Shown: positions 1-64,000, counted from the first letter of the stretch. The stretch is 64,000 nt of DNA from Thermogemmata fonticola (GCF_013694095.1 NZ_JACEFB010000007.1:124001-188000); one strand, 5' to 3'. Numbers and translations: made by a program. Notes: generated by a model not told the origin, from the letters alone.

Positions 1-194
1 TACGCCTAATGGCTACCTGTGTGCTCAATATTGCTTTTGCAAAGGTTATGGTGCGCAAGATGGTGGATTTGTTTGCCATTGTATAAATAAGTAACAGAGG
101 AGATGGGTCAGTTATTTTCGGGTAGAACGGTTTGCACCGATGAGTGGATGTGGTGCAGACCCACATGAATCATCCAGTCTCTGGGAGCAAAAGC

Positions 195-1250
195 ATGTCC
201 AGTCACCCTTGGATCCTCGGCGTCGTTGTTGTCGTAGGGACGATGCCATTTAGGACCTTAGGTCAGGCAGAACAGTCGCTCGACTTCAAGAAGGATGTGC
301 TGCCCCGCCTCCGCTCCTCCTTTTTCCCGGAGGATATACCCGCCATTTCGATCAAATGTCGCATGACGGTGGAGCCTAGAGATGATACACCCTCAGAGAC
401 GCGCGAGGCGGTTTATCGCTTTTCACCCCGAGGCGGTTTAGTCACGCATTTACGTTGGGATAAGCCTTACATCGATGGTTACAATCCCTGGTATGCTTTT
501 CGCATCGAACGTCCGGCTGAAGAAAAAGACTGGAAATTGGTATCCCTGTGGATGGCGGGAGACCCAGGATACGAAGAATATGTCGATAGTATTAAGTTGC
601 AAGTGAAAGAGAGGGCGCGGATTCCACCGGTGGGTATCAAGGGTGTGAGTTTAGTGGAATTAGCTACGTTTCGGTCATTTCGGCTCACGGAATGCAAACG
701 GGTTAACAGAGCAGGGCGAGAGTATATCCAGGTTAGCTTTGAGATTCAACCGAGTCGGGAGGAAGCTGAGCGGTATCCCGTCGCTGCCTGGGAGGGATTG
801 GAGTTTTTACGTCATGCTACGATTATTATCGATCCGCAAATGTGGATCACGGTTGAGCGTGTGACGCAACACTTGGGTAATATCAGAGGAGATTCAAAGG
901 TTTACATTAAAAATAATATAGAATATAGATTTAATTCTAAGGATCAATTGATAGGTTATAATATTCATGCAGAAATAACAGAAGTATCGCAAAAGCGCCG
1001 CGATGTGATTCCACGGACACCGACATCCGTAACACGGATCGAGACGATAGTTGAGACGCCGGAGGATATACCGGATCGGGAGTTTATGTTGACGGCGTTT
1101 GGGTTGCCGGAGCCGAAGGGGGTGAAGGTGCCGGGTCCCTGGATTCCGCCGTACGTTTGGTTGATCGTGGCCGGAGTGGTATTAGCCGTGGTAGCTGACA
1201 TTTTTCGTCGATTGGCTCGTCAGCGGGGTGGGTCTCAGGAAGCAACGTGA
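195..1250 (+). CDS. Secreted, C-terminally anchored protein of unknown function
   Basis: I do not recognise a named family. From ATG 195 the protein is about 351 residues, begins with a hydrophobic signal-peptide-like stretch ending near LGQA, and closes with one membrane helix (PPYVWLIVAGVVLAVVADIF) followed by a basic tail, so the body should lie outside the cytoplasmic membrane. The body is rich in beta-strand-like segments and resembles planctomycete secreted proteins of the LolA/DUF1571 kind only loosely. Start choice: GGGAG at 183-187 sits 7 bases before ATG 195 and the signal peptide then starts at once; GTG 144 and ATG 165 are in frame but lack such a site. The stretch 880-970 is unusually AT-rich for the gene. 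A DUF1559 gene follows 30 bases downstream, so the two may be co-transcribed. Confidence 0.7.
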   Translation: MSSHPWILGVVVVVGTMPFRTLGQAEQSLDFKKDVLPRLRSSFFPEDIPAISIKCRMTVEPRDDTPSETREAVYRFSPRGGLVTHLRWDKPYIDGYNPWYAFRIERPAEEKDWKLVSLWMAGDPGYEEYVDSIKLQVKERARIPPVGIKGVSLVELATFRSFRLTECKRVNRAGREYIQVSFEIQPSREEAERYPVAAWEGLEFLRHATIIIDPQMWITVERVTQHLGNIRGDSKVYIKNNIEYRFNSKDQLIGYNIHAEITEVSQKRRDVIPRTPTSVTRIETIVETPEDIPDREFMLTAFGLPEPKGVKVPGPWIPPYVWLIVAGVVLAVVADIFRRLARQRGGSQEAT

Positions 1251-1280
1251 TTATGTCAAGATCTGCGGGGAGGGATGGCC

Positions 1281-2183
1281 ATGACTCGTCCTCGGTGGGG
1301 GTTTAGTCTTATCGAAGTGGTGGTGGTCATCGCTATCGTCGCGCTTCTGGCAGGTCTGCTGTTGTCGGCAGTGCAGCAGGTTCGGGGTGCAGCGGCCCGG
1401 ATGCAATGTCAGAATCATCTGCGGCAACTGGCTTTGGGTTGTCACCATTATGCCGCGGCAAAGGGTCAGTTGCCGCCGGGGGTGGTGATTGGCAACGGAA
1501 AGCCGGAGCAAGTGCCGATGTTTTGTTCGACCTGGCTAGTACACATTCTGCCGTATATAGAACAGTCGGCGGTGTGGGAACAGGTCCAGGCGGCTTATCG
1601 GGCCGATCCGAGTCCCTTCGGTTCGGCGCATCAGGCGGTGGCTCAGGTGGTGATTCCTGTGTATGGATGTCCATCAGATAGTCGGGTGTCAAGTCCACAG
1701 GTGATTCCGGACAGTCATTTGGTGAAGTCGCTGAGTAGTTATTTAGGGGTGATGGGGGACAATTATGCCAGTGGAGATGGAGTGCTTTATACCGATTCTC
1801 AGGTCAAGATGGTGGATATCCGGGATGGGACGAGTCAGACGTTGCTGATAGGGGAACGGCCACCGGCGGCGAATCTGACGTTTGGTCGGTGGTATAACGG
1901 TCGAGGTCAGGCGTTTACCGGTTCGTTGGATGCGATTTTGGGGGTACGGGAGATCAATTTGCGACCGCAGGGGATTCCGGATTGTCCGCGGGTGGTGTAT
2001 CGGTTTGAGCCTGGGGATTTTTGGGATAATTGTGATGTGTTTCATTTTTGGAGTCCGCATAGTGGTGGGGCGAATTTTGCGTGGGCGGATGGTTCGGTGC
2101 GGTGGATTCCATATTCGGCGGCTCGATGGATGCCGGCTTTGGCTTCGCGTGCCGGAGGAGAGGTGGTGGAACTGCCAGAGTGA
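1281..2183 (+). CDS. DUF1559 domain protein with type IV pilin-like N-terminus
   Basis: This belongs to the large planctomycete DUF1559 family. The N-terminus carries a prepilin-type methylation motif (G-FSLIEV) followed by a hydrophobic helix, VVVIAIVALLAGLLLSAVQQ, and a conserved MQCQNHLRQLALGCHHY segment. The C-terminus has the family hallmark H-x9-DG (HSGGANFAWADG). Family members are thought to be exported pseudopilin-like surface proteins with a beta-rich globular domain; their role is not known. Start: GGGGAGGG at 1267-1274 abuts ATG 1275, which leaves ATG 1281 at proper spacing, so I prefer 1281; ATG 1275 would add two residues (Met-Ala). Length of about 300 residues is normal for the family. 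Confidence 0.9.
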   Translation: MTRPRWGFSLIEVVVVIAIVALLAGLLLSAVQQVRGAAARMQCQNHLRQLALGCHHYAAAKGQLPPGVVIGNGKPEQVPMFCSTWLVHILPYIEQSAVWEQVQAAYRADPSPFGSAHQAVAQVVIPVYGCPSDSRVSSPQVIPDSHLVKSLSSYLGVMGDNYASGDGVLYTDSQVKMVDIRDGTSQTLLIGERPPAANLTFGRWYNGRGQAFTGSLDAILGVREINLRPQGIPDCPRVVYRFEPGDFWDNCDVFHFWSPHSGGANFAWADGSVRWIPYSAARWMPALASRAGGEVVELPE

Positions 2184-2355
2184 AGAGGGGTTGTTGTGTC
2201 CGTTCGAGGTTTGTGAATAAGTGTGACATATGTTTGTTTGATCAGTCAGGATCATGGAGCCGAGGGTGGGGGGAGTTGGGCTGGGGATAGAAAGGGAAGA
2301 CGATTCCCTGCGGTTTGAGATCGTCGGGGGTGTGAGGTCGTCGGGAGTTGGGGAT

Positions 2356-3627
2356 TCAGCGGGGCCAGTGGAATTGAGGATGTTGTTGGCGCCACCGTGT
2401 GAGGCGTTCGGCCTGGGGTCCGCTGGAACAGGCGGCGGTGAGGGTCTGTCCGATGAAGTGGACTGCTTCGACGAGGCGTTCATCGGATTCGGCACAACTG
2501 AGGCGGAGAAATCCGAGTCCGGAAGGGCCAAAGCATTCGCCCCCTAAGCAAGCGACCCCTCGACGTTCGTCGGCAGCTTCCAGCAAGAACATGGCTAGGC
2601 CGTGGGAGGTCAGACCGAAGCGTTGACACCAGAGGCGCAAATCGGGGAAGACGTAGAAGGTGCCGGCGGGGCGGCGGACGCGGACACCTTCCAGGCGGCT
2701 CAGTTCGGTGACGAGCAGGTTGACTTTGGCGCGGAATTGGTTCATTTGTTCATTCCGAGTGGGTTCGTCCAGTTCCAGGGCGGCCTGGGCGGCCTTCTGG
2801 ACGAAGGGGGGCACACAGGAAAGGGACGTGTTCAGAAGTTTGCCGAAGACCTGGATGACCGGTGGGGGAGCGACGGCGAAGCCGCAGCGCCAGCCGCTCA
2901 TGCTGTAGCTCTTGGAGAAGGTGTAGGCGGCGACGGTGCGTTCCCGCAATTCCGGCAGGCTCAGGGGGGTGTGGTGTTTCCCCTCCCAGACCATGTGGCA
3001 GTAGGGTTCGTCCGAGAAGAGGAGGACGGGGGTGCCGCGGAGGAGGTCGGCGAAGGCGCGGAGGTCATCGAGGAGCAGGATGCTGCCGGTGGGGTTGTGG
3101 GGGGAGTTGAGGAAAACGGCTTTGGGGCGGCTGTGCTGGCGGAGGAAGCGGGCGAGGTCGTCGGGGTCGGGGCGGAAGTGACGCTCCGGCCGCAGGGGGG
3201 CAAGGACAGGGATAGCCCCGCGGCGGAGGATGTTGGGGAGGTAGGTCGGGAAGGCGGGTTCAAAGACCAGGACGGCGTCGCCGGGTTCGAGGAAGGCTTC
3301 GCAGAAGAAAGTTTGGAAGATTTTGGCCCCGGCGCCGACGGCGATGTGGTCAGCGGTCAGGTCGAGGGCGAATTCGCGGTTGAGGGTCTGGGCGATGGCG
3401 GCGCGGAATTCAGGCAGTCCGAGGGAGGGGGCGTAGCGGGTGTGACCGGCGTCGAGGGCAGCGTGGGCAGCAGCCAGGGCATGCGGCGGGGTGGGGAAAG
3501 GACTGTCGCCGATCTGGAGTTCGATGACCTCCTTGCCAGCGGCGCGGAGGCGGCGGGCCACGGCCAGCACGTCGAAGGCGGTTTCGCTGGTCAAACCAGC
3601 GGCGAAGGCGGAAAAGGCCCAATTCAT
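2356..3627 (-). CDS. Class I/II pyridoxal-phosphate aminotransferase
   Basis: A fold-type I PLP enzyme of about 423 residues, related to aspartate aminotransferases of subgroup I-gamma/beta. Visible motifs in order: the substrate-side segment IELQIGDSPFPTPP, a cofactor-binding AGAKIFQTF, NSPHNPTGS (the Asn that contacts the PLP oxygen), SDEPYCHMVW (the Asp that pairs with the pyridine nitrogen), the Schiff-base lysine in TFSKSYSMSGWRCGF, and the C-terminal arginine in FLRLSCAES that binds the substrate carboxylate. All catalytic positions are present, so it should be active; the amino donor cannot be told from sequence. Start at 3627 gives MNWAFSAFAAG; the reading frame stays open upstream to 3654 without a better site. 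It stands alone, convergent with the preceding DUF1559 gene. Confidence 0.88.
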   Translation of the reverse strand: MNWAFSAFAAGLTSETAFDVLAVARRLRAAGKEVIELQIGDSPFPTPPHALAAAHAALDAGHTRYAPSLGLPEFRAAIAQTLNREFALDLTADHIAVGAGAKIFQTFFCEAFLEPGDAVLVFEPAFPTYLPNILRRGAIPVLAPLRPERHFRPDPDDLARFLRQHSRPKAVFLNSPHNPTGSILLLDDLRAFADLLRGTPVLLFSDEPYCHMVWEGKHHTPLSLPELRERTVAAYTFSKSYSMSGWRCGFAVAPPPVIQVFGKLLNTSLSCVPPFVQKAAQAALELDEPTRNEQMNQFRAKVNLLVTELSRLEGVRVRRPAGTFYVFPDLRLWCQRFGLTSHGLAMFLLEAADERRGVACLGGECFGPSGLGFLRLSCAESDERLVEAVHFIGQTLTAACSSGPQAERLTRWRQQHPQFHWPR

Positions 3628-3753
3628 GGAATGATCTCCGTCGGGCGGGGTCAATAGGACCGCGGAAGCGTGGGGCGCTCGTCGGAGCGGTTGCTTCCGG
3701 CGGAACGGCGGCTTTCCCCGTGGTCTCGTCCTTTACTTCAGCGCGTTTGTCCT

Positions 3754-4503
3754 TTACTGCTGCAAGTTGATGGCCCGTGCCAGGGGTTGAAGCACCTGGG
3801 GCAGCACCGCCCCCTGCATTAGCTCTTCGAGGATGCGCCGCTGATTATGGTAGGAATCGATGAAGTTGGCGAAGGGCTGCTTATTCCAGAGCTGCCGCAC
3901 GGTCAGGTAGAGGGAGATCGGGGCGTCCGGCGAAGCCTGGCCGTTGCGGAGGTGGTAGGCATTGGTGCGGGTTTCGATGTGCAAGCGGGCCTGCAACTGG
4001 AAGGTGTCGTCGAGGGCCAATTGCAGGATCGGCTGGTAATGCAGGACGGAGGCGCCCGGCATCTGGCTGAGGGCTTCCAAAGGGGTGCCGCTGGCGATGG
4101 CTTCCAGGACCAGTTGATCGTGGTTCCCCTGGTAGATCAGGTCGAAGTGGTACATGACATCCAGGGATTCGGTTTGCAGGCCGCTGAGATCGAGGTGGAA
4201 CGGGGCCAGTTCCAGGATGCGGGTGATGTGTTCATCGGCGGCTTCGAGCGAGGGGGGATTGACGAAGCCACAGCAGAGGCGGCGGCGGTCCAGGGACACC
4301 CAGCGGTAGCTGCCGCTTTCCCGCTCTTCTTGGAGGAAGTAGTCCTCCTCGGCGCGCTTCTCGAATTCAGTCATGCTCGGCTGAACCTTTTGGATCGCCT
4401 CGAAGAAGTGCAGGACCGTTTCGCGGCCAGTCGGCATGTCCAGCTTGGAGTGCAGATACAGGGTGACCCCGCATTCATCGCACAAGGAAGCGTAGGGGTT
4501 CAT
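3754..4503 (-). CDS. Conserved protein of unknown function with N-terminal CxxC
   Basis: A predicted soluble protein of about 249 residues that I cannot place in a family. It has a Cys pair CDEC at residues 8-11 and a CC pair near residue 78, which could form a metal or redox site but are not followed by a recognisable zinc-ribbon spacing. No signal peptide or membrane helix is visible. The start at 4503 is set by GGAGG about 7 bases upstream; the open frame reaches 4527 without a better signal. It lies between an aminotransferase and otsA, all on the minus strand but with gaps of 126 and 379 bases, so operon membership is doubtful. Codon use and lack of frame breaks support a real gene. Confidence 0.65.
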   Translation of the reverse strand: MNPYASLCDECGVTLYLHSKLDMPTGRETVLHFFEAIQKVQPSMTEFEKRAEEDYFLQEERESGSYRWVSLDRRRLCCGFVNPPSLEAADEHITRILELAPFHLDLSGLQTESLDVMYHFDLIYQGNHDQLVLEAIASGTPLEALSQMPGASVLHYQPILQLALDDTFQLQARLHIETRTNAYHLRNGQASPDAPISLYLTVRQLWNKQPFANFIDSYHNQRRILEELMQGAVLPQVLQPLARAINLQQ

Positions 4504-4882
4504 GAGAAGGCCTCCGCGATGGTGCACCGTGGCAGAAGAAAACCTCCCGGAGGAGGACCGCCCGCGTTCGCCGTTACAGGACAGGAAGAACCGCGGTTGT
4601 CGCCGGCGGAGGAGAGGAGCCGGGATGCTAAACCTCTCCTCCCGCGCGGCCAGTATCCAGCCGAAGCGCCCGCAGGTGTGGTGTTGTTATTGTTCGTTCC
4701 GAGGTGTCAACTAGCAAGGTTGGCAGAGAGCGTGGCAGGGGGGCAGTGCTGGGGCGAACGGCAAATGCCGCCGCTCCGGGACCGGGCACCAGCGGCCTCT
4801 GGAGAGTGGGGAGCCGCCAGCGGTGAACCAGAGCAGGGAGGGGGAAATCGGCGGGAAGTAGGAGGTTGGGGGGCCGGAGCTG
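4504..4882. other. Gene-free interval between otsA and the CxxC protein
   Basis: About 380 bases hold no convincing gene. The short frames here have no ribosome binding site and no protein-like composition. I see no clear hairpin with a T-run. Confidence 0.5.
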
Positions 4883-6451
4883 TCACAGCCGTGCCAGTGG
4901 GGTGAGGGTTTCGCCGGGGCGGGGCGGAGTCGGGGCGGCGGCGGATGAAACGGGGTCGGCGGCTTCGGCAACGGGCAGCGGCTCCGGAGCCATTTTCCCC
5001 AAGGCGCTGAGCAACTGGCCGGCCCAGCGATAGATGTTGTGTTCCAGAACCTGGGTCCGCAGGCGGCGCATCCGACGCTCTTGCTCTTCGACCGGCATGG
5101 TCAGGGCTTGGTACAAGCCTTGGGCCAACTCTTCCACGTCGAAGGGGTTGACCAGGACGGCGTCGGTCAGTTCGCGGGCCGCTCCGGTGAAGCGCGACAG
5201 GACCAGCACGCCGCGCTCATCCTCGCGGGTGGCGACGAATTCCTTGGCCACCAGGTTCATGCCGTCGTGCAGGGAGCTGACCACGCAACCGGCGGCCATG
5301 CGGTAGAGCAGGGTGATCTCCTCCGGTCCGAGATGCTCCTGGAGCAGAACCACCGGCTGCCAAGAGGGGGTGCCGTGTTCCCAATTGATCCGGTCGGCCA
5401 GTTCCTGGACTTCCTCGGTCAGGTCGCGGTAGGCCGGTAGATGGGTGCGGCTCGGCGCTCCGACCTGGAGGAAGTGGAAGGTGCCCCGGAGCTGGGGATG
5501 CTTGCCCAAGAGGCGATCCAGGGCGAGCAAGCGTTCGGGGATGCCCTTGGTGTAATCGAGGCGGTCCACGCCGACGAGCAGGGGGCGCTGGCCGAGGCGG
5601 AACTTTTTGCGCAGCCGGGCGGCCCGGCTTTCCCACGTGCTGCCAAGATAGCGGCGGGGCAAATCGGTATCGACACTGATGGGGAAGGGGCGCACCTGGG
5701 TTTCGTGCCCGCCGCGGGTGATCGAGAACGTCTCCCGGTTCCAGCGGCACTCCAGGGTGCGATCGACGCATTCGAGGAAGTTGTTGCAGTCATGCTGGGT
5801 GTGGAAGCCGAGCAGGTCGTTGCCGAGCAGGCCGTCCAGAATCTCCCGCGCCCAAGGGCAGACCAGGAACTTGTCCACGTTCGGCCAGGGGATGTGCCAG
5901 AAGTGGGCGATGGCCAGATCAGGCCGGGCTTCCTTGAGCAGGCGGGGCAGCAGGGCAAAGTGATAATCCTGGACGAAGATCAGGGCTGGGCCGTCCTGCG
6001 CTTCCTCCAGAACGGCCGCAGCGAATAGCTCGTTGACCTGGCGGTAGGTCTGCCAATGCTGAGGGTCGAAAAGGGGGCGGCAGAAGACTTCATGGCACAG
6101 CGGCCAGAGGCAGCTATTGGCGAAGCCGTAGTAGTAGCCTTCCTCCTGTTCCCGGCTCAGCCAGACGCGGCGGAGGGTGTAGCGGGGATCATCGGGGGGC
6201 ACGCCGACGCGGCCCGCCTCGTCACACACTTCCCGATCAGCTTCGCCGGAACCGTGCGCCACCCAGACCCCGCCGCAGGCTTGCATCACGGGGTCCAGCG
6301 CCGTCGTCAAACCGCCGGCCGGGCGAATCCAATCGATCTCCCCTTCCCGGTAGCGGTGAATATACGGCTCGCGGTTCGCCACGATGATCAAGCGGGCGCC
6401 GCCCAAACGGGTCCGCGCCACTTCCAGCAGACGGTGCTTATCCCAAGCCAT
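4883..6451 (-). CDS. otsA: Trehalose-6-phosphate synthase (GT20)
   Basis: Transfers glucose from a nucleotide-sugar (usually UDP-glucose) to glucose-6-phosphate, the first step of trehalose synthesis in the cytoplasm. The 522-residue protein matches the GT-B fold enzyme from end to end: N-terminal LIIVANREPY and PAGGLTTALDP, the FVQDYHFALLP and HIPWPN segments, then the nucleotide-sugar half with VGVDRLDYTKGIPERL, LHDGMNLVAKEF and RFTGAARELTDAVLVNPFD. The last 45 residues are a Pro/Ala-rich tail not needed for catalysis. The start MAWDKHRLL has GGAGG in the upstream bases. No trehalose-phosphatase (otsB) gene or domain lies beside it, so the second step must be encoded elsewhere. Trehalose or its glucosyl relatives would serve as compatible solutes. 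Confidence 0.93.
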   Translation of the reverse strand: MAWDKHRLLEVARTRLGGARLIIVANREPYIHRYREGEIDWIRPAGGLTTALDPVMQACGGVWVAHGSGEADREVCDEAGRVGVPPDDPRYTLRRVWLSREQEEGYYYGFANSCLWPLCHEVFCRPLFDPQHWQTYRQVNELFAAAVLEEAQDGPALIFVQDYHFALLPRLLKEARPDLAIAHFWHIPWPNVDKFLVCPWAREILDGLLGNDLLGFHTQHDCNNFLECVDRTLECRWNRETFSITRGGHETQVRPFPISVDTDLPRRYLGSTWESRAARLRKKFRLGQRPLLVGVDRLDYTKGIPERLLALDRLLGKHPQLRGTFHFLQVGAPSRTHLPAYRDLTEEVQELADRINWEHGTPSWQPVVLLQEHLGPEEITLLYRMAAGCVVSSLHDGMNLVAKEFVATREDERGVLVLSRFTGAARELTDAVLVNPFDVEELAQGLYQALTMPVEEQERRMRRLRTQVLEHNIYRWAGQLLSALGKMAPEPLPVAEAADPVSSAAAPTPPRPGETLTPLARL

Positions 6452-6829
6452 CGATGTCCTCCTCGGAAGGTCTCCGATTCCAGATGTTGCTCAAGCTCCG
6501 ACTGCGCGGAGAGCGGTACGACCCAACGACGCAAAGCACACAGTCATCCGTGACTCAGCAAACACGGTGCCGCGGATCATCCCCACTGCCTGGCTGAACT
6601 TGATCCCCAAGAGCGGCGGAACCTCCCACTCGGCTGGCCCAGCGTTTGCAGAATCCCCTCCGGATCTGCGGCATAAAATGCCATACCGCAACGGCTTGAA
6701 CCGCGCGTGCGGACGGCGGGCGGCGGAAACCCTCCGGCTGCACCAAACCTGCGGCGAATTGTGCAAATACGACCGCCCAGACATCAGCCGCTTAGGATTG
6801 GTTTCGCGGGGTTACGCTGCCCCGTCCGA

Positions 6830-6865
6830 TGTTCAGAAACTGGCCGAGATTTGTTCAGAAATTGG
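6830..6865. repeat. Direct repeat pair with 22-bp period (TGTTCAGAAAYTGG)
   Basis: TGTTCAGAAACTGG at 6830-6843 recurs as TGTTCAGAAATTGG at 6852-6865, 13 of 14 bases identical, start to start 22 bp. This equals about two turns of B-DNA, so a dimeric regulator could bind both on one face of the helix. It lies roughly 260 bases before the histidine-kinase start. Confidence 0.55.
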
Positions 6866-6885
6866 ACAGCCGAAAGTGGCCTTGC

Positions 6886-6921
6886 GGGAAAACGTAAACG
6901 TTCCTGAGGGAAAACGTACAC
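6886..6921. repeat. Second direct repeat pair with 22-bp period (GGGAAAACGTAMAC)
   Basis: GGGAAAACGTAAAC at 6886-6899 recurs as GGGAAAACGTACAC at 6908-6921, again with 22 bp start to start. The unit sequence differs from the pair at 6830-6865, yet the period is the same, which supports phased protein-binding sites over chance. Confidence 0.55.
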
Positions 6922-7128
6922 CTTCTCCGACGTGCCGGGGCAGACTTCGCTGAGTCTCAAGGGGCCTGGCTGGCTCCCAGGAAGCGCCCCAGGGAGTGCT
7001 AAGGTTCCTCGGAGCTGTGAGGCGGCAGGGGAAGCGGGCAAGATAGCATGGAAGGATTGCCATGGGGAAGAGGTCGTGTCATGGTGAGAATAGGGGAAGT
7101 CCGAGAGGCGGGAGCAGGAGGAGCGGGG

Positions 7129-8760
7129 ATGCGGACGTACATGATGGCCCAGTTGACCGCTCCGGTGGCGGGTTTGAGCGTACTGCTATTGGGTTTGGCG
7201 GTGGTGGCAGCGTGGTACGTGCAGGACATGCAAGCGCGGGCGTCCGGCCCGATTGCCAGCAGCGTGGCCAGCGTCACGGCGGCGCAGGAGTTTGAAATCG
7301 TCATCCGGGAAGTGACGGACATTCTCTACCGGGCGATCATTCACTTGCAGGATCGGGAGCTGGAAGAGCGTCTGCCGTGGCTGCGCCGCCGGGCGGATGA
7401 GGCCCTGGCCCATGCCGAGGAGGCGGCCCGCACGGACACGGAGCAGCAGCTCATCGTCCGGGTCCGGGAAGGGTACCAGCATTTCTTCGCGGAGTACGAC
7501 CGCATCCGGGCGCATCCGCCTCCCCAAGGGCGCTATCCGGAGATCAGCCGCCTGCTCGATACGGTGCTGAGCGAGGAGATTCTCAAGCCGATCCATGAGT
7601 ATCTGCGGCATAACGAAGCGATGCTCAAGCAGGCGAGCGCGACCAATGAGCATTTGGCGCAGCGGCTGAGCATCGGGCTATTGGTGGTGGGCCTGTTCGG
7701 TTCGATCGGCGGGCTGTTGGGAGGCTGGGTGATCGCGGGGGGCGTCCGCCGCGCTCTTTTGGAAAATGAGATGCAGTGGCTGCTGACGGTAGAGCGGCTC
7801 GACGAGGTGCTCCAACAGTCGGGCCAGGCGGTGGAAGGGCCGGTGGAAGGGGGTGATCCGCTGGCGCGTTTCCAGGCTTCGCTGGCGGCGGTGTTGCAGC
7901 GCTTGCAGCAGACCCAGCGGGATGCCCTGCGCGCGGAGCAACTGGCCTGGATGGGCCGGATGGCCGCCAGCATCGCCCACGAAATCCGCAATCCGCTCAT
8001 GGCGATCAAGCTGCTGATTCAGACCGCGGGGGAACGGCCCGGCGGACCGCACCTGCGCCCGCGCGACTTCCAGGTGCTGGAAGAAGAGATCGCCCGGTTG
8101 GAACAGATCGTGGCCGGCTTTCTGGACTTCGCCCGCCCGCCGCGCCCGCATCCCCAAGCGGTGGATGTCGTCGCGGCTACTGCCGCCGCCCTAGAGAACA
8201 TTCGCCCCAAGGCCGAGAGCCAAAATGTCGCCCTCCGCCTCGATGGCGGCGAACTTCCCCTTGTGGTGCAAGTGGACCCGAACCAGCTGCGCCAGGTCCT
8301 CTTGAACCTGCTGTTCAACGCCTTGGAAGCCCAGCCGGACGGCGGGGAAATCGAAGTCAGCGTCCGCCTGGATCGCCTCACGCCGGCTCAGCCCCATTGG
8401 CTGCTCAGCGTCGCGGACCGTGGGCCAGGGTTGCCGGAGGTGGGAGAGCGCATCTTCGAGCCGTTCGTCAGCACCAAGGAATCCGGCTTGGGTTTAGGGC
8501 TGTCGATTTGCCGGCGGATTGCCGAGATGCACGGGGGAACGCTGACGGCGGAGAATCGGCCTGGCGGCGGAGCGGTGTTCACCCTGCGCTTGCCGTGCCA
8601 GCCGCCCTTGGCCCCGCCGAACGGGACGAGGGAAGGAACGGGAGAAGCCGACCGCCTGGAAGCCGCCCCGACTCCCCGCGCTCCGGTCCCGGCGCCGGCC
8701 CTGCCCCGCCCGCGCCCGGATCGGCAGCCCCCCACTCGGCCCATCGCCGAGCAAACCTAG
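7129..8760 (+). CDS. Membrane sensor histidine kinase (NtrB/AtoS type)
   Basis: A two-component sensor of about 543 residues. The N-terminal membrane helix (LTAPVAGLSVLLLGLAVVAAWYV) and a second one near residues 190-212 (IGLLVVGLFGSIGGLLGGWVIAG) bracket an extracytoplasmic helical sensor domain. Then come a short linker, a HisKA domain with the phospho-accepting His284 in SIAHEIRNPL, and a HATPase domain with N box NLLFNALEA, G1 DRGPGLPE, F box IFEPFVSTK and G2 GLGLGL. The C-terminal 55 residues are a disordered Pro-rich tail. ATG 7129 has GGAGGAG 5 bases upstream; ATG 7081 is an alternative. The NtrC-type regulator starts 42 bases downstream and is its probable partner. The signal is unknown. 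Confidence 0.88.
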   Translation: MRTYMMAQLTAPVAGLSVLLLGLAVVAAWYVQDMQARASGPIASSVASVTAAQEFEIVIREVTDILYRAIIHLQDRELEERLPWLRRRADEALAHAEEAARTDTEQQLIVRVREGYQHFFAEYDRIRAHPPPQGRYPEISRLLDTVLSEEILKPIHEYLRHNEAMLKQASATNEHLAQRLSIGLLVVGLFGSIGGLLGGWVIAGGVRRALLENEMQWLLTVERLDEVLQQSGQAVEGPVEGGDPLARFQASLAAVLQRLQQTQRDALRAEQLAWMGRMAASIAHEIRNPLMAIKLLIQTAGERPGGPHLRPRDFQVLEEEIARLEQIVAGFLDFARPPRPHPQAVDVVAATAAALENIRPKAESQNVALRLDGGELPLVVQVDPNQLRQVLLNLLFNALEAQPDGGEIEVSVRLDRLTPAQPHWLLSVADRGPGLPEVGERIFEPFVSTKESGLGLGLSICRRIAEMHGGTLTAENRPGGGAVFTLRLPCQPPLAPPNGTREGTGEADRLEAAPTPRAPVPAPALPRPRPDRQPPTRPIAEQT

Positions 8761-8802
8761 CAACCCCTGGCGGAGCAAGTCGAACACCCGGAGGGTGTAC
8801 CC

Positions 8803-10233
8803 GTGGCGAAACTGCTGATCATCGACGACGAAACGAACATTCTCTACTCGCTGCAAGAGGGCTTGGCCAGCGAAGAGCTGAGCGTGGTGACCGCCAAGAC
8901 GGCGCGGCGCGGCCTGGCTCTGTTGGCCCGCGAACTGCCCGATGTGGTCATCCTCGATGTCCGCCTGCCGGACATGGCCGGCCTGGACCTCTTCGACCGA
9001 ATCAAGGAACAGGCCCCGCGGGTACCGGTCATCATCATCACGGCCTATGCCACCACGGAAACCGCCATCGAGGCGATGAAGCGGGGCGCCTTCGACTATC
9101 TGCTCAAGCCGGTCGATCTGCATCACCTGCGCGATGTGGTGCACAAGGCGATCGAATTGCGGCGGATGCAGTCCGTGCGGGCGGTGTTCGACCAGCCGGA
9201 AAGACCGGGGGAGGACCCGATCATCGGCCACTCGCCGGCGATGCAGGAGGTGTACAAGGCCATTGGCCGCATCGCCCCGCAAGATGTCAACGTGCTCATT
9301 CTGGGAGAAAGCGGCACGGGCAAGGAGCTGGTGGCCCGCGCCCTCTACCAGCACTCCCGCCGGGCGGATCGCCCCTTCCTGGCCATCAATTGCGCCGCCA
9401 TTCCCGACTCGCTGCTGGAAAGTGAGTTGTTCGGCCATGAGAAAGGGGCCTTCACCGGGGCGGACCGGCAGCGCATCGGCAAATTCGAGCAAGCCCACGG
9501 CGGCACCCTCTTCCTCGACGAAATCGGGGACATGTCCCCCGCCACGCAGGCCAAGGTCCTGCGTGTGCTTCAGGATCAGCAGTTCGAGCGTGTCGGCGGC
9601 AGCGAAACCATCGCCGTGGATGTCCGGGTGATCGCCGCCACCAATCAGAAGCTGGAAGCCCTGGTGGAACAGGGCCGCTTCCGCAGCGATCTGTACTACC
9701 GCCTCAACGGCGTGACCATCCACCTGCCTCCGCTGCGGGAGCGCAAGGAGGACATTCCCTTGCTGGTGGACCACTTCCTGCGCCTGGCCAACCGCAAGCT
9801 GGAGAAGAACGTCAAAGGCGTGGCCCCGGATGCCCTGCGCATTCTGGAGGCTCACGACTGGCCGGGAAATGTCCGCGAATTGCAAAACGTCATCCGTTAC
9901 GCCGTGATCCAGGCGGTGGGCGAAGTGCTGACGGTGGATTGCCTGCCGGCGTCGGTCCGCGGTGGACCCGCCCCCCAAACCGGCCGCTCCGCCGAAGACC
10001 CCCTCGATGTCCGCCGCCTCGTCCGGGACATGCTCGCCTTCGGCACCCCGGACATCTACCGCCGCGTCATCGCCGAAGTGGACCGTGTGGTCCTCGAAGA
10101 AGTGCTCCGCCACGTCGGCGGGAATCAGGTCCATGCCAGCGAGTTACTCGGCATCTCCCGCACCACCTTGCGCGCCAAACTCGCCGCGGACAAAACTTCC
10201 ATCCTGCACGGCCCCTTGCCGGAAAACTCCTGA
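8803..10233 (+). CDS. Sigma-54-dependent response regulator (NtrC family)
   Basis: Activates sigma-54 promoters on phosphorylation by the kinase encoded just upstream. The receiver domain has the acidic pocket DD at 8-9, phospho-acceptor Asp52 (VVILDVRLPD) and the conserved Lys in LLKPVD. The AAA+ domain follows with Walker A GESGTGKE (168-175), the GAFTGA loop that contacts sigma-54 (about 215-220), Walker B LFLDEIGDM and the WPGNVRELQN segment. A Fis-type helix-turn-helix ends the protein (HASELLGISRTTLRAKL). Start is GTG 8803 after CGGAGGG. All functional residues are intact. With the kinase it forms an AtoSC/NtrBC-like pair; no obvious target operon lies directly downstream. Confidence 0.93.
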   Translation: MAKLLIIDDETNILYSLQEGLASEELSVVTAKTARRGLALLARELPDVVILDVRLPDMAGLDLFDRIKEQAPRVPVIIITAYATTETAIEAMKRGAFDYLLKPVDLHHLRDVVHKAIELRRMQSVRAVFDQPERPGEDPIIGHSPAMQEVYKAIGRIAPQDVNVLILGESGTGKELVARALYQHSRRADRPFLAINCAAIPDSLLESELFGHEKGAFTGADRQRIGKFEQAHGGTLFLDEIGDMSPATQAKVLRVLQDQQFERVGGSETIAVDVRVIAATNQKLEALVEQGRFRSDLYYRLNGVTIHLPPLRERKEDIPLLVDHFLRLANRKLEKNVKGVAPDALRILEAHDWPGNVRELQNVIRYAVIQAVGEVLTVDCLPASVRGGPAPQTGRSAEDPLDVRRLVRDMLAFGTPDIYRRVIAEVDRVVLEEVLRHVGGNQVHASELLGISRTTLRAKLAADKTSILHGPLPENS

Positions 10234-10305
10234 GCCTGGCCCTCTGGACTTTCCCTCGGCCCCTGAGGTCCGCGGCGTTTCCCCTTTGCTGACTCAGTTT
10301 CTGCT

Positions 10306-10375
10306 TTTTCCTCTTCGCCGCAGGTTTTCCCTTTTTCGCTGCCACCGTTTTCCTCTTCGCCGTAGGTTTTTCCCT
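10306..10375. repeat. Two-copy pyrimidine-rich direct repeat
   Basis: A 27-28 bp unit with core CCTCTTCGCCG, then C/T, AGGTTTT and CCCT, occurs at 10306-10332 and again at 10348-10375, near identical apart from one substitution and one inserted T. It lies between the NtrC-type regulator and the RRM gene. Confidence 0.5.
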
Positions 10376-10392
10376 CTGCGCCGCGGGCTGGT

Positions 10393-10430
10393 CTTTCCAG
10401 ATTTTTCACCTGCTTTCCAGATTTTTCACC
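10393..10430. repeat. Perfect 18-bp tandem repeat CTTTCCAGATTTTTCACC
   Basis: The 18-base unit occurs without mismatch at 10393-10410 and 10413-10430, period 20 bp. It could be an operator for the RRM gene or a remnant of slippage. Confidence 0.6.
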
Positions 10431-10511
10431 CGAATTTTGCAGGTTTCCCAACTCCCGGAGGTGGGGCGGAAGAGGGGTGGAGAAAAAATGTCACGAAAAG
10501 TCAGAATCTGC

Positions 10512-10539
10512 TTGCAGGACGGCCAGGAACGTTTATAGT
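10512..10539 (+). promoter_or_regulatory. Candidate sigma-70-type promoter for the RRM gene
   Basis: TTGCAG at 10512-10517 and TATAGT at 10534-10539 are separated by 16 bases. The -10 box matches five of six consensus positions, the -35 box its first three. Transcription would begin near 10546 and give a leader of about 140 bases. Confidence 0.4.
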
Positions 10540-10687
10540 GATGGGAACACAGAGAGTTCCAGTTCAAGGGACGATGTGCTGGCTCATCCCCTGCGGTGGG
10601 TACCTGCTCCAGCGGTCGGACGGGGCCGGAGGTGACGACGGGCGGCACAGACAAGGCCGAAGGGTTTTTGCGAAGGTTGGTTTGGGT

Positions 10688-11035
10688 ATGGCTACGAACA
10701 TCTATGTGGGCAACCTGCCCTGGAGCACGACGACGGAGGACCTCTACGCCCTGTTCCAGCAGTACGGGGTGGTGAGCCGGGCCCAAGTGATCATCGACCG
10801 GGAGACGGGGCGATCGCGGGGCTTCGGGTTCGTGGAGATGCCGAACGAGGAGGAAGCCCAGGCGGCGATCGCCGCGCTCAATGAGGCCCAGTACCAGGGT
10901 CGGCCGCTGACGGTGAATGTGGCTCGGCCACGGGAAGCGGGCGGCGGACGGGGAGGACCCCGGCGGGGCGGCGGCTACGGCGAACGCCACGGCGGCGGGG
11001 GCGGCGGCTACGGCTACGGTCGGGAGCGCTATTGA
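10688..11035 (+). CDS. RRM-domain RNA-binding protein with Gly-rich tail
   Basis: A 115-residue single-RRM protein of the bacterial/cyanobacterial Rbp type. RNP2 is IYVGNL near the N-terminus and RNP1 is RGFGFVEM around residue 45, with the exposed aromatic residues needed for stacking on single-stranded RNA. Residues after about 83 form an Arg/Gly/Tyr-rich tail (GGGRGGPRRGGGYGERHGGGGG), like those of cold-inducible RRM proteins. It probably binds mRNA in the cytoplasm, perhaps as an RNA chaperone; this is by family analogy. ATG 10688 is chosen because the domain begins at once (MATNIYVGNL); the open frame runs further upstream only because it coincides with the regulator gene. A hairpin terminator follows at 11106-11147. 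Confidence 0.9.
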   Translation: MATNIYVGNLPWSTTTEDLYALFQQYGVVSRAQVIIDRETGRSRGFGFVEMPNEEEAQAAIAALNEAQYQGRPLTVNVARPREAGGGRGGPRRGGGYGERHGGGGGGYGYGRERY

Positions 11036-11105
11036 TTCCCTTCCTGCCGATTTTTCCGAACCTGTTGCCCCTTTTCCCGAATCTGTACCATTAGACAGTG
11101 AGGCG

Positions 11106-11147
11106 GCCTCCGGTCATCCCCGGTCACCGGAGGCAGCACCGTTTTGT
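11106..11147 (+). terminator. Rho-independent terminator-like hairpin
   Basis: GCCTCCGGT (11106-11114) and ACCGGAGGC (11126-11134) form a perfect 9-bp stem with an 11-base loop, followed by a T-rich stretch (GTTTTGTTT) within about 15 bases. It sits between the RRM gene and infA, so infA probably has its own transcript or is attenuated here. Confidence 0.6.
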
Positions 11148-11191
11148 TTCACTCCCCAGCAAGTACCGGGGTGGCATGCGAGGGTTGACTC

Positions 11192-11413
11192 ATGGCGAAA
11201 GAAGAGGGGATCGAAGTCGAAGGCCGGGTCAAAGAGGCCCTGGCGAACACCCAGTTCCGCGTCGAACTGGACATCGGCGGTGAAGTCATTGCCCACGTCT
11301 CCGGCAAGATGCGCAAAAACTTCATCCGCATCATTCCGGGAGACCGGGTCAAGGTGGAACTTTCCCCCTACGATCTCAAGCGCGGGCGCATCACCTACCG
11401 GGCCAAGCAGTGA
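11192..11413 (+). CDS. infA: Translation initiation factor IF-1
   Basis: A 73-residue OB-fold protein that binds the A site of the 30S subunit during initiation. The sequence matches IF-1 along its whole length: [17 protein letters not shown], then NTQFRVEL, the [16 protein letters not shown] segment and the closing [21 protein letters not shown]. Size and charge pattern are standard. It stands outside a ribosomal-protein operon, as a monocistronic-looking gene between an RRM protein and a hypothetical gene. That placement next to an RNA-binding protein may reflect shared growth or cold control, but nothing in the sequence proves it. Confidence 0.97.
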
Positions 11414-11889
11414 AGGCCGGGCGGTTCCGCTCCCGCGGCGATCGTTCCTGTGAAATTCCTCCCACGGGCAGATTCTCAGTCGATCCACGCCACCGCTTTG
11501 GAGGTGAGCCGAGGAGAGCGTCTGGCCGAAGAGGCGTTGTCGCTCGGCTAGCTTGCCGCTTGGCATTGGCCGCACTTCCCCATCCCAAGAGCCTCAGGAT
11601 TACCGGCATCCCCGGTCGCGTGAATCCGCCACGGCGGGTGCACTTCCGCTTGCCTTCTCGTCGCCCCACCGCTCCCCTGGGCCCGTACTTTTCCGACAGG
11701 CAACCTCCGGTTGCGTTGGTCTCTTTCACTCTTGGCTTTGGCGGGGCAAGCACTTGAGACAATCTGGACGAGCGGAGGTATTTTTTACTTGACGCAGGGG
11801 GGCTGCTTTGTCAAACTTATCCCTGTCGCCTGTCCCCCTTGGGGGAATGGAAGTTTCCCCCCATTGTCCCAGCCACGGAGGGTGCAAGC
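11414..11889. other. Gene-free interval downstream of infA
   Basis: About 475 bases with only short overlapping frames, none with a good ribosome binding site before a protein-like sequence. I see no strong hairpin or repeat. Confidence 0.5.
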
Positions 11890-12177
11890 ATGTTATTCAC
11901 AGCAGAAGCAAAAGCGCAAGGCTGGCGAGCGGTGGCCGTCTTCGACGATGGCCGTCCGGAAGGTTTGGTCTTCGTGGGCCGTTCCTCCACGCATGTGCGG
12001 CAGGAGTACGCCGCCGCCTTCCTGGAACTCTACGACGAGGAGGATCGCGCCCACGTGACGGCCATCGAGCTACAGCAGTGGGTAGGGGCGCCGGATGCCG
12101 GCTACTGGACGAAGAAGAACACGCTCAAGATTCCGGTGCCGAGTAAAGCCGCGGTCAAGGTGAAGGCCGCCGCCTGA
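11890..12177 (+). CDS. Small conserved protein of unknown function
   Basis: A 95-residue cytoplasmic-looking protein beginning MLFTAEAKAQGWRAVAVFDDGRPEGLVFVG. No family is recognised. GGAGG about 8 bases before ATG 11890 decides the start; the frame is open upstream to 11839 but without a signal. The composition is balanced, with alternating hydrophobic strands in the first half and a Lys/Ala-rich tail (KAAVKVKAAA), which fits a small alpha/beta fold. An imperfect inverted repeat follows right after the stop codon and may end its transcript. Confidence 0.6.
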   Translation: MLFTAEAKAQGWRAVAVFDDGRPEGLVFVGRSSTHVRQEYAAAFLELYDEEDRAHVTAIELQQWVGAPDAGYWTKKNTLKIPVPSKAAVKVKAAA

Positions 12178-12199
12178 GACTCAGGTCTGAGAGTCAGGC
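12172..12199. repeat. Imperfect inverted repeat after the small gene
   Basis: GCCTGAGACTCAG and its near-complement CTGAGAGTCAGGC lie back to back, with 11 of 13 positions able to pair. No T-run follows, so a terminator is possible but unproven. Confidence 0.35.
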
Positions 12200-12381
12200 C
12201 TGAAAAGTTGCCGTTCGCAACCGCCGCCTGAGATTCGCGCTGGATGCGCACCCGCTTCCCTCCGCTTGCGGGTCATCGGTGTTGGGCTAGCCGCCGCGGG
12301 GGAGGGAAGTCGAGCCGGCGGATTTCCCCCTGCGCGCTTCCTGCACCTCCTCCCGTTCTCCCCGGCCTGCCAGCGGCTACA

Positions 12382-14052
12382 ATGGTTGGTATGGCCGATC
12401 GGGTGCCGTTACGTGTCAGTCAATTCCAGGTGCCGGTGGAAGAGCCGGAGGATGGACTGCCGGAGCAAGTGGCGGAGGCGCTGGGTCTGACCCCCGGCGA
12501 CCTGCTGCACTGGCGTGTGGTGCGCAAGGCGCTCGATGTGCGAGACAAGCAGAACCTGCGCTTTGTGTACACGCTGGAGATCGAGACGACGGCGGAGGCG
12601 GCAGAGCACGCCCAGCAGTGGGTGGAGCTGACCGGCAGTCCACTGGTGGTGGCGGTGCGATCGGAGCCGCCGTTTTGCATGCCACCGCCGGGTTCGCAAC
12701 CGTTGGGCAGCCGTCCGGTCGTGGTGGGGTCCGGCCCGGCGGGTCTGGTCTGTGCCTATTTCCTGGCGCTGCACGGCTATGCGCCGCTGGTGCTGGAACG
12801 GGGCGCCCCCGTTCAGGAGCGCATCCGCCATGTGCGGGCCTTCGACGCCGGCGGACCGCTGCATCCAGAGAGCAACTACCTCTTCGGCGAAGGCGGGGCG
12901 GGGACCTTCTCTGACGGCAAACTCACCTGCCGCAACTTCGGGCCGGATGCCCTGCGCGTCCTGGAACTGCTCGCCGAGTGCAAGGGGCAGCAGCCGGGCA
13001 AGCCGAACATCCTCTACTATCATCGCCCCCATCTGGGGAGCAACCGCCTGCCGGCTGTGGTCAAGGCCCTGCGACAGCGGATCGAGCGGCTCGGCGGCGA
13101 GGTGCGCTTCTACACCCGTGTCGAAGACCTGCATTTCGACAGCGGCGGCATCCGGGGGCTGAGCACCTCCAGCGGCTACCTGCCCGCCCAGGTCGTGGTG
13201 CTGGCCATCGGCCACAGTGCCCGCGATACCTTCCGCATGCTGGCCCGCCGCGGCGTACCCCTCTCCCCCAAGCCGTTCCAGTTTGGCGTACGTGTCGAAC
13301 ATCCCCAGGAACTGGTCAATGCCGTGCAGTATGGCCCGCGCCAGGACTATTACGTCCAGAAGCTGGGCAATGCGGACTACTCCCTCATTGTCAACGACAG
13401 CCGCTGGCCGCTTTACTCCTTCTGCATGTGTGCCGGAGGGTACATCATTCCCAGCGTGTCCGCGCCGGGGTATTTCTGCACCAACGGGATGAGTTTGAGC
13501 CGGCGGGATTCCCCCTACGCCAACAGCGGGCTAGTCACCACGTTGCCGGTGTCGGCCTTTGGCGGCAGCACCGCTTTGGCGGGAGTGGAATTGCAGGAGC
13601 GGTACGAAGCCCGCGCCTTTGAGCTAGGCGGCGGGGCGGACTATCGCTGCCCGGCCCAACTCGCCCGCGACTTCCTCCAGCAGCGCCGCTCGGCCCGCTT
13701 GCCGTCGAGCAGCTATCCGCGGGGCTTGACCAGTGCGGAATTGCGCGAGGTTTTGCCGCCTTTGGTCATCACTGCCTTGGAAAAAGGCCTGCGTGTGATG
13801 GATCGCTACTGGCGAGGGCGGTTCCTGCCGGAAGCGCTGCTGGTCGGTCCGGAAGCCCGCGGCAGCTCCCCGCTGCGCATCGACCGTGATCCGCAGACGC
13901 GGCAGTCCCCCGGCGTTCCCGGCCTCTATCCCGTGGGGGAAGGGGCAGGCTATGCCGGCGGCATCGTCTCCGCCGCCGTCGATGGCTTGCGCACCGCACG
14001 GGCCATCATCGCCACCTATGCTCCGTTGCAAGTGCCGGCCGCGGTCGGTTGA
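12382..14052 (+). CDS. FAD-dependent oxidoreductase (COG2509-type dehydrogenase)
   Basis: A 556-residue flavoprotein. The first 110 residues form a small alpha/beta domain (VPLRVSQFQVPVEEPEDGLPEQVAEALGL and following) typical of the uncharacterised FAD-dependent dehydrogenases of this group. The dinucleotide-binding motif GSGPAGLVCAYFLALHGY starts near residue 118, followed by the acidic end of strand two in LVLERG. Later come VVVLAIGHSARDTF, a substrate-side region, and the C-terminal FAD motif GLYPVGEGAGYAGGI with VDGLRTARAI. The substrate is not known. Start: ATG 12382 or 12391 is where the conserved sequence begins; no strong ribosome binding site is seen, and TACAAT just before may be a -10 box, which would make the transcript nearly leaderless. 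The upstream frame to 12244 looks non-coding. Confidence 0.85.
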   Translation: MVGMADRVPLRVSQFQVPVEEPEDGLPEQVAEALGLTPGDLLHWRVVRKALDVRDKQNLRFVYTLEIETTAEAAEHAQQWVELTGSPLVVAVRSEPPFCMPPPGSQPLGSRPVVVGSGPAGLVCAYFLALHGYAPLVLERGAPVQERIRHVRAFDAGGPLHPESNYLFGEGGAGTFSDGKLTCRNFGPDALRVLELLAECKGQQPGKPNILYYHRPHLGSNRLPAVVKALRQRIERLGGEVRFYTRVEDLHFDSGGIRGLSTSSGYLPAQVVVLAIGHSARDTFRMLARRGVPLSPKPFQFGVRVEHPQELVNAVQYGPRQDYYVQKLGNADYSLIVNDSRWPLYSFCMCAGGYIIPSVSAPGYFCTNGMSLSRRDSPYANSGLVTTLPVSAFGGSTALAGVELQERYEARAFELGGGADYRCPAQLARDFLQQRRSARLPSSSYPRGLTSAELREVLPPLVITALEKGLRVMDRYWRGRFLPEALLVGPEARGSSPLRIDRDPQTRQSPGVPGLYPVGEGAGYAGGIVSAAVDGLRTARAIIATYAPLQVPAAVG

Positions 14053-14255
14053 TCGATGGGGAAACCGCCTCCCCGGCGAAACTGGGGACCTGAACAGAGC
14101 GGCTCCCGGTTCTCGCCGCTTTCCCTTCCTCCCTTCATCTCCTTTTTGCTTGCAATCCCTGGCGTGCCGATAGTACATTACATAACGTTCCAGTAACTGC
14201 CCCAGAATCGGGGGTGCGCCCTTTCTGTTCCGCAACGATTCCTGGAGACGCTGCC

Positions 14256-15551
14256 ATGCGCTCGCTGCTGCTAGTGGGAATGACCGCCGCCTTGTTGGGC
14301 GGGGCGGTTTGGCTGGCTCAGACTCAATCCGCCGTGGGTCCTCAAGCGGGTGGACCTGCCGGTTCAGACCCAAACCAGATTCAGATCGAAAAAGGGGCGA
14401 AAAATCCCTGGACGAGCTTGCAGATCAACGCCGATCCGGAGCAATTCCAGTTCGCGGTGGTAGCGGACCGCACCGGGGGTCACCGCCCCAAGGTATTCTC
14501 CCAGGCGGTGCACCGCATCAACCTGTTGCAGCCGGAGTTCGTCGTCTCCGTCGGAGATTTGATCGAAGGGTACACCCTCAAGGAAGATGTGGTGACGCAG
14601 GAATGGCAGGAGTTCGACGGTTATGTCCGCCACTTCGCCATGCCCTTCTTCTATGTACCGGGGAACCACGATCTGACCAACCCGATGCAGGTCCGCGTTT
14701 GGGATGAGCGGTACGGCCGGCGGTACTATTCGTTTCTGTACAAAAACGTGCTGTTTCTTTGCCTGAGTTCCGAGTCGCCGCCGGATGGCATGGGCACGAT
14801 CGATCCCCAGCAGCAGAAGTGGGTGGCGCAGGTGCTGGCGGCCCATCCCAACGTCCGCTGGACGTTCGTCTTTTTGCACAAGCCGCTGTGGACGGACCGC
14901 GACTTAGAGAAGAACGGCTGGGCGGCGGTGGAGCAAGCCTTAGCGGGGCGCAACTACACCGTCTTCTGCGGCCACGTCCACCGCTATCAGCTCTTCCGCC
15001 GCCACGGCATGGATTACTACCAGCTTGCCACCACGGGGGGCGGCAGCCGCATGCGCGGCGTGGACTACGGCGAATTCGACCACATCGCCTGGGTGACGAT
15101 GAAAAAAGACCGGCCGGTCATCGCCCAGGTGCTCCTGGATGGCATCTTGCCGCCCGATCTGCGTGTCCCGGATAGCGACGAAAAGGGCGTGCCGGTCAAG
15201 AAAGTGGCCACCTATCCCGCGGGCGGTGTGGTGACGCTCAATGGCCAGCCCCTGCCGCGCGCCGCCGTGACCTTGCACCGCTACATCGAAACCAGCAAGA
15301 CCTACCGTGCCGTCAGCGATGGCTGGACCGATGAGACCGGCCGCTTCCAACTGAGTACCTATACGCGCTTCGATGGCGCCCCGGAAGGAGAGTTCGTCGT
15401 CACCGTCCGCCTGGCTCCCAAACTCCTGAACCTGGGCGGACCCGCGGAAAAGTCCCCCATTCCCGAACGCTACAGCACCCCGGCGCGCTCCCCCTTGCGG
15501 GTCAAAATCACACCCGCCGCCAACGACTTGAAACTGGAGCTGACCGATTGA
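14256..15551 (+). CDS. Secreted calcineurin-like metallophosphoesterase with C-terminal transthyretin-like domain
   Basis: A 431-residue exported protein. The signal peptide is MRSLLLVGMTAALLGGAVWLAQTQSA. The metallophosphoesterase core shows ADRTGGH (metal-binding strand; the usual D-x-H is replaced by Asp followed five residues later by His), GDLIEG, GNHD, a lone FLHKPLW and GHVHRYQ. The last 120 residues contain GGVVTLNGQPLPRAAVTLH and DETGRFQLSTY, a carboxypeptidase-regulatory-like beta-sandwich often found in planctomycete secreted proteins. The same kind of fold makes up the lipoprotein at 18216-18656. GGAG lies 9 bases before ATG 14256. It likely acts in the periplasm on a phosphoester of unknown nature. 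Confidence 0.85.
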   Translation: MRSLLLVGMTAALLGGAVWLAQTQSAVGPQAGGPAGSDPNQIQIEKGAKNPWTSLQINADPEQFQFAVVADRTGGHRPKVFSQAVHRINLLQPEFVVSVGDLIEGYTLKEDVVTQEWQEFDGYVRHFAMPFFYVPGNHDLTNPMQVRVWDERYGRRYYSFLYKNVLFLCLSSESPPDGMGTIDPQQQKWVAQVLAAHPNVRWTFVFLHKPLWTDRDLEKNGWAAVEQALAGRNYTVFCGHVHRYQLFRRHGMDYYQLATTGGGSRMRGVDYGEFDHIAWVTMKKDRPVIAQVLLDGILPPDLRVPDSDEKGVPVKKVATYPAGGVVTLNGQPLPRAAVTLHRYIETSKTYRAVSDGWTDETGRFQLSTYTRFDGAPEGEFVVTVRLAPKLLNLGGPAEKSPIPERYSTPARSPLRVKITPAANDLKLELTD

Positions 15552-15693
15552 AACTGAAACTGACCGGCTCGTGACGGGTGCTGCCGACGATGCGAAAACA
15601 GGACTTGACCGGTCCATGACCGGCCCAGACCAATCCCACGGATTCGGGAAGCCGCGGTAAAACCAAGCTTTCCGATTCCCAGGTGCCTATCCC

Positions 15694-16596
15694 ATGACGC
15701 GTTGGGTTCGCCTGCTCGAAGGACTCACCCTGGGGGTGATCCTCTACAGCGTTGTTATCTTCACCGTGGAGTTGGAATGGAGCGCCGAAACTGAGGAGCT
15801 GCCTCCCTTCTTCGCCTACTCGGAGCTGGCCATCACAGCCTTCTTCACTGTGGAGTATTTTGTCCGCTGGGCGGCTTCCCGCAGTTGGCGCTACCCCTTC
15901 AAGCCGATGGCTCTGGTCGACTTGCTCGCCCTGTTGCCGTTTTACCTGACCTTTCTGGTGGACCTGCGGGCCTTGCGCCTCATCCGCCTGCTGCGCCTGG
16001 TGCGGCTGCTCAAACTCTACCGTTACACAACGGCTTTGCACAGCATCCGCAACGCTTTCCACCGGGTCCGCTACGAATTCGGAGTCATCGGCTTTGCCCT
16101 CTTCACGTTGAGCTGGATCTGTGCCGTCATCCTTTACGAAAGCGAGCGGGAAGCGCAGCCGGAGGCAATGCGACACTTCTCCGATGCCGCCTGGTATGTG
16201 ATCGTCACCTTGACCACGGTGGGTTACGGCGACAAAGTGCCAGTGACGCCGCTCGGCAAGCTTACCGCCGCCGCCTTGATGCTCGGCGGCCTGGGACTGT
16301 TCGGCACCTTCGTCAGCCTCATCGGCGGGGCCTTCGTGGAGGAGCTGCGCTTGCGCCGCCTCCGCCATCACCACCATCACCACCATCCTGTGCCGCTGCT
16401 GGTGCTGCCGCCGACCCAGCCGGGTGAGCCGCCCCGCTGCTTCCAGCCTCACGAGATCATCCAGGCCCTTGAACAGGGCCAATTCGCCGCCCACGACCCA
16501 GCAGCCCTCGCGGAACTCCGCCAACTCCTCCTCGCCGCCTGCCAGTGGATTGTCCACGAACAGCAGCATGTTCATCCGTCTCACCCGCCGAACTGA
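15694..16596 (+). CDS. Six-helix potassium channel, voltage-gated type
   Basis: A 300-residue Ion_trans-family protein. Helices S1 to S3 fall in the first 95 residues. S4 carries regularly spaced arginines (RALRLIRLLRLVRLLKLYR), the signature of a voltage sensor. S5, a pore helix and the selectivity filter TTVGYGD follow, then S6. The cytoplasmic C-terminus has a run of seven histidines (about residues 226-232), then a Pro-rich linker and a helical end rich in His, Gln and Leu. The protein should form a tetramer in the cytoplasmic membrane and pass K+. No RCK/TrkA_N domain is attached, so gating by NAD or Ca2+ is unlikely; the His tract may bind metal or sense pH. Confidence 0.9.
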   Translation: MTRWVRLLEGLTLGVILYSVVIFTVELEWSAETEELPPFFAYSELAITAFFTVEYFVRWAASRSWRYPFKPMALVDLLALLPFYLTFLVDLRALRLIRLLRLVRLLKLYRYTTALHSIRNAFHRVRYEFGVIGFALFTLSWICAVILYESEREAQPEAMRHFSDAAWYVIVTLTTVGYGDKVPVTPLGKLTAAALMLGGLGLFGTFVSLIGGAFVEELRLRRLRHHHHHHHPVPLLVLPPTQPGEPPRCFQPHEIIQALEQGQFAAHDPAALAELRQLLLAACQWIVHEQQHVHPSHPPN

Positions 16597-16988
16597 TGCA
16601 ACCGCTTCCCCCCGCCTGTTCTGCCTCGCTTCCATTCGCTTTCCCGTCCATTGAAGCTGATCGTGCCCTTGCCTTGCGGCTAGGGGTGGTGTGCAGGCTC
16701 AAGCAGCCGCTCGATCGGCCTCCGGTCGATCCGAGCGGTCACCCTCCGGCGATGAGATGTGACCATAATTTTTTCGTGGAAGAGAGGTCTATTCATCTCA
16801 CAGTATGATCTTCTCTTCTCCAGCAAAAATTTAGACTATTTTTGGATATACAATTCCTTGTTCAGCGTCAGACAGTGTCATAGGATGGAGTGTCTGCCTC
16901 GCATCGTCCCTGCTGACGGGTCGCCATAACGGGAACAGGAGGGCGGAGGTGTACGCGGTTGGGGATATTGTGACGTTGAGGTGTCAGG
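16597..16988. other. AT-rich interval upstream of the second DUF1559 gene
   Basis: About 390 bases without a gene. The part 16760-16870 is far more AT-rich than its surroundings and is a likely place for the DUF1559 promoter, although I cannot fix a -35/-10 pair with confidence. Confidence 0.45.
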
Positions 16989-17993
<1,005 letters not shown>

Positions 17994-18215
17994 GCAGCGA
18001 GGAGTCGAGGGAAAAGATAGGAACCTCTAGTTAGACTGATGCTGGAATGAAGCAGCGACGAGACGGCCTCAGACCCACCTGTCCCCCAACTCCGCAGGAA
18101 GTTCGCCGGAGTTCGTGACCCACCGAAAGCAGAGGCCGGCAAAACGGGAACGACTCCCACGATAATGGTGGGGAAAAATTGCTGGCGAGGCGATGAACTT
18201 CAGGAGGAATCCAAA

Positions 18216-18656
18216 GTGGCTCGGCAACGGGTTGGCTTCGTGATACTGGCGGCGGCCTGTGTCGTTTTGAGCGGTTGCCAGCCGTCCTTGGCGACGGTGG
18301 AGGGCCAGGTGCGTTATCAGGGCCAGCCGCTGCCCGGTGGTTCGATCATTTTCTACTGCGCGGATGGACAGATTGTGCGCGGCCTGATCGCTCCCGATGG
18401 CCGCTATCAGGTGGTGAATGTGCCTTACGGAACAGCGCGGGTGGCGATCCAGGCGCACCGTGCCCAACCGGAGGGGTTGCGCCTGCCGCAAAAGCTGCCG
18501 CCGGTCAAAAACGGACCGATTAGTCCCGCCGGCTTGCCGCCGAATGATCCGCGGGTGGTACCCCTACCAGCCCGTTACGCCTACCCGGAGGAATCCGGGC
18601 TGAGCCTGCTTGTGGACCGGTCGGTGATAACTCAGGACTTTGAATTGAAACCATAA
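18216..18656 (+). CDS. Small lipoprotein with carboxypeptidase-regulatory-like fold
   Basis: A 146-residue exported protein. GTG 18216 is the start: AGGAGG at 18202-18207 lies 8 bases upstream, and a short lipoprotein signal follows (ARQRVGFVILAAACVVLSGC) with the lipobox LSGC and acceptor Cys21. The mature part, TVEGQVRYQGQPLPGGSIIFYC then DGRYQVVNVPYGTARVAIQ, is a transthyretin-like beta-sandwich of the type common in planctomycete genes that follow DUF1559 genes. An ATG at 18165 is in frame but places a charged, non-signal sequence before the lipobox. It probably sits on the membrane or cell surface and may partner the DUF1559 protein next to it. Confidence 0.8.
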   Translation: MARQRVGFVILAAACVVLSGCQPSLATVEGQVRYQGQPLPGGSIIFYCADGQIVRGLIAPDGRYQVVNVPYGTARVAIQAHRAQPEGLRLPQKLPPVKNGPISPAGLPPNDPRVVPLPARYAYPEESGLSLLVDRSVITQDFELKP

Positions 18657-18695
18657 TGATTATGTCATGAAAAAGTATAACTGGAGTATATGAAT

Positions 18696-21600
18696 ATGTC
18701 TTCCAAAATATATACGATTTATGGAGACGATTCCAAAAAATCATCAATATACCACATCGTGCAATTAATTGCGGGCATTTTGCTTATCTTACTTGGCATA
18801 TTAGTGATACTATGTCAATACTATTCGGAGCGAGAACTCCTGGTCATTTTGCCTACGTTTCCTCCTCCGAAGTTGGCGGCGGGTTTATTGATCTTACTCT
18901 GGGGGGTAGCGCTGTTCTGCCTAGCGAAAAGGCTCATCCTCTTAGCTCGCCTGACAGCGGCTTTGATAGTGGCCCTGGGTCTCTTGGTCGCACTGGAAAC
19001 GGCCTGGAATCGTTCCCTGCTGGAGGTGGCATTTTGCTGTCCAAGTCAAACTTCACATCAAAGCAATAATTTACCAATGACTATCATGTCCTGTTTTTTA
19101 TCTTATGGACTGTGGAAATTATCGCGGAGAAATATAACAGAAAGATCGATTGTTATAGTACATTTATTAGGAATTATGTTTATTATAGGAGGTGTTTTGA
19201 TATTTCTGATTCAGTGGTCGGCGAGCACACCTCCGCTACCAGCCTCTGTGATTTGCATAGCGGCTACTTTGCTGGGCGGTCTCGCTTTCCTGGCCAGTGG
19301 TTTTCTGATTCCCCATCGTGTTGCATTCCAACGACTATTCTGGCCGGAAATGGTTGGTGCAGTGGGGATTTATTGTACGCTGTGGCTCTGGTATGTGGTG
19401 GAGCGCGAGCAGGTGCAGCGGATTCAGCGGCAGGTCCAAGCCGAGGCGGCGCAAGCCCAGCGCGGCTGGCAGCAGTACACCGAGCAGCAGCGGACGGCTA
19501 TTCAGGACTTCCTGCGGCGCTGGCCGCAACTGACCCCCCAGCAACGGCAGCAGGAGATCAGCCGCTATGTCGGCCAGACACCAGCTTGCCTGGGCGTCTG
19601 GCGGGTCGATAGCGAATGGACGATGCTGCCGCTGGAGGTGCGAGCAACGGCGGCGTTCGAGTGGACCGAAGTGCTGCAATGTGAGAAGACTCAAGCGGCC
19701 CTGCGCGACCCCCAGCAACGGCTTTTGGTCCAGCCGCGCTCCAAGGGGAGCAGCCGGCGCACGCTCCTGCTTTTGATTCATCCGCTGCCGGAGGAGTTGG
19801 AAAGCGGGCATCTGCTGGCCATCTATTCCCTGGAGGACTTGCTCCAGCAGTGGGTGGGGCGTTCACTCCAGACAGGCTTTGCCGTAACTGTCGAGGACGA
19901 AGAGAAGGTGGTCTTCCAGTGGCGGGAGGGGGAACGGGAAGCCCGGCCCGAGTGGCAACAAAGCTTGCTGTTGACGTGGGGAGACAACCGCTGGCGGATG
20001 ACCGTGTGGCCGACACGGGACGTGCTGGCGTTGGAGGAATTGTCGCTGCCCCACTGGACGCTGGGGGTGGGGCTGATCATGACGCTGCTGTTGGCCCTGG
20101 TGATGCACCTGGCGCTGACAGCCAGCGGGCGGGCGCGGGCCTTGGAACGGGAGAACCGGCAGCGTCAGGCGGCAGAGGCGGCCCTGCGGCAAAGCGAACA
20201 GACCTATCGGACGTTAGTGGAGAATCTCGGCCAGGGGGTGTTTTGGCAGGATGCGCAGGGACGGTACGTGGCGGTCAATGGGACCTTCGCCCGCTGGCTG
20301 GGCCGGCCCGTGGAAGCGATTCTCGGCGCCGCCGACGAGCAACTGTTCCCTGCGGACCGGGCCGCACGGTTTGCCCGTGAGTTTCGGCAAGTCCTCCAGG
20401 ACGGTACGCCGGTGGAAAGCGAGGAAGCCTGGGAGACTGCCCAAGGCCGCCGGATGATCCGCCGCATGCTCACTCCTGTGCCGGACGAAAACGGTGCGGC
20501 GGCCCGCGGCGTACTAGGCATCTGCTGGGATGTCACCGAGCTACGCCGCCTGGAAATGCAGTTGCGCCAGGCCAGCAAAATGGATGCGATCGGCCAGCTC
20601 GCCGGCGGCATCGCCCATGACTTCAACAACCTGCTTACGGTCATCATCGGCAATCTGGACCTCGCCTTAGCTAACGCATCCAGTGGAAGGGAACCCGCGG
20701 ACGAGAAGCGCTCGCAACAATTGCAGACGGCCCTGCAAGCCGCCAATCGCGCCGCCGCTCTGACCCAGCGGCTGCTCAGCTTCGCCCGCAATCACCAACT
20801 GGACTGGCGGCCGGTGTCGCTCAACTCCATCATCGCCGATGTCGTCGAAATGCTCCGCCGCACGATCGATCCGCGCATCCGCATCGAGACGGCCTGCGAT
20901 CCGGACCTTTGGCCTGTCCGTTCGGATCCGAACCAGTTGCATCAGGTGCTGATGAATCTGTGCCTCAATGCCCGCGATGCGATCACGCCGCCGGGAGTCA
21001 TTCGCATCGAGGCGCAGCGACTGCCCGCCGGTTCACGCCGCCGAGAGCAGGGCTTGCAGGTGGCCGCCGGGGATTTCATCCGCCTGTCGGTTAGCGATAC
21101 CGGCTGCGGCATGAGCGAGGAGGTGCAAGCCCGCATCTTCGAGCCGTTCTTCACCACCAAGGAACCCGGCAAGGGAACGGGACTGGGTCTGGCGATGGTC
21201 TTTGCCATTGTCCGGCAGCACGGCGGATGGATCGAGTGCCAATCGCAACTGGGCCAAGGCACCCGCTTTGACATTTATCTGCCGCGCGCACCGGTCAGTG
21301 AACAGTCGGCGACCCCTGCCGTGGACGAGGACCACTCCCTCGCTGAAGACACGCCCTTGCCGCCTCCCCGCCGTACGCCCACCGTGCTGGTCGTCGATGA
21401 TGAAGAGATGGTGCGGAACCTGGCCAAGGCCGCCCTGCTTGCCCAGGGTTGGCAGGTTCTGGAAGCCGCGGATGGCCAGCAGGCCGTGGAAGTCTTCCTC
21501 CAGCAGCGCCAGGCCATCGATGTGGTCGTCCTGGACCTGACCATGCCGGTGATGTCCGGCCACGAGGTCTTCCGCCAGTTGCGGGAAATCGACCCCCAGG

Positions 21601-21818
21601 TCAAAGTCATCTTCGCCAGCGGTTATGCCGAAGAGCAGCTCGAAGAGTCCGAACGGCAGGCGATGGCCGACTTCATCAAAAAGCCGTACCGTCCCCAGGA
21701 AGTCGTGCATGCCGTCAAGGCGGTTTTGAAGCAGCGCAGCGCCGGGGAGACGAAAACCCACTCTCAGACCCTTCCTGAACTGAGCATACCTTCGTCCGTT
21801 CCCAGTTATAGTCTCTGA
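18696..21818 (+). CDS. Hybrid sensor histidine kinase with PAS and receiver domains
   Basis: A 1040-residue membrane sensor. The first 230 residues hold about seven hydrophobic helices; an extracytoplasmic region (about 235-450) rich in Gln and Trp follows, closed by another membrane helix (LGVGLIMTLLLALVMHLAL). A PAS domain (TYRTLVENLGQGVFWQDAQGRY) leads to a HisKA domain with His641 in GGIAHDFNNLL, a HATPase domain (NLCLNARDAI, DTGCGMSEE, GTGLGLAMV) and a C-terminal receiver with Asp947 in VVLDLTMP and the Lys in IKKPYRP. GGAG at 18683-18686 favours ATG 18696 over 18690. The first 500 bases are markedly AT-rich compared with the rest, so the membrane module may have been acquired or evolves separately. 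The partner protein is unknown. Confidence 0.88.
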   Translation: MSSKIYTIYGDDSKKSSIYHIVQLIAGILLILLGILVILCQYYSERELLVILPTFPPPKLAAGLLILLWGVALFCLAKRLILLARLTAALIVALGLLVALETAWNRSLLEVAFCCPSQTSHQSNNLPMTIMSCFLSYGLWKLSRRNITERSIVIVHLLGIMFIIGGVLIFLIQWSASTPPLPASVICIAATLLGGLAFLASGFLIPHRVAFQRLFWPEMVGAVGIYCTLWLWYVVEREQVQRIQRQVQAEAAQAQRGWQQYTEQQRTAIQDFLRRWPQLTPQQRQQEISRYVGQTPACLGVWRVDSEWTMLPLEVRATAAFEWTEVLQCEKTQAALRDPQQRLLVQPRSKGSSRRTLLLLIHPLPEELESGHLLAIYSLEDLLQQWVGRSLQTGFAVTVEDEEKVVFQWREGEREARPEWQQSLLLTWGDNRWRMTVWPTRDVLALEELSLPHWTLGVGLIMTLLLALVMHLALTASGRARALERENRQRQAAEAALRQSEQTYRTLVENLGQGVFWQDAQGRYVAVNGTFARWLGRPVEAILGAADEQLFPADRAARFAREFRQVLQDGTPVESEEAWETAQGRRMIRRMLTPVPDENGAAARGVLGICWDVTELRRLEMQLRQASKMDAIGQLAGGIAHDFNNLLTVIIGNLDLALANASSGREPADEKRSQQLQTALQAANRAAALTQRLLSFARNHQLDWRPVSLNSIIADVVEMLRRTIDPRIRIETACDPDLWPVRSDPNQLHQVLMNLCLNARDAITPPGVIRIEAQRLPAGSRRREQGLQVAAGDFIRLSVSDTGCGMSEEVQARIFEPFFTTKEPGKGTGLGLAMVFAIVRQHGGWIECQSQLGQGTRFDIYLPRAPVSEQSATPAVDEDHSLAEDTPLPPPRRTPTVLVVDDEEMVRNLAKAALLAQGWQVLEAADGQQAVEVFLQQRQAIDVVVLDLTMPVMSGHEVFRQLREIDPQVKVIFASGYAEEQLEESERQAMADFIKKPYRPQEVVHAVKAVLKQRSAGETKTHSQTLPELSIPSSVPSYSL

Positions 21819-22050
21819 AGGTCTTTCCGAAAGAAAGAAGCGGCGGTATTGGAGGGGCACAGCCGGTTCCTCTGGAAGTCGGCGGGGCAGGACGCTATGA
21901 ACCGATCCCGGCGCAGGGGAACGTCGAGGGGAGTGTGAGGGTGTGGGAGGCGATCGACGTTTGGGGTCCCGGCAGCAGCGGGAGCGCGACCTGTGTCTGG
22001 GACGTGATTGGCGCATTTTCAGAAGGTCCACAGTGCGGGAGGAAGAAAGC

Positions 22051-23400
22051 ATGAGGATGGCGAAGCGGCAAATGTGGTGGGCGATCGGTGCCGGAGGTCT
22101 GCTGGCGGTGCCGGCGTGGTGTCAAACACCTGCGCCGCTTCCGGCAGCCGGGGGAGGAACGGGGGAGCGCCCCGCCGTGGCAGAATTGCCTGGAGTCGTT
22201 CCCCCGCCCGAAGGGACGCCACCAGCGTCGGCGCGAGCCACGACTCTGGCCGATTTGGAGCTGCGCACCGCTTTGCCTGCGGATCACCCCTGGCGGCTCC
22301 AGCCGAGCACCGGGCCGTGGTTCATTCTGGTCAAGAGCTATTCCCGCCCTAGCCGCTCCGGACGCGGTGAAGAAACCGGCCCGACCGCCCTGGAACTGGC
22401 CGAAGCCCTGGCCCGCGAAATCCGCGAGACCCACCGGGTGCAAGCCTGGCTCTTCGAGTATATCTCCGAGGAGCGCAAGCAGCAGATGGTGGCGATCGCC
22501 GCGGCGCGACAGCGTGCCCGCCTCTACGCCCAGGAGTTGGAGAAGATCCGTCAGCAGGCTTTGCTTCACGGCATGGAGTTTCTCGAACCGGACCGCAAGT
22601 TGCGGCTGCCGGCCATTCAGTACAACGATCAGATCGGGGTGTTCATCGGGCCATTCCAGACGCAGGAGGATGCCAGCAAAGCGCTGGCGCTGGTGAAGAA
22701 GTGGCCGGCGCCGCGCACGCAGGTGCGGGGCACGTCCCTGATGGATTGGGGGAGCATTGTCCGCCCCGGACCGGACGGCAAACCAGTCCTGGAGCAGGGG
22801 TATCTCAATCCCTACGTGACGGCGATTGTGGCTCCCAACCCGACGGTGCGCCGTCCCGTACCGGCTTCCGGCGGCCTCGACCCGTTCATCGTGCAGCTCA
22901 ACGAAGGCCGGCCCTACAACCTGCTGCAAGCCCGCAAGGGGTGGACCCTGGCGATCAAGTCATTCAGCGCGCCGGTGCAGCTTCTGACGCCGGGCAGCGA
23001 CAGTGCGGTACGCAAGCCGAATACGTCCACCTCAGCGGCGGATGTGCTCCAGGCAGCGGCGGAACAGGCCGAATCCCTCGCTCGTACCCTGCGGGAGCTG
23101 AAATACCCCGATGGCCGCCCCATGGGCCTGGAAGCTTTCGTGCTCCACACGCGCACATCCAGTATTGTCACGGTGGGGCAATTCGACGGACCGAACGATC
23201 CGGAGTTGCTCCGCGTCCAGCGCATCCTCAACAGTCTCAAGGTGACGGAGGACCGGCAGGGGCTGAAACCGGCGGTCCAAGCCCCCTCGCTGTTCGACAC
23301 GATGATTCCGATCCCGATTCCTAAGGCCGGCCCGAACCGCGACGTTCAAGGGCTGTCCTCAGCGGCCGGTTCCACCTCCAGCAGCCGCAGCGGGCGCTGA
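22051..23400 (+). CDS. Secreted protein with an internal duplication, function unknown
   Basis: A 449-residue protein with signal peptide MRMAKRQMWWAIGAGGLLAVPAWC. After a Pro-rich linker come two similar modules. The first runs from WFILVKSYSRP through ALELAEALAREIRETHRVQAWLFEY to IGVFIGPFQTQEDASKALALVKKW; the second from WTLAIKSFSAP through AEQAESLARTLREL, LEAFVLHTRTSSIVTVGQFDGPNDPELLRVQRIL. Each module resembles an SPOR-like alpha/beta unit, but the match is by eye. AGGA lies about 8 bases before ATG 22051. The 3' end overlaps a minus-strand gene by 55 bases. Possible role: envelope or peptidoglycan association, not proven. Confidence 0.7.
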   Translation: MRMAKRQMWWAIGAGGLLAVPAWCQTPAPLPAAGGGTGERPAVAELPGVVPPPEGTPPASARATTLADLELRTALPADHPWRLQPSTGPWFILVKSYSRPSRSGRGEETGPTALELAEALAREIRETHRVQAWLFEYISEERKQQMVAIAAARQRARLYAQELEKIRQQALLHGMEFLEPDRKLRLPAIQYNDQIGVFIGPFQTQEDASKALALVKKWPAPRTQVRGTSLMDWGSIVRPGPDGKPVLEQGYLNPYVTAIVAPNPTVRRPVPASGGLDPFIVQLNEGRPYNLLQARKGWTLAIKSFSAPVQLLTPGSDSAVRKPNTSTSAADVLQAAAEQAESLARTLRELKYPDGRPMGLEAFVLHTRTSSIVTVGQFDGPNDPELLRVQRILNSLKVTEDRQGLKPAVQAPSLFDTMIPIPIPKAGPNRDVQGLSSAAGSTSSSRSGR

Positions 23401-23729
23401 TCCTGCTCGTGCCTTTGCACCGGTCCGGCGGCGGGTTCGTCATCCACGTCCTCACCGTGGCAGCCGTGAGCCAGGATGAGGAGAGCGCCGGCGATGAACC
23501 CGCCCGCTGCCCATCGTGCCCACCAGCTCCGCCTTTGTTTCCCCGGCAGGCTTTCGGAGAGTCCTCGGAGTGCCCGCAGTAGCGAGGCTGGGCGGGGAAG
23601 CGTTCGGGCTTGTCGGAGGAACAGCGGAGCCTGCGCGGTCCGGGGCACTGTCCAGTCGGGGTTCTGCCAAGAGCTTTTCAATCCCTTTTCCTCCGACCTC
23701 GGTGAGGGGTGGATGGGCTGCCGGATCAT
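23346..23729 (-). CDS. Small single-pass membrane protein coupled to DUF1501 gene
   Basis: A 127-residue protein of unknown function. A basic, Pro-rich N-terminal half precedes one membrane helix ([22 protein letters not shown]), then an acidic tail ([10 protein letters not shown]). Its start codon overlaps the stop of the upstream DUF1501 gene in the arrangement ATGA (23726-23729), typical of translational coupling, which is the main reason to accept it as a gene. Its last 55 bases run antisense to the end of the duplicated secreted-protein gene. It is not recognisable as a known family; it might tether or regulate the DUF1501 protein. Confidence 0.5.
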
Positions 23730-25225
23730 GCCAGGGCTTCTTCGATCACTTCCCCGCCGACATCGGTGAGGCGTTCATCGCGGCCATTGTGACGGAAGGT
23801 GAGTTTTTCGTGGTCCAGGCCGAGAAGGTGGAGGATGGTCGCGTGGAAATCGTTGACGGAGATAGGACGTTCCACGGCGTGGAGGCCGAATTCGTCCGTA
23901 GCTCCGACGACGGTGCCGCCTTTGACTCCGCCGCCCGCGAGCCACATGGTGTAGCCGAGCGGATTGTGATCTCTGCCGCGGCTGCCCTGGCTGTTGGGCG
24001 TGCGGCCAAATTCGCTACACCAGACGACGAGGGTCTGCTGGAGCAAGCCGCGCTGTTTCAGGTCGGTGAGCAGGGCAGCGATGGGCTGATCGACATGGCC
24101 GCACATCTTCTCGTGGTTGGCGTTGACGTCGTCGTGGGCATCCCATTGGGTGATGAGGGGTCCGCCGCCGGAGTAGACGGTGACGAAGCGGACGCCGCGC
24201 TCGATGAGCCGGCGGGCTAAGAGCAGGCGGGTGCCGAAGTCCGCCGTGTGGGGCTGATCGGTGCCGTAGAGGCGGTGGGTGGCGGCGGTCTCGCGGGACA
24301 GATCGACGGCTTCCGGGGCTTGCGCCTGCATGCGGAAGGCTAGTTCGTAACTGGCGGCGCGCGCCTCCAGTTCCAGGTCTTCCACTGGCGGGGTTTGCAA
24401 GGCATTGAGGCGGCGCACTAGCTCGAAGGAGCGGCGGTTCTCCTCCCCGCCCATTCCCAGCGGGGGGCGCAGGTTCTGGATCGGACTGGGTCCCCGCCGC
24501 AACAGCGTCCCCTGATAAATCGCCGGCAGATACCCCGCGCCCCAACACGGCGCGCCGCCTTCCGGCACCCCCTCCGGCTGGGTCATCACGCAGTAGGCCG
24601 GGAGATTGTCGCTCACACTGCCCAGGCCATAGGTGACCCAGCTTCCCAGACTGGGATGCCCCATCTGCGTCCGCCCGCTGTGCAGTTCATACATGGCCGG
24701 AGCGTGGACCGTGGAATGACACCAGCAGGAGCGCAAAAAGCAAATGTCATCCACGCAGCGGGACAGATGCGGGAGCAGATCGGACAACTCGATGCCGCTT
24801 TGACCGCACTTCTTCCACTTGCGGGTACTCGGCAAAATGACTTCCTGACCGGTGGTGAATTGGCTCTTGGGCCGGCCAGTGGATTCCGGCAACGGTTTGC
24901 CCGCCCAGCGCTGTAAGGCCGGCTTGGGATCGAACAGGTCCATCTGGCTCGGCCCGCCGACCATGAAGAGGAAAATGACGCTCTGGGCCTTGGCGGGAAA
25001 GTGGGGCGGTTTGGCGGCCAGCGGATTCTTCTGTCCCGGCAGTGGCGAGGCCGGCCCTGCGGCCGAAGCCCTGTCCCGTGCCAGGAGCCAATTCAAAGCA
25101 ATGCCGCCGAGTCCGCCGCCGGCCTGAAACAGCCACTCCCGCCGCGACAGAGCCACGGGAAAATGCCCGGTGTTTCTTCTGCTCTCTCCGCGATGCCCGC
25201 CGCTCTCTCCGCGATGCTCGGCCAT
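23726..25225 (-). CDS. DUF1501 domain secreted protein
   Basis: A 499-residue member of the DUF1501 (sulfatase/alkaline-phosphatase-fold) family abundant in planctomycetes. The N-terminus has a twin-arginine-like signal, [20 protein letters not shown], preceded by a 7-residue tandem repeat ([14 protein letters not shown]) encoded by a 21-bp direct repeat at 25181-25217. Family motifs seen: [69 protein letters not shown] and the closing [19 protein letters not shown] lies 6 bases before ATG 25225. Unlike most family members it has no cytochrome/DUF1549 partner gene beside it; instead it is coupled to a small membrane protein. Substrate unknown. Confidence 0.9.
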
Positions 25226-25470
25226 CGTCTGCCTCCGCTTTCCGGGATGCGAATCCCCTTCCCAGGTGGGAACCCTCAGAGTCCCCGCGAGGCTCCGCAG
25301 CTCTGCAATTTAACCTAAACATCCCACGCCGGTGATGCAAGCGTGCCGGGCTTCGGATGCTGGTAATGCGGTGCTGGGAAAACGACAACGGGGTGATGCC
25401 TGGCACCACCCCAGTGCAGAGGGTTTCCTGCGAGTGAAGAGCGAATGGAGAAAGTGGAGCCGCCGTTGGG

Positions 25471-26361
25471 TTAACGGCGGAGCACTTCGATGAGGCGCTC
25501 GAAGTCGTCGTTGGAGTTGAAGGCCAGGACGATCTGTCCCTTGTCCTTAGCTTTGACGCGGATTTCGACTTTGACGGCCAGGTGCTGGCGGAGTTCATCC
25601 TCGATGGCCTGGACGTGGGGCGTTTTTTCGGCGGCGGTCGTGGCAGGTCGGCCTTCACCAGTCGGTGCCGAGGCTAACCCTTCGCTCCGCTGCTGGCGGA
25701 TGAGCAGCTCCAGAGCGTGGACCGAGAGGTTCTTCATGATGACTTCCTTGCAGAGGCTGATCTGCCGCTGGGGATCGGGGATGCCCTTGAGGGCCTTGGC
25801 GTGGCCGAGGCTGATTTGACCCAGGCGGACCGCCTCCTGCACTTCGGCGGGCAGATGGAGCAGACCCAGCAGGTTGCTGATGGTGGTGCGGTCGAGGCTG
25901 AGGCGGGCGGCGAGCTGCTCCTGGGTCAGGCCAAAGCGCTCCAGATAATCCTTGAAGCTGTGGGCTTTTTCCAGCGGGTTGAGGTCGCTGCGGTGGAGGT
26001 TTTCCACCAGGGCGGCCTCGAAGAGCTGCTGATCATCCAGGCGGACGATATGGACGGGTACTTCCCGCAGGCCGGCGGCCTCGGCGGCCCGCAGACGCCG
26101 CTCCCCGGCCACCAGTTGATAATGCCCCTCGCCATGTTCCCGAACCAAAAGCGGCTGGAGCACCCCGTGCGTGCGGATGCTCTCGGATAGCGCCTGGAGT
26201 TGTTCCTCGTCGAACTGTTTCCGCGGCTGGTACGGATTGCGTGTGATCCGTTCGATGGGCACCGTCAGCGGCGCGACACTGCCGGCCGTCCGGCTGCTCT
26301 CCCCCAAAAGGGCTTCCAATCCTCGGCCCAATCGCGGCTTGGTCATGACATCCATGGTCAT
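25471..26361 (-). CDS. parB: ParB/Spo0J chromosome partition protein
   Basis: A 296-residue CTPase clamp that loads at parS and spreads along DNA to organise the origin region. Near the N-terminus is the usual RLGRGLEALLGE leader (ParA-interacting type). The CTP-binding domain has NPYQPRKQFDEE, HGVLQPLLVR and GERRLRAAEAAG; the helix-turn-helix region follows with ENLHRSDLNPLEKA and LTQEQLAARLSLDRTTISNLLGLLHLP; the C-terminal dimer domain ends NSNDDFERLIEVLRR. ATG 26361 or 26355 could be the start, as AGGAGGGGG lies just upstream. Two parS-like sites lie about 210 and 330 bases upstream of the gene. No parA gene is present on either side in this window. Confidence 0.95.
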   Translation of the reverse strand: MTMDVMTKPRLGRGLEALLGESSRTAGSVAPLTVPIERITRNPYQPRKQFDEEQLQALSESIRTHGVLQPLLVREHGEGHYQLVAGERRLRAAEAAGLREVPVHIVRLDDQQLFEAALVENLHRSDLNPLEKAHSFKDYLERFGLTQEQLAARLSLDRTTISNLLGLLHLPAEVQEAVRLGQISLGHAKALKGIPDPQRQISLCKEVIMKNLSVHALELLIRQQRSEGLASAPTGEGRPATTAAEKTPHVQAIEDELRQHLAVKVEIRVKAKDKGQIVLAFNSNDDFERLIEVLRR

Positions 26362-26550
26362 TCCCCCTCCTTGGCAACGGGTCCTTCCGGGAAAGCTCCC
26401 CCACCTTGGCCATGCTTCCCGGCGGGCGACGGCGGCGGCACCATAGCATCTCGTGCTAGCAGATAAAGAGGACTTTTGCCCGACACTCCCTCCCGCGGAC
26501 GAGTCCGGGCTTCCCGCCCTGCTAGAACCCGGTCACTGCCCAGACAGAGT

Positions 26551-26590
26551 GGTTTGGCAAGCTGGGGAGACGTTCCACGTGGAACATGGG
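26551..26590. repeat. 40-bp direct repeat, copy 1, containing a parS core
   Basis: This 40-base segment is repeated without a mismatch at 26672-26711, 121 bp away. Its right half contains the palindrome GTTCCACGTGGAAC. Because flanking bases are conserved along with the palindrome, the copies arose by duplication or are under selection as a unit. Confidence 0.9.
26572..26585. promoter_or_regulatory. parS-like site 1 (GTTCCACGTGGAAC)
   Basis: A perfect 14-bp palindrome that matches the bacterial parS core (TGTTNCACGTGNAACA) except for the outer T, which is C here. It lies upstream of parB and is the expected loading site of its product. Confidence 0.85.
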
Positions 26591-26671
26591 TTTGGTGGGT
26601 GTGGAGGTGAGGGGGACGGTGGTGAGGAGGACAGGGTGAAGGGGCTTGCGGCGGCGGATGAGGGAGTCGGG

Positions 26672-26711
26672 GGTTTGGCAAGCTGGGGAGACGTTCCACG
26701 TGGAACATGGG
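26672..26711. repeat. 40-bp direct repeat, copy 2, containing a parS core
   Basis: Identical to 26551-26590. Confidence 0.9.
26693..26706. promoter_or_regulatory. parS-like site 2 (GTTCCACGTGGAAC)
   Basis: Second perfect palindrome, centred 121 bp from the first, the same orientation of flanks. Clustered parS sites near parB are typical of the origin-proximal region in many bacteria. Confidence 0.85.
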
Positions 26712-27163
26712 GGAGTGTTCGCGGCGGTAAAAGTCGGCTTGAGCGCGGCGCGGATTTGTGATTAGGATTCGGCCGCACGCTGGCGGCTCCGGAACCCGCC
26801 AGTGCGCCTGGGCTGTCACGGACCGGAACCCGTGGCGGCACAGCGGGGATTGTCGGAACGATCCCCACCGGAGAAGAGGTGTCGAAGCGTGGTGGAGTCC
26901 ACCGCGATCAGCAGGAGCTGGCACAGCGTGCTGGCCGCCTTTCCTTCGCACCTGCCGGTTTGAGAGTCGCTCGTGTTCGGTCTGCCAGGGCAGTGAGTGC
27001 CGGGTAGCGCCCGGTGGTGGCTGCCGTTGGGATGGCAGGAGGGCGCGTGCTGGTTCGCGCGGAAGCGGGCCGGGGCGCTGGTCTGCCGTCCGGGAGGTAG
27101 GACCGGGCTGGGGGCGGCTGTTCCAGCGAGTCCGAGATACCGTTTTGCGGAGGAGTGCTGCGC

Positions 27164-28255
27164 ATGGATGCGAGTCGCGGTCCGATTCTGTTTCGCTGTG
27201 ACGGGACGGTGGCGTTGGGCTGGGAGGCGCTGTACCAGTGTTTGTCGCTGGCAGCGGCCTTGCAGCGGCGGCGGCGGGGCACGCACTTTTTCAGCTACCT
27301 GGAACCGCTCTCGCTCGCCACGACGATCCATCGGGGGAACAACGAGTGGCACGCCGCGGAGCAGCCCCTGGGGGCGGATAAGGACCTGGAAGCGACCATT
27401 GCCAAAGCCCGGTCGTTAGGAGCGGCGGCGATCGTCGTGGCCGGCGCCGGTATGACCAGCGACTATCTGGCCCGCCTGCGGCAGGAGACCGGGGCGCTGG
27501 TGCTCGTCTTCGACTCGACCGCGGCCATCGAGCTGCCGGTGGATATTCTGGTCAATCCGCTCCTGGCGCCGGGGAAGAAGGCGTTCCGGATCGGGCCGGG
27601 CTGCCAGCGCTTGCTGGGGGCGCGTTTTGCTCTATGCCGGGGCGTCTTCCGACGGCAGCGCGCCATCCGGGCGACCGAGCCGCTGCCTCCCTTCCGCGCC
27701 CTGCTGGCTTGGGGAGACCACGACGCCTCCGATCAGGTCCTTCTCCGGGCTGAGCAGTTGCTGGCTATCGACCGCATCGCCAAGGTGTCGGTGGCTGCCC
27801 GCAGCCATCATCCCTTCTACGACGCCCTGCGTGAACGAGCAGAACAGTCCGGCGGACGCCTGGAAGTTATCACGGAGAACAAGGAATTGCTCACCCGCCT
27901 GGTCCGGGTCCATTTCGCCCTGACCGCAGGGGATGCCTGGGCGCCGGAACTGTGCGTCGTCGGCATCCCGCAGTTGATCATCAGCACGACCCCCCGCCAT
28001 GCTCTCAACGGGCGCAAGATGGACGAAGAAGGGGTGGCGACCTACCTGGGCGATGCCGCCGAGGTGGGAGCGGACCAACTCCGCGCTGCCGTCGATCTTT
28101 TGCTGGACGATCCGATGGAACGCAAGGGGATGACCCGCTGCGCCCGCAACATGTTCGATGGGCGGGGGCCGGATCGGATCGTCAACGGCCTGGAGATCCT
28201 GCTGCACAGCCCGGCCCGACGGCGCGCCGCCCTGCGCTTGCCCGCCGCGGCTTGA
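27164..28255 (+). CDS. PseG-like glycosyltransferase-fold protein
   Basis: A 363-residue GT-B-like protein similar in layout to PseG, the UDP-sugar hydrolase of pseudaminic acid synthesis. The N-terminal PILFRCDGTVALGWEALYQCLSLAAAL aligns with the family segment in which a G-x-GH-x-x-RC motif normally occurs, but here the catalytic-type GH is replaced. Later segments fit: VVAGAGMTSDYL, VFDSTAAIELPVDILVNPLL, LLAWGDHDASDQVL, and a sugar-nucleotide half with ALTAGDAWAPELCVVGIPQLII. Start ATG 27164 follows GGAGGAG by 8 bases; GTG 27155 is the longer alternative. No other pseudaminate or surface-sugar genes are nearby, so its function may have shifted. It may be a nucleotide-sugar-binding protein of unknown reaction. 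Confidence 0.6.
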   Translation: MDASRGPILFRCDGTVALGWEALYQCLSLAAALQRRRRGTHFFSYLEPLSLATTIHRGNNEWHAAEQPLGADKDLEATIAKARSLGAAAIVVAGAGMTSDYLARLRQETGALVLVFDSTAAIELPVDILVNPLLAPGKKAFRIGPGCQRLLGARFALCRGVFRRQRAIRATEPLPPFRALLAWGDHDASDQVLLRAEQLLAIDRIAKVSVAARSHHPFYDALRERAEQSGGRLEVITENKELLTRLVRVHFALTAGDAWAPELCVVGIPQLIISTTPRHALNGRKMDEEGVATYLGDAAEVGADQLRAAVDLLLDDPMERKGMTRCARNMFDGRGPDRIVNGLEILLHSPARRRAALRLPAAA

Positions 28256-28625
28256 ACCCCCCGCCGCTTCGCCACAAGGCCGTATTCCCTCTCCGCTGTT
28301 CCGGGGGGATGGCAGGAACCGAATCATCCCCTCGTTCCTTTCCCGCCCCTTCGGCAGAATGGTCCGCTTCCGGGGACGAGGAACCGGCTCCTGGGATGAG
28401 GACCAGCTCCTGGACCCGCCGGTGGAGTCCCTTCCCCTGCTGCCTTCCCGGCTGGCAGCACCCTCTCCCCTCACCGGCTCCTTGGCCGACTGGCCCTTTC
28501 CCCTTAGCTATCTATGTACGGTGGGAGAACCCCTGGCCGGACAAAGGCGGCTGCGGGCCGAACGGGATACCGCGGATTGAACGGCATACTGTTCGGACAC
28601 CGCTGGCTCAACGGGAGAGGTCCTC
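28256..28625. other. Gene-free interval before the Nif3-like gene
   Basis: About 370 bases. I see no repeat, hairpin or frame with support. A ribosome binding site GGGAGAGG lies at its right end, 5 bases before ATG 28626. Confidence 0.45.
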
Positions 28626-29726
28626 ATGGCGACGCTGCGAGATGTGATCGAAGTGCTGGAACAGATCGCTCCGCCCGCGGGTGCGGCGGAGTGGGACAAC
28701 ACCGGCTTGCTGCTGGGCGACCCGGCGGCAGGAGTGCAGCGGATCATGACCTGCCTGACCGTCACGAAGGCTACGGTCCAGGAAGCCATCCGCGAACAGG
28801 CGGACCTCCTTGTTTCCCACCATCCGGTGCTCTTCCGCCCTGTGCAGCGCCTGACAGCGGACAGCGGAGACGGTTCGACTCTGCTCCCTTTGCTGCGGGC
28901 AGGGATTGCCGTGTATTCGCCTCATACGGCCTACGATGACGCCCCCGGAGGAATCAACGAACAGCTCTGCGCACGCCTGGGGATCGAACAGGTTCAGCCC
29001 CTGCGCCGGCAGGGCGCCGAGGTGCTCTACAAGCTGGTCGTCTTCCTGCCGGAAGGGGACCTGCCGCGGGTGAGCGATGCGGTGTTCGCCGCAGGCGCGG
29101 GAATCATCGGCCAGTACCGGGAGTGCAGTTTCCGTCTGGCGGGCACCGGCACGTTCTTCGGGACGGACAGCACCAATCCGACGGTGGGGCAGAAAGGCCG
29201 GCGGGAAGAGGTGCCGGAGTGGCGCTGGGAGGTGGTGGTGCCTGCCGAGCGGCTGGAGGCGGTCGTGGCCGCCATGCGTGCCGCCCACAGCTACGAGGAA
29301 CCCGCCTATGACATCTACCCGCTTCATGTACCTCCGCGCCGCGGAGCGGGACGGATCGGCACCCTGGCTCAGCCCTGCTCTTTGCAGGCTTTCGCCGAGC
29401 GGGTTCGGCAGCAACTCAGCGGCCCTGTGCAGATCGTCGGTCCGCCGGATCGGCAGGTGCAACGGCTGGCCGTCGCCTGTGGGGCGGGGGGAGAATTGCT
29501 CGGCGAAGCAGTGCGGCAGCGCGCGGATGCCTTCCTTACCGGCGAAGTGCGCTTCCATGACGCCGTGCGGGCCGAGGCTGCCGGAATCGCCCTCGTTCTC
29601 CCCGGCCACTATGCCAGCGAGCGCCTCGGTGTCGAACATCTGGCCGAGCGCTTGCAAGCTGCTTTTCCCCACCTGCACGTCTGGGCCAGCCGTGAGGAAG
29701 CCGACCCCTTCCGCCTCCTCCGCTAA
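28626..29726 (+). CDS. Nif3-like dinuclear metal centre protein (YqfO type)
   Basis: A 366-residue Nif3/DUF34 family protein that assembles as a toroidal hexamer with two metal ions per subunit. The conserved residues are visible: AEWDNTGLLLGDP, LLVSHHPVLFRP (His-His metal ligands), VYSPHTAYDDAPGGIN, and near the C-terminus FLTGEVRFHDAVRAEAAGIALVLPGHYASE with the final His and Glu ligands. The middle third (about 130-230) is the extra PII-like domain found in the long YqfO form (VFLPEGDLPRV to HSYEEPAYDIYPL). Family members are annotated as GTP cyclohydrolase type 2-like, but the biochemical role is unsettled. GGGAGAGG precedes the start. Confidence 0.92.
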   Translation: MATLRDVIEVLEQIAPPAGAAEWDNTGLLLGDPAAGVQRIMTCLTVTKATVQEAIREQADLLVSHHPVLFRPVQRLTADSGDGSTLLPLLRAGIAVYSPHTAYDDAPGGINEQLCARLGIEQVQPLRRQGAEVLYKLVVFLPEGDLPRVSDAVFAAGAGIIGQYRECSFRLAGTGTFFGTDSTNPTVGQKGRREEVPEWRWEVVVPAERLEAVVAAMRAAHSYEEPAYDIYPLHVPPRRGAGRIGTLAQPCSLQAFAERVRQQLSGPVQIVGPPDRQVQRLAVACGAGGELLGEAVRQRADAFLTGEVRFHDAVRAEAAGIALVLPGHYASERLGVEHLAERLQAAFPHLHVWASREEADPFRLLR

Positions 29727-29929
29727 GCCTAATCCTGTCGCGCCCTCCCCGTTTCACCGTGGCCCTGCCCCCGCCTCGCCGTGACTTCCGCTTCCTGTGT
29801 TCAGACTTGCCTTGCTCCCCGAATGCAGAGACGGTATGGAGCACCGGGCGGACCGGGAAGGGTTCGCTGGCACGCTGCCCTCAACAGGATGCGGGCGCGC
29901 TCCACCCTGGCACGGATGCCGGAGAGACC

Positions 29930-30160
29930 ATGCGATCTCGTCTGTGGAAATGCCTGCTGCTCGCCGCCGTGGGAGGTTTGGTGGCTTGGCTGGGCTGGAC
30001 CTGGCGGAGTGTTCCCTCCACTTCCAGCCCGGTCGTGGAGTCCGCCGCCAGTTCCGCCGCGAACGTGGGGCATGCCCCCAGCGAGCATTATCTGGAAGCG
30101 CTCTTCCGCTACCGCACCAATCAGCCGGCCCACTGGCGGCACATCATGTTCGCGCATTGA
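29930..30160 (+). CDS. Small signal-anchored protein, unknown function
   Basis: A 76-residue open frame beginning MRSRLWKCLLLAAVGGLVAWLGWTW, a basic N-terminus and one membrane helix, then a Ser/Ala-rich linker and a His/Tyr-rich end (HYLEALFRYRTNQPAHWRHIMFAH). GGAGAG lies just before ATG 29930. The hydrophobic start and the binding site support a real gene, but the length and lack of family match keep confidence moderate. It is convergent with the phosphodiesterase gene downstream. Confidence 0.5.
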   Translation: MRSRLWKCLLLAAVGGLVAWLGWTWRSVPSTSSPVVESAASSAANVGHAPSEHYLEALFRYRTNQPAHWRHIMFAH

Positions 30161-30252
30161 ATCGCCGGGAACCCCTCGGAGCTGCCGCTTGTGCGTCCCA
30201 GCGCCTCCGCAGCCGTCCGAGCAATGCGGACCCAGCGCCGGGACGCTGGCAG

Positions 30253-31209
30253 TTAGGGCTGGGGACGATTCAGTCCCAACTGTTCGCGCAGCCAGCCGGG
30301 TCGATCGGTGGTGATGCTCTGAACGCCGGCGCGGATCATGGCGCGGGCCAATTCCACGTCATTGACCGTCCAGACGGACAGGAACAATCCCGCTTCCCGG
30401 ATCGCGCGGGCATACTCGGCGGTCAGTACGCGCACCTCGGCAGATAGATCGACTCCGTCGGCGCCGAGCCGCTGAGCGATGGCGATCACTTCCTCGACTT
30501 TCCTGGGCTGACCCTTGTTCTGTCGCGGTGTCAGTACGGCGATCCAGTAGGCCGGCCGCTCCGGGTACTGCTTCTTGACCGCCGCGATCACTTCCTCGGA
30601 GAAGGAAATGATCACCGTCTGCGCCGGTTTCAACCCGGAGGCTTTCAGGACACGGCCCAGTTCCGGCAGAATCTCCGGCCCGCATTTGATCTCGATGAAA
30701 GCCCGCTTGCCGGCAGGGACGGTTTGCAGCACCTCGGCCAAGGTCGGAATGCGCTCGCCGGCAAAGCGCGGGTCCTTCCACCGCCCGACATCCAGGCGGC
30801 GGAGCTGCTCGAAGCTCAGGTCCGCCACTTTGCCGCTGACCCCCGCCGTGCGCCGCGTATCCGCATCGTGGATCACCACGATCTGCCCGTCCCGGCTCAG
30901 GAAACAATCCATCTCGATGGCGTCCGCCTGCTGTTCCCAGGCCAAGCGCATGCTGGCGAGGGTGTTCTCCGGGGCATCCCACGAGGCCCCTCGGTGCGCA
31001 ACGATTTCCACCGTCTTTGCTTCGCCGATCGCAGCCTTTGGTCCGGGGGTTGAGCGCGCCTCGGCCTCACCTCCTGGCGGTGAAGAAGCGGCGACTTTGG
31101 CATTCTGGCCTGCAACGGGTTTCACCATCACTCCGAACCCCAGAGCGGGTAGCAGTACCCCAACGAGCAGAGAGACCATTCGCCGGTGCTCTCGGAGACG
31201 CGGTAGCAT
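30253..31209 (-). CDS. Exported glycerophosphodiester phosphodiesterase
   Basis: Hydrolyses glycerophosphodiesters to glycerol-3-phosphate and an alcohol, in a TIM-barrel fold. The 318-residue protein starts with a signal sequence (MVSLLVGVLLPALGFGVMVKPVAGQ after a basic leader), then EIVAHRGASWDAPENTLASM (catalytic His and Arg, Glu metal ligand), EMDCFLSRDGQIVVIHDADTRRT (Glu/Asp ligands and the second catalytic His), and FIEIKCG; it ends with VWTVNDVELARAMIRAGVQSITTDRP. GGAGAG about 9 bases before ATG 31209 sets the start; ATG at 31233 is possible. Location should be periplasmic. It may recycle phospholipid head groups. Confidence 0.92.
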   Translation of the reverse strand: MLPRLREHRRMVSLLVGVLLPALGFGVMVKPVAGQNAKVAASSPPGGEAEARSTPGPKAAIGEAKTVEIVAHRGASWDAPENTLASMRLAWEQQADAIEMDCFLSRDGQIVVIHDADTRRTAGVSGKVADLSFEQLRRLDVGRWKDPRFAGERIPTLAEVLQTVPAGKRAFIEIKCGPEILPELGRVLKASGLKPAQTVIISFSEEVIAAVKKQYPERPAYWIAVLTPRQNKGQPRKVEEVIAIAQRLGADGVDLSAEVRVLTAEYARAIREAGLFLSVWTVNDVELARAMIRAGVQSITTDRPGWLREQLGLNRPQP

Positions 31210-31486
31210 CGTTGTACTCTCCTCGGTTAACAAGGCGACCGGATGGGTTTAGGCAGTGCTCCCTCCTCGTTTTCCAGGAGGGGGAAGCTCCCGTGTTCCC
31301 GGAGGAAGCCGAGTTCCCGTGCCGGGAGTTCCTGGGGGAAGGAATAAGGATCAGCAGCCCGTGCGGTGCGAAAGGATGATGAAATCCCGGTGAACCTGGA
31401 GGAGCAGTTCCTTGGGACAGCCTGGGGTATGGCAGGTGGATACAGGGAAGGGGATTCCGGGAGGACTTCAGCCAACCAGGGGTTGT

Positions 31487-32944
31487 TTAAGTAGGGTTCG
31501 GTGGCGGGGTGGGGGTGGGTTCGCAGTGGTACTTGCGCAGGAGTTTGCGCAGGGTGGCGCGGGCCAGGCCGAGGTAGCGGGCGGCGAGCAGGCGGTTGCC
31601 CTGGGTGTGCCGCAGGACTTCGTCCAGGAGCACCGGTTCGACCAGTTGGAGCATTTGCTGGTAGAGGTCGCTGGGGGGCGGCTGGGAGCTGTCGGGGCGG
31701 CACTGCTGGCGGACCCACTGGGCGATCAGTTCCTGGAAGCGCTGGTTCCAGGAATGGGGTGAATCCAGGGGCAGCGGCGGGGGGAAGTGTTCCGGCAAGA
31801 TCGGTCCGCCGTGGGCTTCGATGGCGGCGTGCTCCAGGGCGTTGCGCAATTCGCGGACATTCCCCGGCCAGGAGCGAGAGTGCAGATAGCGCAGGGTTTG
31901 CTCTGGCAGACGGCGCCCCGGCTCTGGGATTCCCAGGCGGCGCAGGAAATGCTCGGCCAGCAGGGGAATATCTTCCCGCCTCTCGCGTAGCGGCGGCAAA
32001 TGGATCGGATAGACATGGAGGCGGTAGTAGAGGTCGTGGCGGAAGCGTCCGGCGGCCACCTCCGCCGCCAGATCGGCATGGGTGGCTGAGATGATGCGGA
32101 CATCGACTTTCACCGGCTCGCCGCTCCCCACCGGCAACACTTCCTGCCGTTCCAACACGCGGAGCAATTTCGCCTGGACTGGCAGGGGGATGTCCGCCAG
32201 TTCGTCGAGGAAGACGGTGCCGCCGTGAGCCAGTTGCAGCAATCCTTCCCGATGCCGTTCCGCTCCAGTGAAAGCCCCCCGCACATGTCCGAACAGCTCG
32301 CTTTCCACCAGATGCGGATTGAGAGCAGCGACATGCACCGGCAGGAAGGGTCGATGCCGCCGGGGACTGTGGGCGTGAATCGCGCGGGCGACCACTTCCT
32401 TGCCCGTCCCGCTTTCCCCAGTGATCAGCACGCAGGCGGAGGTGGGCGCGACCCGCGCAATCCGCTTGAACACCGTTTGCATCGCCGGGCTGCGCCCCAC
32501 CAGCGCTTCCCCGCTGCCGCCTTCTTCCGCGCTGCCCTCCCGGTTGAGGGAGCCTTCCTTGCCGGGCATTGGCTGGCTCGGCGTCAGACGCGTCAAGGCC
32601 CGCCGCGCTGCCTCCAGCGCCTGGGATAACTCGAACGGCTTGGTCAGATAGTCGAAGGCGCCGCCCTGGACCGCCCGCACGGCCGTGGACAGGTCCCCGT
32701 GGGCCGTGATCACGATGACTGCTGACTCCGGCGCCAACCGCCGCAGTTGCTCCAGCGCGGCCAACCCGTCCATCCCCGGCAAGCGCACATCCAGAAAAAT
32801 CACCTCCGGCGGCTGCTGCCGTACCAAGCCCAGACCCGCCTCCGCCGAGGCCGCCACCGCCACCCGGTAATGCTCCCGCTCGAAGGCCCGGCGCAAGGCC
32901 CAGGCAATCGTCTCCTCATCGTCGATGATCAGCACTTGGGGCAT
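31487..32944 (-). CDS. Sigma-54-dependent response regulator (NtrC family), orphan
   Basis: A 485-residue regulator laid out as a receiver (Asp52 in FLDVRLPG, Lys in YLTKPFE), a linker rich in Gly/Glu, a sigma-54 activator AAA+ domain (GESGTGKE, GAFTGA, VFLDELAD, RSWPGNVRELRN) and a Fis-type helix-turn-helix (LLAARYLGLARATLRKLLRK), with a short Pro/Thr tail. No sensor kinase is adjacent. It lies 69 bases downstream of nhaA on the same strand and may be cotranscribed with the efflux block, or may be controlled from its own promoter in the repeat-bearing gap. Target genes would need GG-N10-GC sigma-54 promoters, which I did not find nearby. Confidence 0.92.
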   Translation of the reverse strand: MPQVLIIDDEETIAWALRRAFEREHYRVAVAASAEAGLGLVRQQPPEVIFLDVRLPGMDGLAALEQLRRLAPESAVIVITAHGDLSTAVRAVQGGAFDYLTKPFELSQALEAARRALTRLTPSQPMPGKEGSLNREGSAEEGGSGEALVGRSPAMQTVFKRIARVAPTSACVLITGESGTGKEVVARAIHAHSPRRHRPFLPVHVAALNPHLVESELFGHVRGAFTGAERHREGLLQLAHGGTVFLDELADIPLPVQAKLLRVLERQEVLPVGSGEPVKVDVRIISATHADLAAEVAAGRFRHDLYYRLHVYPIHLPPLRERREDIPLLAEHFLRRLGIPEPGRRLPEQTLRYLHSRSWPGNVRELRNALEHAAIEAHGGPILPEHFPPPLPLDSPHSWNQRFQELIAQWVRQQCRPDSSQPPPSDLYQQMLQLVEPVLLDEVLRHTQGNRLLAARYLGLARATLRKLLRKYHCEPTPTPPPNPT

Positions 32945-32950
32945 GCTGTC

Positions 32951-33030
32951 ATTGTAGCAGAGCGCCCTGAACCTAGACCTGGAAGCACAGCGCCGATTGT
33001 AGCAGAGCGCCCTTTACCTGGACCTGGAGC
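32951..33030. repeat. Two-copy direct repeat at the 5' edge of the NtrC-type gene
   Basis: A unit starting ATTGTAGCAGAGCGCCCT and ending ACCT-GACCTGGA occurs at 32951-32986 and 32996-33030, period 45 bp, with a few mismatches. The second copy runs into the end of nhaA. It sits directly upstream of the regulator start and may be an operator. Confidence 0.55.
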
Positions 33031-34558
33031 TATTGGATTCGGAACCAGCCGGTGGATCGTCCGGAGGGGAGATGGTACCCGACGCGGAGGCAGCATCGAC
33101 AGGGGAGACAGCAGCCGATGAATTATTGTTGGACGAATGAGCGGCGGCGGAAGCGTTGTGGTTAGACGAAGCGGCGGAGGAACCGTTGTCCAAGGAGTTG
33201 GCATTCCCCGGCGATTCGCCCAGTCCCAGCAGCGGCTTGTCCCGGTAGGGCAGGAAAACCAGCAGCAACGTGGTTCCGGCGAGGACGCTCAAGAGCGACC
33301 CTGTGAGAGTGCCGATCTTGCCGCTGGCTAGCCGATGGGGATCGTCGCCAAAGGCCAAACCGGCGACGAACAGCGACATGGTAAAGCCGATACCGGCCAG
33401 GCTGCCGCCGCCCAAAAGCACTTTCCAGTTGACGCCCTGCGGCAAGCGGGCCAAACCTGCCTGCACCGCTCCATAGCTGAAGAGGAAGATGCCGATCGGC
33501 TTGCCCAGGAGCAATCCCAAGGCCACCGCCAGCGCGATCGGATCGGTGATTTCGTCCCATTCGATATGGACGCCGGCATTGGCCAAGGCGAACAGGGGCA
33601 TGATGACGAAGCCGACCCAGGGGTGCAAGGCTAACTCCAGGCGTTCGAGCGGGGAGATGCACTCGCGGGCGGTAAAGCTGACATCCCGCAGCACTGAGTA
33701 GCGCTCCGGTCCTGGTCCCGGCGCCCGCACCAGGGCATCCTGCAACACCTCACGCAGCGTGGCATCCCCCACCCAGGCGCTCGCCGGCGTGAGCAGACCC
33801 AAGAGCACCCCCGCGATCGTCGGATGGACCCCGGACTTGTAAAACGCCAGCCAGATGAACGCTCCGACCACCACGTAAGTGGGCACGGCCCGCACCCCCA
33901 AACGGTTGAGCGTGTAGGTCAGGGCGAACCCGCCCCCCGCCAGCGCCAGCATCAACAGGTTCAGGTCGTCGGTGTAGAAGATGGCAATGACGATGACCGC
34001 TCCGATGTCGTCCACGATCGCCAGCGACAGGAGCAGGATTTTCAGCCCGAAGGGAATGCGGTGGCCGAGCAAGGTCATGACGCCGACAACGAAGGCGATG
34101 TCCGTCGCCATGGGAATGCCCCAGCCGCGGAAGCCGGGCTGGCCCCATTGCAAGGCCATGTAGATCGCCGCCGGCACCACCATTCCCCCCAGCGCTGCCG
34201 CCACAGGCAAGGCGGCCTTCTTCGGGTCTCGCAGTTCCCCCGCCACCAGCTCCCGCTTGATCTCCAAACCGACCACGAAAAAGAAGATGGTCATGAGCAC
34301 ATCGTTGATGAAAAAATGACCCAGGCCGCCGCCTAACTTCCAGGAGCCTATCTCCACGCCGACATAGGTGTGCCACAGGTCGTGATACCACTGCTGCACG
34401 GCTTCCAGATTCGCTAGTGTCAGGGCAATGACCGTGCACACGAGCAGGACCACGCCGCTGGCGGACTCAATCTGCAAAAAGTGCAGCAGCGGGCGCGCAA
34501 TTTTCCGCACTGGCGGCTTGGGCAAAGCGGGATGCGCAGAGGCGATCACCTTGGCCAT
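33014..34558 (-). CDS. nhaA: Na+/H+ antiporter NhaA
   Basis: A 514-residue inner-membrane antiporter that exports Na+ (or Li+) in exchange for protons. Motifs: FFVVGLEIKRELVAGEL, the ATDIAFVVGVMTLLG helix, and the paired transport aspartates in LAIVDDIGAVIVIAIFYTDDLN, all intact. About eleven hydrophobic helices can be traced. The last 70 residues are a low-complexity Ser/Asn/Ala tail (NGSSAASSNHNASAAAHSSN), unlike the short tail of the E. coli protein. GGAG before ATG 34558 sets the start; the open frame continues to 34672 without support. It follows two RND permeases on the same strand by 151 bases. Confidence 0.95.
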   Translation of the reverse strand: MAKVIASAHPALPKPPVRKIARPLLHFLQIESASGVVLLVCTVIALTLANLEAVQQWYHDLWHTYVGVEIGSWKLGGGLGHFFINDVLMTIFFFVVGLEIKRELVAGELRDPKKAALPVAAALGGMVVPAAIYMALQWGQPGFRGWGIPMATDIAFVVGVMTLLGHRIPFGLKILLLSLAIVDDIGAVIVIAIFYTDDLNLLMLALAGGGFALTYTLNRLGVRAVPTYVVVGAFIWLAFYKSGVHPTIAGVLLGLLTPASAWVGDATLREVLQDALVRAPGPGPERYSVLRDVSFTARECISPLERLELALHPWVGFVIMPLFALANAGVHIEWDEITDPIALAVALGLLLGKPIGIFLFSYGAVQAGLARLPQGVNWKVLLGGGSLAGIGFTMSLFVAGLAFGDDPHRLASGKIGTLTGSLLSVLAGTTLLLVFLPYRDKPLLGLGESPGNANSLDNGSSAASSNHNASAAAHSSNNNSSAAVSPVDAASASGTISPPDDPPAGSESNSSRSR

Positions 34559-34709
34559 AGACACTCCATTCTCTCGGAACCCTGCTTTCCACGTTCGGCT
34601 TCCGCCGTCGCAATCCACCGGCATCCACCGGCTTGTCGGGACCCATGGTTCCAGAAACAGGCCGGTCCTCACAAGCTGAATGTGATCGCCGGCCGTACCC
34701 TATCACTAC

Positions 34710-37700
34710 TCAGGATGAGACGGGCGGCTGGCCAGAGGCTTCCGCGGCGGAAAGGGAGGCGGCTGCCGTAGCGGGGGACGTTGCCGTTGTGCGGCTGCGC
34801 TGGAACCAGACCACCACCTGCTGGATGGCCAGGAAGAACAGCGGCGTGAGGAAGATGCCGAAGAGGGTGACGCCGAGCATGCCCGCGAAGACGGCCACCC
34901 CCAGGTCCTGGCGCATTTCCGCCCCCGCTCCTTCCGCCACCACCAGCGGCAGCACGCCGATGATGAAGGCGAGGCTGGTCATGACGATGGGCCGCAGGCG
35001 CAGGCGGCAGGCTTCTAGGGCCGCTGCGCGGAGATGAGCGGGGTCCTCCAGGGCGCGCCGCCGGGCAAACTCCACAATCAGAATCGCATTTTTGGAAGCC
35101 AGCCCGACCAGCACGATGAACCCCACCTGGGTGAAGATGTTGATCTCCCGGCCCGTTCCGCCCACCCCCCAGGCGGCGCTGAGCAGGCACAACGGCACCA
35201 CCAGAATCACCGCCAGGGGCAACGCCCAGCTTTCGTACTGTGCCGCCAGGACCAAAAAGACCAGCACCACGCTGAGCACGAAGGCGCGCACGACCGTGTC
35301 CTGCGTCTGGAGCTGTAAGAGGGCCAATTCCGTCCAGGCCGTGCGATACTGCCGCGGCAAGTCGGCGCTGGCCTGTTCCAAAGCCGCGATGGCTTCCCCA
35401 GAGCTGACCCCCGCCGCCGGCAGGGCATTGATCGCCGCACTGTTGTACAGATTGTACCGCTGGATCATCACCGGACCGCTGCTATCCCGCACGTGCAGAA
35501 AGTTGGCCAAAGGAACCATCGCGCCGCTGCGGCTGCGGACCCAAATCGTGCGGAAGCCGGCGAGCCGATCCCGGAATGGGGCGTCCGCCTGGACGTTCAC
35601 CTGCCACGTCCGGCCGAAGAGATTGAAGTCATTGATGTAGTAAGAGCCGAAATAGACTTGTAGGGCATTGAGGATTTCCGCCGTGGGGACGCCCAGGGTG
35701 TAGGCCGCATCGCGGTCGATGTCCAGGTACAGCCAGGGGGTGTCGGTGCGCAAGCCGGTGAAGACTTCGTGCCACTGGGGTTGCTGCCGGGCACGCTGCA
35801 CGACCGAGCGGGCCGCCTCTTCCAGCGCTGCGGGGGGACCGGCGGAGGGGTCCAGGACCACGAGTTTGAAGCCGCCGGCTGTCCCCAGGCCGTCTACCGG
35901 CGGAGCGCCCAGCACGCTGATCTCCGCCCCCACCGCCGCCTCTGCCAACGAGGCACGCAGCCGCTCCGCGATTGCCTCCGCGCGCAACGCCGCACTCCGC
36001 CGCTGTTCAAACGGCTCCAGCATCACGTACAGCGTGCCCAGATTCGGCGCGTTGGTGCCTAGGAGCACCGATTGGCCCGCCACGCTCACCGTGTGCTTGA
36101 CCCCCGGCGTCTGGAGGGCGATCTGCTCCAGGCGGGCGATTTCCGCTTCGGTCCGCCCCAAGGCGGCAGCATCCGGCAGAATCACGTTGACCAGCAGATA
36201 GCCTTTGTCCTGGGCGGGGATGAAGCCGCTGGGAGTCTGTTGCAAGGTGGTCCAGGTCAGATACACCAGGCCGGCATAGGCGGCCAAGCCGAGCAGGGCC
36301 GCACGCAAGAGTGCGCCCACCGCCAGCAGGTAAGCCTGCGTTGCCCGTTCAAAACCGCTATGGAAGGCAGTAAAGAAGGCGGCGAGCAGGCGATTGCCCC
36401 AACGGCTAACCAGGCCAGCCAGCAGCGCCCCACCCAGGGCCAAACCCACGGCCAAGACCAGGGGCGGGCAGCCCCACTGCTCCAGCGCCGCCGGCCAGGA
36501 GGGGGGCACCAGCGGCACCAGCCCCCACCACGCCCCCGCTGCTCCCAACAGAGGAAAGGCCAGCCGCGGCAGCGGGTCCCGCGCCTGTTCCTCATCCCGC
36601 AAAAGCAAGGCACACAACGCCGGACTGAGCGTCAGCGAGTTGAACACCGAAAGCAGCGTGCTGACCGCGATGGTGACCGCAAACTGCCGGTAAAACTGCC
36701 CCACAATGCCGCTGATGAACACGCAGGGGACGAACACCGCCGCCAAAACCAGCCCGATGGCAATCACCGGGCCGGCCACCTGTTCCATCGCCAGGGCCGT
36801 CGCCTCTCGCGGCGGCAACCCCCGCTCGATGTGATGCTGCACCGCTTCCACCACCACAATGGCATCGTCCACCACGATCCCCACGGCCAGCACCAGCCCA
36901 AAGAGTGTCAACGTGTTGATGGTGTACCCCAGAGCCGCCATGACGGCGAAAGCCCCAATGATGGCCGTCGGCACCGCTGCCAGGGGAACTAAGGCGGCCC
37001 GCCAGGAACGCAAAAACAGCAGCATCACCAGCGCCACCAGGATCACGGCATCCCGCAGCGTGTGGAACACTTCCCGGATCGACTCTTCGATGAACGGCGT
37101 GGTGTCATAGACGATGGCGTAATCGATCCCTTCCGGGAAGCGGGGGCGCAGTTCCTCCATTTTGGCGCGGACGCGCCGGGCCACTTCCAAAGCGTTGCTG
37201 CCGGGAAGCTGGTAGACGGACAGGGCCACCGACGGCCGGCCATCGAGGGTGCAGGTCTGGTCGTAGTTGAGGGCGCCCAGCTCCACGCGGGCCACGTCCC
37301 GCAGGCGGACCAGCCGACCCCCCTCCGCATCCGCCTTGATGATCATCTCCGCGAACTGCTCCGCCGAAGACAGCCGCCCCTCCGCGTTGAGCGGGAACTG
37401 GAACGCCTGCCCTGTCGGCGCCGGCGGCTGCCCCACCTGACCCGCTGCCACCTGCGCGTTCTGCTGCTCCACTGCCGCCACCACGTCCGCCGTCGTCAAA
37501 CCCTTGCTGGCCAGCTTCTCCGGGTCCAGCCACAGCCGCATCGAATAGTCCCGCTGGCCCAGATAGGCGATGTCCCCCACCCCTTCCAGCCGCGCCAGCT
37601 CATCCCGCAACTGGATCGTGGCGTAATTGCTCAGATACAACAGGGCTTCCTGCCGCCGCTGCGGATCGCTCCCCGCCTCCGTTCCCCGGTGATACAGATT

Positions 37701-38123
37701 GATGATCATCAACTGGCTGGGGGACTTCTTCTTGACCGTCACGCCCCGCCGGCGGACCAACTCCGGCAGTACCGGCAGCGCCAGATTCACCCGGTTCTGC
37801 ACCAAAATCTGGGCGATGTTCAAATCGATCCCCGGCTGGAAGGTGATGGTGAGAGTGTAAGAGCCGTCGTTACTGGACACCGAGGCCATGTACAGCATGT
37901 TCTCCACGCCGTTGACCTGCTGCTCGATGGGGGCGGCCACGGTGTCGGCCACGGTCTGGGCATTGGCGCCGGGGAAGACGGCGGACACCTCGATGGTCGG
38001 CGGCGTGATCTCCGGATACTGGGCCACAGGCAGGGAGAACAGGGCCACCGCCCCGGCCAGCGTCACAATGATCGACAGCACCGAGGCAAAAATCGGCCGG
38101 TCGATGAAGAAACGGCTGAACAT
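34710..38123 (-). CDS. RND efflux permease (HAE1/AcrB type), second of two
   Basis: An inner-membrane proton-driven pump subunit of about 1137 residues, a little longer than AcrB because of an insertion of roughly 60 residues between the two halves. Start MFSRFFIDRPIFASVLS is typical of the family and has GAGGAGGA upstream. The proton-relay aspartates of helix 4 are intact (VGIVVDDAIVVVEAVQHH), as are GFIPAQDKGYL, the porter repeats and the second-half helix KNAILIVEFAR. Substrate cannot be read from sequence; HAE1 pumps export hydrophobic drugs, bile-like detergents or lipids. It lies 43 bases after the first RND gene and probably shares its adaptor. Confidence 0.93.
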   Translation of the reverse strand: MFSRFFIDRPIFASVLSIIVTLAGAVALFSLPVAQYPEITPPTIEVSAVFPGANAQTVADTVAAPIEQQVNGVENMLYMASVSSNDGSYTLTITFQPGIDLNIAQILVQNRVNLALPVLPELVRRRGVTVKKKSPSQLMIINLYHRGTEAGSDPQRRQEALLYLSNYATIQLRDELARLEGVGDIAYLGQRDYSMRLWLDPEKLASKGLTTADVVAAVEQQNAQVAAGQVGQPPAPTGQAFQFPLNAEGRLSSAEQFAEMIIKADAEGGRLVRLRDVARVELGALNYDQTCTLDGRPSVALSVYQLPGSNALEVARRVRAKMEELRPRFPEGIDYAIVYDTTPFIEESIREVFHTLRDAVILVALVMLLFLRSWRAALVPLAAVPTAIIGAFAVMAALGYTINTLTLFGLVLAVGIVVDDAIVVVEAVQHHIERGLPPREATALAMEQVAGPVIAIGLVLAAVFVPCVFISGIVGQFYRQFAVTIAVSTLLSVFNSLTLSPALCALLLRDEEQARDPLPRLAFPLLGAAGAWWGLVPLVPPSWPAALEQWGCPPLVLAVGLALGGALLAGLVSRWGNRLLAAFFTAFHSGFERATQAYLLAVGALLRAALLGLAAYAGLVYLTWTTLQQTPSGFIPAQDKGYLLVNVILPDAAALGRTEAEIARLEQIALQTPGVKHTVSVAGQSVLLGTNAPNLGTLYVMLEPFEQRRSAALRAEAIAERLRASLAEAAVGAEISVLGAPPVDGLGTAGGFKLVVLDPSAGPPAALEEAARSVVQRARQQPQWHEVFTGLRTDTPWLYLDIDRDAAYTLGVPTAEILNALQVYFGSYYINDFNLFGRTWQVNVQADAPFRDRLAGFRTIWVRSRSGAMVPLANFLHVRDSSGPVMIQRYNLYNSAAINALPAAGVSSGEAIAALEQASADLPRQYRTAWTELALLQLQTQDTVVRAFVLSVVLVFLVLAAQYESWALPLAVILVVPLCLLSAAWGVGGTGREINIFTQVGFIVLVGLASKNAILIVEFARRRALEDPAHLRAAALEACRLRLRPIVMTSLAFIIGVLPLVVAEGAGAEMRQDLGVAVFAGMLGVTLFGIFLTPLFFLAIQQVVVWFQRSRTTATSPATAAASLSAAEASGQPPVSS

Positions 38124-38166
38124 GGTCCTCCTCAACGGTCTAGGGGGGCGGTTCACGGGGGCGGCT

Positions 38167-41100
38167 TCAGGAGGTCGAGGACGGAGGCGTCGGCGTCGCC
38201 GCCGATCCTGATGGCGGCTTCCCGGAGATGGGCCGCTTCCCCGCCAGGGAAGTGACACCAGCCAGTCGCTGCCGCCACCCCTGCCCCACTTGCATCAGCC
38301 AGCGGTATCCCTGGCTGACCGCCCAGCGCACCAGCCCCACCCCGCTGCCCCACCAGAGCAGCTTGGAAAGCCAACGGGTAACCCGGCTCTGCCAGCCGCT
38401 CCATTGCGCCAGCCGATCCACCACGACGAACCATACCGGCGTGAACAGGATGCCGAAAAACGTCACGCCGAGCATGCCGCCGAGGACCGCCACCCCGATC
38501 GCCTGGCGGATTTCCGCCCCAGCCCCTTGCGCCGCCGCCAGCGGGAGCACCCCGAAGATAAACGCCGCCGAGGTCATCAGGATCGGGCGGTAACGCAACT
38601 GACAGGCTTCCAGCACCGCTTGCCGCCGGCTCAGCCCTCGCAGCCGTGCCTCCCGCGCATACTCCACCAGCAGAATCGCATTCTTGCAGGCCAGGCCCAC
38701 CAGCACGACGAACCCGACTTGCGTGAAGATGTTCACGTCCTGATTGCGGATCCCCAACCGGGTCAGACCCCGCTGCAGCGGAGCGATGCACTGCTCATCC
38801 CACCACCGGGCCGCATGCACCAGCCAATCCCCCAGCCCCCACCAACTGCCGGAGGCCCCCAGCCACTGCTGGACCGTCGCGGCGGCGGAGGACGGATCGG
38901 TCAGCCACACCGCCCAAAGCGAACTGGCCACGCACACCGGCACCCCCAGCATCACCGCCAGCGGGAACAGCCAGCTCTCGTACAGCGCCGCCAGCACCAG
39001 AAACACGAACACCACGGACAGGGCAAAGACCGCCATGCCTGTGTTGCGCGACTGCTTCTCCAGGAAGGTCAGCTCCGTCCATTCGTAAGCGAGGCGGCTG
39101 GGCAACTCCTGCTGCGCCAGCTTTTCCACCAGTTCGATGGCTTCCCCCGTACTCACCCCTGGGGCGATATTCCCGTTGACCGTGGCGGCCGGATACATGT
39201 TGTAGCGGGTGATCACCAGCGGGCCGCTCCGTTCTTCCACCTGGAGCACCGCGCCCAGCGGCACCATCTGGCCCCAGCGGTTGCGCACCCGCAGACGCTT
39301 GATGTCCTCGATTTGGTCCCGCAAGTGCGGCTCCGCCTGGACATTCACCTGCCAGGTCCGGCCAAAGCGGTTGAAGTCATTGACATAGCGGTTCCCCATC
39401 GTCGCCTGGAGCGTCTCGTACACCTGGCTCAGCTCCAGCCCGCGCGCCGCACAGGCCGCCCGATCCACCCGGATGAACCACTGCGGCGAGCTGGCCTTGA
39501 ACACCGTGAACAGCCCCACCAGTTGCTTCTGCTGATTGGCTTTGTCGATAAAGTTATCCGTTTGGCCCTGGAGGGCTTCCGGTCCGACATCGCCGCGATC
39601 TTCGATCATGAGGCGGAAGCCGCCGGCCCGGCCCAGGCGCGGTACCGCTGGCGCCCCGAACACATTCACAATCGCTTCGGGCGCCTGGCGGGCAAACTCC
39701 CGCCGCAAAGCCGCCGCCACCGCATCCGCACTCAGCTTCGCCGAACGCCGCCGCTCGAAACTCTCCAAAATCACAAACATCGACCCGAAGTTGGAACCAT
39801 AAGCGCTCAGCACAAACGAGTTCCCCGCCACCCCACTGACATGCCGCACCGGCTTGACCTTGTTCCCCGCTTCGTCTTCCAGCTCCAGATTCAACGCGAT
39901 CTGGCTGATCCGCGAGATGAATTGGCGCGTCCGCTCGGCACTGGAGGCATCCGGCAACTGAATGCTACAGATGAGATACCCTTTGTCCTGCTGCGGAATG
40001 AAGCCGATGGGTAGCGACCGCCAGGCGGCATAGCCGCTCGCCAGGATCGCGGCGTAGGCGGCCAGGACCAAAACCGGCAGGCGCAGCAGCCAGCCCACCA
40101 GGCGGACATAGCCGCGGCCGGAGGCCTGAAACAGGCCCTGAAATGCTCTGTTGACCAGACGCAGGGGCAACAGAGGCAGGAGCAGCCCCCGCCGCCACCC
40201 GCTCGCCGGCCGCTTCGCTCCCGGACCCCGCAGCAGAATGGCACACAGGGCCGGACTGAGCGTCAACGAATTGAACGTGGAAATCAACGTCGCCGACGCA
40301 ATGGTCAAAGCAAATTGCTTAAAAAAAGCACCAACGATTCCCGAAATGAAAATGCAGGGGAAAAAGACGAACGACAGGACAAAGCCAATGGCGATGATCG
40401 GGCCGGTGACCTGATCCATCGCCCGCTGCGTGGCCTCCCGCGGAGGGTAACCCAGCTCCAGTTGATGCTGCACCGCTTCCACGACCACGATGGCGTCATC
40501 GACCACAATCCCCACGGCCAGAATCAAGCCGAAAAGTGTCAGCAGGTTGACCGAGAAGCCGGCGGCGTACATGACGGCGAAGGTGCCCACAATGGCGGTG
40601 GGGACGGCCGCCAGCGGGATCAAGGCCGCCCGCCACGATCCCAAAAACAGCAGCACGACCAGACCGACGAGCAGGATCGCGTGCCCCAGAGAGCGGTACA
40701 CTTCCCGGATCGACTCGCGGATGAACGGGGTGGTGTCGTAGCCGACTTCGTAGTGCAAGCCGGGCGGAAAATCCTGGCTGAGCCGCGCCATCGTTTCCAG
40801 AACCGCCGCCGCTGTCTCCAGGGCGTTGCAATCCGGCAGGATGAAGATGGCTAAGCTGACTGTCGGCCGATCATCGAACCGGTTGCTGACATCCTCGGCA
40901 CGGGCTCCCATCTCCACACGCGCCACATCCCGCAGGCGGACGAGCTGGCCTCCTTCCCCGACCTTGAGCACGATCCGCTCGAAGTCTGCCGGTTCCACCA
41001 GCCGACCCACACCGGTCAGGGGGAACTGATACGGCTGATCCGGTCGGACCGGCGGCTGGCCCAACTGCCCTGCTGCCAGCGGCAGATTCTGCGCCCGGAT

Positions 41101-41742
41101 CGCCGCCACCACGTCGCTGGCACTCAGGTGCAAAGCCGCCAGTTTTTCCGGGTCCAGCCATACCCGCATGGCGTAGTCCCGCTGGCCGAAGATCGTCACG
41201 TCGCTGATCCCCGGCAGCCGTTGCAACTCGTCCCGCAAATACAGCAGGGCGTAATTGCTCAGATAGAGCTGATCGTAACGCCCCTGGGGATAGTCCGGTT
41301 CCGGCGGCGAGGTCAGCCCGATGGTCAAGAGCAGCTCCGGCGACCGCTTGCGCACGGTCACCCCCGTGGCGCGCACCACCTCCGGCAACTGCGGCAGGGC
41401 CAGATTCACCCGGTTCTGCACCCGCACCTGCGCCAGGTTCAGATCGGTCCCGCTCTTGAAGGTGATCGTGCAGGTGTAGCTGCCGTCACTGGTGCACTGC
41501 GAGTTCATGTACAGCATGTCTTCCACGCCGTTGACCTGCTGCTCGATGGGGGCGGCCACCGTCTGCGACACCACCAAAGCACTGGCGCCGGGATAGTTGC
41601 AGTCGATCTGGATGGTCGGCGGGGCGATCTCCGGGAATTGCGACACCGGCAGGGTGGTCACGGCCAGACCTCCCGCCAGGGTGATGACCAGGGAAAGCAC
41701 GGTGGCGAAGATGGGCCGGTCGATGAAAAAGCGCGCGATCAT
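38167..41742 (-). CDS. RND efflux permease (HAE1/AcrB type), first of two
   Basis: A paralogue of the next gene, 1191 residues, beginning MIARFFIDRPIFATVLSLVITLAGG. Helix 4 keeps both aspartates (VGIVVDDAIVVVEAVQHQ), and GFIPQQDKGYLICSIQLPDA, FGRTWQVNVQAEPH and KNAILLVEYAREARLRG are seen. There is an extra, poorly conserved stretch around residues 945-995 (Trp/Ser/Ala-rich) in the second membrane half and a 90-residue basic tail, which explain the length above 1050. It starts 28 bases after the adaptor gene. Whether the two permeases form a mixed trimer, as MdtB and MdtC do, or separate pumps is unknown. Confidence 0.93.
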   Translation of the reverse strand: MIARFFIDRPIFATVLSLVITLAGGLAVTTLPVSQFPEIAPPTIQIDCNYPGASALVVSQTVAAPIEQQVNGVEDMLYMNSQCTSDGSYTCTITFKSGTDLNLAQVRVQNRVNLALPQLPEVVRATGVTVRKRSPELLLTIGLTSPPEPDYPQGRYDQLYLSNYALLYLRDELQRLPGISDVTIFGQRDYAMRVWLDPEKLAALHLSASDVVAAIRAQNLPLAAGQLGQPPVRPDQPYQFPLTGVGRLVEPADFERIVLKVGEGGQLVRLRDVARVEMGARAEDVSNRFDDRPTVSLAIFILPDCNALETAAAVLETMARLSQDFPPGLHYEVGYDTTPFIRESIREVYRSLGHAILLVGLVVLLFLGSWRAALIPLAAVPTAIVGTFAVMYAAGFSVNLLTLFGLILAVGIVVDDAIVVVEAVQHQLELGYPPREATQRAMDQVTGPIIAIGFVLSFVFFPCIFISGIVGAFFKQFALTIASATLISTFNSLTLSPALCAILLRGPGAKRPASGWRRGLLLPLLPLRLVNRAFQGLFQASGRGYVRLVGWLLRLPVLVLAAYAAILASGYAAWRSLPIGFIPQQDKGYLICSIQLPDASSAERTRQFISRISQIALNLELEDEAGNKVKPVRHVSGVAGNSFVLSAYGSNFGSMFVILESFERRRSAKLSADAVAAALRREFARQAPEAIVNVFGAPAVPRLGRAGGFRLMIEDRGDVGPEALQGQTDNFIDKANQQKQLVGLFTVFKASSPQWFIRVDRAACAARGLELSQVYETLQATMGNRYVNDFNRFGRTWQVNVQAEPHLRDQIEDIKRLRVRNRWGQMVPLGAVLQVEERSGPLVITRYNMYPAATVNGNIAPGVSTGEAIELVEKLAQQELPSRLAYEWTELTFLEKQSRNTGMAVFALSVVFVFLVLAALYESWLFPLAVMLGVPVCVASSLWAVWLTDPSSAAATVQQWLGASGSWWGLGDWLVHAARWWDEQCIAPLQRGLTRLGIRNQDVNIFTQVGFVVLVGLACKNAILLVEYAREARLRGLSRRQAVLEACQLRYRPILMTSAAFIFGVLPLAAAQGAGAEIRQAIGVAVLGGMLGVTFFGILFTPVWFVVVDRLAQWSGWQSRVTRWLSKLLWWGSGVGLVRWAVSQGYRWLMQVGQGWRQRLAGVTSLAGKRPISGKPPSGSAATPTPPSSTS

Positions 41743-41770
41743 AGCGGTGCGAGAGGTGAAGGCAGCGGCT

Positions 41771-43039
41771 TTAGCGCAGGTCCGCCGGCAGCGGGGTGCG
41801 GACCGGCAGGGCTAGCTCGGCGGGCCGTGGCGGCGGCGCCACATCCGCCACTTCCTCCGGCGGCAGGAAAAACTCCGGCAGCGGCGGCAGCTCCGCCACC
41901 TTCGGCTGCACTACTACCCCCGGACGCACCCGCAGCAAGCCCTCCACAATCACCCGGTCCTCCGGTGACAGTACTTTGTCCTCGATCACCCGCCAAGCTC
42001 CATAGCGGGCGCCCAGGCGCACGTTCCGCCGCTGGACCTCGTTCTTCGCATTGAGCACAAAAACATACTTCTGTCCCTGGTCTGTGCCGATGGCCTTTTC
42101 CGGAATGAGCACCGCGGGATGGGGCGGCCCCAACGGCAGGCGCACCCGGATGAACTGGCCCGGCGAGAGCATGTACCACGGCGGACGGGTGATGCGGGGA
42201 TTCTCCAGCAAGGCCCGGATGCGTAGGGTGCCCGTGCTGCTGTCAATTTGGTTGTCCGTGAAGACGATTCGGCCCGCCAGGGGGAAGCTCTCCTCATCGG
42301 TGGCCAAGCCAATGTAGACGGGCCGGGGGCGTTCCCGCGACGAGGTGTATTCCCCTTTGGCGATCATGCTGCGGAAGCGCAGCACCGTCCGCTCATCGAC
42401 ATCGAAGGTGGCGTAGAGGCGGTCCAGGGCCACGAGCGTGGTCAGGATGGTGTCATCGGCGCGGACCAGGTTGCCGGGATCGACCAAGCGGCGGCTGAGC
42501 CGGCCGGCAAAGGGGGCGCTGATGCGGGTGAAGGCCAGGTTGGTCGCCGCCAGGTCGCGGGCGGCGCGGGCCGCCGCCACATCCGCCTCCGCTTCCGCCA
42601 GTTCCCCCACCGCCTGATCATACGCCTCCTTGGCCGTGGCGTTGCGCTCGTAAGCATACTTGGCCCGCTCGTAATTGAGCCGCATGGTCTCCAAATGCCG
42701 CTCGGCTTTCAGGAGCGCAGCCGCGGCCCGCTCGTACTCCGCCTTGTAAATGCTGGCGTCGATCTGGAACAGCGGCGCGCCCGCCTCCACGTCCTGGCCG
42801 TCCTGGAAATAGACCCGTTCCAGATATCCGGTGACGCGGGCGCGGATTTCCACCAGGCGGTACGGCTCGGTTCGGCCCGTGAAGTCTTCGTAGTCGCACA
42901 GGATGTGGACCTGGGGCTGGGCCACGGTCACCACCGGCGGCGGGGTCGGCGCGGGTTCCACCGCTGGCCGCGCACATCCCAGGCTCAGCAGCAGAGCTGT
43001 TGCCAGACCGGCTGCCATGACTGCGCTGTGTCGCCCCAT
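41771..43039 (-). CDS. RND efflux periplasmic adaptor lipoprotein (MFP)
   Basis: A 422-residue membrane-fusion protein that bridges the RND pumps and an outer-membrane channel. The signal ends in a lipobox (LLLSLGCARPAVEP), so it is anchored by lipid. Then come a barrel-lipoyl half (VEIRARVTGYLERVYFQDGQDVEAGAPLFQID), a helical hairpin (about residues 100-170, rich in Ala/Glu/Arg), the second lipoyl half (AFTRISAPFAGRLSRRLVDPGNLV) and the beta-barrel with RVRLPLGPPH. The Pro-rich end is PPPRPAELALPV. Start ATG 43039 follows GAGGGA; TTG 43045 is in frame. No outer-membrane TolC-type gene accompanies the cluster. Confidence 0.9.
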   Translation of the reverse strand: MGRHSAVMAAGLATALLLSLGCARPAVEPAPTPPPVVTVAQPQVHILCDYEDFTGRTEPYRLVEIRARVTGYLERVYFQDGQDVEAGAPLFQIDASIYKAEYERAAAALLKAERHLETMRLNYERAKYAYERNATAKEAYDQAVGELAEAEADVAAARAARDLAATNLAFTRISAPFAGRLSRRLVDPGNLVRADDTILTTLVALDRLYATFDVDERTVLRFRSMIAKGEYTSSRERPRPVYIGLATDEESFPLAGRIVFTDNQIDSSTGTLRIRALLENPRITRPPWYMLSPGQFIRVRLPLGPPHPAVLIPEKAIGTDQGQKYVFVLNAKNEVQRRNVRLGARYGAWRVIEDKVLSPEDRVIVEGLLRVRPGVVVQPKVAELPPLPEFFLPPEEVADVAPPPRPAELALPVRTPLPADLR

Positions 43040-43132
43040 CGTCAAGTTCCCTCGGTTGAAGCGGGGGTTCCCCTTACGCTACTCTCATACCACGCCGGCC
43101 CGGCGATCTTACGGGACGCCGCTACCGCTACC

Positions 43133-43172
43133 GTGGGTTGAGCATGCCTCCGGTGGGTCAAGCATGCCTCCG
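43133..43172. repeat. Tandem 20-bp repeat at the left edge of the accessory island
   Basis: GTGGGTTGAGCATGCCTCCG (43133-43152) is followed at once by GTGGGTCAAGCATGCCTCCG (43153-43172), 18 of 20 bases identical. Each holds the palindrome GCATGC. It marks the junction between the efflux adaptor gene and the phage-like genes. Confidence 0.6.
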
Positions 43173-43227
43173 GTGTTGGCGGGCAAGAGTCGGATGCGCC
43201 ATTTCCGGCTGCGGTTGGGCGGAACGG

Positions 43228-45873
43228 ATGGGGAAACACCGCCTTGGCCAACCTCCACCTGCCAACAGCTCCAAGGGGCGCAACCGGGCTGGTCGGCTGA
43301 CTCCCGTGGTCGTCAGCGAATCTTCCGCAACGACCACGGCCCGACCGGCAGCCCAGTCCACTCGCGGTGATAGCAGCGCTGGCTCCGGTAGTTCATCCTC
43401 GGCTCGCGACACACGCTCCTTGGAAAGCGATCAGACGGCCAGTCGTCCTGAAACATCCGCGGGTAAGAAAAAGAAACTGCGGGACGCTCTGACGGCTATC
43501 AGTCGGCATGTCCAGGAAAAACTATCGCTTTCCCGTCAGGCCATTCAGCAGATTCGTCACAAAGCGGAGAGCCGTTGGCAGCGATTGCAGGAAGTCTTGA
43601 AACAGTGGCGAGCCGGCCGGGCGTTACTGCATCTGAAATCGTTGGCGGTGGAAACCTTTCATGCCTTGGAGCATGTCGCGCTTTATGCGGCGAAAAAGAC
43701 ACAGGTCATTGCGGCGGGAGTGGGTCGGGAACGTGGCTGGCCGCCAGAAAAAGTCGAGGCGTTCCGTCAGTCGCTTTACTGGGCGGATTTCGTGGGGGGA
43801 TATGTAACGGGCGGGATGGCTCTGGCCACCTTAGGTCCTGTTGCCGGTAAAGCGGCTGCGGTGTTACCCTCCGCCTCGGCCGTTTATCTGGCCTATTCCA
43901 CAGTGCGTAATCCTTTGGCGGTCTGGCGGGCGGCCCGGCGAGTCCTGCGTCAGACTGTAACGGAAAACGTCGAAGCTGCGTCTCACATCGCCACCGGCAT
44001 CGCCAGACGGTTACGTGGGCGGAAACACGAAAAGGCCATGGCTCAGCGGGTCTGGTACGAACACCTGGCCGACCTTCTGGATCAACATCCCGATCCGGAC
44101 TGGGTTTGGGCACTCTTTCTGGCGGCCACGGCTCACACCCAAGGGGATGTTCCCAAAGCGCTGGCACTGGTGCAGAAAGCCCTGTCTAGTCAAAAGAAAG
44201 CGAAATCGCCCACGCCGCCGTCGCAGTCGCAACACCGGGTTGGGGAAGTCTGGCAAGGGAAAGACGGAAAATGGTACACGCTCATTCAGGTCGGTCAGCA
44301 CGTTGTGCCAGTGCGAGCCCATGCACCCGACGCGCATCAAGACGAAAAGACGGATCTAAGCGGCTGGCATGCCACCCCAGGTTCTTCTGCAATTTCTCAC
44401 GTCCACTATGATGCGGCAAAGCAACGTCTGACGGTAAAATGGCGGGGCCGCTCTGATCCGCGTTTTATCGCCTACGAGGGAGTAAGCCCGGAACAGGTTC
44501 GGCGCATTCTGAGTTCGCCCAGCGTGGGCCGCTCCATCAATCGCCAGCTGCGACATGATGCGCACCGACGGTGGACCGCCACAGACATCGACGCCCTCAC
44601 CGAACTGGCTTTGCAGCACGAAGATATTCGACGGATTGTCACCCAGGCACGCCGACAAAAAGCTCAGCAACTTTCCGCAACGCTCAGTCAATTGATCGTG
44701 CCCCAAGAGCAATGGTCCGCAGACTACGCGCAACTGGCGAACGCCGCCATTTTGAGCGTTATCCCACAAGAGAAAGACGGAAGACGGAAATGGAATTCCG
44801 ATAACGTCGTTGCCTACGAAGTCATGTATGCCATTGCCGTCGACAACGGTTACATTCACCACGGCGGCACACATGCCATCGATGTCAGCAGTGGTCAGAC
44901 ACTTTACGAAACGGCCGACGGTACGAAAGTCGTGATCGGTATTGACACGAAAACGTCCTTTGGCCAGTCCAAGGTTGGGGATTTTGATGAAAATCGCGCC
45001 TCGCTGCGGCAGAAATGTGACTTCCTCGCCTATCGTCCGAACGATCCCGACGACCACTATGTCACTCAAGGTGTAGCCCGGGGTGTCCCGCGTATGGTGG
45101 TTTACCACGCCGGGGTCGATGTGCACGGCCAGGAGAAAGATTATGGGTTCGCCTACTATGCTTTACTAGGCGGCACGACCAAGTATACTAAGCTTCATGC
45201 AACTGAGGATATCACCTTCACCGTGCCGCCAAACCAGGAAATTACGCTAGGTAAAAAGACTTACCGTGCAGGGAAGAAGATACAGATTCCAAAGGGAGCA
45301 GAGATTCCGCCGGATATTCTGGCTATAGCACAACCCGAGCAGCTGCGCTCTTGGGGTTTTGACCCTTTGCAGCATGCGATGCCGATCAAGATTCACGGCT
45401 TGCACAGCCCGGAGGACCTGGTGAAAAATCCCCAACTGATGAGACAGTCGGATGCACGACTGCAAGAATACCTTCGCATGGTCAAGTACGAAGACTATGC
45501 GGAGAAAGTCGGTATCAAACTTGAAGAGCACGCTGAGCGGGAAATGAAGCAGACAGCCGACTTCGTGGCCAGCGTCGTGCGGTTCCGGGGCGGCAGTACG
45601 GGGAAAGAACACCTCGATATGGTCGCCTATCACGCGGCACGAGCCGACAAAGCCGAACAGGCCCGACAAGAAGCCGAACGCCGGCACCAGGAACTGTCTC
45701 AGCGGCACCAGCGGCATTTGGAGCTGACCAAACGGGCGGCTCAACTGGGCAACCCCGAAGTCCTGATGCAGCTGATAGGACATATGGAAACGGGGGATTA
45801 CGATGCGGCGGAGGAGCTGCTACGTCAGCATGAAGGCAGCAAGCAACGCCCAGCCCCGAGGAAAAAGCGATGA
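43228..45873 (+). CDS. Large KTSC-domain protein of a phage-like island, function unknown
   Basis: About 881 residues from ATG 43228; the frame opens at TTG 43138 but the extra leader looks non-coding, and no strong ribosome binding site decides the start. Layout by eye: a Ser/Thr/Arg-rich disordered start, a helical region with a hydrophobic Gly/Ala segment (WADFVGGYVTGGMALATLGPVAGKAAA), a second helical part, then a KTSC domain at about 386-442 (SSAISHVHYD to SVGRSINRQLR). After it, HAIDVSSGQ with Asp552 and IDTKTSF with Asp573-Thr-Lys575 recall a PD-(D/E)xK nuclease core, which is an inference only. The end is a charged coiled coil. Proteins with such hydrophobic and KTSC parts occur beside head genes in planctomycete prophages, as far as I recall. 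It overlaps the next gene by four bases. Confidence 0.7.
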   Translation: MGKHRLGQPPPANSSKGRNRAGRLTPVVVSESSATTTARPAAQSTRGDSSAGSGSSSSARDTRSLESDQTASRPETSAGKKKKLRDALTAISRHVQEKLSLSRQAIQQIRHKAESRWQRLQEVLKQWRAGRALLHLKSLAVETFHALEHVALYAAKKTQVIAAGVGRERGWPPEKVEAFRQSLYWADFVGGYVTGGMALATLGPVAGKAAAVLPSASAVYLAYSTVRNPLAVWRAARRVLRQTVTENVEAASHIATGIARRLRGRKHEKAMAQRVWYEHLADLLDQHPDPDWVWALFLAATAHTQGDVPKALALVQKALSSQKKAKSPTPPSQSQHRVGEVWQGKDGKWYTLIQVGQHVVPVRAHAPDAHQDEKTDLSGWHATPGSSAISHVHYDAAKQRLTVKWRGRSDPRFIAYEGVSPEQVRRILSSPSVGRSINRQLRHDAHRRWTATDIDALTELALQHEDIRRIVTQARRQKAQQLSATLSQLIVPQEQWSADYAQLANAAILSVIPQEKDGRRKWNSDNVVAYEVMYAIAVDNGYIHHGGTHAIDVSSGQTLYETADGTKVVIGIDTKTSFGQSKVGDFDENRASLRQKCDFLAYRPNDPDDHYVTQGVARGVPRMVVYHAGVDVHGQEKDYGFAYYALLGGTTKYTKLHATEDITFTVPPNQEITLGKKTYRAGKKIQIPKGAEIPPDILAIAQPEQLRSWGFDPLQHAMPIKIHGLHSPEDLVKNPQLMRQSDARLQEYLRMVKYEDYAEKVGIKLEEHAEREMKQTADFVASVVRFRGGSTGKEHLDMVAYHAARADKAEQARQEAERRHQELSQRHQRHLELTKRAAQLGNPEVLMQLIGHMETGDYDAAEELLRQHEGSKQRPAPRKKR

Positions 45874-46412
45874 GTTCTGAGGTCTACTTTTACTTCAACG
45901 GTCGAGAACCTGCGGGGGTCGTGTACAACTGGGGTGAGTTCTGCTGGTGGGCCCGGCAGCATGGTCCGCTGGGGAAAGCCCTCCAGGCCCTTATCGAACA
46001 TGACCAGACCGTCCCAGCCGCCGAGGTGGAACGGGACCTTATCGCTTGCTTTCAGCGGGCCAAGGAATGGCCGGATGAGGCGGAACAATTCCTGGAAACT
46101 GTGCTGTGCCGAGTCTTCGACAACCCTACCATCGGCATAGGATACAATGCTCCCGAAGAGGAAAGGGAAAAAAGAGAGGACCGGTTGTTCTCGGCACGTC
46201 CGCTGATTGTGCGCTTGGCTGACCATGCCCAACGGGGAGAGGAGGCGTGGCGGCCGGTGAAGGAACGGGCCGTGCTGCTGGTGGAGATAGCCGGCCTGCT
46301 ACTGACCCCTCGCAGTGAGTTGAGTACGGAGCCAGACGAAGACGGCTATTCCGAGCTGGATCGTCATGACAGCGAACTGGCGGCGGCATTGGCTCTTTTG
46401 CCACAGAAATAG
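45870..46412 (+). CDS. Acidic protein coupled to the KTSC gene, function unknown
   Basis: A 180-residue soluble protein with no recognisable family. Its ATG overlaps the TGA of the KTSC gene in an ATGA arrangement (45870-45873), so the two are almost certainly translated together. It is helical and strongly acidic in parts (TEPDEDGYSELDRHDSELAA), with Trp-rich VVYNWGEFCWWARQHGPLG near the start. An acidic partner behind a large protein with a nuclease-like patch fits a toxin-immunity or a phage morphogenesis pair; neither is demonstrated. Confidence 0.65.
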   Translation: MSSEVYFYFNGREPAGVVYNWGEFCWWARQHGPLGKALQALIEHDQTVPAAEVERDLIACFQRAKEWPDEAEQFLETVLCRVFDNPTIGIGYNAPEEEREKREDRLFSARPLIVRLADHAQRGEEAWRPVKERAVLLVEIAGLLLTPRSELSTEPDEDGYSELDRHDSELAAALALLPQK

Positions 46413-46436
46413 CCAGCATTTCTTTCCCTGCTTTGT

Positions 46437-46457
46437 GCTTAGAGCTTAGAGCTTAGA
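46437..46457. repeat. Three tandem GCTTAGA units
   Basis: Seven-base unit repeated three times in the short gap between the acidic-protein gene and the terminase remnant. It may be slippage at an old junction. Confidence 0.6.
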
Positions 46458-46764
46458 GCATAACCAGTGCGGCGCGTGGTGGTACCCAGCAAGCCAGAGC
46501 GACCGCATCGCCGGCGTCGGGGGACCGACCCAGACGCTTGCGCAAATCATCCTTCGATTCCACGGTGATCCCCTGGGCCCGTAAGGCGTAACGGACCGCC
46601 AGCAAATCCCGGGCTAAATCCGGGTCCGGCGGTAAAGCCAGACGTGTTTCTTCCGGACCACCTTCCGGGTCGAGCCAACTGCGCAACACGCGGGCCGCGC
46701 AATGGCGGAACCGCTCGCCCGTCCTGACACCGCAGCAACCGCCTCCGTCAGCTTTCCCGCACAC
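46453..46764 (-). pseudogene. C-terminal remnant of phage large terminase
   Basis: The segment from LDPEGGPEETRLALPPDPDLARDLLAVRYALRAQG to GITVESKDDLRKRLGRSPDAGDAVALACW matches the end of the nuclease domain of planctomycete phage TerL proteins, in which the Asp of S-P-D-x-x-D-A is a metal ligand. Only about 75 residues remain, the ATPase and most of the nuclease are absent, and no ribosome binding site leads to it. Together with the KTSC gene it marks a decayed prophage. The real gene's start was further upstream and has been lost. Confidence 0.6.
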
Positions 46765-46793
46765 GCTGGCGGTTCCGGGGAACTGCTCCCGGA

Positions 46794-48215
46794 CTAGGCC
46801 AGGATGTCCCGCACGATGCGCCCGTGGACATCGGTCAGACGGTAATCCCGGCCCTGGAAGCGATAGGTGAGCCGTTCATGATCGATCCCCAGAAGATGGA
46901 GCATGGTGGCGTGCAGATCATGGACGGACATGCGGTTTTCCGCGGCATGGTAGCCGAACTCGTCGGTGGCGCCGTAGGTGAGGCCGCGCTTGATCCCCCC
47001 GCCGGCCAGCAGCACCGAGAAGCCTTTCATGTGGTGGTCCCGGCCGCTGCCTCCCTGGGACATGGGAGTGCGCCCGAACTCGCCGGTCAGCACCAGGAGC
47101 GTTTCCTCGAACATGCCCAGGCGCTTGAGGTCCTTGATCAGGGCGGCTAAGGGCCGGTCGATCTCCTCGATTTTGAGCTTGATCTGCGGTTTGATGCTGC
47201 CGTGGTGGTCCCAGTCGCGGTGGTAGAGCTGGATGAAGCGGACGCCGCGTTGAGCCAGCCGCCGGGCTAGCAGGCAATTGGCAGCGAAGGAGCCATCCGC
47301 CCCTTTGGTCCCGTACATCTCCAGGATCTGCACCGGTTCGTCCCGCAGGTCCATCAGCTCCGGGATGCTCATCTGCATGCGGAAGGCCAGCTCGTATTGC
47401 TCGATCCGTGTGGCGATCTCCGGGTCGTCCACCAGGGGGTTGTAGCGGCGATTGAGCTGTTGCACAGCGTCGAGTACGTCCCGCTGCCGCGGTCGGTCCA
47501 CGCCCGGCGGATTGGTTAGGTAAAGCACCGGATCGCCCTGACTGCGCAGGTGCACCCCTTGATACTTCCCCGGCAGGAACCCCGCGCTCCACTGCCGCGA
47601 GGCGATCGGTTGATTTTGTCCGCCTCGACCGTTCGAGGTGAGTACCACAAAACCCGGCAGATTGTCCGATTCGCTCCCCAAGCCGTAGGTGATCCAGCTC
47701 CCCATGCTCGGCCGGCCGGACACGGTGCTTCCCGTGTTCATGAACGTGTGGGCCGGATCGTGATTGATCGCCTCCGTATACAGCGAGCGGACAATGCACA
47801 GGTCATCCGCCACCTGGGGCAGGTGCACGAACAACTCGTTCATTTCGATACCGGCCTGTCCGTGCTTTTTGAACCCCCACTGCGGCGCGAAGCAGATCAG
47901 CTTGGCGCCTTGCAACTGGGCGATCGGCTGCCCCTTGGTGATGGACTCCGGCATGGGTTGGCCGTGGCGGCGGGCCAATTCCGGCTTGTTGTCAAACAGC
48001 TCCAGATGGCTCGCTCCCCCCGCCATGACCATAAAAATGACCCGCTTTGCCTTTGGCGGATGATGCGGTTGGCGCAACACTCCCGGCAAGGCGGACGCTT
48101 GCCGCTCCAAGAGGCTGGCCAAAGCCACGGCCCCCACGCCCCGGCAGGTCTGAGCCAGAAACGTCCGCCGCTGTAACAAGCGCACCTGCTGCAACTGTGG
48201 CATCGGCATCATCAT
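46794..48215 (-). CDS. DUF1501 domain secreted protein
   Basis: A 473-residue DUF1501 protein. The N-terminus has a twin-arginine-like signal, LLQRRTFLAQTCRGVGAVALASLL. Family motifs include IFMVMAGGASHLELFDNKPELARRHG, RPSMGSWITYGLG, LLARRLAQRGVRFIQLYHRDWDHHG, LTGEFGRTPMSQGGSGRDHH and HATMLHLLGIDHERLTYRFQGRDYRL. The metal-site-like His and Asp residues are present, as in the related sulfatase/phosphatase fold; no enzyme activity is established. It lies 260 bases downstream of the cytochrome/DUF1549/DUF1553 gene on the same strand. That pairing is the standard planctomycete arrangement. Confidence 0.93.
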   Translation of the reverse strand: MMMPMPQLQQVRLLQRRTFLAQTCRGVGAVALASLLERQASALPGVLRQPHHPPKAKRVIFMVMAGGASHLELFDNKPELARRHGQPMPESITKGQPIAQLQGAKLICFAPQWGFKKHGQAGIEMNELFVHLPQVADDLCIVRSLYTEAINHDPAHTFMNTGSTVSGRPSMGSWITYGLGSESDNLPGFVVLTSNGRGGQNQPIASRQWSAGFLPGKYQGVHLRSQGDPVLYLTNPPGVDRPRQRDVLDAVQQLNRRYNPLVDDPEIATRIEQYELAFRMQMSIPELMDLRDEPVQILEMYGTKGADGSFAANCLLARRLAQRGVRFIQLYHRDWDHHGSIKPQIKLKIEEIDRPLAALIKDLKRLGMFEETLLVLTGEFGRTPMSQGGSGRDHHMKGFSVLLAGGGIKRGLTYGATDEFGYHAAENRMSVHDLHATMLHLLGIDHERLTYRFQGRDYRLTDVHGRIVRDILA

Positions 48216-48475
48216 TACCGGACCTCCCTAACGCAGGCCTGAGGCGGACCGGCCTGGCCCGACTTCTTCGGGGCACACCTCGGCCTGCCTCCGCGGAGTT
48301 GACCTTGATCCAATGGCTTTTCCAGTTCTCCCGAAATTATGCCTCTTATCCTCTTGTCATGGTGTCATGCTGTTCTGGTGTGACGGCGGGTGGCGATCGC
48401 TCCGTCATCTTCTCCGTTGGGTTGGCCTCCGGGGTAACGCATTTGGTTTGGGGCATGGAGGTTGTCGCCACGGTG

Positions 48476-51040
48476 TCAGGGCCGGGTGATGGTTTCGTGG
48501 AGGTTAAGCAAGGCCCGTGCGACGCTGGTCCAGGCGGCCACTTCCGCCGGGGGGATGGTCTGAGGGGCGGGATGGTCTCCCACGCTCAGCAGTCGGCGGG
48601 CTTCTTCCGGCTGGGCCTGGTAATGCTGGCGGTGCTTCTGGAGCAGTTCGCGGAGGATGTGCACCTCCGGCTCCTGAGGTTCGCGCGAGGTGGCGCGGCG
48701 GAACATCCAGCGGAGGCGCTGGGCGTCGTCAGGTCCGCTTTCGGCGAGGGCTTTCTGGGCGAAGGCGCGGGCTGCTTCCACAAATTCGGGGTCGTTGAGC
48801 AGGACCAGGGCTTGCTGCGGGATGTTGGAGCGGGGCCGCTCGCAGGTGCATTCCTCCCGGCTGGGAGCGTCGAAGGCTACCATCGCCGGATGGGGGAAGG
48901 TCCGCTGCCAGTGGGTGTACAGGCCGCGGCGGTATTGCTTGTCTCCGCTGTCCTTGATCCATTCCCGCGGCGGGAAGTTCAGGGCGGCCCAGTAGCCGGG
49001 GGGCTGGTACGGCTTGACACTCGGCCCGCCGATCTGGGGTACGAGCAGGCCGCTGATGGCCAGGGCTGTATCCCGGACGAACTCCGCATCGAGGCGGAAG
49101 CGATTCTGCCGCGCCCAGAGCAGATTAAGCGGATCGCGTTCGCGCAGATCGGGCCGTTCCTGGGCGCTTTGCCGGTAGGCGGTCGCCGTGACCATCAGGC
49201 GCACCAAATGCTTGACGTCCCAGGTTTTCTGGAACTCGGCGGCGAGCCAGTCGAGCAGTTCCGGGTGGGTGGGCCATTCCCCTTGCGTGCCGGATTCTTC
49301 CAGGGAGCGGGCGATTCCTCGGCCGTAGAAGAGTTTCCAGAGGCGGTTAGCCATGACGCGGGCGGTCAGGGGGTTTTCCGGGGCGACGACCCAGCGGGCG
49401 AGGTCCAGGCGGGTGTAGCGCTTTTGGCCGGGGGGCAGGGGCGGCAGCGGGGGCAAAAAGGCCGGTGTTTTCGGTTCCATGATCGGCCCACTGTCATCCT
49501 GCCAGTTGCCGCGGGGGAGCAGGCGGACGGTGCGCGGCGGGCCGCTGATGGTGATGAGCACGCGGGGGATGGTGTTTTCCAGTCCGCTCCGGGCGGCTTC
49601 GGCTCGCTGCCACGCTTCGCGTTCCCGCCGCAGGGCTGCCGCGGGGATCAACCCCAAAGCGGTGCGATACCGCTTTTGGGCCTCGGCTTCTTCCTTGCGC
49701 AACTGCTCCAGACGCTGCTCCTGCTCCGGGGTCGGTACGAGCATGCCGGGTTCCCGCCGCCCCACCGCCGCTTCCTGAATGTCCGCAAAAAACGCCGCCA
49801 TGGAGTAGAAATCGACCATGGTGTACGGATCGTACTTGTGATTGTGGCATTCCGCGCACAGGAGCGTGCCGCCGAGCCAGACCTGGCCGAAGTTCCGCAC
49901 TCGATCCGCCGCGTACTTGGCGATGTACTCCTTGGCCTGCGCTCCGCCTTCCTCCGTCGTTTGCAGCAGGCGGTTGTACGCCGTCGCCACCAGTTGCTCC
50001 CGGCTCGGCTGCGGCAGCAGGTCCCCCGCCAGTTGCTCAATGGTGAATTGATCGAACCGCTTGTTGCTGTTGAACGCCTTGATGACATAATCCCGGTACG
50101 GCGAGACGTTCATCGGGTTGTCGCTGTGATAGCCGATGCTGTCGGCGTAACGGACCAGGTCCAGCCACCAGACGGCCAGGCGTTCCCCGTAGTGAGGCGA
50201 AGCCAGCAGGCGTTCGACCAGCTTTTCGTAGGCGTCCGGGGAGCGATCCGCCAGGAAGGCTTGGACTTCCTCCGGGGTGGGGGGCAGGCCGCGCAAGTCG
50301 AACGACAAGCGGCGGATCAAGGTGATCCGGTCTGCCTCCGGCGAGGGGGCGACTCCCTCCTGCTGCCAGCGGTAGGCCAGGAAGGCGTCGATCGGATTGC
50401 GGATCGGCCAGGGCTGGCCTTGCACGTCGCGCACGCCTTGCACCACGGGCACCGCCGGCCGCTCCAACTTGGCAAACGACCAGTGCTCCGTATACACCGC
50501 TCCCTCGGCGATCCACTGCCGGAAGTGTTCAAGCTGCTCCGGCGTGAGGGGGGGCTTTTTGGCCCCGCTCGGCGGCATCCGCTCCGCGGGATCGCTGGCA
50601 GTAATCCGCCGCCACAACTCGCTTTCCTCCGGTTTGCCCGGCACGATGGCCCCCGCCGCCACGGCGTCGTCCCGCCGATCCAGCCGCAGGTCCGCCTTGC
50701 GTGCGTTCCCATCGGGGCCGTGGCAGGGATAGCAATGCGTGGCCAAGATCGGGCGAATGTCCCGCTGGAAATCGACCTTGCGGGGACGGGGGGAAGCTGC
50801 CGGATTGGCCGCAGTCTGCACGGCGGAAGCAGAAGTCGCCGGGGTGGAGGATGCCGCCGACGCAGCCGAGGAGGATGCCGGAGAGGAAGATGTCTGCGCT
50901 GCCGGGGAGGAAGCGGGGTGAGCCGCCGGTGTATCCGCCGCCACGCTGGCCTTCCAAAATCCGCCCGCGGTCCAGACCGCCGCCACCAGAAGCACGCCCG
51001 TACCTACAACCCCTGCGCTCGGTACCGCTTGGCTTCGCAT
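48476..51040 (-). CDS. PSCyt1/DUF1549/DUF1553 (PSD1) secreted protein
   Basis: An 854-residue protein. After a signal/anchor (VVGTGVLLVAAVWTAGGFW) and an Ala/Ser linker comes the planctomycete cytochrome C module with heme motif Cys103-x-x-Cys106-His107 in HCYPCHGPDG. DUF1549 follows (PIDAFLAYRWQQEGVAPSPEADRITLIRRLSFDLRGLPPT and YGERLAVWWLDLVRYADSIGYH), then DUF1553 with RYTRLDLARWVVAPENPLTARVMANRLWKLFYGRGI and PQQALVLLNDPEFVEAARAFA. Start ATG 51040 has GGAG upstream; the frame opens at 51085. It is secreted, may bind heme c, and likely works with the downstream DUF1501 protein on a polysaccharide or other polymer substrate, which is known only by association. Confidence 0.93.
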   Translation of the reverse strand: MRSQAVPSAGVVGTGVLLVAAVWTAGGFWKASVAADTPAAHPASSPAAQTSSSPASSSAASAASSTPATSASAVQTAANPAASPRPRKVDFQRDIRPILATHCYPCHGPDGNARKADLRLDRRDDAVAAGAIVPGKPEESELWRRITASDPAERMPPSGAKKPPLTPEQLEHFRQWIAEGAVYTEHWSFAKLERPAVPVVQGVRDVQGQPWPIRNPIDAFLAYRWQQEGVAPSPEADRITLIRRLSFDLRGLPPTPEEVQAFLADRSPDAYEKLVERLLASPHYGERLAVWWLDLVRYADSIGYHSDNPMNVSPYRDYVIKAFNSNKRFDQFTIEQLAGDLLPQPSREQLVATAYNRLLQTTEEGGAQAKEYIAKYAADRVRNFGQVWLGGTLLCAECHNHKYDPYTMVDFYSMAAFFADIQEAAVGRREPGMLVPTPEQEQRLEQLRKEEAEAQKRYRTALGLIPAAALRREREAWQRAEAARSGLENTIPRVLITISGPPRTVRLLPRGNWQDDSGPIMEPKTPAFLPPLPPLPPGQKRYTRLDLARWVVAPENPLTARVMANRLWKLFYGRGIARSLEESGTQGEWPTHPELLDWLAAEFQKTWDVKHLVRLMVTATAYRQSAQERPDLRERDPLNLLWARQNRFRLDAEFVRDTALAISGLLVPQIGGPSVKPYQPPGYWAALNFPPREWIKDSGDKQYRRGLYTHWQRTFPHPAMVAFDAPSREECTCERPRSNIPQQALVLLNDPEFVEAARAFAQKALAESGPDDAQRLRWMFRRATSREPQEPEVHILRELLQKHRQHYQAQPEEARRLLSVGDHPAPQTIPPAEVAAWTSVARALLNLHETITRP

Positions 51041-51389
51041 GGCACCGCTCCTTCTCTTCCACCCTGCGAGGAACACTGACCGCAATGACCAACTGACCGC
51101 AATTACCAGAGGACGGCCTCACTCGGCGGGAAGCAGACCGCAGCACGTCCAGATTCTGCCGCGGCACCGGGCCGTCCCGTTCGGGGGGGATTGATTCAAC
51201 CGCTATTTATTGTAATCCCATACCCTTCCCTTGTGCAACCAAAAAGCCCCTCCGCCGAGTCGTAGGGAAACTCTTACGCTCGTCGCCGCCCAGGCTGCTT
51301 CCTGTGCCCGCCGCTGGGCCGCCGCCAAGACCGTTTCGAGGTATCATTCCCTTAGCCCTGCCTTTGTTAACGACGTGGAGCCTTCCGCA
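51041..51389. other. Gene-free interval between PSD1 and HicA
   Basis: About 350 bases; it should carry the promoter of the PSD1-DUF1501 pair. No frame is convincing and I see no repeat. Confidence 0.45.
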
Positions 51390-51689
51390 TTACCTTCTGA
51401 GCGGTACTTCCCCCCGATATTCGACCCGGCGGGGTCGCTCCTCGAACTCGCTTCGGGGTACGCCGCTCTGTCGGATGATCGACAAGAGTGTGCCGGTACG
51501 CAATTCCTTATGGTTCGGAACTGGCACTGTGGTTGTTTTTCCTGCCGGGCTCACCCCTTGCATGACAATGTGACTGCCGCGCTGTCGAAGGCGGCGGAAA
51601 CCGTGCCGTTCCAGAATCAGGCAGACTTCCTGACCCGATAGTACCCGGAGCTTACCCCTCGCAACGGGGCTGGATTCGCACCACGGCAA
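51390..51689 (-). CDS. hicA: HicA-type mRNA interferase toxin
   Basis: Core HicA sequence KLRVLSGQEVCLILERHGFRRLRQRGSHIVM, with the catalytic His in GSHIVM, then TTTVPVPNHKELRTGTLLSIIRQSGVPRSEFEE. HicA cleaves mRNA on the ribosome; HicB holds it in check. The longest frame starts with TTG 51689 just 6 bases after the hicB stop, which would allow coupled translation; the true start may be a few codons later, near KLRVLSG. At about 85-99 residues it is complete. Confidence 0.85.
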   Translation of the reverse strand: MPWCESSPVARGKLRVLSGQEVCLILERHGFRRLRQRGSHIVMQGVSPAGKTTTVPVPNHKELRTGTLLSIIRQSGVPRSEFEERPRRVEYRGEVPLRR

Positions 51690-51695
51690 ACTGGA

Positions 51696-51938
51696 TCACT
51701 TCATGGTGCTAGGAACCCAATCATCGGCTACTTCGACCCGGGTTACCACCACTTCCCGCTGGAGGCGCTCGGCGATCTCCTCAGGAGAAGCAGATTCCAG
51801 GAACAACTCCAGGGCTTCCTGGAGATTATCGCGGGCCAATTCGATCGTTTCCCCTTGACTGGCAATGTCCAGTTCGGGACACAGGGCGACATAACCGTCC
51901 CCTTCCCGCTGAATGATCGCTGTCAGTCGCTTCGGCAT
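51696..51938 (-). CDS. hicB: HicB-type antitoxin
   Basis: An 80-residue partner with the HicB fold: LTAIIQREGDGYVALCPELDIASQGETIELARDNLQEALELFLES, followed by a short end (VVVTRVEVADDW). It lacks the C-terminal DNA-binding domain of long HicB proteins, so autoregulation may need another factor. GGAGAGGG precedes ATG 51938. It comes before hicA, the reverse of the hicAB order in E. coli. Confidence 0.85.
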   Translation of the reverse strand: MPKRLTAIIQREGDGYVALCPELDIASQGETIELARDNLQEALELFLESASPEEIAERLQREVVVTRVEVADDWVPSTMK

Positions 51939-52592
51939 GGTTCCCTCTCCCGAGCCTCTAGCCATGAGTCGCTTGTCCTACTCGGTTCAGGCAGCAAGAC
52001 CAATCAGGCCGCGAGACCAAATCAGGCGGGACACTCAGGTCCGATCCATTTCCAGACCAAACAGACCTCCGAACCGCAATGTCGTGACCCAGCGGCGGAT
52101 CAGGGTTATTCCTGGATCGTTCCTGGCCTGGCCATCTCGGTTTGCTCCCTTGCGCCCCGGCCTCCTCGCCTAGCTCCCGTTGGAGACGTCTTCCTTCCTA
52201 TCAGTCCTCATTGTACCGCCTGCGGTTTCTTTGGGCCGTCCGTCCAAGCCGCTTCCCCCGTGCGGTTCCTTCCCGTCCCCCTGCTCAGTCTCAGTATGGA
52301 TCTGCTCCCGATCGGAGTGGGAGGTGTCCGGCGGCGAGTGGGTCATCCGATGGGGGAACCGGCTGGGCGGAGCCAGGGCCTTCCTTCCAGGCCGTGAGTC
52401 CGGCAGGTCCTTCACCCCCTCAGGAGCAACGGCAGCAGAAAATGGGAGATTATGTCCCTCTCTTGCACGATAAGAGGGTAAAATGGTACAAGCCGTCAGG
52501 GATTCCGGTCGGTGGTGGGCCGAGCGGAACTGTGACTATCGAAGAGCTACGAGAGATTTCGCTTCAGGGTGAAATGTCACGGGACGGGAACC
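51939..52592. other. Gene-free interval upstream of hicB
   Basis: About 650 bases. Frames such as 51855-52397 plus lack a binding site and read like random GC-rich sequence. A 6-bp hairpin CCCTCT/AGAGGG with a 12-base loop lies at about 52456-52479. No repeats or RNA gene were recognised. Confidence 0.45.
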
Positions 52593-53144
52593 ATGATCCT
52601 TTGGGAGCCGCCAGAAAGCCATCCGCTGCGCCGCCTCTTTTCGGGACTGACTGAACACGCTTTTTTCGCGCATCTGGGTGTGGCGGATCCGCGCCTGACC
52701 GATTATCTGTCCTTGCTGTTGGCCCGGTTCATTCACTTTGACACCATTTACCGCCTGCGCAGTGCGGCGGGCCGGCCCCTGACCGAGCTGGTGGATATGG
52801 TCCTGGAAGCGGAGCAGCTCCCCGCTGGAGGGCGCACCCAGCGCGAATACTACCGTCACATCGGCGATTTCGCCCTCTTCTGGACCGGCGTCTATCCCGA
52901 AGCGTTGGATCAGCATCGCCGCCAGGCCGTCAAGGATGCCCTGGTCAGCTACACCTATCAGGGCAAGCGCAGCTACCTCATCACCAGCCGGCTGGAAGAG
53001 GCGGAACATCACGACGAACAAGCCGGGCTATTCCGCCGTCTGAGCGAGCAATTCGAGCTGTGCGCTCTTGGCCTGCGCAAAGTGCGGGAGGAATGGGAGG
53101 AACTCCGCCGCCAGACCCCGCCCGGTCCGCCCATCATCTGCTGA
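52593..53144 (+). CDS. Conserved soluble protein of unknown function
   Basis: A 183-residue helical protein, MILWEPPESHPLRRLFSGLTEHAFFAHLGV, with no signal peptide or membrane helix. The middle has FIHFDTIYRLRSAAGRPLTELVDMVLEAEQL, the end HHDEQAGLFRRLSEQFELCALGLRKVREEW, probably a helical bundle. The family is not recognised. GTG 52569 is in frame, but MILWE (ATG 52593) is preferred for its start of conserved-looking sequence; the ribosome binding site is weak (GGGA). It is convergent with the beta-propeller gene that follows. Confidence 0.65.
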   Translation: MILWEPPESHPLRRLFSGLTEHAFFAHLGVADPRLTDYLSLLLARFIHFDTIYRLRSAAGRPLTELVDMVLEAEQLPAGGRTQREYYRHIGDFALFWTGVYPEALDQHRRQAVKDALVSYTYQGKRSYLITSRLEEAEHHDEQAGLFRRLSEQFELCALGLRKVREEWEELRRQTPPGPPIIC

Positions 53145-53216
53145 CACTTCAGGGCAGCAGCCAGTCCAACAAACGGCTAGCACAAGAGAGCGGCCAGCAC
53201 CCTACCTGAGGCCCGG

Positions 53217-54377
53217 CTAATCCTCCGGCGGAGTGAAGTCGGCCAGATACAACTGCGGAGAACTGCGGCCATCCCGGCTGCTCGTCCAGAGCACCTTCCG
53301 ATAATCCGGACTGAACACCGGCAGCACGTCCTGGCCCGGAGCGTAGGTGATCCGTGTCATCTTCCCGGTCTCGATGTTCATCCAGTAGAGATCGTAATTG
53401 GGACGGACGAACTCATTGGCGTGGTCCGCCGCCGTGCAGATGATGTGCTTGCTGTCCTTGTACCAATACGGCGCCCAGTAGACCCAGGTGTTGTTGCGGG
53501 TCAATTGTTTTTCGCCGGTGCCGTCGACGTTGATCACGTAGAGCTGCAGGCGGTCTTTCTCCTGGCGGTCGGCGCGGAAGATGATCTTTTTCCCATCGGG
53601 GCTGAAGAAGGGGCCGCCGTTGTAGCAATTCGGAGCCTGAGTGACCTGCCGGGCGCCGCTGCCGTCGGCATTCATGATGTAAATCTGCACGTCGCCCGCC
53701 TTACCGGCGGCGTACACAATCTGCCGCCCATCGGGGGAGTAGCTTCCCTCGGCGGTGTACACCTTGGCCTGCGGCGTCAGACAGCGCAGCTCGCTCCCAT
53801 CCACGTTGGCCTCGTAAATCTTCATGTGCGGGTCAAAGTCCCAGGAGTAGCGCCGGCGGATGCCCTTGTTCTGTTCCTCGAGGCGGCGCTGCAACTCCGC
53901 CACCTGGTGCTGGCGCGCCTCAGGATCGCTATGGGACGAGGCGAAGATGATCTTTTTGCCATCGGGCCGGAAGTAGCCGCAGGTGCACTTCCCCACCCCC
54001 GGACTGACCCGAATGGCCCGCCCGCTTGCCAGGTCTTGAACGAAAATCTGATAGAACGGATTGCCCGTCCCCTTTTCCTCCGCCTGGAAGATGATTTTGG
54101 TCCCATCGGGGGAAAAGTATCCTTCCCCGGCGCGGACGTAGTCAAAAGTCACCTGGCGAATGTTGCGCAGGTACCGCGCCTCGGCCTGGACCCAGTCCCC
54201 CGCCGTAGACTTCGGCGGTGTCTGTCCCTCGGCTCGATGGCCTGCCACCCCGGCTAGCAGCACGCCCACGGCCAGCACCAGCAAGGAGCCGAAGGTCCGC
54301 TTCCAGCGAGGACCCCGGCCTCCCACCCTTCCCGCTGCCTCACCCCAGGGCATTCCGGCTCTGTTCCTCCCGTTCAT
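53217..54377 (-). CDS. Secreted TolB/PD40-type beta-propeller protein
   Basis: A 386-residue exported protein with signal sequence FGSLLVLAVGVLLAGVAGHRAEG after a basic leader. PD40 repeats are plain: YFSPDGTKIIFQ, YFRPDGKKIIFA, SYSPDGRQIVYA, FFSPDGKKIIFR and VFSPDYRKVLWT, giving a six-bladed propeller of the TolB C-terminal type. It lacks the N-terminal TolB domain, so a direct role in the Tol-Pal system is not expected; it could bind proteins or ligands at the surface. A helical insertion (ARQHQVAELQRRLEEQNKGIRRRY) sits between blades two and three. Confidence 0.85.
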   Translation of the reverse strand: MNGRNRAGMPWGEAAGRVGGRGPRWKRTFGSLLVLAVGVLLAGVAGHRAEGQTPPKSTAGDWVQAEARYLRNIRQVTFDYVRAGEGYFSPDGTKIIFQAEEKGTGNPFYQIFVQDLASGRAIRVSPGVGKCTCGYFRPDGKKIIFASSHSDPEARQHQVAELQRRLEEQNKGIRRRYSWDFDPHMKIYEANVDGSELRCLTPQAKVYTAEGSYSPDGRQIVYAAGKAGDVQIYIMNADGSGARQVTQAPNCYNGGPFFSPDGKKIIFRADRQEKDRLQLYVINVDGTGEKQLTRNNTWVYWAPYWYKDSKHIICTAADHANEFVRPNYDLYWMNIETGKMTRITYAPGQDVLPVFSPDYRKVLWTSSRDGRSSPQLYLADFTPPED

Positions 54378-54674
54378 TCCCGCTCCTCCTCAGGTTGTCT
54401 GGAGCGTCCGTATTCTTCCGTCATGGTCATTGTCGCGGCTGGGCGGCCGCTGGCTACGCCGGTGCGTTTGGAGAATCCCGCCGTCCGCTTCTCCCGCCGC
54501 TGGTCCTTTCGCTGCTACCTTCCGCGGCCGCTTTCGCCGCCGTGGCGCGGAGGGCACAATGCATGATACGCTTGCATGAGGCCTACTATGCAGCATAATA
54601 ACTTTCCTGACTAGATGTTGTGGAAGAGTTTTCACACTGGCGTCTTTTGGGGGTTGGATAGGATTTCTCCGTCG
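54378..54674. other. Divergent promoter region before the GTPase pair
   Basis: About 300 bases between divergent genes. The right half becomes AT-rich around 54585-54615 (AGCATAATAACTTT), where a -10-like element is likely. I cannot assign a precise promoter. Confidence 0.4.
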
Positions 54675-56765
54675 ATGTTCCGTCACAAGGGTCTCGAAGA
54701 GGTTTTGCAGGAGTGGCAGAAGCTGCGCCAGGCGCCAGTCCTGGGGCGCACGGCACCGCCTCCACCGGTGGTGAGGACGCTAGAGCAAGCTCTGGACGCT
54801 CTGGGTCAACGGCAGCGTGTGCAGGAGGTGGATGCCCAGGCGGAACTGTGCCGCCAGCGTCTGGAGATGGCCGCCACGCCCATCCTCGGCGTGCTGGGGG
54901 AACTCAACGCGGGCAAGTCGAGCGTGGTGGCGCGCTTTCTCAGTCCGGCGGGACGCTGCCGTCTGCCCCGCGGCTTGGAGGAGGCCTTCGGCACGCATCG
55001 CTTTGTGTACTGGTTCCCCCGCGCTTGGCAGCAGGACGAGCAGCGCTACCAAGCCCTCCTGCGCTGGCTGGCCCAAGCCCACGGCCACGCCCCTGAACCG
55101 CTCCACGAGAAGCCGGAGATTGCTTTCCAGCAGTACCGTAGCGGACGGGAAAACCCTGCGCTCATCCCCGTCCCCCTCGTCGCTTACGACGAGCAGCTCC
55201 AGCACTTCGCCCTGCTCGATTGCCCCGATGTGCAGACCGAGGACCATCCCCCCGCTTCCCCCGCGGCGCTCCTTGGCTCATCCTCGCCCCCGCCCAACCG
55301 CCGCCTAGAGTTTGTCACCCAGGCCGCCCGCCTCTGCTCCGCCTTCCTCCTGGTCTGGGAACGCAGTCAGGTCCGCGACCGGCTCGTCGGAGAGTTCCTC
55401 CACCGCCTCCGCCAAGTCATGGCTCAAGTCCCCATCTTTCTTCTCATTAACAAAGTCCGTCCCAAACCGGATGCCTTATCCGCAATTCTTCAAGATGAGG
55501 ATATCCAAAGAATCCGTGAAAAATACCATATCCAGGACATCTACGTTGCTATGGACTTTGATATTCCCAATTGGGAGCGATACACACCGGCTTCCTTGCA
55601 GAAGGACAAAGCCTCTTTGCCGAATGACGAGGCGGGAAAGTCCCCGGTGTTCTTCCGCCTCGATGCCAACACCGCCGCTGATCCTCACGCCGCACCGGCC
55701 ACGGTGGGATTGGCAGCTCTCTTCCAGCAGCTTCCGCCGGCCGAGTTGCAAAAAGCAGCGATTGACTCGGCAGTGACAGAACTCCGCCAGCAGATCGCCG
55801 CCCTTCTGGACAGCCTCGACACCTGGCGGCAGAAGTGCGAAAAGACCACCCGCTCCGCCTGGCAGGGCCTGCTGCAATTCTGCCTGGAGTTGTTCCAGGA
55901 TCAACGCGGCGAACCCATCCAAATCTACAATCTTGCCTTCCAGGAAAAGCTCAACAAAGTCATCATGGAACAGGCCCCCTGGTATGTTAAGATGGCGAAT
56001 TGGTTCCATGACAGAATCCATAGCGGTGTGGAATTGGTCCGCAAGATGATACCGTTATCAGGATTAAGACACCAGGCGGAGCAATGGCGGAGCCACTTGC
56101 AGCATTGGGCGGGGGGATTTGTGGATGCCGCGGAGTTGGCCCAGCGCAGTCTCCAGCAGCGGTGGGTGCCTGCGGATTGGCCGATGGAGCGATTGGAGTA
56201 TCTCTGGAAGGAGGTGCTGGAGCAGTTGAGGCGCTTCGAGCATCAGGTCAGCGAGGCGGATTTGCGGCCGATGGCGGAGGATTTCTGGCGGCATGCCCCG
56301 GCAGGGGTAGGCTGGCGCAGCGCGCTGTCGATTCTGGGAAGCATGGCAGCGGTGGCGGGCTTGGCCACGGCGGCGATTGACGGCGGAGCGACACTCATGG
56401 CCGGCTATTCCTTCTCCGCGGCGGTGGCTTCGGCCATTCCAGGCCTGGGCGCCCTGACGGTCGGGGCTATCGGGACTGGAACCGCCTTGGCCGTCTGCTA
56501 CGCCGGACTGATCCAGCATAACTCGCTTCCCTATCTGTCGGCATTTTTCACCTTGGCCTGTGACGCCTTCGGACTGCCGCACCGCCTCGATGACCAGCCG
56601 CTGACCGTGACCTTTGGGCGAGGCGAGCAGCGGCGACCATTCACACTGCCGCAAGTCGCAGTGCCCTCCTTGCGGGTGTGCCACCCCTTGCCGAACATCG
56701 GGCTGTGGCACTGGACAGGTCCGGGCCGCCAGGCCTGGGAAAACGCCCGCCGCTCTCTCCCGTGA
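54675..56765 (+). CDS. Dynamin-like large GTPase candidate A
   Basis: About 696 residues from ATG 54675; ATG 54615 is in frame but gives an unlikely leader, and neither start has a strong binding site. The G domain shows a G1 loop GELNAGKS (75-82) with Lys81. G3 is altered: LLDCPDV has Asp182 but no DxxG glycine. The G4 position reads INKVR (Asn259-Lys260) without the usual Asp. A long helical middle follows, and a Gly/Ala-rich hydrophobic hairpin near residues 550-620 (ILGSMAAVAGLATAAID to ALTVGAIGTGTALAVCYAGLI) suits membrane insertion, as in bacterial dynamin-like proteins. It is followed after 33 bases by a second GTPase-like gene and probably works with it in membrane remodelling or repair. 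Confidence 0.7.
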   Translation: MFRHKGLEEVLQEWQKLRQAPVLGRTAPPPPVVRTLEQALDALGQRQRVQEVDAQAELCRQRLEMAATPILGVLGELNAGKSSVVARFLSPAGRCRLPRGLEEAFGTHRFVYWFPRAWQQDEQRYQALLRWLAQAHGHAPEPLHEKPEIAFQQYRSGRENPALIPVPLVAYDEQLQHFALLDCPDVQTEDHPPASPAALLGSSSPPPNRRLEFVTQAARLCSAFLLVWERSQVRDRLVGEFLHRLRQVMAQVPIFLLINKVRPKPDALSAILQDEDIQRIREKYHIQDIYVAMDFDIPNWERYTPASLQKDKASLPNDEAGKSPVFFRLDANTAADPHAAPATVGLAALFQQLPPAELQKAAIDSAVTELRQQIAALLDSLDTWRQKCEKTTRSAWQGLLQFCLELFQDQRGEPIQIYNLAFQEKLNKVIMEQAPWYVKMANWFHDRIHSGVELVRKMIPLSGLRHQAEQWRSHLQHWAGGFVDAAELAQRSLQQRWVPADWPMERLEYLWKEVLEQLRRFEHQVSEADLRPMAEDFWRHAPAGVGWRSALSILGSMAAVAGLATAAIDGGATLMAGYSFSAAVASAIPGLGALTVGAIGTGTALAVCYAGLIQHNSLPYLSAFFTLACDAFGLPHRLDDQPLTVTFGRGEQRRPFTLPQVAVPSLRVCHPLPNIGLWHWTGPGRQAWENARRSLP

Positions 56766-56798
56766 TCCCTCGTTGGCTTTTGGGGAAAGGAATCGGTT

Positions 56799-58688
56799 AT
56801 GTCTGCTCCTCCTGCGCGCTCCCCCTCCTCTGCTGCGCTCGCCCAACTCCGGCAGTGGTGCGAGCAGGTGCTGGCCGCGGTGCACCAGGTCTTTGGGGAC
56901 CATCCGCCGGCGCCGGCCATTCGGCAGCTCTGCCGCCAGGTACTGGAGGAGGCGCAATTGCTGCTAGCGCGGACCGCGACCGTGGCAGTGTCCGTGGTGC
57001 TTTTGGGGCGCACGGCGTCCGGCAAAGGGTGGCTGGCGCGCTGCTTCCTGCGCGATCCCGCTTTGCGCTCGGCCATTCCCAGCGGCCAGAACTCCGCGGA
57101 TCGCTCGGCCCATCTGCTCTGGATCGGCCCCCAGCCGCCGCCGCAACGGGAAGAAGGGGAGCAGTATCTCCCCGCCTCTGCCGAGCAGATGCTCGATTTG
57201 GGCGTGCCGTACTGCCTGGGCGATGCCCCTGGCTTTTCTACCTATGGGGAAGCCGCGGAGCGTCTCCACCGCCGGGCCTTGGCCTCCGCCGCCCTGAAAA
57301 TCCTCGTGTTGCCTCAGGAATCCCTCCGCGACGCCGGTGTGGTGCAACTCCTCCGCCAGCTTCCGGCTGCCCGCGTCCTCCCCGCCATCCGCTTCCGCAA
57401 TCAGCCGGGACAGACCCAGCCCCGCGAACAAACCTACCAGGATGTTCTCCATCACTACCAGCTTTGGCAGCAGGCTGCCCCCGCCACCCGTCTCCTCTCA
57501 CCCCTCTGGATTCCCGATGCGGATTGCTATGCCCCTCATGATCCTAATCAAGCGATCACTTACACACAGAAATTATTGCAGGATACATTGACGCCTCTTT
57601 TAGCGGATTCCCAGCAGCGTCAGCAGGCGCTGGAGGCGGAAATCCACGCCCGGCACGAGCAACTCCGCCGCAGCGTTGAACAACATCTGGAGGAGTTCCG
57701 CCAGCGCCTTCAGCCGATCCTGGCCAAGATCGACGACACCCTCTACAGCCTCCCGCCGCAATTGACCCGCCAGATGTTCGGTGAGGATGTCCCCCTGGCC
57801 GCCCTGGTGCGCGTCCGCCTCCGCGCCCATATCTTCCACTATACACCGCCTTGGTGTTTCCCCTATCGTTCCATCTTAGGACTTCTTATATTGACATCCA
57901 ATGCTTGGGATCGCCTGATTTTTACATTGACAGGCAGTATTCCATCACTAGTCGCCGTGGTGTGGCAATCTTGGAAGAATGTGCGCACGATGGGGAAGGC
58001 TATGGCCCGGCAGCGGCTGCCCTTGGCGGCGTATCTCCAGCAGCAGGCCCGCGAAGCCTTGGCCGTGCCGCTCCAGCGCTTGCGGCAGACCCTGGCCGCC
58101 TGGCGCGACGAGGAAGTCCGACCGGAACAGGATTCCTACCAAGAAGTTAAGGTCCGTATCGCCGGGCTAGACGAGTTCCAAAACCGCTGCCGCTCTCTCC
58201 TGGAGCAGACGTTAGCCGAGCACACCGCCCGCCGCCGCTCCCCCTGGCTCTTCGCCCTCTTCGCTACCCTCGCCTTTCTCTTTTTCTTCTCTGGACCTGT
58301 TGTGGTCATCTATCGGCAATACATTGAAACTCTATGGCAAGTCTTTCGCGGAGAACCCGTATCATGGAGTGATTTCCCTCGTCCCGATTTTTCCATGATA
58401 TTCACCAGCTTCATTCTCAGTGTGATTCCCGTGGCCTTGATTGCCATGATCGCCCTGACGGGGTTCACGCGCCGCCGCCTCGTGGAGCACTTGGCAAGCT
58501 CCTTCCGTCAAAAGATCGACGCTGTGACGAAACAGTGGCAGCAGCAGGCGATGCTGCGCCTGGAATTGCACGATCCCCAGTGGGAAGCGGTGCAGCGGCT
58601 GCTTCATCTGGACGGGGTGGCCGCTGAGCGTAAACCGCCGGAATCCGCGTCCTCCGCCGCCGCCAAGCCTCCCCCGTCTGAAAGCTAA
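56799..58688 (+). CDS. Dynamin-like GTPase candidate B, partner of A
   Basis: A 629-residue protein. Its P-loop is GRTASGKG (70-77): Lys76 is present but the next residue is Gly instead of Ser/Thr, so magnesium binding may be weakened. The G3 motif is DAPGF with Asp142, close to the classic DxPG. A G4 motif cannot be named; IRFRNQPGQ is the nearest. A helical region (about 270-330) follows, then hydrophobic segments near SILGLLILTSNAW, SPWLFALFATLAFLFFFSG and SMIFTSFILSVIPVALIAMI that point to two to four membrane helices, and a Pro/Ser-rich tail. The first gene ends 33 bases upstream. Several short AT-rich patches interrupt its GC-rich coding sequence. Confidence 0.7.
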   Translation: MSAPPARSPSSAALAQLRQWCEQVLAAVHQVFGDHPPAPAIRQLCRQVLEEAQLLLARTATVAVSVVLLGRTASGKGWLARCFLRDPALRSAIPSGQNSADRSAHLLWIGPQPPPQREEGEQYLPASAEQMLDLGVPYCLGDAPGFSTYGEAAERLHRRALASAALKILVLPQESLRDAGVVQLLRQLPAARVLPAIRFRNQPGQTQPREQTYQDVLHHYQLWQQAAPATRLLSPLWIPDADCYAPHDPNQAITYTQKLLQDTLTPLLADSQQRQQALEAEIHARHEQLRRSVEQHLEEFRQRLQPILAKIDDTLYSLPPQLTRQMFGEDVPLAALVRVRLRAHIFHYTPPWCFPYRSILGLLILTSNAWDRLIFTLTGSIPSLVAVVWQSWKNVRTMGKAMARQRLPLAAYLQQQAREALAVPLQRLRQTLAAWRDEEVRPEQDSYQEVKVRIAGLDEFQNRCRSLLEQTLAEHTARRRSPWLFALFATLAFLFFFSGPVVVIYRQYIETLWQVFRGEPVSWSDFPRPDFSMIFTSFILSVIPVALIAMIALTGFTRRRLVEHLASSFRQKIDAVTKQWQQQAMLRLELHDPQWEAVQRLLHLDGVAAERKPPESASSAAAKPPPSES

Positions 58689-58865
58689 CATTTGTGCCGA
58701 TCCTCTCTGTGATATATACAGATATTCTTTGTTTGGATAAAGTTTATTTTACATCTCGATAAGCAGGATTTCTCACGGGACCTGTATGGGGGTGAGCCGG
58801 CTACGGCGAAAGGTGACGATTCCCTGACACCAGGCGGGCCGGGGGGCACGGCGGTTCGCCAGGTA

Positions 58866-59378
58866 TCACGGCTGTTCGGCGTTCCAGCGGCGGAAGTTGA
58901 CGGTCTCGATGCGGAAGGGGGCGCCTGCGACCGCGCGGGGGAAGAAGCGGTCCACCCAGCCGCGCTCAGCGGCTTCCTGCCAGGAGGTCTGCGGGGGAAC
59001 GTCCACGGATTTGAGCAGGATCAGGCGGCTGGCGCGATGCTGCCAGGCGGCGCGGGCGGCCAGAGAGTCGGAGGTGAGGTCCCAGCTCCGCGGCCAGGAA
59101 CCCAGCTCCAGGCCGTCCAGGGCGGAGGGGGGCATGGCTGGTCCCAGCAGGCGGCGCAAAAACGCCTCGGCGATGCGGAGAGTGTCCATCGCCAATTCGT
59201 GCGCCGCCGCTTCCCCCAGTCCGTGAATTCGATCCAACATCCGAATAACATCAGCTAAATCTCCTCCGCCTGGCATAATTCGTATAGGATCAGGTGATAA
59301 AGACTGCAAAAAAGCTCGCAAACGTGGTCCGAGATCGGGAAGATCATAGAGGCTGCCGCCGACTTTGAGGATGATCAT
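58866..59378 (-). CDS. Amino-acid-kinase-fold protein, possibly MfnE-like
   Basis: A 170-residue small member of the amino acid kinase superfamily: MIILKVGGSLYDLPDLGPRLRAFL (phosphate-binding Lys-x-Gly-Gly-Ser), IMPGGGDLADVIR, and DLTSDSLAARAAW with ASRLILLKSVDVPP. The size and the DLTSDSLAA segment recall MfnE, the aminomethyl-furanmethanol-phosphate kinase of methanofuran synthesis, which would fit because planctomycetes carry pterin/methanofuran-type C1 genes. The match is by eye. ATG 59378 is the start since Met-Ile-Ile-Leu-Lys opens the domain; no clear ribosome binding site is seen. The gene is divergent from the peptide-binding protein. Confidence 0.65.
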   Translation of the reverse strand: MIILKVGGSLYDLPDLGPRLRAFLQSLSPDPIRIMPGGGDLADVIRMLDRIHGLGEAAAHELAMDTLRIAEAFLRRLLGPAMPPSALDGLELGSWPRSWDLTSDSLAARAAWQHRASRLILLKSVDVPPQTSWQEAAERGWVDRFFPRAVAGAPFRIETVNFRRWNAEQP

Positions 59379-59551
59379 GGGTTGGCATCTCGCGGGAGGT
59401 TGGGGTCTATGCCAGGCGGCAGGCCGGCTGCCTGCGCGGAAGGTGCGGAGTATTGTAGGCCGAGCTGCTGCGGAACGGAAGCAGAAAGCAGAGGCGTATG
59501 GTACAATGGCAGCACTGGGGCGCAAAGCCGGTTGGGCAGGAGGGCGATGCG

Positions 59552-62260
59552 ATGCGGGAATGGAGAAGCTGGGCGTTCCGTTCGGCGAAGCGGTGGGGGG
59601 CCGTGCTGGGAGCGCTCGTGACGGCGGCGGCTATCGCTCAGGTTCCGCTGCCCCCGGTCGAGGAGAAGGAGGACCCGAAAGGGGGGGTCAAGCGCAAGGT
59701 GGTGGTCGAGGATGATCTACCGCCGACGCGGCGCCCCGCGGCCACCGTGAGCCACCCGCCGGATGTGCAACTCGACGAGCTGGAGCGGGCGGCGGTGGCG
59801 GCATCCCAGCCGCAGCACAAGGCCCTGTTGCAGAAGTACCGCGTTCCCTTCGACAGTTTGACGGAGGCCGGGGGAGTCAGCCGGATTCGTCCCGTGCCCA
59901 TTCACCGCTCTGAGTGGAAGGGGGCCGCGTATATCCGGGTCACGCCGCTGGACAGCACAGGTCAGCCGCTGGCGGAGCGGGGCGTGGCGGTCAAGGACGT
60001 GCGGCAGTTGGAGTATTTCGAGGCCCTGGTCCTGGCGGATGTGGAGAAACTGCTGGGGGGGAAGGAGGGGAAGCCGTCGCTGGACGATTACCTGGTGGCG
60101 GAGCAGTTGCTGGCGGCGGCGCTGCGGTTTCACGATTATGCGCGGGAGCGGAACCTGCGGCGGGGGCGGGGCTGGGAACCGCTGCGCAGTCCCCTGGCGA
60201 GCCGCTTGCGGCAGGTGCGGTTAGAAGCGGTGCAGTTGGCCCAACGCAGCGGGGACATGGTCCGCTTGCGGGAGCTGAGCCGGCGCGTGAGCGAGGCGTA
60301 CCCGCAGGATGCGGAGGTGGCCCAGGTGGTAGCCGCCGTGCGCCTGAGCGAAGCGGAGCGGCTCCTGCAATCGCCGCAGCATCTGGATCATGTGCGGGCA
60401 CGCGAGCTGCTCGACGATTACCAGGCGCGCTTTCCCGGCACACCCGGCGAGGCGGTGCAGCGCCTGCGCGGCCAGTTGCGGGAGATGGCCCTGCAAGCCC
60501 TCCAGCGAGCACGGGAGAAAAAGGAAGTGGGGGACTTGCCCACCGCCCGCGACGAGCTGGCCCGTGCGGCGGCCCTGGACCCCAATCTGGAAGACCTGCG
60601 CGAATTGCAGCGCGAGCTGCGCTTCGGCTACCCCGTGCTCTCTGTGGGGGTCTGGCAGTTGCCGCGCTACATGAGTCCTTCCCTTGCCCTGCTCGATAGC
60701 GAAAAGCAAGCAGTGGAGCTGCTCTTCGAGGGTCTGCTGGAGGAAGTACGGGACAGCAGCGGCCTGATCGGCTATGAACCGGCGGCCCTGCGCGCGATGC
60801 CCCGGCTGTTGCCCGGCGGGCGCGAATGCACCTTGCGGATCAGTCCCGGCGAAGGGGACCCTCGGACCAGTTTTACCAGTCACGATGTGGTGGCGACGGT
60901 GCAACTGTTGCGCCGTCAGCCGCACACCTGGGCCGCCTGGCCGCTCTTGTGGCTGGCGCCGGAGCCGCCGCAACCGCGGGACACCGCCACGGTCCGCCTG
61001 TTTCTGGCCCAGATGCATCCCGATCCGCGGGCCTTACTCACCTTCAAACTGCTGCCGGGACGCTGGCTGCAACAGCAGGGGAAGGCGGCGGACGATCTGG
61101 ATTTTGCCCAGCGACCCTTCGGCACCGGACCCTACCGCTTGCATGCCCGGGTGGATCAACCTCCGCCCGGTCAGCCCCGCGAAGTCATCTTCTTCGACAA
61201 CCCCCTCTACGCTCGCAGTCCCGATCGCGTCCACCTGCCGCGGATTCGCGAAGTCCGGCTCGTGGAAATCCGCCCTTCGCCGACGGACCCCTATCTCCCG
61301 CGGGTGACCGAAGCCTTCCGCAATGGCCGCCTCCATCTGCTGCCCGATATTCCCACGGTCGATGTGCCGCAGTTCACCGGGCCAGGGTCGGGATTGGCTG
61401 ACCGGGTGGAGGTAGTCACCGTGACGCAGCATCGGCGCATCCACATTCTGGCGGTGAATCTGCGCCGCCCCTACTTCCAGCGCAAGAGTCTGCGGCAGGC
61501 GCTGAGCCTGGGGATCGACCGGGAGGATATTCTCGATCAGGTGTTTCGCGGCAGCGCCCCGGAAAACCGCAAGTATCACCGGGTGATGGGAGGACCGTTC
61601 CCGCCGCAGTCCTGGGCCGCCGGCAGCAAGCCGATGTCCCTGACCAACCGCGACCTGGCTGTGCAGCGCCTCCAGGAGTATCTGGCGGAACCCGGCGCCA
61701 CCACCGCCTTTCAGCTTTCCTATCCGCAGGATGATCCCCGGGCCGCCGCCGCCTGCACCCGCTTGAAAACCCAGCTCGAAACTCTCTTTGACAAACGCCT
61801 GACCCTGGAGCTGGAACCGGTCCCCATGCGCGACCTGCTCGTGCGCGTCCACGAAGAACACCGCTATGACCTGGCCTACATCCCCTTCGACTACCCGGAT
61901 GACTACTATCCCTACGCTCTGGCTGCCTTGCTCGACCCCTCGGCGGCTACCCGCTCCGGACGCAACTTCTGCCACTTCCTTGACCCCGACACCAACCCCG
62001 ATGCCGAAGACCTCCGCCTCGGCCAGCTCCTCAATGACCTCAAACAATTCCGCGACTACGACACCCTCGCCCAGCGTGCCGCCGACATCGCCGAACGCTT
62101 CAACCAGTCCCTCCCCTTCATTCCCCTCTGGCAGCTTGACCGCCACATCGCCGTGCACCGCCAGCTCCGCATCTTCTACGACACCTCCACCCCCGCCGAT
62201 CCGACCACCCTCAATCCGACCACCCTCTTCACACGCATCGCCTACTGGCGGCTGGAATAA
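59552..62260 (+). CDS. Peptide/solute-binding protein (SBP_bac_5) with long N-terminal helical region
   Basis: A 902-residue exported protein. After a signal (WGAVLGALVTAAAIAQ) and a Pro/Lys-rich stretch, residues about 95-370 are helical and rich in Arg/Glu/Leu with TPR-like pairs (AEVAQVVAAVRLSEAERLLQSPQHLDHVRAREL). From about 375 the family-5 solute-binding domain begins: VELLFEGLLEEV, FTSHDVVATVQLLRR, RPFGTGPYRL, VNLRRPYFQRKSLRQALSLGIDREDIL, and the closing IPLWQLDRHIAVH. AGGAGGG is about 8 bases before ATG 59552. No permease or ATPase genes lie nearby, so it is an orphan and may act as a sensor or scaffold instead of a transporter subunit. Confidence 0.85.
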   Translation: MREWRSWAFRSAKRWGAVLGALVTAAAIAQVPLPPVEEKEDPKGGVKRKVVVEDDLPPTRRPAATVSHPPDVQLDELERAAVAASQPQHKALLQKYRVPFDSLTEAGGVSRIRPVPIHRSEWKGAAYIRVTPLDSTGQPLAERGVAVKDVRQLEYFEALVLADVEKLLGGKEGKPSLDDYLVAEQLLAAALRFHDYARERNLRRGRGWEPLRSPLASRLRQVRLEAVQLAQRSGDMVRLRELSRRVSEAYPQDAEVAQVVAAVRLSEAERLLQSPQHLDHVRARELLDDYQARFPGTPGEAVQRLRGQLREMALQALQRAREKKEVGDLPTARDELARAAALDPNLEDLRELQRELRFGYPVLSVGVWQLPRYMSPSLALLDSEKQAVELLFEGLLEEVRDSSGLIGYEPAALRAMPRLLPGGRECTLRISPGEGDPRTSFTSHDVVATVQLLRRQPHTWAAWPLLWLAPEPPQPRDTATVRLFLAQMHPDPRALLTFKLLPGRWLQQQGKAADDLDFAQRPFGTGPYRLHARVDQPPPGQPREVIFFDNPLYARSPDRVHLPRIREVRLVEIRPSPTDPYLPRVTEAFRNGRLHLLPDIPTVDVPQFTGPGSGLADRVEVVTVTQHRRIHILAVNLRRPYFQRKSLRQALSLGIDREDILDQVFRGSAPENRKYHRVMGGPFPPQSWAAGSKPMSLTNRDLAVQRLQEYLAEPGATTAFQLSYPQDDPRAAAACTRLKTQLETLFDKRLTLELEPVPMRDLLVRVHEEHRYDLAYIPFDYPDDYYPYALAALLDPSAATRSGRNFCHFLDPDTNPDAEDLRLGQLLNDLKQFRDYDTLAQRAADIAERFNQSLPFIPLWQLDRHIAVHRQLRIFYDTSTPADPTTLNPTTLFTRIAYWRLE

Positions 62261-62327
62261 GAGCCTGCCGACGGGAAGGGCAGCTCTTCACGGACCCGGT
62301 TTCCCAAGACGAGCAGCGAGCAGTGAA

Positions 62328-62430
62328 AAGGGCGAATGGTGAATAGCGAATGCCGAATGGTGAGTGATGGAAGAAAGCGAAGGGCGAGCCGTAGGGCCAA
62401 TGGTGAGTGGCGAATAGTGGTATAGAGGAG
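62328..62430. repeat. Degenerate short repeats between genes
   Basis: Variants of AATGGTGAATAGCGAAT and AATGGTGAGTGGCGAAT occur several times. This type of patchy repeat occupies the whole gap between the solute-binding gene and the aminotransferase. Function is unknown. Confidence 0.5.
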
Positions 62431-62528
62431 GACAGGGAGACACGGAGACGAAGAGAGAGACGGGAAGAGGACAAACGCTGAGCGGCGAGCGGCGGAGCGC
62501 AGAACGGGGGGAGGGGCGAGGGGAACGT

Positions 62529-63668
62529 TCACTCCGCGGCGTAAGCCCGCTGGAAGGCGGCCACTCCGGCCCCCAGCGCCACACTCAGGCCGCTTTGGGC
62601 CAGCACCAGCTCCAGGGCGGCGATTGCTCCGAGCACATCGAACGGATCAACATATCCCATATGGCTGAGGCGCCAGATTTTCCCCTTGAGGGTGTCCTGT
62701 CCGTCGGCCAGTTTGAAGCCGAAATCCTTCTCCAGTTTTTTCAGGACGGCGGAGCCATCGAGGCTGGCCGGGACGCGGATGACTGTCAGGGCACTGGCAG
62801 GCCGGCGGGCGAACAGTTCCAGGCCCAGGGCTTGGACGGCGGCACGGCAAGCGCGGGCCAGGCGTTCGTGGCGGCACCAGACCTGCTCGATACCTTCACG
62901 GCGGAGGCGTTCCAGGGCCAGCCGCTGCGCGCGGATCAGGGTGTTGGCGGGGGTGAAGGGGGTGTCCGGCCCGTCGGCCAGCGCTTTGCGGTACCGCCGC
63001 AGATCGAAGTAAAAGTTGCGTACCGGCGTGGTTTCGATCTTCTGCCATCCCTTGGGGCTGACGGCGATGTAGGCCAATCCCGGCGGCATCATCAGGGCTT
63101 TTTGCGAACCAGTCACCAGCACGTCGATACCCCAGGCGTCCATGCGGCACTCCATCGCACCGATGCCGCTGATGCCATCGACGACCAGCACGGCCCGGCG
63201 GTGGCGCAGGAGTTGCCCGAAGGCGGCGATGTCATGTCCCACGCCCGTGCTGGTTTCGCACAAGGTGGTGAAGACGGCCACGGCGTCGCTGTGCTGCTCC
63301 AGGGCTTCGGCCAGGCGTTCCGGCGTGACGGCTTCCCCCGGTGCCGCTTCCACGGCGACCACCTCGGCCCCGTAAGCCCGCAGGATGCCGCGCCAGCGTT
63401 CCCCCCAGCGGCCTGCGGTGCCTAGGATCACCTTCTCCCCCGCCGCGACCAGGTTCGTCACCGCCGCTTCCATCGCTCCGGTGCCGCTGCTGGTGAGCAC
63501 ATAGACCGGCTGCTGCGTCTGCAGCACATATTGCAAGCCGGCCACCACCTCTCCCAGGATCGCCTTGGCTTCGGCACTGCGGTGATACCCCACAGGCCGC
63601 GCCAGCTCCAGCAGCACTTCCTCCGGCACCGGTGTCGGACCCGGCGTGAATAACCGCGACTTCTTCAT
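62529..63668 (-). CDS. Alanine-glyoxylate/serine-pyruvate-type aminotransferase
   Basis: A 379-residue PLP enzyme of class V. Motifs: LFTPGPTPVPEEVL, YHRSAEAKAIL, VLTSSGTGAMEAAVTNL (phosphate-binding), ETSTGVGHDI, VVDGISGIGAMECRMDAWGIDVLVTGSQKALMMPPGLA, with the PLP Lys in SQKAL, and RLSHMGYVDPFDVLGAIAALE at the end. It transfers an amino group between small 2-amino and 2-oxo acids such as serine or alanine and glyoxylate or pyruvate; the exact pair is not readable. GGAGAAGGAGAG before ATG 63668 sets the start; the frame to 63794 is open but lacks a signal. It may serve glycolate or serine metabolism. Confidence 0.9.
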   Translation of the reverse strand: MKKSRLFTPGPTPVPEEVLLELARPVGYHRSAEAKAILGEVVAGLQYVLQTQQPVYVLTSSGTGAMEAAVTNLVAAGEKVILGTAGRWGERWRGILRAYGAEVVAVEAAPGEAVTPERLAEALEQHSDAVAVFTTLCETSTGVGHDIAAFGQLLRHRRAVLVVDGISGIGAMECRMDAWGIDVLVTGSQKALMMPPGLAYIAVSPKGWQKIETTPVRNFYFDLRRYRKALADGPDTPFTPANTLIRAQRLALERLRREGIEQVWCRHERLARACRAAVQALGLELFARRPASALTVIRVPASLDGSAVLKKLEKDFGFKLADGQDTLKGKIWRLSHMGYVDPFDVLGAIAALELVLAQSGLSVALGAGVAAFQRAYAAE

Positions 63669-64000
63669 GCTCTCCTTCTCCTCACGGTTTGCTTTCACGG
63701 ATTGTTGTAGGAACCGCTGTCCTCCGGCTCCACCGCCCGCCTTCCACCCTGGCTCGCTTGCTGCCCCCGTTTTCCTGGACCATCTGGGCAACATTTAATC
63801 CTGCCGCCATTTAATCCTGCCGCCGCTGGGGCGGGGCGTGGTGTTTTTCCCTGGCGAAGCCGATCGGGGCGGGGAGGCGGTTTTGGCAACGTGGACGCTG
63901 GCCTCGGCGGAGAAAGGACAAGTGCGGATTCAGGGGGTGTAGGTTTGCCACCACCGCAGCCAGGGGTGAAGTCCCGGCGTTCGCTGCGTGGAGCGCACGG
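63669..64000. other. Gene-free right edge
   Basis: About 330 bases with no supported complete gene. At the very edge, a minus-strand frame ending with TGA at 63930-63932 reads HPWLRWWQTYTP, which could be the tail of a gene that continues beyond the window. It is too short to call. Confidence 0.4.

Follow-up and report, generated by a model that had tools for sequence, protein, structure and literature searches.

Do two neighbouring genes encode complementary halves of a single nucleotide-binding site? This question is raised by a locus in the window, a stretch of 64,000 nucleotides from Thermogemmata fonticola (GCF_013694095.1, NZ_JACEFB010000007.1:124001-188000), in which two genes, referred to here as A and B, encode dynamin-like proteins with non-canonical GTPase motifs (Table 1). 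The original prediction described A as having a normal P-loop and a damaged G3 and G4, described B as lacking the P-loop Ser/Thr and retaining a DxPG-type G3, and proposed that each protein may need the other to complete a functional site. The motifs, the common strand and the 33-base distance were all recovered in the ORFs that we identified.

Table 1. Features of the A-B locus and of related loci (window positions unless a locus is named)
Feature	Position	Strand	Remarks
Gene A, dynamin-like protein	54675..56765	+	696 aa; ORF, fold match, homologues
A G1/P-loop GELNAGKSS, residues 95-103	54897..54923	+	G95, N98 and Lys invariant; Ser/Thr in 51/51 rows
A G2-like GTHRFV (Thr127)	54990..55007	+	Thr127 invariant, 51 rows
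A G3 variant LDCPD, Asp for Gly	55215..55229	+	C-P-D in 51/51 rows; leading Asp in 50/51
A G4-like NKVR, without Asp	55449..55460	+	Asp position holds R, P or another residue, in no row Asp
A hydrophobic hairpin, putative membrane tip, residues 570-620	56322..56474	+	Hydropathy; low pLDDT
Spacer, A stop to B start, 33 bases	56766..56798	+	A and B on one strand
Gene B, dynamin-like protein	56799..58688	+	629 aa; ORF, fold match, homologues
B G1 variant GRTASGKG, Gly for Ser/Thr	57006..57029	+	Gly only in this genome and G001
B G3 DAPGF	57222..57236	+	DxPG in 45/48 rows; gone in L010, L014, L016
B FPYR...AWDR signature, helical body	57858..57914	+	FPYR conservation in B alignment
B paired hydrophobic helices (residues 486-504, 533-551), putative transmembrane	58254..58451	+	Hydropathy 2.34 and 2.51
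~190 aa protein near the pair	52569..53144	+
~190 aa protein, L009	13838..14386	-
~190 aa protein, L024	1029..1622	-
L100 pair genes	3054..5051 and 1120..3054	-	DCPD and NKVA in one, DTPD in the other

Motifs and membrane segments of A and B

An in-frame ATG at 54615 would extend A upstream to 716 aa (54615-56765). The ATG at 54675 agrees better with the homologues, and residue numbers of A are counted from 54615. The alignment of A comprises 51 rows, in which the L057 gene, being split in two frames, enters once per half. The residues that are invariant in all rows are the P-loop Gly, Asn and Lys, Thr127, Cys203-Pro204-Asp205 and Cys241. Because these G-domain residues are invariant across the alignment, the features described are not attributable to chance. 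Thr127 is presumably the switch I threonine, as assigned from its position. In the G4-like motif, the Asn is retained and the Asp is missing from every aligned row. Given this non-canonical G3 and G4, GTP hydrolysis by A could fail. Two of the residues invariant in all A proteins are cysteines, Cys203 in DCPD (55221-55223) and Cys241 in LCSA (55335-55337), which may have a function in redox chemistry or with a metal.

The P-loop of B ends in GKS/T in most homologues, with Ser/Thr in 43 of the 48 aligned rows, and the B protein of the window combines GKG at G1 with DAPG at G3. FPYR is invariant in all aligned B proteins, even those devoid of nucleotide motifs (30 B homologues were gathered).

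Membrane segments had been predicted in both proteins, and hydropathy analysis places hydrophobic, putatively membrane-inserted segments close to the C-terminal third of each, at residues 570-588 and 602-620 of A in addition to the two in B. The hairpin of A is 77% identical between the two members of the genus (this genome and G001), and the AlphaFold2 model of B contains helices at 481-516 and 531-556 that span both of its hydrophobic segments.

Family assignment and predicted fold

When A and B were searched singly against Pfam, NCBIfam and the PDB, nothing exceeded the cut-off, and no curated family covers either protein. We used alignments of homologues (34 for A and 30 for B) for profiles and models. 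MMR_HSR1 was matched weakly by 16 of the 34 A members (best E 0.022) and by 22 of the 30 B members (best E 1.3e-6), for which GBP and Dynamin_N were lower-ranking matches. The Pfam Dynamin_N cut-off was not reached by A, for which weak matches were obtained in three of the 34 members (best E 0.039). Judged against the sequence hallmarks of dynamins, A has the P-loop GxxxxGK[S/T] and lacks both DxxG and [NT]KxD.

The AlphaFold2 models built from these alignments (mean pLDDT 80 for A and 85 for B) both have yeast Fzo1 and mitofusin 1 as their best matches, with Fzo1 9kfe in the case of A (VIA Z 21.0, rmsd 4.9, 319 aligned, model 10-716) and 9kfd_A in the case of B (VIA Z 19.1, rmsd 4.6, 308 aligned, model 4-612). 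The Campylobacter jejuni DLP pair was listed by Foldseek for both models, IniA and SynDLP appear in the match lists of both, and BDLP, OPA1 and dynamin are also among the matches. A dynamin-type predicted fold, namely a G domain and a helical bundle to which a C-terminal helix returns, was found in A, and a dynamin-type predicted fold was likewise found in B; the G domains of the two proteins are paralogous, hhalign aligning them at E 7e-11. By predicted fold, both A and B are dynamin-like, in agreement with the original prediction, and no profile pointed to a non-GTPase family for either protein.

Matches of B to RasGAP, ZorA and apolipoprotein lie in long helices and were taken as coiled-coil noise. 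A role as a defence system was also considered and rejected: the matches to LeoA, ZorA and HerA are weak, and the steady presence of the genes across many Pirellulaceae genera is unlike that of a defence island gene.

Co-inheritance of A and B

Of 59 relatives, three have A; these three are also the ones that have B, and the genes are adjacent in each. A scan of a genome collection with the A profile yielded 50 loci, nearly all of which are planctomycete and most of which belong to Pirellulaceae, and the order A then B was found in all 38 adjacent pairs that were read. Of 199 Pirellulaceae genomes (the family of G325, assigned to Pirellulaceae via its named members), 91 carry A, 92 carry B and 90 carry both. 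Thus, 90 of the 93 genomes with either gene hold both, adjacent in 69 and apart in 21. Where the two genes are apart, they may be separated by 87 kb (G530), by 5.4 Mb on the same contig (G539), or lie on different contigs (G325). The exceptions are G645 with A only (85% complete), G632 with B only (86% complete) and G533, whose weak B match (E 8.7e-6) was treated as chance. The presence of the pair tracks phylogeny, being found in 17 of 68 genera, and the Fisher value for co-occurrence (2e-53) is overstated because genomes that share phylogeny are not independent events.

The existence of orphan A genes was rejected: 10 of the 12 genomes without B beside the A locus have B elsewhere, and the two misses are MAGs (this count leaves out L014, L016 and L057, in which B already adjoins A). 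A and B look like an obligate pair, and since relatives keep both genes, the original prediction was not refuted on this point. Because both genes are kept even where they are unlinked, we argue for an obligate partnership, and their retention after separation is strong evidence for functional coupling.

The pair also occurs at 5956-10159 of L057, from a gammaproteobacterial bin (Candidatus Contendobacter MAG), where B looks intact and A is broken into two reading frames (5956-6840; 6959-8329); horizontal transfer, binning error and sequencing error are candidate causes. At L014 and G476 C2:10327-21011, two A-B copies with identical scores lie approximately 6.86 kb apart, which may represent either a true tandem duplication or an assembly artefact.

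Neighbouring genes

A conserved wider neighbourhood was rejected, as A and B are the sole constant genes. In 20 Pirellulaceae loci, a gene of the MotA/TolQ/ExbB type (Pfam E about 1e-27) directly follows B (L025, L027, L028, L033, L040, L041, L043, L044, L047 and L055, among others), and it overlaps the preceding gene by 1 or 4 bases in half of them, which suggests a coupled A-B-ExbB operon in those Pirellulaceae. This gene was not found after B in the genus of the window. A conserved protein of approximately 190 aa, for which there is no Pfam match, is encoded in the vicinity of A and B in both Gemmataceae and Stieleria-type loci (Table 1).

History of the nucleotide-binding motifs

All 51 A rows, including those accompanied by an intact B, carry DxPD and lack the G4 Asp. 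B is intact in 43 of its 48 rows. The G1 sequence GKG of B is found in this genome (G000) and in G001, and in three further loci, L010 (G048), L014 and L016, B has lost both G1 and G3 with A unchanged. As read from the alignments, the G3 and G4 oddities of A are family-wide and ancient, and the Ser/Thr-to-Gly change of B is confined to this genus. Since B lost both motifs in three sister genomes in which A did not change, B is not lending A a G3, and the proposal of complementary damage to one shared site did not hold.

The five genomes with a degenerate B are monophyletic, with a support of 100 in the A tree and 95 in the B tree made without the G domain. On these trees, which are unrooted and contain long branches that leave the inner order of the degenerate clade unsure, the transition from intact to degenerate B is a single change. 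At approximately 40% identity between the G domains of A, the G domains of B are 41% identical among genomes with an intact B versus 19% within the degenerate clade, where the identity of the A G domains is 41%. To judge from the sequences, B lost its nucleotide site in one event, after which the erosion continued, and A kept its own.

A second dynamin pair in the same genome

On the minus strand of contig C15 of this genome (C15:66500-73500, locus L100), two further genes for dynamin-like GTPases overlap each other, and this pair provides a yardstick for DxPD. The second gene of this pair has a complete P-loop and NKWD, exceeds the Pfam Dynamin_N cut-off and was matched in 50 of the 59 relatives, as compared with three of the 59 for the window pair. 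All 25 loci of this gene, including this genome's own copy, carry GGTGVGKS, DTPD and NKWD. DxPD is therefore, in the families aligned here, a G3 variant that recurs and that can coexist with a motif set complete in all other respects. Because this second Gemmatales dynamin family combines it with NKWD and a perfect G1, the DxPD of A need not be damage and is better read as a variant.

Proposed mechanism and alternative explanations

The pair resembles a machine with one engine more than it does a single site broken into two halves. The explanation towards which we lean is that the two proteins are subunits of a bacterial dynamin that is heteromeric and of the fusion type (mitofusin/BDLP-like); in this lineage, the conserved nucleotide binder would be A, and B would be a pseudo-GTPase that serves as the membrane-anchored partner. 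In such a complex, the two putative C-terminal transmembrane helices of B would provide the anchor and the hydrophobic hairpin of A would insert into the membrane; the G domains of A and B would dimerise head to head, and closure of the hinge would pull or bend the membrane. In most Pirellulaceae, both subunits would be able to bind nucleotide, judging by their motifs. In the present lineage, A would be the sole full nucleotide binder, with DxPD and the absent G4 Asp constituting a fixed variant site, and the G domain of B may act as a docking or activating surface.

An alternative explanation, which we regard as unlikely, is that no active GTPase exists in this lineage, A being a nucleotide-locked or non-hydrolysing scaffold and the pair a static membrane tether. 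Such a tether would fit the absence of the canonical G3 Gly and G4 Asp from all A proteins, together with the loss of the P-loop Ser/Thr from B in this genome. However, the P-loop Lys and Ser/Thr, Thr127 and Asn279 of A are strictly kept, its G domain is the best-conserved large region between divergent genomes, and DxPD occurs elsewhere with otherwise perfect GTPase motifs.

It is less likely still that B is simply decaying in this lineage and that A is turning into a self-sufficient homo-oligomer, as might be supposed from the fast divergence of the B G domain in the clade and the disappearance of its nucleotide motifs from three genomes. Against such a decay, B is kept beside A in all five genomes of the degenerate clade, with FPYR and both hydrophobic helices. 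Moreover, the G domain of B is 62% identical in amino acid sequence between the two genus members despite many silent changes (51% of third positions are changed), and thus appears to remain constrained within this genus.

The least probable of these explanations, and a very improbable one, is that A and B each supply half of a nucleotide site that is joined at a shared G interface (the P-loop from A and the G3 from B), for while the motif pattern of this genome, the obligate-looking pairing and the heterotypic G-dimers proposed for C. jejuni DLP1/2 would all suit it, it is contradicted by the A motifs that are identical where B is intact, by the three loci in which B lacks both motifs beside an unchanged A, and by the recurrence of DxPD in a dynamin family with a complete G1 and NKWD.

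The heteromeric fusion-type reading can be extended to a more ambitious proposal, which we consider quite doubtful as a whole: that the pair is a one-engine dynamin that arose naturally, a mitofusin-like machine of two obligate subunits in which evolution switched off one G domain and kept it as a regulator, which FtsZ-less planctomycetes use for membrane tethering or scission, and which, in the many Pirellulaceae where it would share one operon with a MotA/TolQ/ExbB proton-channel protein, could be coupled by that protein to the proton motive force.

Comparison with known systems

Why fusion dynamins so often come in pairs is an open question (PMC6162298), and the budding mechanism of FtsZ-less planctomycetes is unknown (PMC4164004). 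The family described here forms a natural series, which runs from pairs with two motif-bearing G domains to pairs in which one of the two has been erased although the protein itself is retained, so that comparing its homologues could separate a role in catalysis from a role in docking. Cultured Pirellulaceae possess the pair in both adjacent and unlinked forms. Among the papers searched, we found no account of planctomycete dynamin pairs or of pseudo-GTPase bacterial dynamins, which is weak evidence of absence.

Most bacterial DLPs are encoded in pairs within operons, and heterotypic complexes of them are either known or assumed (PMC6104087). The DLP1/DLP2 pair of C. jejuni (Cj0411/Cj0412; PDB 5OWV, 5OXF) is also an adjacent pair of dynamin-like genes, and its chains were matched by both models (E 1e-4 to 2e-4 for one model and 2e-5 to 1e-4 for the other). 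In that system, mutation of either P-loop abolishes hydrolysis (PMC6104087). In contrast, the P-loop of B is degenerate or absent in one clade, and A carries DxPD without the G4 Asp; because both P-loops are needed in C. jejuni, a one-engine pair would work differently. Fzo1/mitofusin 1 (PDB 9kfe, 9kfd, 5yew), the top structural match of both proteins, shares with them the G domain and the helical bundle including the C-terminal helix, but A and B are bacterial, are two different subunits, show approximately 10-12% identity to it and, in the case of A, have a variant G3 and G4. Mycobacterial IniA (PDB 6j72), which is in the match lists of both models, and LeoA, whose profile matches one B homologue (E 3e-5), are likewise bacterial dynamin-like proteins; they differ from the window proteins in hosts and motifs, and the window proteins show no family-level sequence match to them. 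The L100 pair similarly consists of two overlapping GTPase genes with DCPD and DTPD, and belongs to a different family from the window pair. Paired bacterial dynamins are known; what is new is a family of planctomycetes in which one subunit has DxPD as a fixed feature and the other lost its site in one clade.
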